From a virus, in the IMG/VR virus record IMGVR_UViG_3300008117_000436, positions 1 to 24,420 of that record: a DNA stretch of 24,420 bases; one strand, written 5' to 3'. Positions 1 to 24,420 of the stretch are shown here, in pieces. Position numbers and translations under genes: made by a program. Each line of letters starts with the position of its first letter. Position 1 is the stretch's first letter. Under the pieces are notes generated by a model that ran no database searches, was not told the origin of the DNA, and was given only the letters and a program-made list of their open reading frames with translations.

Positions 1-167
1 CGGACGGCGTCTGCGATGGTGTTGGCGACGTGCTCGTGACGCTCGTCATCTTTTGCGAGTTGCGAGGCATCCGCCTGGAGGACTGCCTTGCCAGTGCGTA
101 TGCGACCATCAAGGACCGGCGAGGCACGCTGACGGAAGACGGCGTGTTCGTGAAGGAGGAAGCATGA
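1..167 (+). CDS. MazG-like nucleotide pyrophosphohydrolase, C-terminal part (partial at window edge)
   Basis: Only the last 54 codons are visible, reading in frame from base 3 to a TGA at 165-167. The piece contains the sequence DGVGDVLVTLVIF, followed by GIRLEDCLASAY and IKDRRGTL..GVFVKE. This is the usual ending of phage MazG-like proteins: the last acidic ExxD-type metal-binding helix and then the IKDRxG tail. MazG-type enzymes hydrolyse (d)NTPs to monophosphates and pyrophosphate and act as all-alpha dimers in the cytoplasm; in phages they are thought to alter nucleotide or alarmone pools. The stop overlaps the next start (ATGA), so the two genes are translationally coupled. The N-terminus and the first metal ligands lie outside the window, so activity cannot be judged. 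Confidence 0.72.
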   Translation, partial: DGVCDGVGDVLVTLVIFCELRGIRLEDCLASAYATIKDRRGTLTEDGVFVKEEA

Positions 168-913
168 GCGACGAGGTGACACTCCGCGACACGTTCGCGG
201 CTGCGGCGTTGACGGGGCTGCTCTCCCGCCCGGCGTGGTTTCCCCATGAATGCGCGCCAGAAGCCTTCCGCTTGGCCGACGCCATGCTCTGCGAGCGGGC
301 GACAACGATTCATGACGCCGCGCCGGCGGCGAGAGCAGCGGATACGAGCGTTGAGTCGGTCGCGCCGCAACCGACAGCGCATCCGCATGGCACCGGCGAC
401 AATCATTCCGCGCCGGCTTGCGACGGCGCGGACGCGCTCTCCACCCCTGACAGCGGCGGAAGGATAAACCGCGCGGCTCACGGGGGGCAGCCACCAGCCC
501 GCAGCGGAGAGAGCGAGCGCCGAGACGTACCGCAGCCAGACAATGGCCGGGCGGCGGGTGGTCCGGCGCGCAATACACAGGAGCCGGTGGCGTGGGCGGT
601 GATGCCCGCCAACAGAGACTATTGCGTGACGCTATCCACGCGCAAGGGGTCTGCCCAAAAAGAAGCCGAGAGGAAGGTCAAGTTTGGCGAGTACGCGACG
701 ATGGACGACATCGTTGTCGTCCCGCTGTACCGCCATCCGCCGTGTCAAGATTCTTCGCAAAAAAACTTGACGCTCACGGCCCGCGAGCGGGAGGCGGTGC
801 GGTTCTGCGTCACAGCCTCGCTGCCAGAGACGGAGAAACTTGGCGGAGTGGCTGGCGAACTATGCCGGATGCGCGCCGCCACGCTGCGCGGACTGCTGGA
901 CAGGTTGCAGTGA
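164..913 (+). CDS. Modular hypothetical phage protein (249 aa)
   Basis: The start at 164 is chosen because GAAGGAGGA lies just upstream and the ATG overlaps the stop of the MazG-like gene; the reading frame is open further upstream but that part overlaps MazG. Three segments can be seen. Residues 5-46 (TLRDTFAAAALTGLL...AFRLADAMLCER) resemble the short helical N-terminus common in small phage proteins of unknown function. Residues 50-138 are a low-complexity linker rich in Ala, Pro, Gly, His and Arg. Residues 139-193 hold the EPVAWAV...VVPLYRHPP pattern seen in many uncharacterised phage proteins, and residues 203-249 form a helical tail (LTLTAREREAVRF...LRGLLDRLQ). It is probably a fusion of small early-gene domains. 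No function is assigned. Confidence 0.65.
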   Translation: MSDEVTLRDTFAAAALTGLLSRPAWFPHECAPEAFRLADAMLCERATTIHDAAPAARAADTSVESVAPQPTAHPHGTGDNHSAPACDGADALSTPDSGGRINRAAHGGQPPARSGESERRDVPQPDNGRAAGGPARNTQEPVAWAVMPANRDYCVTLSTRKGSAQKEAERKVKFGEYATMDDIVVVPLYRHPPCQDSSQKNLTLTAREREAVRFCVTASLPETEKLGGVAGELCRMRAATLRGLLDRLQ

Positions 914-938
914 CCACAGAACGCGCAGGATCAGCGGC
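914..938 (+). repeat. 25-bp direct repeat, copy 1
   Basis: The sequence begins CCACAGAAC directly after the TGA stop of the preceding gene and runs through GATCAG. It matches the segment at 1255-1279 at 20 of 25 positions by eye. Both copies sit immediately after the stop codon of a small gene. This suggests module exchange or a conserved intergenic element. Confidence 0.6.
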
Positions 939-951
939 TCGCGACCGCTGA
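931..951 (+). other. Perfect 7-bp hairpin between small genes
   Basis: TCAGCGG (931-937) is complementary to CCGCTGA (945-951), with a 7-nt loop. It has no following T-run, so it is not a classic intrinsic terminator. It lies 18 nt after the stop of the 249-aa gene, in a 115-nt gap that otherwise holds only the SD of the next gene. It could act in RNA processing or attenuation. Confidence 0.4.
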
Positions 952-1028
952 CGAAACTACACCGCAGACGGCATCGCGAGTCCGCTGCATCCGCTGGTTC
1001 TGCGAGCGAAGACAACAGGAGAGACAAG

Positions 1029-1253
1029 ATGCTGTGGATTGTCGGAAAGAATTTGGGCGACCCAGACCGCTGGGAGTTCCAGGGCGTATTTGATTCGGAA
1101 GAGCAGGCGGTAGCGGCTTGCTCCACGCAACGCGACGGAACGGTCGATATGTTTGTCGGGCCAGCAAAACTCAATACGGCAGTCGCAAGTAAAAAGCGGT
1201 CGTGGCCCGGTGCCTATTACCCGTTCACGAGGCGCAAGCGACGCGCCGAGTAG
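1029..1253 (+). CDS. Small conserved phage-type hypothetical protein (74 aa)
   Basis: ATG at 1029 follows an AGGAGA Shine-Dalgarno sequence at 1018-1023. The frame is open upstream, but the SD fixes this start. The protein has the pattern WIVGKNL...WEFQGVFDSEEQAVAAC...DMFVGPAKLN, which I recognise as a recurrent small phage protein of unknown function. It is soluble, with alternating beta strands and one helix (about residues 22-31), and a basic tail (KKRSW...RRKRRAE). The gene is flanked on both sides by the same 25-bp direct repeat, so it may be a mobile small-gene cassette. No enzymatic motif is visible. Confidence 0.7.
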   Translation: MLWIVGKNLGDPDRWEFQGVFDSEEQAVAACSTQRDGTVDMFVGPAKLNTAVASKKRSWPGAYYPFTRRKRRAE

Positions 1254-1254
1254 T

Positions 1255-1279
1255 CCACAGAACACGAAAGATCAGGAGC
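1255..1279 (+). repeat. 25-bp direct repeat, copy 2
   Basis: This is the second copy of the element at 914-938, again just after a stop codon (TAG 1251-1253). In this copy the end of the repeat reads CAGGAGC and so supplies the Shine-Dalgarno sequence for the gene starting at 1285. The first copy has CAGCGGC at that position and lacks an SD. Confidence 0.6.
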
Positions 1280-1284
1280 ATCGC

Positions 1285-1593
1285 ATGAGCGATTCAGACA
1301 ACACGCAGGACTCGGCGGCGATGTCTCCTGCATCGACTGGTTATGGCTGGGCGGGTCGATTCATCGCGTGGATTGCTCTTGCCGCATGGATTGGCACCGG
1401 CTGCGCGCAACGCAACGACACGCCTCCAAAGCCGCAGGAGGTGGTGACGGTGTGCAGCGGCTGTGGAACGGAATGGTGGTCGCAAAGCGGCAAAAAACCA
1501 GAACCGATCACAAAATGCCCCAACTGCCCGATGTCAGAGGAGGAGTTGGCGGCATTGCTAGAGCAAACGCGGAAGCAAACTGAGAAGCCATAA
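1285..1593 (+). CDS. Small membrane-anchored zinc-ribbon protein (102 aa)
   Basis: ATG 1285 is preceded by CAGGAG at 1273-1278. A hydrophobic segment at residues 22-39 (WAGRFIAWIALAAWIGTG) ends at Cys40. The -3 position relative to this Cys is Gly, so a canonical lipobox is absent and a plain membrane anchor is more likely than a lipoprotein. After a Pro-rich spacer comes a four-cysteine zinc ribbon, CSGC (57-60) and CPNC (78-81), and then a charged C-terminal helix. The overall plan, membrane anchor plus short spacer plus zinc ribbon, resembles that of the lipoprotein encoded at 6445-6696. Function is unknown; a role at the host membrane is inferred. Confidence 0.65.
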   Translation: MSDSDNTQDSAAMSPASTGYGWAGRFIAWIALAAWIGTGCAQRNDTPPKPQEVVTVCSGCGTEWWSQSGKKPEPITKCPNCPMSEEELAALLEQTRKQTEKP

Positions 1594-1708
1594 CCAGTGT
1601 TTCTACGGAACCGTATAACGTGCCGCCTCTGTCGCGGTACTCATAACGTCTAGGCGGTTTTGCCGATTATCGGCTGCATAACATGACAGACAGCATGGAG
1701 GACATGAG
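1594..1708 (+). other. Intergenic segment with two inverted repeats
   Basis: No convincing gene is seen here. GCCGATTATCGGC at 1662-1674 is a near-perfect 13-bp palindrome (6-bp arms with one central base) and could be a dimeric-regulator operator. CCGCCT (1623-1628) and AGGCGG (1652-1657) form a second inverted repeat around a 23-nt loop. The segment is more AT-rich than its surroundings. A GGAGG Shine-Dalgarno sequence at 1697-1701 serves the small gene at 1709. Confidence 0.4.
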
Positions 1709-1877
1709 ATGAGGCTGCTCAACGCCATCAACGCCCGCTGGAAACACGCTGCGGCATGAGTTGGCGCTTGCTCGTCACCAAGCCCGGTGGTTTGCCGAGT
1801 ACGCCAACGACCTGCAGTTGGCGATGCTGCTCTCGGAGTTCACGGAGCCAGAAGAGGCTGGCGTGCTGGAAGTTTGA
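1709..1877 (+). pseudogene. Small gene apparently interrupted by a frameshift
   Basis: ATG 1709 has a strong GGAGG SD seven bases upstream, but the frame (MRLLNAINARWKHAAA) stops after 16 codons at TGA 1757-1759. In the +1 frame, coding continues smoothly to a stop at 1875-1877 with natural-looking helical sequence (ELALARHQARWFAEYANDL, then QLAMLLSEFTEPEEAG). Read together, the two pieces give one plausible protein of about 55 aa, similar in style to small helical phage proteins. No obvious slippery sequence is present at the junction. A one-base indel (real or sequencing error) or separate initiation at TTG 1761 are the main options. The RusA gene starts 21 nt later. Confidence 0.42.
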
Positions 1878-1898
1878 CACGCTCGCCATGCTTCGTGC

Positions 1899-2300
1899 AT
1901 GGCATTGACGTTCACGATTCCAGGCGAGCCCGTTCCGCAGCCGCGCCCGCGAGTCTCGACGCGTGGCGGTTTCGCTCGCGCCTACGTGCCGGCGAAGCAT
2001 CCCGTCCATGCGTACCGAGCGGCGATTGCGAACGCTGCTCGAGCGGCTGGGGCTGGCGTCCACGGCGAACCCGTCAGCGTTGTCATCGACTTCGTATGGG
2101 AGCGGCCCAAGTCGCATCTGCGGAAGAGCGGCGTAAAGCCCGACGCCCCGGTGCTGCCACGGCCGGATCTCGACAACACCACGAAGGCAGTTCTGGACTC
2201 GCTGAACGGCGTGGCATGGGAAGACGATTCCCAGGTGCAGCGGCTTGTCGTGGAGAAGTCATACGGCCCGGAGGCACGGACCACCGTGCGAATCACATGA
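1899..2300 (+). CDS. rusA: RusA-family Holliday junction resolvase
   Basis: The 133-aa protein has the length and motifs of RusA endodeoxyribonucleases. The N-terminal strand FTIPGEPVPQPRPRVS (residues 5-20) is typical. The catalytic core RPDLDN (Asp90 and Asp92) is followed by TTKAVLDSLNGVAWEDDSQV, which supplies the further conserved acidic residues (Asp109/Asp110). RusA dimers resolve four-way junctions with Mg2+; phages use them to debranch replicating DNA before packaging. No good SD precedes ATG 1899, so expression may depend on coupling to the small gene ending at 1877. The stop overlaps the next start (ATGA at 2297-2300). Confidence 0.9.
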   Translation: MALTFTIPGEPVPQPRPRVSTRGGFARAYVPAKHPVHAYRAAIANAARAAGAGVHGEPVSVVIDFVWERPKSHLRKSGVKPDAPVLPRPDLDNTTKAVLDSLNGVAWEDDSQVQRLVVEKSYGPEARTTVRIT

Positions 2301-2827
2301 TTAAGCCAGTGCATCGCAATATGTTCCCGTTGTTCCTCAATGCTCTTGGCCTGAACGGCACTGCCGTCGAGGTTGGTGTGGCCGAAGGCAAGTACGCTTC
2401 GGCGTTCTTGTCGCTGTGGACTGGCCGTTACGTCATGGTGGACCGCTGGCAGCACATCGACGGGTACGACGATGTCATGAACGGCCCCGACGCTGAGCAC
2501 GAGGTGCGTTACCGCCAGGCAATGGACGTGGCTAACGCATACGCCGGTCGTGTCGAAGTCTGCCGCATGGACTCTGCTGCTGCTGCGGCCTTGTTCCCTG
2601 ACCGCTCCCTCGACTTCGTCTACATCGACGGCGACCACTCTTACGAAGGCTGCCGCCGCGACATCCTCGCGTGGGCACCGAAGATCCGCGTGGGTGGCGT
2701 GTTGGCTGGGCACGACTACTACAACCAGCCGCCATTTGAGGTCCGCAAGGCAGTTGCCGTGACGTGCGGCGGCCCGTGCGGTGTGACACAAGAGCCCTGC
2801 CCGTCGTGGTGGGTAATGGTGGGCTAA
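2297..2827 (+). CDS. Class I SAM-dependent methyltransferase (176 aa)
   Basis: ATG 2297 overlaps the RusA stop. The frame is open far upstream, but that part is a shadow of rusA. SAM-binding motif I is visible as VEVGVAEGKYA (residues 24-34), with an acidic residue after strand beta2 at VDR (48-50). LDFVYIDGDHSYEG (105-118) and the following GGVLAGHDY (133-141) match the methyltransferase_24-like family often found beside sugar-modifying genes. A single Rossmann domain without a DNA target-recognition domain argues against a DNA methylase. Together with the two downstream glycosyltransferases it probably modifies a glycan or small molecule, perhaps by O-methylation of a virion or host sugar. 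The stop overlaps the next start (TAATG). Confidence 0.8.
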   Translation: MIKPVHRNMFPLFLNALGLNGTAVEVGVAEGKYASAFLSLWTGRYVMVDRWQHIDGYDDVMNGPDAEHEVRYRQAMDVANAYAGRVEVCRMDSAAAAALFPDRSLDFVYIDGDHSYEGCRRDILAWAPKIRVGGVLAGHDYYNQPPFEVRKAVAVTCGGPCGVTQEPCPSWWVMVG

Positions 2828-3126
2828 TGGACAAGAGAACTCGTCTGCGTTTTGAGCGAATGTGGCGCGACGGCGTCGGGCTGTCGCAAATTGCCAAGAC
2901 GCTCGGGTATTCGTTCTCGACGCTTGCCAAGCTCCGCATCATTTACGGATTGGAAAAGCGGTATGGAGCCGACGACGACGAATCCCCTCCGACGCCGGAA
3001 GTCATCCGCATCCGCTGCCTGGAACAACAAACCAACTGGACGCCAACGGAACGCAGGTCGCGGTGGCGGGGCCAGCCGCACACCGTCTACCAGAACATCA
3101 CCGGATATGGCCACGAACGACAATAG
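2827..3126 (+). CDS. Small helix-turn-helix-like protein (99 aa)
   Basis: ATG 2827 overlaps the TAA of the methyltransferase gene. Residues 6-40 (LRFERMWRDGVGLSQIAKTL, then a turn and FSTLAKLRIIYGL) look like a helix-turn-helix of the kind found in small phage DNA-binding proteins and terminase-like HTH domains. The C-terminal half is basic and aromatic (RRSRWRGQP) with no recognisable domain. It overlaps the next gene by 20 bases. It could be a local transcription regulator, but the position inside a modification cassette gives no clear hint. Confidence 0.6.
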   Translation: MDKRTRLRFERMWRDGVGLSQIAKTLGYSFSTLAKLRIIYGLEKRYGADDDESPPTPEVIRIRCLEQQTNWTPTERRSRWRGQPHTVYQNITGYGHERQ

Positions 3127-3877
3127 AAACACCTGCGTGGTCATGACGCTATGCAGTCGCCCGGCGTACACGCGTCAGGTGCTCGAGGCTCTTGCCCGAT
3201 GCGATGACGTGGACCGATTCCCTATCGGCCTGCTGTGCGAGCCTGTGAATGATGAGGTCATCGACATTGCGGCAAAGTTCACGACGCTGCCGCATGTAAA
3301 AGCGTTTGTGATGGTTGGCTCGCAGCGGGTGGGCTGCAACATCAACACGTACTCGGCACTTGCGTACGGGTTTGACCATCACGAGCGAGTCATTGCCCTG
3401 GAGGATGACACGGTGCCGGGCCGTGACTTCCTGCGGTTCGCCGACTGGGGGCTGACGCAGTACGAGAAAGACGCCACCGTGTTCAGCGTGTGCGGCTACC
3501 AGCGGACGCCGGTGGAAGAAGTCGGATACCGGAATGCAGTGGTTCGGGAGTCGTGGTTTACGCCGTGGGGCTGGGCGACCTGGCGTGACCGCTGGCACAG
3601 CATCCGAGAGCATTGGCCAGCGGATGACCGGCAGGTGTCCTGGGACACGGTCATCGACAAGCTCACGCGACGGAATAGGTATGAGGTGCGGCCCATGTTG
3701 GCACGCATCCAGAACATTGGGGCGGAAGGTGGTGCGCACGTGCCCGGCGCGGCGTGGCATGCTGCGCACCACCTCAACCGCCACTGGGTCGAGACCGTGC
3801 CCGGCCCGCGTGTGGACGAATGGCACGAAGTGAGTTCGAGCGAAACTGTGGCACTGAGGGCAAACCACCCATGCTAA
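3107..3877 (+). CDS. Glycosyltransferase, GT-A fold, GNT-I/GT2-like (256 aa)
   Basis: ATG 3107 is the first start of this frame that leaves only a short (20-nt) overlap with the preceding gene. The N-terminal strand CVVMTLCSRPAYTRQVLEAL (residues 10-29) is typical of nucleotide-sugar-binding GT-A enzymes. VIALEDDTVPGRDFL (95-109) carries the metal-binding EDD in place of DxD. WGWATWRDRW (154-163) and RIQNIGAEGGAH (200-211) match the sugar-acceptor side of GNT-I-like bacterial sugar transferases. It should transfer a sugar from an NDP-sugar. Substrate and acceptor are unknown. It is followed directly by a second transferase gene (7-base overlap). Confidence 0.78.
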   Translation: MATNDNRNTCVVMTLCSRPAYTRQVLEALARCDDVDRFPIGLLCEPVNDEVIDIAAKFTTLPHVKAFVMVGSQRVGCNINTYSALAYGFDHHERVIALEDDTVPGRDFLRFADWGLTQYEKDATVFSVCGYQRTPVEEVGYRNAVVRESWFTPWGWATWRDRWHSIREHWPADDRQVSWDTVIDKLTRRNRYEVRPMLARIQNIGAEGGAHVPGAAWHAAHHLNRHWVETVPGPRVDEWHEVSSSETVALRANHPC

Positions 3878-4560
3878 GAATCTGCACGTATCACACGCCG
3901 ACGCACAAGGCGATGTGCCAGCGGTTCGTCCTGTCGCGGGCGTGGGGATTCAAGGAGGTGCGGTCCTACGAGTACGGCCAGACGTGCCCGACCGGGGCGT
4001 TCAAATCCGAGGGCTGGAATCGGTGCATGAACGACAAGCTCGACTGCCTCATGCGGTTGCCGATGGACGGCACGCCCACGGTGTACGTCGACGCCGATGT
4101 GTGCCTGATGCCGGGGTTGCACGATTGGGCCGAGCGGCAGTTTGCCGACCTCGACTTCGACGGCGTGGCGATGAGCGATGACATCGTCCAGTGGTGTGCG
4201 GGCGTGATGCTCTTTCGGCCCACGTCTCGCGTCCATGCGTGGTGGCGGTTGATTGCGGACCTGTCGGCTATCTGGGACTTGCCCGACCAGGAGGTTATTG
4301 ACCAACTGCGGCAGCATTCGCAGCAGCGGGGCACGACGCTGCCTGTGCCGCTGACGGTGTTGCCGCGTGACCGGGTGTGCAACTGGGCGACGGTCAGCCA
4401 GCCGAACGTGCCGCCACCGTGGACGGGCGAACCGTTCGAGGTGCCGCCGACATGCGTGGCGTGGCACGCGAATTGGGCTGTTGGCGTGGACACGAAGGCC
4501 GAGATGTTGCGGCGAGTGGCGACAGGGGAAACCTCCACCACGCCCGTGACGGCGGCGTAG
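3871..4560 (+). CDS. Putative nucleotide-sugar transferase with DxD motif (229 aa)
   Basis: ATG 3871 overlaps the previous stop by 7 bases. The protein has TVYVDADVCLMPGL (residues 70-83), a DxD metal/nucleotide-sugar motif (Asp74, Asp76) placed as in 'nucleotide-diphospho-sugar transferase' families. WCAGVMLFRPTSRVHAWWRL (108-127) and then DQEVIDQL (about 138-145) fit the later strand/helix pattern (…G.M.FRPT…DQ…) of these GT-A proteins. The N-terminal part (YHTPTHKAMCQRFVLSRAWG) is unusual. It likely adds a second sugar after the neighbouring transferase. It is less certain than its neighbour because overall similarity to a named family is limited. Confidence 0.65.
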   Translation: MLRICTYHTPTHKAMCQRFVLSRAWGFKEVRSYEYGQTCPTGAFKSEGWNRCMNDKLDCLMRLPMDGTPTVYVDADVCLMPGLHDWAERQFADLDFDGVAMSDDIVQWCAGVMLFRPTSRVHAWWRLIADLSAIWDLPDQEVIDQLRQHSQQRGTTLPVPLTVLPRDRVCNWATVSQPNVPPPWTGEPFEVPPTCVAWHANWAVGVDTKAEMLRRVATGETSTTPVTAA

Positions 4561-4715
4561 GCTGAACAGGACGGCACGGAGGCCGTATGAGCGGGTTTTC
4601 ACGAGACCGCGACAGCAACCGGCGTCGGGTCGAAATCCCCCGCCATGCGATTGGTATCTGTCACAGCGACGGTGCCTACAGCCGCGGTCGCATCACGTCA
4701 CGAAGGACGCATCTC
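4561..4715 (+). other. Leader/intergenic segment with hairpin and alternative start
   Basis: This 155-nt gap can be read as an N-terminal extension of the next gene from ATG 4587, which has GGAGG at 4578-4582. I prefer ATG 4716, since the extension is Arg-rich and looks random. ACGGC (4571-4575) pairs with GCCGT (4582-4586), placing that SD in a small hairpin just before ATG 4587. The segment begins within a CGTAGGCTGAAC motif (4556-4567) that recurs in two other gaps of this window. Confidence 0.35.
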
Positions 4716-5018
4716 ATGGGTAACTACGGTGCCACGCCTGCCGAGGCTGCGAAGTACGGCAACACGCTGAACCTCTGGCAGTCGCTCATGCTGCTGCAGC
4801 GGTGGAGCCCGTTGATTGGCTACGGCCAGCGGTTCGTGCAGGAACTCGACCCGTACCGCAAGAGCATCATCGTGGGCGAAGCCGCTGAATGGCTGGCATC
4901 GCAGACGGCGGCACAGACCGATGACCGGCTCGTCCGGTTGCTCGCGGACCTCCTGCGGACGAAGGAAGGCGAAGCCCTGGTGCGGTTCATCCTGCTCCAA
5001 GTTGAGGCCGTGCGGTGA
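4716..5018 (+). CDS. Hypothetical phage protein (100 aa)
   Basis: The start at 4716 has AAGGA at 4703-4707 and gives an ordinary-looking N-terminus (MGNYGATPAEAAKYGNTLNL). An upstream ATG at 4587 in the same frame is possible and would add 43 Arg-rich residues. The protein is mostly helical and soluble: QSLMLLQRWSPLIGYGQRF, then an acidic helix with EAAEWLASQTAAQTDDRLVR, LLADLLRTKEGEALVRFILL and a short tail. I do not recognise the family. It is coupled to the next gene by a GTGA overlap and opens the envelope/lysis-like cassette, which is the only hint to its role. Confidence 0.6.
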   Translation: MGNYGATPAEAAKYGNTLNLWQSLMLLQRWSPLIGYGQRFVQELDPYRKSIIVGEAAEWLASQTAAQTDDRLVRLLADLLRTKEGEALVRFILLQVEAVR

Positions 5019-5557
5019 ATGAAAGCGTCTTTCGTATCGCTGCCGTCGCTCTTGCGGCGGCTCTACTCGCTGCTCCCTACTGGGCACAGATCCAAGCCCT
5101 CGCGTACCGTGCGGTGGAAGCCGTGCGTTCGCAGGCCTGGCTCATCGGCCGGATCGTCGCCGCCGGTCTGCTGATTGCCGCCGCGTGGGGCAAGGTGCCG
5201 CTGCCGACGCTGCCAACTGTCAAGGTTCCCTTGACGGTTGCGACGCCGAGCGACGAGATGCAACGCCTTGTGGCTGCATTGTGGACTCGTGCGGGCGTGG
5301 TCGCTGCTGGCGATGCCGTCACGGCACAAGTGGCGTTCGCCGACACGCGAGCCCTGCGGGACTTCACCGCCTTGTCGGTGGACATTGGCTGGCGTCGCAT
5401 CGGAAAGCACGCTCCCGGCTCCCAGGAATCGCTCAGGGCGGCCGTCGAGGCCGCCTATGGCTCCGCACTCGGCAAAGACGTGACGCCCGTCACGAGCGAA
5501 CTGCGGGGCCGATACGTTGAGTTCGCCAACGCCGTCGCCTGGGCTGCCACGAGGTGA
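5015..5557 (+). CDS. Two-TM membrane protein of the lysis-like cassette (180 aa)
   Basis: It starts at GTG 5015, overlapping the preceding TGA by 4 bases; no ATG in this frame fits better. Two hydrophobic helices are visible: about residues 6-22 (FRIAAVALAAALLAAPY) and 42-58 (WLIGRIVAAGLLIAAAW). A soluble C-terminal domain of about 120 residues without recognisable motifs follows. Two TM helices at the N-terminus, placed directly before a peptidase gene, would fit a pore-forming or anchoring role, but a 120-residue tail is long for a holin. Not a known family to me. Confidence 0.6.
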   Translation: MNESVFRIAAVALAAALLAAPYWAQIQALAYRAVEAVRSQAWLIGRIVAAGLLIAAAWGKVPLPTLPTVKVPLTVATPSDEMQRLVAALWTRAGVVAAGDAVTAQVAFADTRALRDFTALSVDIGWRRIGKHAPGSQESLRAAVEAAYGSALGKDVTPVTSELRGRYVEFANAVAWAATR

Positions 5558-5560
5558 CGC

Positions 5561-6445
5561 ATGGCCGAGCATGGCATGGGGTATTTGCCCGACCCGGAAG
5601 GTGCCGAGGCGTTCGTCGCCAGCCTGCCGCATCCCACGCTGGCATCCGCTGGCCCTGACCTGCGGGCGGCCGGCGAAGACGTGATGCTGTACCCCGCCCT
5701 GCTGGCGTGCCAGCCGTCCTGGCGGCGTGGCTCGCAGGGGCAGGTCGGCTCGTGCGTCGGCTGGGGCTCCAGCCTCGCCGTGGACGTGCTCGCGGCGTGC
5801 GACATCGTCTGGCGGAAGGAAGCCGAATCGTGGAACGGCCGCACCATCGAGGCCAGCCTGTACGGGCTGTCTCGCGTGGAAAGTCGCGGGCTGAAGGCAA
5901 ACAACGGTGGCGACGGGTCCACCGGCTTTCACGCCGCTAAGAGCATCCGCGACTACGGGTGCCTGCACTACGGCGTGGACTACGGCGGGCAGCGGTTCGA
6001 CCAGCACTCATCACAGCGGGAACGCGACTGGGGCCGTACGGGGCTGCCCGATGAGTTGGAGCCGTTTGCCAAGGAGCGGCGGTGCAAAGAGACCACGCTG
6101 GCGACCACGTTTGACGAGGCGGCTGCGGCAATCAGCAACGGCTACCCCGTGGTGCCGTGCAGCGGGCAGGGCTTTTCCATGAGCCGCGACGCCGATGGGT
6201 TCTGCGCCCCCGGCGGCGTGTGGTGGCATTGCATGTGCTTCATCGGCGTGCGATTCGGCAAGCGGCCCGGGGTCGGCAAGCATTTCCCCGTGGACATGCC
6301 CGAGGCGGTTCGCAACTGCTCATTCTGGGTCGATGCCGACGTGGCAACGCGGATGCTCGCGGGCCGCGACTCCTACGTCTATGCGGGATACAACGGCTTC
6401 AAGCCGACGCAACTGCCCGACCACTGGCTGCGGGGGATTCTCTGA
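5561..6445 (+). CDS. Papain-like (C1-type) cysteine peptidase (294 aa)
   Basis: The papain active-site block is recognisable. SQGQVGSCVGWGSSLAVDV holds Gln59 (oxyanion hole) exactly six residues before Cys65 (nucleophile), as Gln19/Cys25 in papain. NNGGDGSTGFHAAKSIRDYG (residues 114-133) matches the substrate-binding NGG..-S-A----YG region. VWWHCMCFIGVRFG (220-233) supplies the catalytic His223, and NCSFW (252-256) lies where NSW is expected. There is no signal peptide or propeptide. It is more Cys-rich than most cytoplasmic proteins (9 Cys). It follows a two-TM protein and precedes a lipoprotein and two small membrane proteins. Possible roles are a proteolytic endolysin, a virion-associated peptidase or an anti-host factor. 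The start is at TGACGCATG with GAGGTG as SD. Confidence 0.75.
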   Translation: MAEHGMGYLPDPEGAEAFVASLPHPTLASAGPDLRAAGEDVMLYPALLACQPSWRRGSQGQVGSCVGWGSSLAVDVLAACDIVWRKEAESWNGRTIEASLYGLSRVESRGLKANNGGDGSTGFHAAKSIRDYGCLHYGVDYGGQRFDQHSSQRERDWGRTGLPDELEPFAKERRCKETTLATTFDEAAAAISNGYPVVPCSGQGFSMSRDADGFCAPGGVWWHCMCFIGVRFGKRPGVGKHFPVDMPEAVRNCSFWVDADVATRMLAGRDSYVYAGYNGFKPTQLPDHWLRGIL

Positions 6446-6696
6446 TGCGTTGGCTCGCGCCGCTTCTCGTCGTGCTGGTTGGCTGCGTCGCTACGCTGCC
6501 GGGTGATGACGGTCTGACCGCCGACATCGCGTGCGAGACGGCCCGCATGGTCGTGCAACTGCGGCAGGAGATCCCGCCGACGCCAGCCCCGCCCAGTGAC
6601 GGCAAGTGCCGGAACTGTGACGGGCGTGGCTACGTCGGTGACGGCACGGTCAAGGTGAAGTGCCAGCCGTGCGACGGCACCGGAAAGGCGAAGTGA
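6445..6696 (+). CDS. Lipoprotein with DnaJ-type zinc ribbon (83 aa)
   Basis: ATG 6445 overlaps the preceding TGA (TGATG). Residues 1-14 form a short lipoprotein signal with lipobox LVGC (11-14), so Cys14 should be lipidated after export. A short helix (DIACETARMVVQLRQE) and a Pro-rich spacer lead to CRNCDGRG (55-62) and CQPCDGTG (73-80), two CxxCxGxG modules as in the DnaJ/Hsp40 zinc-binding region. Size and location within the lysis-like cassette resemble an outer-membrane spanin subunit, but zinc modules are not usual there. An exported DnaJ-like ribbon is odd. It could bind unfolded or cell-wall proteins. Function not established. Confidence 0.72.
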   Translation: MRWLAPLLVVLVGCVATLPGDDGLTADIACETARMVVQLRQEIPPTPAPPSDGKCRNCDGRGYVGDGTVKVKCQPCDGTGKAK

Positions 6697-7046
6697 TGAC
6701 GCTCGACGAACTGCAAAGCCACGTCTGGGAGCAACTGCCAACCGTGCCTCGCACGTTGGGCGGTCGCCGCATCGTCAATCGTATCGTGCGGCGTGCGGTC
6801 AAAGGTTGGCCCATCCCGGTCCTCGAGCAGTGCGACGCGGGTGAGACGCAAGTGGTGGCCCACCACTACACGAAGACCGTGGAGCGGGCGGTGAAGCACG
6901 AGTACGGCATGGGCATCATCCTGACGCTCGTGCTATCGGCTCTCGTCTCCGAGGTGGTCAAGATTCTCGTGCGATGGTGGCTGGAACGCCAGGAGAACCG
7001 CGACGCGATGCGGGCGTTTGCAAGAGAGATGCTGCACCATGACTGA
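6696..7046 (+). CDS. Single-TM small protein (116 aa)
   Basis: ATG 6696 overlaps the TGA of the lipoprotein gene. The first 70 residues are soluble and basic (LGGRRIVNRIVRRAVKGW), with a His/Tyr patch (VVAHHYTKTVERAVKHEYG). One TM helix follows at about residues 71-94 (GMGIILTLVLSALVSEVVKI), then a charged amphipathic tail. With the lipoprotein before it, the pair could form a spanin-like inner/outer membrane couple, although the topology here (TM near the C-terminus) differs from a typical i-spanin. Overlap of 8 bases with the next gene indicates tight coupling. Family not recognised. Confidence 0.6.
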   Translation: MTLDELQSHVWEQLPTVPRTLGGRRIVNRIVRRAVKGWPIPVLEQCDAGETQVVAHHYTKTVERAVKHEYGMGIILTLVLSALVSEVVKILVRWWLERQENRDAMRAFAREMLHHD

Positions 7047-7296
7047 CCAAGCGAAAGACACGATGTTTGGCATCATCGAGCGGTGGGGATTTCCCACGCT
7101 CGTAGCCATCGCCGTTGGCTGGGTGCTGCGGCACGACGTGCTGCTGCCGCTCGTTGAGGAGCATCGCACGTTCGTGCGGTCGTTGAGCGAGACCCAGCGG
7201 GAAATCAGTAAGGCAGTCGGCGAGCAGACGCGACTGCTCTACGCGTTGCAGCCGCGAGTTGCGGCGGATGGTAAACCGGACGCAGCGAGGAACTAG
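7039..7296 (+). CDS. Small holin-like membrane protein (85 aa)
   Basis: The protein has one hydrophobic segment at about residues 17-31 (GFPTLVAIAVGWVLR) near the N-terminus and then a long charged, coiled-coil-like helix (residues 38-70, LVEEHRTFVRSLSETQREIS). This plan resembles BhlA/XhlA-type phage holins and haemolysin-like proteins of 70-90 aa. The position after the peptidase gene and two other envelope genes supports a role in lysis. ATG 7039 overlaps the preceding gene by 8 bases. No experimental family can be named with certainty. Confidence 0.58.
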   Translation: MTDQAKDTMFGIIERWGFPTLVAIAVGWVLRHDVLLPLVEEHRTFVRSLSETQREISKAVGEQTRLLYALQPRVAADGKPDAARN

Positions 7297-7298
7297 CC

Positions 7299-8171
7299 AT
7301 GCCGATGTCACCGAGACTGCTGCGGCCACGCCAGACCATCCACCCCGAATCGGCGGATTGGGCGAATCGCGTGCGGACCAATGGCGGCTCAGTGAGCGGC
7401 ACGACGTTGAGTGCTGTGGACCGCTTCGTGAAGGCGATACATGCCGCAGGCATCCGCGACCGCTTCTATCGCGTCAATCTTTTCTGCGGGGACTCGGATG
7501 CCTCGCTGAACGCCGTGCGAACCCCACTTTTCCGTGGCCCGTCGTTGACGGGGACGCAGTACGGCGGAACGACGGATACGAACTTCAACTTCGTTCAGGG
7601 TGACTACGCGGAGACGGGGGCAAGTGGTGGGTTGACGGGCAACGGAAGCAGCAAGTACCTGAATACTGGACTGCCGATAAACTTCACTGGGACGCGAAGT
7701 TATCACCTTGCAGCGCTTCCGTTTGCTGTCACTTCTGGGAATGGTTGCTTCGTCGGTGCGGACACCAATCTGGACGGAAACCCGCCTCGCATTTACCAAA
7801 GCCTGCGGACGTTCGCCGCCACGTCTCGCGTATGGGTCTGGTACAACTGGACGGATGCGACAAACAGGCAAGCAGACGTAGCGAGCAATTCTATTACTGG
7901 CCTACTGCTTCTCGGCACTGGAGATGGCAGCGGGAACACGCTGTATTCAGGCGGCAGTGCTTTAGTGACGACTGCTGCAACTGAAAACAGAACCGCCACG
8001 CAGACGTTTCCTCATTTTGTGTTTGCGGAGAATCGCCGCAATCAGATTGTGGCCGAATACTTAAACGGTCGCTTAGGGCTGTATTCTGCTGGTCTCGCAA
8101 TGACTGCGTCTCAAGTCGCGTCGTACAATGCGGCTGTGGTTGCGTTCAATACCGCGATGGGGCGAACATGA
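7299..8171 (+). CDS. Putative phage surface/adsorption protein (290 aa)
   Basis: ATG 7299 lies two bases after the preceding TAG. The N-terminus (LLRPRQTIHPESADWANRV) with TLSAVDRFVKAIHAAGIRDR and FYRVNLFCGD resembles a family of phage proteins of unknown function that often sit near tail or end-of-late-region genes. The rest is Gly/Thr/Asn/Ser-rich and beta-like (GGLTGNGSSKYLNTGLPINF), similar in style to LamG/concanavalin-like carbohydrate-binding folds. From about 7660 to 8110 the DNA is visibly more AT-rich than the surroundings, a hint of separate ancestry. A receptor-binding or virion decoration role is inferred from composition only. Confidence 0.6.
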   Translation: MPMSPRLLRPRQTIHPESADWANRVRTNGGSVSGTTLSAVDRFVKAIHAAGIRDRFYRVNLFCGDSDASLNAVRTPLFRGPSLTGTQYGGTTDTNFNFVQGDYAETGASGGLTGNGSSKYLNTGLPINFTGTRSYHLAALPFAVTSGNGCFVGADTNLDGNPPRIYQSLRTFAATSRVWVWYNWTDATNRQADVASNSITGLLLLGTGDGSGNTLYSGGSALVTTAATENRTATQTFPHFVFAENRRNQIVAEYLNGRLGLYSAGLAMTASQVASYNAAVVAFNTAMGRT

Positions 8172-8482
8172 CCCTCTCCGACATCACGCTCCCGATCACC
8201 TACGAGTGGGGCCGCCAACACGCCCTGCTGTTCACGCCGCAACTGGCACAGCGGCTTGCGGAACTGCACGCCCAGTACGGCCGACCCGATTGCATCGCCA
8301 TGCCTGTGGCCCTTGCGGATGGACGGCTCATGCTCTCGGCCGACATCCTCACGGCGATCGAACCCGGCGGCTGGCTGCGTGAGATGTGGATCCATGCCGA
8401 CATGGCCGTCCTCCTCCCGGCCGTGGCAGTGGTGCCGATTGCCGATGCGCTGGCGCTGATGCCGCAGCCGCAGGAGCCGTGA
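8168..8482 (+). CDS. Hypothetical protein (104 aa)
   Basis: ATG 8168 overlaps the preceding TGA (ATGA). The protein begins MTLSDITLPITYEWGRQHAL and contains helical and beta segments without Cys-rich or catalytic motifs, ending PQPQEP. The central part (PVALADGRLMLSADILTAIE) looks like a beta sheet followed by a helix. No family is recognised. Tight coupling to the putative surface protein suggests that it may be a chaperone or accessory factor for it, as small genes after fibre genes often are; this is inference only. Confidence 0.55.
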   Translation: MTLSDITLPITYEWGRQHALLFTPQLAQRLAELHAQYGRPDCIAMPVALADGRLMLSADILTAIEPGGWLREMWIHADMAVLLPAVAVVPIADALALMPQPQEP

Positions 8483-8606
8483 ACTGCAGGGCACGGCGAC
8501 CGCAGGCGTAGGCTGGAGGCGAAACCTGCCAGCCGCACGAATTGACGCCGTAATCTAAAGGCAGGCCACGCATCGGCGCAACGCCGAGCCACGCAGGAGA
8601 GATGCC
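8483..8606 (+). promoter_or_regulatory. Leader with two hairpins and an 8-bp direct repeat
   Basis: The 124-nt gap holds a strong hairpin at 8511-8534: GGCTGG and AGG pair with CCT and CCAGCC around a CGAAA loop, with one bulged G. A second hairpin at 8573-8587 has arms TCGGCG/CGCCGA and a CAA loop, and is flanked on both sides by GCCACGCA (8565-8572 and 8588-8595). CGTAGGCTGGAG at 8507-8518 matches a motif in two other gaps. AGGAGA at 8595-8600 is the SD of the next gene. It is likely a transcription or translation control region, possibly a promoter plus structured leader. Confidence 0.42.
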
Positions 8607-8963
8607 ATGAGCGAATCCAAGATCCGCCGCAAGAGCAAGACCTACCCGTTCACGATGTTCACGGCGACCGCGTCGTGCGTCACCATCCCCATGTTTGACA
8701 TGGCTGGCGGTGTCATCGAGATGGGCACCATCAGCACCAACGCCACGCAAATCAACCTGTGGGTGTCTGACACCACCACCGGACCCTTCTATCAGCTGTA
8801 CGACAAGGACGGGGCCGTTGTGAAGGTCACGCTGTCTGCGTCCACTGCGGACGGGCGGGCGTATGCTATGCCCGACGAGACGTTTGGGGCCCACTTCATC
8901 AAGTTCGTGTCAGCCACCACGAACAGCACAGGCACCGTCGGTACGGTGATGTTTAAGGGCTGA
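8607..8963 (+). CDS. Small beta-rich probable virion protein (118 aa)
   Basis: ATG 8607 has AGGAGA just upstream. After a basic N-terminus (MSESKIRRKSKTYPF) the protein is rich in Thr, Ser, Val and Gly with alternating strands: MGTISTNATQINLWVSD, then GPFYQLYDKDGAVVKVTL, and HFIKFVSATTNSTGTVGTVM at the end. This pattern resembles small beta-sandwich phage structural proteins such as decoration or tail-tip accessory proteins, and is similar in style to the proteins at 15068, 17204 and 22428. A role in the virion is inferred from composition; the location before the HNH gene and packaging region is unusual for a head protein. Confidence 0.55.
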   Translation: MSESKIRRKSKTYPFTMFTATASCVTIPMFDMAGGVIEMGTISTNATQINLWVSDTTTGPFYQLYDKDGAVVKVTLSASTADGRAYAMPDETFGAHFIKFVSATTNSTGTVGTVMFKG

Positions 8964-8964
8964 T

Positions 8965-9297
8965 ATGCCCGATAGGCTGCCGACGTTTAAACCGCCGTGG
9001 GTTGGGCAGCGTAAGCGGCCACGGGCACCGGACACGAATCGACCGTCGGCATCTGCTCGAGGCTACTGCTCGCCAGGGTGGAAGGCAGCCCGGCGAGAAG
9101 TGCTACTGAGGGATGGCTACCAGTGCCAGGTGTGCGGCCACCTAGTGCATGGCAAGCGTGCGCATGTGGACCACATCGTGCCCAAGAGCAAGGGCGGCAG
9201 CGATGAGGTGACGAACCTTCAAACGTTATGTGCGTCGTGCCACAGCAAGAAGGAAGGCTGGCGGGCCGCAAATGCCAGCAAGCAAAAAGCCCTATAA
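8965..9297 (+). CDS. HNH endonuclease (110 aa)
   Basis: The HNH core is clear: YQCQVCG (Cys54, Cys57), then HVDHIVPKSKGGSDEVTNL (His67, Asp69, His70, Asn84), and LCASCHSKK (Cys89, Cys92, His93). This is a beta-beta-alpha-metal nuclease with structural zinc. In many HK97-like cos-phages an HNH protein is encoded right beside terS and is needed with TerL for cos cleavage and DNA packaging, which is the likely role here. ATG 8965 follows the preceding TGA by one base. The last codons lie within direct repeat R1 of the downstream non-coding segment. Confidence 0.92.
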   Translation: MPDRLPTFKPPWVGQRKRPRAPDTNRPSASARGYCSPGWKAARREVLLRDGYQCQVCGHLVHGKRAHVDHIVPKSKGGSDEVTNLQTLCASCHSKKEGWRAANASKQKAL

Positions 9298-9355
9298 AAC
9301 AAGGGCGAAACGCATGTCGCGAGCAAAAAGCCCTGTAAAACAAGGCAAAAACGCA
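9281..9355 (+). repeat. Two 34-bp direct repeats, 41-bp period
   Basis: R1 (9281-9314) and R2 (9322-9355) both begin AGCAAAAAGCCCT and end AAACGCA; by eye they agree at 30 of 34 positions. The period of 41 bp is about four helical turns and is not a multiple of three, so coding constraint does not explain it. A shorter related core (TRTAAAAC in R1/R2) reappears as GTTAAAAC at 9385-9392. The pair lies at the 3' end of the HNH gene and just before terS, so the copies may be terminase or accessory-protein binding sites. Confidence 0.65.
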
Positions 9356-9559
9356 CTGTTGCAAAATGCAACAATCGGCCAAATGTTAAAACTTTTGGCC
9401 GTTCACGATAAACCGCGTGCGGGGCCGCGAGCGCGAATATTGCAGAAATCTCCGGGGTTTTTGATGGTTTTTGGTTCGATTTTCGCGTTTTTGAACGGCA
9501 CGCAACGTGCTATTGCCCGGGTTTCCTAACAATCGCCCCTCGTTAACGGAGTCGCCGTC
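9298..9559 (+). other. Candidate cos/packaging region
   Basis: This 262-nt gap between the HNH and terS genes holds no convincing CDS and is clearly more AT-rich than its surroundings. In order it contains direct repeat R2, palindrome GTTGCAAAATGCAAC (9358-9372), stem-loop GGCCAAA/TTTGGCC (9377-9400), a GC-rich stretch (about 9415-9434), four T-tracts at about 10-bp spacing (9458-9492) and GCACG-CAA-CGTGC (9498-9510). Repeats plus bent DNA next to HNH and terS fit a cos-type site with terminase-binding elements. The nick position cannot be read from one molecule. Confidence 0.5.
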
Positions 9560-10027
9560 GTGGCAAAAGCTGGACGTAGGCCGAAGCCGACAGCCCTTCA
9601 CATCCTGGAAGGAACGCAACGCGGGCCAGTGAAACGCGAGCCGTCGGCTCCGGTCGGCGTTCCGCCCATGCCTGAGCGGTTGAAGGTGGACGAAGTCGCG
9701 GTCGAGAAGTGGCACGAGCTCGCCGGCATCCTGACGCGGATGGGTGTGCTGACCACGGGTGACGGCGAGGCGTTGGCCACGCTGTGCGAGGTGCATTCGG
9801 CCGAGCAGTCGTGCCTGCTTCAGTTGCGGGCGGGTGGTGCGGTGATGCACACCGACTTGGGTGGCGTCAAGCCGAACCCGGCTGGCCCGATGTACCGCTC
9901 GCTGGTTGCCATGAAGGCTAGTCTGTTGAGTGAGTTCGGGCTGACGCCAAGTTCAAGGACGAAACTTGCCACGCAAGTCGAAGTCAAAAAAGACGAGCTC
10001 GAAGAGTTCTTCTCCGCACACGGTTAG
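9560..10027 (+). CDS. Terminase small subunit, P27 family
   Basis: The protein starts at GTG 9560 (MAKAGRRPKPTALHILEGTQ) and shows the P27/Terminase_4 pattern: basic N-terminus with RPKPT...LEG, P..PERL..DEVAVEKWHEL (residues about 38-55), a helical core with LTTGDGEALATLCE, and a C-terminus with FGLTPSSRTKL. It binds the packaging site and delivers DNA to the large subunit. The 155-aa length is normal for the family. It overlaps terL by 62 bases in another frame, which is frequent for this gene pair. A convincing SD is not visible before the GTG; AACGGAG at 9544-9550 is the best candidate. Confidence 0.88.
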   Translation: MAKAGRRPKPTALHILEGTQRGPVKREPSAPVGVPPMPERLKVDEVAVEKWHELAGILTRMGVLTTGDGEALATLCEVHSAEQSCLLQLRAGGAVMHTDLGGVKPNPAGPMYRSLVAMKASLLSEFGLTPSSRTKLATQVEVKKDELEEFFSAHG

Positions 10028-11570
10028 CCGGCCAGGCATCGACCAGGCGAAGGCCGACCGCGTCTATGGGTTTTTCGAGAAGGTGCTGAAGCACAGCAAG
10101 GGGCAGACGGCCGGCCAGCCGTTTCTGCTCTTGCCGTGGCAGAAGTACGTGCTGGGTGAAATCTTCGGCCGGTGTCGCTCGGATGGGCTGCGGCAGTACC
10201 GCCAGGGTTACATCGAAATCCCCAAGAAGAACGGGAAGTCAACCCTGCTGGCTGGCATCGCTCTCTACATGCTGGTCGCTGACGGCGAAGCCGGGGCCGA
10301 GGTGTACGGAGCGGCCAGCGACCGCGAGCAGGCTGGCATCATCTACCGGGAAGCGGCGTCGATGGTCCGCTCGTCGCCGGCTCTGTCCAAGGTGCTCGAG
10401 GTGCTGGACAGCCGGAAGACCATCGTGCATCGCGGCAGCAACTCGTTCTATCGGGTGCTGAGTGCTGACGCGTTCCGTGCCGAGGGCTTGAATATCTCGT
10501 GCCTGCTCTTCGACGAACTGCACGCCCAGCGTGGCGACCGGCGGCTTTGGGACGCCTTGCGGTATGGCGGTGCGGCCCGGCGTCAGCCGCTGGTGCTGTC
10601 CATCACGACGGCCGGGGAGGCGAACAAAACGCACCTGTGGTACGAGCAGCACGACTACGCGGAGCGGTGCATCGCCGACACGGCCTTCGACCCAAGTTTC
10701 TTCGGGTGCATCTATGCCGCCAGCCGGGAGGATGACTGGAAGAGCCCGAAGGTGTGGCGCAAGGCGAACCCGTCGCTCGGCGAAACCATCAGCGAGGAGT
10801 CGTTCGCCGCCGACTGCCGGGAGGCTGAGAACTCTGCCACGAAGCTCAATTCGTTCCTGCGGTATCGGCTCAATGTCCCCACGACTTCCGATGTGAGGTG
10901 GCTGCGTCCAGACCAGATTGCGGCGTGTAGCGGCCCGCTGTCTGAGTCATTGGAGGGCCGGGAAGTGTGGTGCGGGCTTGACCTGGCGAGCAACTACGAC
11001 ACGACGTGCTTTGCGGCTGTCGCCCCCAATGATGCCGGCGGGTACGACGTGTATGTCATGGCGTGGATACCCGAGCACAATGCCGCAGAGCGTGAGCGAA
11101 ACGACCGCGTGCAGTATTCGCAGTGGCAGCGGGAAGGCTGGGTGACGTACACGGAGGGCAAGAGCACCGACTACAAGAAGGTGCGAGCCGACATTCTGGA
11201 GTTCTGCCAGAAGCATCGCGTGCGGCGGTTGGCCGTGGACAGATGGAACGCCACTCAGCTTGCCACCGAGCTCGCGGATGAGGGCCTGCCGGTGACGCTA
11301 TTCGGCCAGGGCTTTGCGTCCATGACAGCGCCTACCCGCAAGGTTGAGGCGTTGTTTGTGGATGGAAAGGTGCGATTTGGCGGGAATCCGTTGCTAGGCT
11401 GGCAGTTAGGCAACGCCGCCGTACAGACGGACCCGGCTGGCAACGTGAAGGTGTCGAAGGCCAAGAGCACCGAGCGAGTGGACGGCGTGGTGGCCATGGT
11501 GATGGCGGTCGGCGTGCATATGGGCGAGTCGATGAAGCCGGCCGAGATGCCCGAAATCTCTTTCTGGTGA
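9966..11570 (+). CDS. Terminase large subunit (ATPase and nuclease)
   Basis: Packaging motor of the Terminase_1 type, 534 aa. The ATPase domain has the adenine-binding LLLPWQKY (54-61), Walker A PKKNGKST (86-93), Walker B SCLLFDELHA (178-187, Asp183/Glu184) and the coupling motif SITTAGE (212-218). The C-terminal RNase-H-like nuclease has Asp339 in CGLDLAS, Asp425 in AVDRWNATQ and Asp506 in STERVDG. The start is TTG 9966 with AAGGA at 9954-9958; no ATG or GTG lies before the conserved region. The N-terminal Lys/Ser-rich 20 residues overlap the end of terS. The motor docks on the portal encoded next. Confidence 0.95.
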   Translation: MPRKSKSKKTSSKSSSPHTVSRPGIDQAKADRVYGFFEKVLKHSKGQTAGQPFLLLPWQKYVLGEIFGRCRSDGLRQYRQGYIEIPKKNGKSTLLAGIALYMLVADGEAGAEVYGAASDREQAGIIYREAASMVRSSPALSKVLEVLDSRKTIVHRGSNSFYRVLSADAFRAEGLNISCLLFDELHAQRGDRRLWDALRYGGAARRQPLVLSITTAGEANKTHLWYEQHDYAERCIADTAFDPSFFGCIYAASREDDWKSPKVWRKANPSLGETISEESFAADCREAENSATKLNSFLRYRLNVPTTSDVRWLRPDQIAACSGPLSESLEGREVWCGLDLASNYDTTCFAAVAPNDAGGYDVYVMAWIPEHNAAERERNDRVQYSQWQREGWVTYTEGKSTDYKKVRADILEFCQKHRVRRLAVDRWNATQLATELADEGLPVTLFGQGFASMTAPTRKVEALFVDGKVRFGGNPLLGWQLGNAAVQTDPAGNVKVSKAKSTERVDGVVAMVMAVGVHMGESMKPAEMPEISFW

Positions 11571-11573
11571 CGC

Positions 11574-12833
11574 ATGATTGCCGAATCGGCTGTGCCTGAA
11601 ATCAAGTGGCTTGAGTCGCGCACGAGCCGCTGGGATGACTTGGTGGCCATGGCTGCCGACAGCGGCGTGCGGGTAACGCCCGAGACGGCGATGAAGACGG
11701 CGGCGTACTTTGCGTGCGCCCGCGTTGTGGCCGAGACGGTCGCTAGCCTGCCGCTGCATCTGTACCGCCGGCTGGATGACCACAACAGCGAACGGGCCAA
11801 GGATCTGCCGCTCTACAACGTGCTGGCCCGTCGGCCCAATTCGTGGCAGACCCGCTACGAATGGGTGGAGCAGATGTGTCTGCACCTCGGGTTCTACGGC
11901 AATTCGTACCAGTTGAAGGTGGCTGGCAATCGCGGCAGCGTTGACCAGATTTACGCCCTGCACCCGTCTGGCATGAAGGTGGTGCAGGAGGATGACAAGA
12001 GCCTTTCGTACCTCTACGCGGACCCGCGTACTGGCAAGCCTGCGGCGTACCGCGATGACCAGATCATGCACGTCCGATGGTTGTCGTTTGACGGCATCCA
12101 CGGCGAGGTGCCGGTCGAACTTGGCCGTGACGCCATCGGATTGGCTCGTGCTCTCGAGCAGTACGCCGCGACGTTCTACAAGAACAACGCCCAGCCGGGC
12201 ATCATCCTGCACACCGACCAGGTGTTGCCCCGCGAGGTCCGCGAGCAACTGCGTGACCAGTGGGAGGCCGCCCATCGTGGCCCTGCCAAGGCTGGCCGTA
12301 CGGCGATTCTCAGCAACGGTTTGAAGGCCGACAGCGTTTCAGCCACCAACCAAGAGAGCCAGCTGGCTGAACTGTGGATGCAGTCGCTGCTGGCCATCTG
12401 CCGCGTCTGGCGAATGCCGCCCCACATGATTCAGGAGTTAGGCCGGGCGACATGGGGCAACCTGCAGAGCGAGATGGTGAGCTTTGAGAAGTTCACCATT
12501 GCCCCGTGGCTGCGGCGTATTGAGGGTGCCATTGAGCGTGATGTGCTGCCAGAGGACGGCGAGTTGTACGCGGAGTTCCTAGTTGAGGGGCTGCTGCGTG
12601 GCGACATCACGACGCGATACGCGGCCTACGAGGTTGCCATCCGCAATCAGTGGATGACGCCCGAAGAGGTGCGGATGAAGGAAAATATGGGCCCGATGCC
12701 GGAAGGCGACGATTCGCCTGGCGAGGTTGAGGACACGACTGGCGATGCGGCTGAGGATGTTGCCGAGCAAGAGGACGGCACGGGCGACGATACGCCCGAC
12801 GCGCCGCCGGAACAATCAAACACGGAGGGTTGA
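11574..12833 (+). CDS. Portal protein, HK97 family
   Basis: A 419-aa protein with the HK97-type portal pattern: AYFACARVVAETVASLPLHLY (residues about 44-64), PLYNVLARRPN, WVEQMCLHLGFYGNSYQLK, then ALHPSGMKVV and IMHVRWLSFDGIHGEVP. It continues with LEQYAATFYKNNAQPGIIL, ISATNQESQLAEL-like sequence, MPPHMIQELGRATWGN and the C-terminal FLVEGLLRGDITTRYAAYE. Twelve copies should form the ring at one capsid vertex through which DNA enters. The last ~45 residues are acidic and disordered (EDTTGDAAEDVAEQEDGT). It starts 3 bases after the terL stop (TGACGCATG) and stops just before the protease start. Confidence 0.94.
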   Translation: MIAESAVPEIKWLESRTSRWDDLVAMAADSGVRVTPETAMKTAAYFACARVVAETVASLPLHLYRRLDDHNSERAKDLPLYNVLARRPNSWQTRYEWVEQMCLHLGFYGNSYQLKVAGNRGSVDQIYALHPSGMKVVQEDDKSLSYLYADPRTGKPAAYRDDQIMHVRWLSFDGIHGEVPVELGRDAIGLARALEQYAATFYKNNAQPGIILHTDQVLPREVREQLRDQWEAAHRGPAKAGRTAILSNGLKADSVSATNQESQLAELWMQSLLAICRVWRMPPHMIQELGRATWGNLQSEMVSFEKFTIAPWLRRIEGAIERDVLPEDGELYAEFLVEGLLRGDITTRYAAYEVAIRNQWMTPEEVRMKENMGPMPEGDDSPGEVEDTTGDAAEDVAEQEDGTGDDTPDAPPEQSNTEG

Positions 12834-12835
12834 CC

Positions 12836-13489
12836 ATGGACATCGAGCGTCGTGACTGGGAGTTCGGCAGTGATGATGACGCCCTGGTGGTCGAGAGCCG
12901 GGCTGACGGCCGCTCGGTGATTCGCGGCTATGCCGTGGTCTACAACCGGTTGAGCGTGGACCTCGGCGGCTTTCGGGAGCGAATCCTGCCGGGGGCGTTC
13001 GATGGCGTGTTTAATCGCCAGCGGGGCCGGGCGGATCTCGTCTCGTACTACAACCACAACCCCGACATCCTGCTGGGCCGGGAATCATCGGGCACGCTCA
13101 AGGTGTGGACCGACGAGAAGGGCGTCGGGTTTGAGGTGGTGCCGCCCGCGAGCCGGGCCGACATCCTCGAGCTCGTGGCTCGTCGTGACGTGAAGGGTGC
13201 GTCGTTCACCTTTTCTATCGAGAAGAACGGCGAGACGTTCACGACCGACGAGAACGGCCGTGCCATCCGCGAGGTGCGTGCGGCGACAATCTACGAACTT
13301 GGGCCGGTAGTGCAGCCGGCGTACCCGTCCACGTCTGTCTCTGTGGCCATGCGTTCGTACCAGCTGTGGCTTGCATCGCAGGCTACACCTGAGCCGACGC
13401 CACACGTCGTCAGCCCTGACATCGTGCAGGCGTCCATGCGGTTGCGTGCCGCAAAGCTCAGGAGTTTCATGCGTGGTTACGGCCGGTAG
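12836..13489 (+). CDS. Prohead maturation protease, HK97 type (U35)
   Basis: ATG 12836 with GGAGGG at 12824-12829 is chosen over TTG 12830. Conserved motifs: RGYAVVYN (30-37), GGFRERILPGAF (44-55), YYNHNPDILLGR (71-82) with catalytic His74, GASFTFSI (121-128) with nucleophile Ser123, and IYELGPVVQPAYPST (152-166). The enzyme cleaves the scaffold (delta) domain of the capsid protein inside the prohead and then itself. The 217-aa length fits the family. The C-terminus (SPDIVQASMRLRAAKLRSFM) is probably the prohead-targeting part. It overlaps the next small gene by 17 bases. Confidence 0.93.
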   Translation: MDIERRDWEFGSDDDALVVESRADGRSVIRGYAVVYNRLSVDLGGFRERILPGAFDGVFNRQRGRADLVSYYNHNPDILLGRESSGTLKVWTDEKGVGFEVVPPASRADILELVARRDVKGASFTFSIEKNGETFTTDENGRAIREVRAATIYELGPVVQPAYPSTSVSVAMRSYQLWLASQATPEPTPHVVSPDIVQASMRLRAAKLRSFMRGYGR

Positions 13490-13664
13490 CCAATGCCCGA
13501 AGTGCAAGGCGGCTCGCCTTCGCACCCGCTCCAGCCATCAGTGCGGCGAGTACCAGCAGGTGCGGTACATCGAGTGCTGTGGCTGCGACTTCAAGACGAA
13601 GACCATCGTTCCAGCAGAACAGGTCTTCCGGCGGTCCTTTGTACCGTACAAACAAGAACGCTGA
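13473..13664 (+). CDS. Small zinc-ribbon protein, Ogr/Delta-like (63 aa)
   Basis: The frame has GTG 13473 with AGGAG at 13460-13464 and overlaps the protease gene end. The protein has CPKC (8-11), RTR (17-19), then RYIECCGCDFKTKT with two more cysteine ligands (Cys35/36 and Cys38). The arrangement is like phage Ogr/Delta late-gene activators (CPxC...RTS...C..C..F) and also like other small zinc ribbons such as the NrdR N-terminus. A late-transcription activator would suit its location before the capsid gene, but binding-site evidence is missing. It is not seen in the standard head module of HK97. Confidence 0.62.
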   Translation: MVTAGSQCPKCKAARLRTRSSHQCGEYQQVRYIECCGCDFKTKTIVPAEQVFRRSFVPYKQER

Positions 13665-13687
13665 TTGCGGGCTGGTCGCCCCGTAGC

Positions 13688-13719
13688 GTGAACGACAGAC
13701 ACGGACTGTCACCGTTCAC
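13688..13719 (+). other. Hairpin upstream of the capsid gene
   Basis: GTGAACG (13688-13694) pairs with CGTTCAC (13713-13719), and the inner ACAG (13695-13698) with CTGT (13706-13709), giving an 11-bp stem with a 3-nt bulge. It lies in the 70-nt gap between the zinc-ribbon gene and the major capsid gene, 15 nt before the capsid ATG (SD GGAG at 13723-13726). There is no T-run. It could protect the 5' end of capsid mRNA after processing. It overlaps the motif CGTAGCGTGAAC (13682-13693). Confidence 0.5.
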
Positions 13720-13734
13720 CACGGAGCGCCACGG

Positions 13735-15039
13735 ATGGCCACGCAACTCACCAAGCTTCAAGACCGGGCCGCCGCTGTGGCTGCCATGCTCGATGACCTC
13801 TCTAAGGTCGAGGAGCGGACTGCCGAGCAGACCGCCGAGATGGAGCGTCTGGCCGGCGAGGCCGATGGGCTTGAGAAGGAACTGGCCCGCGAGCACGCCA
13901 TCGCGGAAAAGATCACCGCCCTGCGTGGCAAGGTCGCTGCGACCGCCAAGCCGGTCGAGGTGGCTGCGGTTCCTGCTGCTGCCCCGGCTGCCGTTGAGCG
14001 TGCGACTTCCGGCCGTGGCCGGCACTTCCGCTCGTCCAGCGACGCGGAGGCGTGTGGCCGCTGGATTCGCGGCTTCGTCCTCGGTCGTGCTGAAGACCGG
14101 GCGTGGTACGAGCGGCACGTCGAGAGCCGTGCCCTGTCGCCCAACGACAACAACAAGGGCGGCGTGTTCATCCCCGACACCTTCGCCAGCACGGTCATCC
14201 GCCTGGTGGAGTCCTTCGGTGCCTATCCCGCGCAGGCCAACAACCTGCAGATGGCGAGCGACACGCTCTACATTCCCCGTCGCACGTCGGGCAACACGGC
14301 GTACCACACCGGTGCCAATGCCGAAACGACCCAGACCGACATGGGCACGGACAACGTGATGCTGTCCAGCAAGGAAGTTCGCGTCGGCACCCGCGTCCCG
14401 AATCAGCTGATTGACGATTCGGCGGTTGACCTAGCCGGGCTGGTTGCAGAAGAGTTTGCCCTGGCTATCGCGCAGCGAATTGATGAAGACGGCTTCATCG
14501 GGACAGGGGCCAGCCTGTACGGCGGCATCCGTGGCATCCAGTGGAAGTTTGAGAACGAGACGCTGACGGCTGGCATCAACGACTCTTCGCAGTCGGCGGT
14601 AACGGCCCTCACGGTCGATGACTTCCTGGCGACCGTTGCGAAGGCTCCGACCTACGCGACGCAGAGCCCGACCTGCGGCTGGTACTGCACCCCGCAGATG
14701 CACGCCCTGGCGATGCAGTCGCTCGCCCTTGGCGGCAACGGCGTGGCTGCTAACGAGATTGTGGACGGCGTCCGCCGGCCCACGTTCCTCGGCTGGCCGG
14801 TGTTCTTCAACAACGTGATGCGAAAGTCGGCGTCGGCTGGTCAGTGCGTCGCCCTCTTCGGCGACATGAAGCGGTCGAGCCACTTCGCCCTGCGGCGTCA
14901 GGTTGCGGTGCGGGCGAGCACCGACCGTTACATCGAGTTTGACCAGACCTACTTCCAGGCCACGGTGTCCTACGACGCGGTGACCTCGGACGTGGGCGAC
15001 GCTTCCAACGCTGGGCCGGTCGTGGCTCTCATCCTCTGA
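13735..15039 (+). CDS. Major capsid protein, HK97 fold
   Basis: Residues 1-85 form an alpha-helical, coiled-coil scaffold (delta) domain (LTKLQDRAAAVAAMLDDLSK, KVEERTAEQTAEMERLAGEA), followed by an Ala/Pro-rich hinge. The HK97-fold part starts near residue 95 and contains GGVFIPDTFASTVIRLVESF, the P-domain sequence KEVRVGTRVPNQLIDDSAVDL, EEFALAIAQRIDEDGFIGTG and SLYGGIRGI. It closes with CVALFGDMKRSSHFALRRQV and YFQATVSYDAVTSDVG. The delta domain should be removed by the protease encoded upstream, probably near residues 88-96 (ERATSGRGR). At 434 aa it is of ordinary size. It is the main component of the icosahedral shell. Confidence 0.94.
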   Translation: MATQLTKLQDRAAAVAAMLDDLSKVEERTAEQTAEMERLAGEADGLEKELAREHAIAEKITALRGKVAATAKPVEVAAVPAAAPAAVERATSGRGRHFRSSSDAEACGRWIRGFVLGRAEDRAWYERHVESRALSPNDNNKGGVFIPDTFASTVIRLVESFGAYPAQANNLQMASDTLYIPRRTSGNTAYHTGANAETTQTDMGTDNVMLSSKEVRVGTRVPNQLIDDSAVDLAGLVAEEFALAIAQRIDEDGFIGTGASLYGGIRGIQWKFENETLTAGINDSSQSAVTALTVDDFLATVAKAPTYATQSPTCGWYCTPQMHALAMQSLALGGNGVAANEIVDGVRRPTFLGWPVFFNNVMRKSASAGQCVALFGDMKRSSHFALRRQVAVRASTDRYIEFDQTYFQATVSYDAVTSDVGDASNAGPVVALIL

Positions 15040-15067
15040 ACCTAAGAACCTCAAGGAAACCAGAAAC

Positions 15068-15529
15068 GTGAACCACCTCCAGAACAGCAAGAGCGTCCTG
15101 AGCCTTTCCGCCGGCATCGCCGGTGTCGCCTCCGCTGGCACGCACACCGTCGCGGTGGACTGCCTCGGTTACGACTCGGTGAGCATCGACGTGGGCTACC
15201 GCTCGCTGGTGCACACGACTGCCCCGAGCGTCGTGGCTATCCGCCACAGCGACACGGACGGCTCGTACGTCACTGTCAGCGGGCTCATTCAGGGCACCGA
15301 CTACACGCTGGCCGGCGTGACCAACACGGCCGTCGTGAACGTGACGCGATTTGAGCTTTCGACCAAGGCTCTGCGGCGGTACCTGCAGGTTTCGGTGACG
15401 CCGTCTGCGGACGCGTCATCCAACGGCACCAACAACGACATCGTCGTTGCGGCTCGGCTGGGCCGTGGCGAGTCGGGTGTCGATTCGGCCAGTGACGCAG
15501 GCGTCACCAACCGGGTCGTGCTTGGCTGA
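15068..15529 (+). CDS. Probable head decoration/accessory protein (153 aa)
   Basis: It starts at GTG 15068 with AAGGA at 15053-15057. It follows the capsid gene by 28 nt, the typical place for decoration genes. The sequence is Ser/Thr/Val/Ala-rich with beta strands: SLSAGIAGVASAGTHTVAVD, CLGYDSVSIDVGYRSL, VVAIRHSDTDGSYVTVSGL, and TKALRRYLQVSVTPSAD. This resembles a widespread family of small phage proteins near capsid genes (pattern: GYDY..ID...T...S.V.LS.SD.....DL..RRYL.V...P). No enzymatic motif. Role inferred from position and fold style. Confidence 0.65.
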   Translation: MNHLQNSKSVLSLSAGIAGVASAGTHTVAVDCLGYDSVSIDVGYRSLVHTTAPSVVAIRHSDTDGSYVTVSGLIQGTDYTLAGVTNTAVVNVTRFELSTKALRRYLQVSVTPSADASSNGTNNDIVVAARLGRGESGVDSASDAGVTNRVVLG

Positions 15530-15569
15530 ACGAAGACGGTAGAACGACAACTCCAACGAAGGAGGAGCC

Positions 15570-16340
15570 GTGGGCGCGGCGACTTCGACGGTGGCGGGCG
15601 TGCAGCCTGCCATCTTGCAGACGGGCAATGGTCCTGTGCGGCTCATGTGTGCCATGAGCGTGCCACGGCTAGGCTGGCAGGACCACATGTTCTGTTGGGC
15701 CCGTGGGCTCATTCCGTACGGCATCTCGCCGATACGGCTAGAGGGCGCGTTTTGGGGGCAATGCCTGGAACGTGTCCTCACGGACATCATCGAATCCGAC
15801 ACGGATCCCAGCAAGCCACCGCTGTGGATTCTGACGCTCGACTACGACAGCATCTTCGAAGCGGATGCGGTGCCCCGCCTGCTGACGTACGCGGTAGCCA
15901 GCGGCTACGACTTTGTGGCGGCGTTGCAGATGAAGCGACGCACGGACGAGCCGCTGTTCACGATGGTGTCGGAGGGCGGCGAGCGTGTGGCCGAGGTGGC
16001 CCGTGACCACTTCGTCTACCACAACGTCATCCAAGCCAACACGGCACACTTCGGATTTACCATGCTGAAGGCAGACGCGTTGAAGCGGCTGCCGCACCCG
16101 TGGTTTATCGGCAAGCCGAATGAGGCTGGCCGGTGGGAAGACGGGCGGATTGACGATGACATTGCATTCTGGCTGTCGGCACAAAAGGCGGGGCTGAAAA
16201 TCGGCGTGTGCCCTCGGGTTTGCCTGGGGCATGCGGAGGTGTGGATTAAGTGGCCTGACCAGAACATGCGGGCCAGCATGCAACATCCTGGCGATTTCTG
16301 GGACAAGGGCGGGCGACCACCTGACAACGTATGGCGGTGA
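15570..16340 (+). CDS. Glycosyltransferase-like protein inside the head module (256 aa)
   Basis: It starts at GTG 15570 with a strong AAGGAGGAG directly upstream. The pattern is that of a GT-A nucleotide-sugar transferase: PLWILTLDYDSIFEADAV (residues 84-101) has a DxD motif (Asp91, Asp93), followed by a long helical part with YDFVAALQMKRRTDEPLF and HFGFTMLKADALKRLPHPWF. EAGRWEDGRIDDDIAFWLSA holds the second acidic segment, and VCLGHAEVWIKWP gives a late conserved His. It is different from the two transferases upstream. Placement between capsid and connector genes suggests that it glycosylates head or tail proteins. Sugar donor unknown. Confidence 0.7.
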   Translation: MGAATSTVAGVQPAILQTGNGPVRLMCAMSVPRLGWQDHMFCWARGLIPYGISPIRLEGAFWGQCLERVLTDIIESDTDPSKPPLWILTLDYDSIFEADAVPRLLTYAVASGYDFVAALQMKRRTDEPLFTMVSEGGERVAEVARDHFVYHNVIQANTAHFGFTMLKADALKRLPHPWFIGKPNEAGRWEDGRIDDDIAFWLSAQKAGLKIGVCPRVCLGHAEVWIKWPDQNMRASMQHPGDFWDKGGRPPDNVWR

Positions 16341-16561
16341 CCATGGACGGCGTGAAGGTACAGATGCAGAGGTCCTACATGCGTTACCGCACAGGCCAGG
16401 TCGTGACCGTGACGGCCGGGCTGGCTCGCACGCTCGAGCTTGCCGGCTATGCGAAGCGGGTGCAGGACGTGCCGCAGTTTGAGTTTGCGACGGCCCCAGA
16501 GCCGGCCGGGCTGGAGCGAGCCGAGTCGCTCATGGGCAAGCGGAGGCGGAAGCGTGCGTAA
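16331..16561 (+). CDS. Small hypothetical protein of the head-tail region (76 aa)
   Basis: ATG 16331 overlaps the preceding stop by 10 bases; ATG 16343 (MDGVKVQMQ) is an alternative start. The protein resembles small SH3-like beta proteins followed by a helix: VKVQMQRSYMRYRTGQVVTV, then LARTLELAGYAKRVQ. It ends with a basic tail MGKRRRKRA. The same general pattern (Y...G.....E....L...G.A..V) occurs in small phage proteins that precede the head-tail connector. Function unknown. It overlaps the next gene by 8 bases. Confidence 0.6.
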   Translation: MAVTMDGVKVQMQRSYMRYRTGQVVTVTAGLARTLELAGYAKRVQDVPQFEFATAPEPAGLERAESLMGKRRRKRA

Positions 16562-17207
16562 CTGGGACTTGCCGCAGACCGGCAGCCGGTATCGCAGCCT
16601 GGTGGTGAGCACCGCCAGCGGTGCGGGCGACCGTCCCGTGAGCGTTAGTGAGGCGAAGGAGCATCTTCGCATCGTGGATTTCACGGGCGACGATGACTAC
16701 GTCGGCGGGCTCATTGATGCGGCGACTACGTGGTGCGAGGACTTCTGCGACCGCACCTTCGCCGACAAGACGTACACCGTGGCGTTCGATGACTTTCCTG
16801 CTCTTCGCACCGAGCTCCCGCGCCCGCCGGTGCGGCTGAACGCGACTGCCGCGAGCGCCACGGTGACTGTCTCCTACGTGGACACATCCGGTGCCACGCA
16901 GACACTCGCGTGGGCGCAGTCTGGAAGCCAAGACTTCCGCCTAGACCGCGACCACGTTCCTGCCTTGATGTACCCGAAGTATCTGGAGAACTGGCCGAGC
17001 ACGCGGCTGGATGACAAGGCAGTGCAGGTGACGTACTTGGCCGGCTACGGCGGTGCCGCCAACGTGCCGACGCCCGCGAAGCACGCCATCAAGATGCTTG
17101 TGGGGCACTGGTACGCCACGCGGGAGGCGGTCGGCAACGCTGGCCAGGACGTGCCTATGGGTGTGCATGCCCTGCTCGCCCCCTTGAAGTGGAAGCAATA
17201 CGCATGA
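16554..17207 (+). CDS. Head-tail connector, gp6-like (phiE125 gp8 type)
   Basis: It starts at GTG 16554 with GGAGG at 16542-16546. The sequence SVSEAKEHLRIVDFTGDDDYVGGLIDAAT (read in two parts around residues 30-58), then WCEDFCDRTFADKTYTVAFD, is the classical phage connector pattern (P.sl.EaK.hLRv....DD..i..LI.aA....E...gR.f). The C-terminal part VQVTYLAGYGGAANVPTPAK followed by HAIKMLVGHWYATREAV also fits. Twelve copies should form the ring under the portal. Length is 217 aa. Its stop overlaps the next start (ATGA). Confidence 0.88.
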   Translation: MRNWDLPQTGSRYRSLVVSTASGAGDRPVSVSEAKEHLRIVDFTGDDDYVGGLIDAATTWCEDFCDRTFADKTYTVAFDDFPALRTELPRPPVRLNATAASATVTVSYVDTSGATQTLAWAQSGSQDFRLDRDHVPALMYPKYLENWPSTRLDDKAVQVTYLAGYGGAANVPTPAKHAIKMLVGHWYATREAVGNAGQDVPMGVHALLAPLKWKQYA

Positions 17208-17611
17208 GCCTGGAAGGCCGCATTGCCATCGACGTGGCGTTTTCCGACTCAACGGCCAGCACCGGCACGCAGTCGCTCAAGCGGCTCGTGCTGACCAGCA
17301 CCGACGCGTACACGAGCGGCAAGGTGGCCCTGGTGGCCGGAACCTGCGGTACGGCTGCCGTGGCGATTGCCGTGGCTCCCAGCACGTACAAGGACTCCAG
17401 CGGTGCGGCTGTGTCGTTTGCCACTGTGACGCGGTTTGCGTTCGCCGCCTCGACTGCGGCGGTGTGCAGCGAGGCGGCTGGGGCGGGCGTTGCCATTTCG
17501 GGCGGCAGCCGGGTGGCGGTGAGCGATTCCCGCAACGGCGGCACGTCGGGCTTCAACGTCTCGGCCTACTCGGGAACGGCGTCCTACAGCCTCGTCATCT
17601 ACGGGACGTGA
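17204..17611 (+). CDS. Small beta-rich probable virion protein (135 aa)
   Basis: ATG 17204 overlaps the connector stop. The protein is rich in Ala, Ser, Thr, Val and Gly: MSLEGRIAIDVAFSDST, LKRLVLTSTDAYTSGKVALV, VTRFAFAASTAAVCSEAAGA and the terminal GTASYSLVIYGT. It has no hydrophobic TM segment and looks like a beta-sandwich. The similar proteins at 8607, 15068 and 22428 suggest a set of small decoration or tail-accessory proteins. Its place between connector and closure genes is unusual since these usually follow each other directly. Confidence 0.58.
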   Translation: MSLEGRIAIDVAFSDSTASTGTQSLKRLVLTSTDAYTSGKVALVAGTCGTAAVAIAVAPSTYKDSSGAAVSFATVTRFAFAASTAAVCSEAAGAGVAISGGSRVAVSDSRNGGTSGFNVSAYSGTASYSLVIYGT

Positions 17612-17614
17612 CGC

Positions 17615-17935
17615 ATGCTCAAGTCGGGTTTGATGGACACGCTCGCCACGGTGCAGACGCCGACGGACTCCACCAATTCCATCGGCGAGCCGGAACTGGC
17701 GTGGAGCACGTTTGCGACGCGGTGGATTGCGATTCTGCCGCTGTCGGGCAACGAGCAAATCAGTGCCATGGCGAACGAGGGCAGCGTCACGCATCGCGTG
17801 CGGATGCGGTACACGGACGGGCTGAAGCCGAAGATGCGGATCCAAGCCGACGGGCGGCAGTTTGAAATCATGTCGGTGATGGAACGGGGCCGCCGCGAGG
17901 AACACGAGCTCATGGTGTCGGAGGTCATCGACTGA
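17615..17935 (+). CDS. Head closure / head-tail adaptor protein (106 aa)
   Basis: Pattern of phage head-tail joining proteins (SPP1 gp16/HK97-like stopper): LMDTLATVQTPTDSTNSIGE, then W.TFATRWIAILPLSGNE, HRVRMRYTDGLKPKMRIQAD and GRQFEIMSVMERGRREEHEL. The order of strands (R..W..I.p.sG.E, H.v.mRy..gl.p.mri...gr.f.I.sv) is typical. It seals the portal after packaging and provides the tail docking surface. The gene starts at a TGACGCATG junction and overlaps the next start (TGATG). Confidence 0.85.
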   Translation: MLKSGLMDTLATVQTPTDSTNSIGEPELAWSTFATRWIAILPLSGNEQISAMANEGSVTHRVRMRYTDGLKPKMRIQADGRQFEIMSVMERGRREEHELMVSEVID

Positions 17936-18525
17936 TGGCTGACGTTGTCATGACGGTGGAAGGCGTCGAGCGAATCCTGGCGGGCTTCTCCCGGTTGTCT
18001 CGCGGTGTGCAGCGGAAGTACCTCGGGGCGTCCGTGCGGGCAGTCGTGAAGGCGGCCGTGCCCCAGGTGAAAGCTCTGACGCCGCGTGGTCCGACGGGCA
18101 ACCTGCGGCGGTCGGTCGGGCTGAAGCTGGAGAAAAAGAAGAGGAACACCACCGTCACCGGCATCGTGGGTTATCGGTCCTCGAACGGCGGCAACCGCAA
18201 CGAGCTCGGTTTTCACGCGTGGTGGGTGGAGAACGGCACCCGTGACCGATACCCGCAAGGCAAGGCACTGAGCGTGCCGCTGCGGCTGGCTGCGAAATAC
18301 CCGTACATGAAGGGCCAGGCGTCGCTCATTGGCGGCCCTGACGGCGGGGCCATCTTCTTCAAGAGCGTGCGGGGCTACACCGGAAGCGACAAGTTCCGCC
18401 AGTGGTCCGATGCCAACTTGCCACGCATGAAGCAGGAACTGGTCGGCAAGCTTGAGCAGAACCTCGGGGCCGCCATCGCTGAAGAAGAGCGGCGGATGAT
18501 TCGCAAGATTCACGGTGGCAAGTAA
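17935..18525 (+). CDS. HK97 gp10-like tail-joining protein (196 aa)
   Basis: The N-terminus has VMTVEGVERILAGFSRLSRG followed by VKAAVPQVKALTPRGPTGNL and RRSVGL, which is the HK97 gp10 pattern (A......v..iA...aP..tG.Lr.si). The middle holds GFHAWWVENGTRDRYPQGK (residues about 88-106), matching the Y..fvE.GT....a.pf block. A basic loop (EKKKRNTT) and an extended region with Gly residues (about 125-150) make it longer than HK97 gp10. It connects head completion and tail assembly. ATG overlaps the previous stop, and its own stop overlaps the next start. Confidence 0.85.
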   Translation: MADVVMTVEGVERILAGFSRLSRGVQRKYLGASVRAVVKAAVPQVKALTPRGPTGNLRRSVGLKLEKKKRNTTVTGIVGYRSSNGGNRNELGFHAWWVENGTRDRYPQGKALSVPLRLAAKYPYMKGQASLIGGPDGGAIFFKSVRGYTGSDKFRQWSDANLPRMKQELVGKLEQNLGAAIAEEERRMIRKIHGGK

Positions 18526-18938
18526 TGCCGACTTTCACGCTCATTGACGAATCCCTTGTGCAGCTGCTGTCGGCAGACGCCGACATTGCCTTGACTGTCG
18601 GAGGCCGCATCTACGCCGTACAGGCTCCGCAGGGAACGACGCTGCCGTGCATCGTCTACCAACGGGAAAGCCTCGGCCGTGGGCCGTACATGCACATGCA
18701 GGGCATGACGGGAATTACCCGCGTGACGTTCACGGTTTCGGCTGTTGGCGAGTCGCTGTTGGAGGTGCGAAACCTCGCGCGAGCCATTCGGACAGCCCTA
18801 CAATTCAAGAGGACGGAGGCTATTCGGCTCGCCGTGGTCAAGGACGACGACGATGCCCAGGAGCCGCCCGCCAACGGCGAGCAATTGCCGATTTATCGCA
18901 CGGATGTTTCGGTGGAAATCACGTACACGGAGAGTTGA
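18525..18938 (+). CDS. Tail terminator/completion protein, DUF3168-type (137 aa)
   Basis: It begins TFTLIDESLVQLLSADADIA, followed by GGRIYAVQAPQGTTLPCIVY, RESLGRGPYMHMQGM, RVTFTVSAVGESLLEVRNLA and a late YRTDVSVEITYTES strand. This matches the DUF3168 family (HK97 gp9/lambda gpU relatives), which caps the tail tube and binds the head. Position between the gp10-like and tail-tube genes confirms it. Normal length for the family. Start ATG overlaps the preceding TAA. Confidence 0.85.
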   Translation: MPTFTLIDESLVQLLSADADIALTVGGRIYAVQAPQGTTLPCIVYQRESLGRGPYMHMQGMTGITRVTFTVSAVGESLLEVRNLARAIRTALQFKRTEAIRLAVVKDDDDAQEPPANGEQLPIYRTDVSVEITYTES

Positions 18939-18941
18939 CGC

Positions 18942-19343
18942 ATGGCTGCTGACATCGGACAGGGCACGTATGTTTCGTTCGGTACGGCCGTGCACACGGC
19001 GACCGGCTACAAGATCACCGGCGTGAACCACGGCGGTATCTCTCGTGCGGTGGCCGAGGCTACGCACATGACGAGCTCAGCGAAGGAGTTCGTGGCCAGT
19101 GCCATCTACGACCCCGGCGAGTTGTCGGTCGAGGTGCTGTTCGACCCGTCCATCAAGCCAACGGGCGACCTGGCGAACGTCGCCACCAATCAGGTCGTGA
19201 CTGTGTACTGGGCCAACGGCGGAACCGCCGTGGCGCAGTGGACGGCGTTCGGCTTTGCCACCGGCTTCGAGGCTGGCGCCCAGATGGAAGACATGATGAG
19301 CGGCACGCTCACCATCAAGCTCTCGGGCACGCTGCCGAGCTAG
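18942..19343 (+). CDS. Major tail tube protein (133 aa)
   Basis: The gene lies between the terminator and chaperone genes and has a tube-like beta pattern: GQGTYVSFGTAVHTATGYKI, VNHGGISRAVAEATHMTSSA, KEFVASAIYDPGELSVEVLF and the end GAQMEDMMSGTLTIKLSGTL. The 'i......T.m.s.....f..g.ydpGel..e..f.p' arrangement is found in short tail-tube proteins of siphoviruses. Hexamers should stack to form the non-contractile tail. It starts at a TGACGCATG junction with GGAGAG upstream. Confidence 0.85.
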   Translation: MAADIGQGTYVSFGTAVHTATGYKITGVNHGGISRAVAEATHMTSSAKEFVASAIYDPGELSVEVLFDPSIKPTGDLANVATNQVVTVYWANGGTAVAQWTAFGFATGFEAGAQMEDMMSGTLTIKLSGTLPS

Positions 19344-19361
19344 TGCTGACAGGAGGCGCGG

Positions 19362-19715
19362 ATGGCTCTGACCCGTGAGCAGATTAAGGCCAAGCGGGGC
19401 GTGCGGCCCCGTGTCGCCGTCGAGGTGCCGGAACTGGGCACGGTCTACGTCGCCAAGTTCTCGGCGAAAGACCGCGACCGGTTTGAGCAGATGGTGACGG
19501 GCGGACGCGTCGGCGGCAACGTCAACCTCGACAACGTGCGGGCCCGATTCGTGGCCATGGTGTGCGTCAACGAAGACGGCACGCGGATGTTCGAAGACGG
19601 CGACGCCGAATGGATTGGCGAGCTCGACACGGACATTGTGCAGACCATCGTGGACGCTGGGTTCAAGCTGAACGGTATCGGCGTCAATGCAGTGGAGGAG
19701 GCGGCGGGAAAATAG
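19362..19715 (+). CDS. Tail assembly chaperone short form (G type, 117 aa)
   Basis: Product of normal termination at TAG 19713-19715. It has an excellent SD, AGGAGG at 19351-19356, five bases before ATG 19362. The sequence ALTREQIKAKRGVRPRVAVE, TVYVAKFSAKDRDRFEQMV and RFVAMVCVNEDGTRMFEDG matches the HK97 gp14-like phage tail chaperone pattern (v..lg..v.vr.lsa.erd.....). The short form is usually made in large excess over the fusion and keeps the tape measure soluble during assembly. Confidence 0.88.
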   Translation: MALTREQIKAKRGVRPRVAVEVPELGTVYVAKFSAKDRDRFEQMVTGGRVGGNVNLDNVRARFVAMVCVNEDGTRMFEDGDAEWIGELDTDIVQTIVDAGFKLNGIGVNAVEEAAGK

Positions 19716-20026
19716 AAAGCCGGCCGGTGCTGCTGTTCCTGTACCGGCTGGCGTTGAAGCTGGGAACGTGGAACGTCGAGGGTCCAGGCGGACTCGCGGA
19801 GGTGATGCCGGTAGACCAGCTGTACGGATGGATGGGGTACTACCTCATTGAGCCGTGGGGCGACGAGTGGCTGCGGGACGCAGTCGCACATTGCCAGCGG
19901 TACAACGCCAACCGAGGAAAGAACAAGCCGCCGAAGAAGCCCGAGGACTTCATGCCGGTGCCGAAGCGAGCCCAGACGCCAGACCAGATCCTCGCCACGT
20001 TGAACGCAATCCCACGCCCACAGTGA
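19362..20026 (+). CDS. Tail assembly chaperone long form (G-T type, by -1 frameshift)
   Basis: Fusion of the short chaperone frame (19362-19712) with the -1 frame from 19712 to the TGA at 20024-20026, giving about 221 aa. The slippery heptamer GGGAAAA at 19706-19712 lies in the right phase (G GGA AAA) and directly before the zero-frame TAG. The -1 frame continues IESRPVLLFLYRLALKLGTW and has no convincing start of its own; GTG 19727 lacks an SD. Its C-terminal part includes WLRDAVAHCQRYNANRGKNK. By analogy to lambda gpG-gpT, the T-like part recruits tail-tube subunits while the G-like part coats the tape measure. Confidence 0.88.
19706..19749 (+). promoter_or_regulatory. Programmed -1 ribosomal frameshift signal
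   Basis: Heptamer GGGAAAA (19706-19712) fits X XXY YYZ in the zero frame and is followed at once by TAG. After a 5-nt spacer an inverted repeat AGCCGG (19718-19723)/CCGGCT (19744-19749) can form a stem with a 20-nt loop; CCGGT/ACCGG (19724-19728 and 19743-19747) is an alternative stem. Spacing and layout are typical of tail-chaperone frameshift sites. Confidence 0.85.
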
Positions 20027-20030
20027 TGCC

Positions 20031-21500
20031 ATGGCCAAGAACTTCGGACGCGTCAACGTCAGCGTCACGGCCAGCACTGGCGGGCTGACGGCGGGGCTGG
20101 CTCGAGCGAGCAAGCAGCTCAAGGGCTTTCAGTCTGGCGTCAGCGGCATGTCGGCGTTGGGTGGTGCCCTTGGGCAGATTTCTCCCATGCTGCTGCCGGT
20201 AGTGGGTGGGTTTGCCACGCTGGCGGGGGCAATTGCCGCCCTCGCGTCTGCGACGCGTGCGGCCGAGGCGTTGCACAATCTGTCGCAAGAGTTGGGCGTG
20301 GCTACTGGCGACCTGCAGGTGATGCAGCAAGTAGCTGCCGAAACGGGCGTCAGTCAGGAGGCGTTGACTGCTGGGCTGCGGCGTACGTCTCGTATGGTCG
20401 GCGAGTTGGCACAAGGGTCAAAGCCGGCCGAGAAGGCGTTTGCCCAGTTGGGCCTGACGATGCAAGACATGGCTGGGCTGTCCACGGCCCAGCAGTTCGC
20501 GTTAATTTCGCAGCGCATCGCCGCCCTGCCGCCGCAGATGCAGGCTGCCGCCGCCATCGACATCTTCGGTCGTAGTGGGCAAGGGCTGCTGAACTTCATC
20601 CGCTCGGGCGCAGACGGCATCGGGGAGATGGACACGCTGCTGACCAATCTCGGCGTGAAGATGAGCGGTCCGCAAGTCGCAGCCATCGAAGCCATGGGCG
20701 ACGCAATTGGCCGCCTGGCGTTGCCGATGCAGGGCTTCGTCAATCAGTTCCTGGCCAACCTTGCCCCTGCCATCACCACGGTATCCAACCTCATCGTGGA
20801 GTTCTTCGCTAAGAACACGGCCGGCTGGACAGTGGCGAAGACGCTTGCCGACGGCTTGGTGTTTTCTATCCGCATGGTGGTCGGTGCCGTCACGCTGCTC
20901 ACTGGCATCTTCCAGGTCTTCATGGCTCTTGGCTCGCAGATTGGCCAGATGTTCAGTGAGGTGTTCTCGCTCATCTTGTCTGGCGTTTCTCGCGTGATGA
21001 AGTCAATGGCCGCCTTGGCCGACGCGGCCGGATTTGATGGCCTGGCCGACAGCCTGGCGGAAGGCAGCCGTGGTGCCCGCGCGATGGCACGCGGTGCCTC
21101 CGAGATGGGGCAGATGTACGGCGAAGAGGCCGCCAATAGTTTTGCCGCCGGCGTGCAGAATATCAGGAACCCGTTTGCAGCGTTTGATGCGGGATTCGCT
21201 CAAGCGCAGGCTGATGCTCAGGCTGCCAGTGCAGCCCAGGCAGGCAGTGCCGCCGGCCAGAGTATCGGCTCTGCCATCAAAGCCGCATCCTCCGAGCTTC
21301 GCGCCCTGGTGGTCGGCTCGTCAGAGGGCGAGTCGTTTCGCAACTCCCTGGCCCGTGGCGGCGACCCGCGACTTGCGGGCGGCGACGCCGCGAAGGCGAC
21401 CGCCGACAACACCGAGCGAACCGCCGACGGCGTCGAGGATGTGGCCGCCGCCGTCCGCGAAATCCCCGGCTTCGGCCAAGCACAGATTGCGATGGTGTAG
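20031..21500 (+). CDS. Tail tape measure protein (489 aa)
   Basis: Ala/Gly-rich helical protein beginning MAKNFGRVNVSVTASTGGL, with LARASKQLKGFQSGVSG typical of the N-terminus of tape measures. Hydrophobic helices are seen at about 51-73 (SPMLLPVVGGFATLAGAIAA) and 274-318 (GLVFSIRMVVGAVTLLTGIF, then QVFMALGSQIGQMFSEVFSL). The central part (EALHNLSQELGVATGDLQVM, KAFAQLGLTMQDM) looks like the lambda-type tape measure domain. It sets tail length and helps DNA entry. At about 0.15 nm per residue, 489 residues suggest a short tail of about 70 nm. No lytic domain is visible at the C-terminus. Confidence 0.9.
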   Translation: MAKNFGRVNVSVTASTGGLTAGLARASKQLKGFQSGVSGMSALGGALGQISPMLLPVVGGFATLAGAIAALASATRAAEALHNLSQELGVATGDLQVMQQVAAETGVSQEALTAGLRRTSRMVGELAQGSKPAEKAFAQLGLTMQDMAGLSTAQQFALISQRIAALPPQMQAAAAIDIFGRSGQGLLNFIRSGADGIGEMDTLLTNLGVKMSGPQVAAIEAMGDAIGRLALPMQGFVNQFLANLAPAITTVSNLIVEFFAKNTAGWTVAKTLADGLVFSIRMVVGAVTLLTGIFQVFMALGSQIGQMFSEVFSLILSGVSRVMKSMAALADAAGFDGLADSLAEGSRGARAMARGASEMGQMYGEEAANSFAAGVQNIRNPFAAFDAGFAQAQADAQAASAAQAGSAAGQSIGSAIKAASSELRALVVGSSEGESFRNSLARGGDPRLAGGDAAKATADNTERTADGVEDVAAAVREIPGFGQAQIAMV

Positions 21501-21503
21501 CCG

Positions 21504-22418
21504 ATGGCCATTCGCACGGTTCGGCAACTGCGGTCGTTTGAGTTTTCGGAAACCAAATCCGAGAAGGGCTCAATTCAATACGCGGGCTCGGTTGAGCTGC
21601 TCATTATCTGCACCTCGGCCCCAGACTTCGGTGCCATCAAGAACGACACCAACACTTGGCCGGAGTTCTTCAATCGCGCGATTCCGCAGATCAACGACTT
21701 TGAGCCGGTCGGCGGCATTGACTTCTATGTCACCGGCCGAGACTTTTCGTACTACGACGATGAAAACGAGTTCTGCGTCAAATGCACTGTGAAGTATGAC
21801 GCGAAGCCGGTTGACATCGACAATGACAAGGAAGACGAGCCGAACGACGAAGAACTGACGTGGCTGAAGATTTCTCTGCAGTCGCTGCAGGAGCGTCGCC
21901 CGGCAAGCGAGTCAAACCAAGATGACCCGAACGAGCCAATCAAGCCGCCGCTGAACTCAGCTGGCGACCCGGTCGACGGGCTCGAGGAAGACACTGCCCT
22001 ACTGCGACTGACGTACACCAACACGAACGTCCAGGCACCTGACTTTCCGCTGCTGTTCACGTACCTCAATACCTGCAATCAGACGGCTTTCCTGGGTGCC
22101 GACCCGTACAAGCTTCGTGTCACCGGATACGGTGCGGAGTTTGACCAGAAAAATCAGGTCTGGAGTGTTTCGGTTGAGTGGACATACAACCCAGCGGACT
22201 GGAAGATCCGCTACTACGACGTGGGTTACAACGAAGTTGTCAGCGGTTATCGGATGGCCGTGCTTGATAAGTCAGGGAACCCCGTGTCAAAGCCGGTGGC
22301 GTTGAACCCCGACGGTTCCGCCAAGGATGTCGGGGAAGAACCCGATGTGCTGTCAATCAAGCCGTATGACGAGAAAGACCACACCACCATGCTTCGCAGC
22401 TGTGGGCTGCTGCCGTAG
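21504..22418 (+). CDS. Unknown distal tail-region protein (304 aa)
   Basis: ATG 21504 follows the tape-measure stop by 3 bases. In other siphoviruses this place is taken by the distal tail (Dit) protein, but I cannot see a Dit signature. The first half has beta pattern (IRTVRQLRSFEFSETKSEKG, GSVELLIICTSAPD) and an acidic linker (DNDKEDEPNDEELTW). The second half repeats beta strands with TALLRLTYTNTNVQAPDFPL, LFTYLNTCNQTAFLGADPYK and WSVSVEWTYNPADWKIRYYD. It may be the tail-tip hub or a functional Dit replacement. Codon use resembles the rest of the tail module. Confidence 0.6.
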   Translation: MAIRTVRQLRSFEFSETKSEKGSIQYAGSVELLIICTSAPDFGAIKNDTNTWPEFFNRAIPQINDFEPVGGIDFYVTGRDFSYYDDENEFCVKCTVKYDAKPVDIDNDKEDEPNDEELTWLKISLQSLQERRPASESNQDDPNEPIKPPLNSAGDPVDGLEEDTALLRLTYTNTNVQAPDFPLLFTYLNTCNQTAFLGADPYKLRVTGYGAEFDQKNQVWSVSVEWTYNPADWKIRYYDVGYNEVVSGYRMAVLDKSGNPVSKPVALNPDGSAKDVGEEPDVLSIKPYDEKDHTTMLRSCGLLP

Positions 22419-22427
22419 GAGAAAACG

Positions 22428-22808
22428 ATGGCCAACGAAGTTTCTGTATCGCTGACTGTTGCTGTGGCAAATGGCAACCACAATGAGACATTTCAGGCCA
22501 GTGGCCTGCGGTTCAGCCAGGCGGCCCAGGGTGTCCACGCCCAGATCGTGAACGTCACGACCAATGTTTCAACGCTGAGCATCGGCGCCATTACGGCGGC
22601 TGGCTACGCCGGGTTTCGTAATCTCTCGACGGCCACTAGCGGCACGGCGTACGTGGCCATCGGCTCGTACGACGGCACGAACATTCAAGAGTTCTGCAAG
22701 CTCGCACGCGGTGCCGCAGCCGTTGTGCCGCTCGTGCCGACCGTCACGCTCGCAGCCAAGGGCTACGGCACCACCGGAAAGATTCGGTACGTCGTGTTTC
22801 AGGAGTGA
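22428..22808 (+). CDS. Small beta-rich tail/virion protein (126 aa)
   Basis: ATG 22428 has AGGAG at 22418-22422. The sequence is NEVSVSLTVAVANGNHNETF, followed by VHAQIVNVTTNVSTLSIGAI, AGFRNLSTATSGTAYVAIGS and AAVVPLVPTVTLAAKGYGTT. The pattern (s.s......G.....q.vtt....l.lG.i...Gy..frNls....yv.ig) is a known small-phage-protein pattern, usually within tail or fibre regions, and resembles a beta-sandwich. It is likely a structural accessory. No enzymatic motif. Confidence 0.62.
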   Translation: MANEVSVSLTVAVANGNHNETFQASGLRFSQAAQGVHAQIVNVTTNVSTLSIGAITAAGYAGFRNLSTATSGTAYVAIGSYDGTNIQEFCKLARGAAAVVPLVPTVTLAAKGYGTTGKIRYVVFQE

Positions 22809-22811
22809 CCC

Positions 22812-23306
22812 GTGGCCGACACCTTCGGGTTCTCACTGAATGACGCCAAGCGAATCGGCAAGGCTGTTCGGCTCATTGAGCGGGACGAGCCGCGCCAGTC
22901 GCTCGGCGGGCCGAATGACGCGGCTATCTCGCGTGGCGTTCGCCTGCTTATCGCCAAGCACGAAAGCACGGCCGGCTGGGCCAAGGAAACCACGGCCATC
23001 GTGACGGTCTACAACGGCGACCCTATCGCCTCTGCCGTGACGGTCGTGGCCCACAATCAGTTCCTGACGTTCTCGACCACGACGGCTTGTACGCAGCGGT
23101 GGGTGGCCCTGGGTCACAACGGCTGGGGCTGGTATGCCGTGAACCAAGAGCGGGTGTGTACTGCGACGTGCTCGATGGAGGTCGCGGGCGTGGATTTTTC
23201 TACGCTCCAAGGATACCAGCCGACCGCGACGCAAATGCTTGGCCACGCTGCAGGTTGCATTCGGTGGTTTGATATTGCCACCTGTGCGACGGCGACATCG
23301 GCATGA
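22812..23306 (+). CDS. Hypothetical tail-region protein (164 aa)
   Basis: It starts at GTG 22812, 3 bases after the previous stop. The N-terminal helix FGFSLNDAKRIGKAVRLIER is followed by GGPNDAAISRGVRLLIAKHE. The remaining part is beta-like with five cysteines in the last half (TTACTQRW, RVCTATCS, GCIRWFD, ATCATAT). The pattern 'F.ls..da.ri..aVr..E' recalls small planctomycete phage proteins adjacent to tail fibres, but this is only an impression. Overlap with the next start (ATGA) couples it to the Cys-rich gene. Confidence 0.58.
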   Translation: MADTFGFSLNDAKRIGKAVRLIERDEPRQSLGGPNDAAISRGVRLLIAKHESTAGWAKETTAIVTVYNGDPIASAVTVVAHNQFLTFSTTTACTQRWVALGHNGWGWYAVNQERVCTATCSMEVAGVDFSTLQGYQPTATQMLGHAAGCIRWFDIATCATATSA

Positions 23307-23995
23307 CGCTCATCACGTTTCAAGACGGCAGGCCCGTCATGCGTGACGGCAAAATCGGCACGGAGCAAGAGTGCTGCTGCTCTGCTCCCTGTACGTGCAA
23401 CACATGCGAAGCACACATTTACGTGAACGGTGTCGAGCTGCCATTCACGCCGTTCACGGACTTTTTCGGCAATCCGACTTGCGACCCGTGCAGGCTGATT
23501 GATGCCAGCCCGAACTCCTACGCAGATATCCCATGCGCGGAAACGCCGCCGTGGGATCTTGCGGAGGCGTGCGAGGAGATTTTTGCAGGCTATCTCGATT
23601 GCGACGAGCCACAGCCTGACCCCGAGAATCCACTGCCGCGTTACGATGGATGCGTCAGCATTGAATGTGGCTACCGCGCTGCTGCGTGCTATTTGTGCGA
23701 GAACGACCAGCCTACGGTTCGCATTCACTACTTCGCTATTTACACGGTTAATTTTGCCACATGCGAGGGCGGCACTGAGACTACGACCTTTGTGACGCGG
23801 TTCTGGTATCGCGACTACGCCCTGTCATCGCTCCCGCCGTGCGACGGGCCAGCCGTTACGCTTGAGCAGGTTGGCGACGATGTTGACCTGTGGGATACGG
23901 ACTGCGGCCAGACCGCCCCTGGATACGGCCAGGGCCAGATGTGCGGCTGCGACCTCACGGCTTCCATCCTGTGCATCGGGCCGGACTTCCCATGA
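23303..23995 (+). CDS. Cysteine-rich tail-region protein (230 aa)
   Basis: ATG 23303 overlaps the previous stop. The protein has 21 cysteines in 230 residues (about 9 percent). The N-terminus reads LITFQDGRPVMRDGKIGTEQ, followed by a cluster ECCCSAPCTCNTCEAH. Further pairs are spread evenly (CDPC, CAETPP, CGYRAAACYLC, CGC). It has no signal peptide. Phage structural proteins are rarely so Cys-rich. It might bind zinc or form disulfides once outside the cell. It is followed by another gene with a CGC motif. Role unknown, but the location in the tail-tip region suggests host contact. Confidence 0.62.
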   Translation: MTLITFQDGRPVMRDGKIGTEQECCCSAPCTCNTCEAHIYVNGVELPFTPFTDFFGNPTCDPCRLIDASPNSYADIPCAETPPWDLAEACEEIFAGYLDCDEPQPDPENPLPRYDGCVSIECGYRAAACYLCENDQPTVRIHYFAIYTVNFATCEGGTETTTFVTRFWYRDYALSSLPPCDGPAVTLEQVGDDVDLWDTDCGQTAPGYGQGQMCGCDLTASILCIGPDFP

Positions 23996-24321
23996 TTACC
24001 GGGCGCCGCTCGTCGTTTGAGGCTCGCTGCCGCCAGCGTGGCTACACGCTCGACGAGGTGCGGCCGTGCATTCTCAGCGAAGACGGCGAAACCATCACGG
24101 TTGACGAGACGCACGCGGCTTACCCGCGTGCCCGCCCAGGCTTAGGCGACATGGTCGCCGCAGGACTTGCGTCTGTTGGTATCACCAAGGCAAGGGTTTC
24201 GGCGGTGCTCGGCCGCGACTGTGGCTGCGCCAAGCGGCAGCAGGCGTTGAACGAGCTCGGCAAACGTCTAGGGATTGGCGGCAATGCCGACGCAGGACCA
24301 TCACTTCCGCCTCAACGGTGA
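23992..24321 (+). CDS. Small hypothetical protein with CGC motif (109 aa)
   Basis: ATG 23992 overlaps the TGA of the Cys-rich gene. The N-terminus (SSFEARCRQRGYTLDEVRPC) leads to ILSEDGETITVDETHAAYP, then a helical part, and ends with LGRDCGCAKRQQALNELGKR followed by a Gly-rich tail. The CGCxKR...LN..G pattern recurs in small phage proteins around tail-fibre genes and may bind a metal. It overlaps the next (partial) gene by 38 bases. Function unknown. Confidence 0.58.
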   Translation: MITGRRSSFEARCRQRGYTLDEVRPCILSEDGETITVDETHAAYPRARPGLGDMVAAGLASVGITKARVSAVLGRDCGCAKRQQALNELGKRLGIGGNADAGPSLPPQR

Positions 24322-24420
24322 CGAGCCGTGGCTGATCCGGTTCACCACGCTCAAGGGTGCGGCGTATGGCTACACGTTCAGCCAGAAGGCCAAGCATCCC
24401 CGCATCATCCTCGACGCTCG
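24284..24420 (+). CDS. Partial gene running off the window, unknown
   Basis: ATG 24284 opens a frame through the window end: MPTQDHHFRLNGDEPWLIRF, TTLKGAAYGYTFSQKAKHPR, IILDAR... Forty-five full codons are visible. The sequence (LNG..W.IRF..LKG.AYGYT.......PRI.iD.r) is like the N-terminus of small phage proteins that continue into a zinc-peptidase-like HExxH region, but that part is outside the window, so this is not a call. The 38-base overlap with the preceding gene is long for this phage. Confidence 0.5.
   Translation, partial: MPTQDHHFRLNGDEPWLIRFTTLKGAAYGYTFSQKAKHPRIILDA

Follow-up and report, generated by a model that had tools for sequence, protein, structure and literature searches.

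A very likely HK97-type cos site, its cut mapped to the base, between the HNH and small terminase genes of an uncultivated phage

The DNA analysed here (the window) is a 24,420-base virus record without annotation, and the segment between its HNH endonuclease gene and its small terminase gene (terS) is very likely the cos site of an HK97-type phage, with the cut mapped to the base. A cos site in this gap had been proposed in the earlier note from the layout of the sequence; this is borne out by contig ends that fall on a single base on the terS side and by two opposite ends located 12 nt away. The reading is directly supported by the fixed ends, the 12-nt gap between them, conservation, the gene content and the similarity of the TerS fold. 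The kind of cos itself is already known (HK97-type 3′ cos). Here, public contig ends alone place the cut at single-base precision for a group of uncultivated phages whose hosts are probably Planctomycetota; our literature search combining cos and terminase with Planctomycetes bacteriophage found no paper.

Gene order and probable host

The plus strand carries a gene series of HNH, P27-family small terminase, large terminase, portal, protease, and HK97-type capsid. HNH is on one side of cos and terS-terL on the other (PF01844, PF05119, PF03354/PF20441), an order identical to that of HK97.

8965..9297, plus strand: HNH endonuclease gene, 110 aa (PF01844, E 1.2e-15; phrog_589), on the right-end side of cos
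9560..10027, plus strand: terS, P27-family small terminase (PF05119, E 6.2e-18), predicted fold closest to HK97 TerS
9966..11570, plus strand: terL, large terminase (PF03354 and PF20441)

The HNH stop codon occupies 9295-9297, and the gap, 9298-9559, contains most of the elements listed in the earlier note, which overlooked the 12-nt cosN (9414-9425), the AAAACTTTTGGC box, and the block at 9445-9462. The segment, described there as AT-rich, has a GC content of 49.5% versus 63.1% window-wide. The best genome matches of TerL are Planctomycetota bins (Phycisphaerales UBA4658, 78%); the host of the phage is probably a member of Planctomycetota, the binning of phage contigs being uncertain.

Contig ends define the cut

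Briefly, IMG/VR was searched with the TerS protein, which gave 79 loci, and contig starts were aligned against contigs running through the HNH-terS gap. Many contigs among these loci start about 60-140 bases upstream of terS. We found that the aligned column of window position 9426 is the start of 31 contigs (27 distinct sequences from 26 datasets, all IMG/VR relatives), which align gap-free from the homologue of 9426 onward and mostly have AGC or CGC as their first letters; L006, a close relative of the window, starts exactly at this homologue. The uniform chance of 31 starts at one column is about 2e-50. Two of the 31, at 38,449 and 36,939 bp, are near-complete, and both have the HNH gene at the opposite end, which closes with ...ATAAAC at the homologue of window 9413. 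The 12 nt at 9414-9425 are missing from both ends of these two contigs. In the gap-spanning contigs, 12 nt separate the two ends, mostly CGCGTACGGGGC or close variants, with CGCGTGCGGGGC in the window.

9414..9425, no strand: cosN, cohesive end CGCGTGCGGGGC of 12 nt; the right end is double-stranded as far as 9413 and the left end begins at 9426

With 31 starts in one column and two matching opposite ends, the genome ends are fixed at one site beside terS. Please note that the right end is exact in two contigs only, a third (L201) halting about 8 nt inside the 12-mer, that in twelve more contigs the end near terS falls on other bases, and that the interval looks 11 nt long in some more distant relatives (L123 with L140, L079 with L114). 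The gap-spanning contigs would derive from circular, concatemeric, or integrated DNA; an exact scan of genome contigs for the cos block gave no match.

Alternative readings and the polarity of the overhang

The repeats of the gap and a conserved box near terS could also be read as mainly transcriptional, i.e., the repeats as terminators and GGYAYG-N4-KTGC as a sigma54-type terS promoter, a reading that would be compatible with a cos site and that we consider unlikely.

9278..9314, plus strand: repeat copy 1, facultative, beginning inside the last HNH codons, with the partner copy 41 bp on
9319..9355, plus strand: repeat copy 2, 41 bp from copy 1
9497..9510, plus strand: box GGCACGCAACGTGC (GGYAYG-N4-KTGC), resembling a -24/-12 promoter

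On the minus strand, the repeats fold into terminator-like hairpins, and the box matches the -24/-12 pattern and recurs as a conserved element upstream of terS, at +49, +71 to +73, +82 or +92 from the cut in relatives. However, terminator-like matches are not above those of shuffled sequences (4 versus 2.0 +/- 1.8), on which account minus-strand terminators were discarded, and the genes flanking the gap are both on the plus strand. The sigma54 activator domain PF00158 has no match in 10 related records, which speaks against a sigma54 promoter with a phage-encoded activator, and our literature search on sigma54 phage late promoters found nothing relevant. In L123 and L140, the box abuts the ribosome-binding site, so that a transcript from the box would lack that site. 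The transcriptional reading also leaves the contig ends unexplained.

It is very improbable that the common contig end is an assembly artefact, with gap repeats or strain variation breaking the assemblies, rather than a physical DNA end. Repeats and variable sites do cause metagenome contigs to break, and some contigs here end close by at other bases; against this, the break falls on one base in 27 distinct sequences, in relatives with and without the repeats alike, the opposite ends of the two near-complete contigs are exactly 12 nt from the common start, and, in some cultured phages whose records begin at cos, the conserved terS-side block described below has almost the same offset.

The end-repair step of library preparation fills in 5′ overhangs and trims 3′ overhangs away, and in assemblies fixed ends come to lie at contig limits (PMC5557969). 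The straightforward reading of the 12-nt gap is a 12-nt 3′ overhang, because with a 5′ overhang the 12-mer would be expected at both ends, and it is found at neither; we infer this polarity from the library chemistry, the loss of 12 nt from both ends, as deduced from the contigs, matching the effect of end repair on 3′ overhangs. A lambda-type 5′ overhang, or direct terminal repeats, in place of the 3′ overhang would agree with lambda in the 12-nt length. We regard either as highly unlikely, since filled-in 5′ ends or terminal repeats predict the same sequence at both contig ends, and HK97, with its HNH partner, has 3′ ends; the lambda-type 5′ cos was rejected on the 12-mer being at neither end of the two near-complete contigs. 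Terminal-repeat or headful (pac) packaging is dismissed because the ends are fixed and the two near-complete contigs have no terminal sequence in common.

Conserved core and the probable TerS site

We evaluated the column conservation among relatives, in which three stretches stand out: AAAACTTTTGGC at -38 to -27, ATAAAC-CGCGT-CGGGG around the cut, and GAAAT-CNCCGGGG-TTTTT at +20 to +37 on the terS side, with a C/G-rich middle.

9388..9399, plus strand: conserved box AAAACTTTTGGC, to the left of the cut, with 1.2-2.0 bits in most of its columns
9445..9462, plus strand: candidate TerS recognition block GAAATCTCCGGGGTTTTT, +20 to +37 from the cut, proposed from conservation
9458..9492, plus strand: T-tracts about 10 bp apart (9458-62, 9468-72, 9480-83, 9488-92)

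Judged by its position, the AAAACTTTTGGC box would be a cosQ-like element. The block at 9445-9462 is composed of an AT patch, a G/C patch, and a T-tract and, by analogy with HK97, is probably the TerS site. The phased T-tracts described earlier are there, four of them in 9458-9492, and only the first (9458-9462) is universal in the main clade. Repeated TerS-binding sites like the R-sites of lambda cosB would lie on the terS side; no repeat family was found in 9426-9559, but lambda R-sites are degenerate. Four relatives (L078, L079, L080, L127) have a different TerS (about 44-47% identical), a similar cosN, and another terS-side block, as if TerS and its site had been exchanged together.

Among 38 aligned TerS proteins, R133 of GLTPSSR is kept in all 38, and most have the AT-hook-like start RGRKPKPT. 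The predicted TerS structure (pLDDT 85) is nearest to HK97 TerS, with a Z of 9.5 (rmsd 3.1 over 97 residues) compared with 6.6 for the next unrelated chain, although a Z at this level does not prove a relation between helical folds. Foldseek also ranked HK97 TerS first, weakly (E 0.33), and a profile search of PDB sequences with TerS gave no relative. By analogy, the RGRKPKPT and GLTPSSR segments may touch the AT patch and the G/C patch.

Comparison with HK97, lambda, and cultured phages

In HK97, the overhang is 3′ and 10 nt long, and cutting is stimulated by the HNH protein gp74 (PMC11331095, PMC9410871); one sentence of PMC9410871 says 12 nt, its figure legend 10. The minimal TerS site of HK97 is +15 to +29, where TerS inserts arginine 7 into the minor groove at T16 and recognises the C:G pair at 21 through arginine 128, with a DNA bend of 34 degrees (PMC11331095). 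In the HK97 record, +15 to +29 is CTAACCCGATTTTTT, i.e., an AT patch, a C/G patch, and a T-tract. The HK97 cos (gp1 TerS, gp2 TerL, gp74 HNH) is like the one here in having HNH on one side and terS on the other, a 3′ overhang (probable here, from the contig ends), these three patches just inside the terS-side end, and a TerS fold like that predicted here. It differs in the overhang (12 nt here, 10 nt in HK97) and in the T-tract position (+33 here, +24 in HK97), whereas the P27-family TerS and the extra repeat pair, palindrome, and box around the cut belong to the site studied here. The HK97 right end (L322) has AAAACCTTTGCC at -31 to -20, which is like the AAAACTTTTGGC box in 10 of 12 letters; going by this likeness, the two could possibly be a common cosQ-like element.

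The earlier note had compared the gap with the binding-plus-bend logic of lambda cosB. Binding plus bend would fit in HK97 rather than lambda form, with a conserved terS-side block of AT patch, G/C patch, and T-tract like that of the solved HK97 TerS site. The lambda cos (cosQ-cosN-cosB) has, as here, a cut site with elements on both sides and a 12-nt overhang length. Its 5′ overhang, R-sites, and IHF site and the lack of a known HNH partner are lambda features that set it apart.

As an independent check, we considered cultured phage records that start beside terS, for which the offsets were not fitted. The HNH-terS-terL order in HK97, AH07, and BoyNamedSue is as here. In Pantoea AH07, whose TerS is 36% identical, GAAAT occupies +20 to +24 and is followed by T7 at +31 to +37. 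The corresponding elements in three Gordonia phages (BoyNamedSue, TimTam, and Madeline) are GAAT at +21 to +24 and T6 at +33 to +38. SfIV, SVep1, Sfi21, and BN12 have at least 5 T in a run between +22 and +36. There is no such T run between +22 and +36 in Gudmit, Asriel, NBR1, rho14, PK3.6, and VW-6S, in several of which the record start may not be the cos end, and the G/C-patch-plus-T-tract block is absent from several other cos-type records (Gudmit, NBR1, VW-6S). Since the offsets were unfitted, the matches also support 9426 as +1. The left ends of AH07 and BoyNamedSue, taken from the record starts, are like the one here in the P27-type TerS, the HNH gene at the opposite end, a GAAAT or GAAT whose last letter is +24, and the T-tract at +31 or +33; the remaining sequence around the cut differs.

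We put forward, tentatively and with slightly more doubt than confidence, that the block may be a packaging signal shared across phyla, with an AT patch at +20 to +24, a T-tract at about +31 to +38 and a G/C patch between, read by the RGRKPKPT N-terminus and GLTPSSR of P27-family TerS. If this is true, cos cuts would be placeable by sequence alone, with the other elements added at whole helical turns. The comparison ties P27-family TerS to DNA recognition of the HK97 kind and points to a simple rule, based on sequence, by which cuts could be located in other HNH-type cos phages.

Proposed mechanism

In the mechanism that we propose, the terminase and the neighbouring HNH nuclease would make a staggered cut at 9414-9425, leaving 12-nt 3′ overhangs, CGCGTGCGGGGC and its complement, with the left genome end running from 9426 and the right end double-stranded up to 9413. 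TerS would recognise 9445-9462 (AT patch, G/C patch, and DNA-bending T-tract), and the bend at the T-tract may stall TerL, resulting in cutting at cosN. The AAAACTTTTGGC box, the facultative repeat pair, and the palindrome on the HNH side would probably serve as accessory protein contacts.

Optional elements on the HNH side

The direct repeats with a 41-bp period claimed in the earlier note are real: the copies are 37 nt long and 86% identical, and the best 34-mer self-match in 9271-9559 is 30/34 versus a maximum of 23 in 300 dinucleotide shuffles, none of which was as good. Their suggested role as cosB was not supported: the repeats are located on the HNH side, and about half of the distinct spanning relatives lack them while retaining cosN and the T-tract block. 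A search of related phages for the pair succeeded in some and found none in others: a repeat copy is present in 12 of 27 distinct spanning sequences, with the partner 39-41 bp off in most. Where the pair occurs, the two copies are 41 bp apart (39 in L007), and its offset from the right-end boundary is -116/-75 in most, -126/-85 in the window, and -104/-63 in L017. The repeats were rejected as the cos core, many relatives without them retaining cosN, and as a dispersed element, since scanning every viral contig for the exact consensus returned three relatives only, two with the match at the cos locus and the third with it at a contig end matching that locus.

9357..9373, no strand: palindrome TGTTGCAAAATGCAACA, facultative, TGTTGC-N5-GCAACA

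The palindrome was also rightly noticed, and its TGTTGC...GCAACA arms are conserved in some relatives, where TGTTGC-N5-GCAACA lies at -59, -69 or -79/-80 from 9426 (6 distinct sequences). As for the reported 7-bp stem-loop, a stem is present, but it is larger, with 8 bp formed by CGGCCAAA/TTTGGCCG at 9376-9401. By themselves, short stems do not exceed chance expectation (70 of 300 shuffles contain one of 7 bp), and a conserved hairpin at 9376-9401 was rejected since the left arm is not conserved.

The spacings of the optional elements shift in steps of about one or two helical turns (about 10 bp). A simple test of helical phasing gave p of about 0.005, from few independent events, with a best period anywhere between 10.5 and 11; the steps are no more than suggestive of protein contacts phased to the cut. 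The repeat pair and the palindrome are probably accessory protein sites outside the cos core.

Other features of relatives

In several relatives (L196:3001-3822, L205:3001-3798), the cos-side HNH and a P-loop kinase-like domain (PF13671 AAA_33, slightly over the cut-off) form one fusion protein, in which another residue takes the place of the Asn in the HNH motif; DNA ends could be the substrate of a kinase located next to cohesive ends. In three others (L097, L115, L130), a DNA-methylase-like gene is located directly upstream of terS, and the L097 contig begins with AGCCCGCG, which is cos-end-like, ahead of the methylase-like gene.
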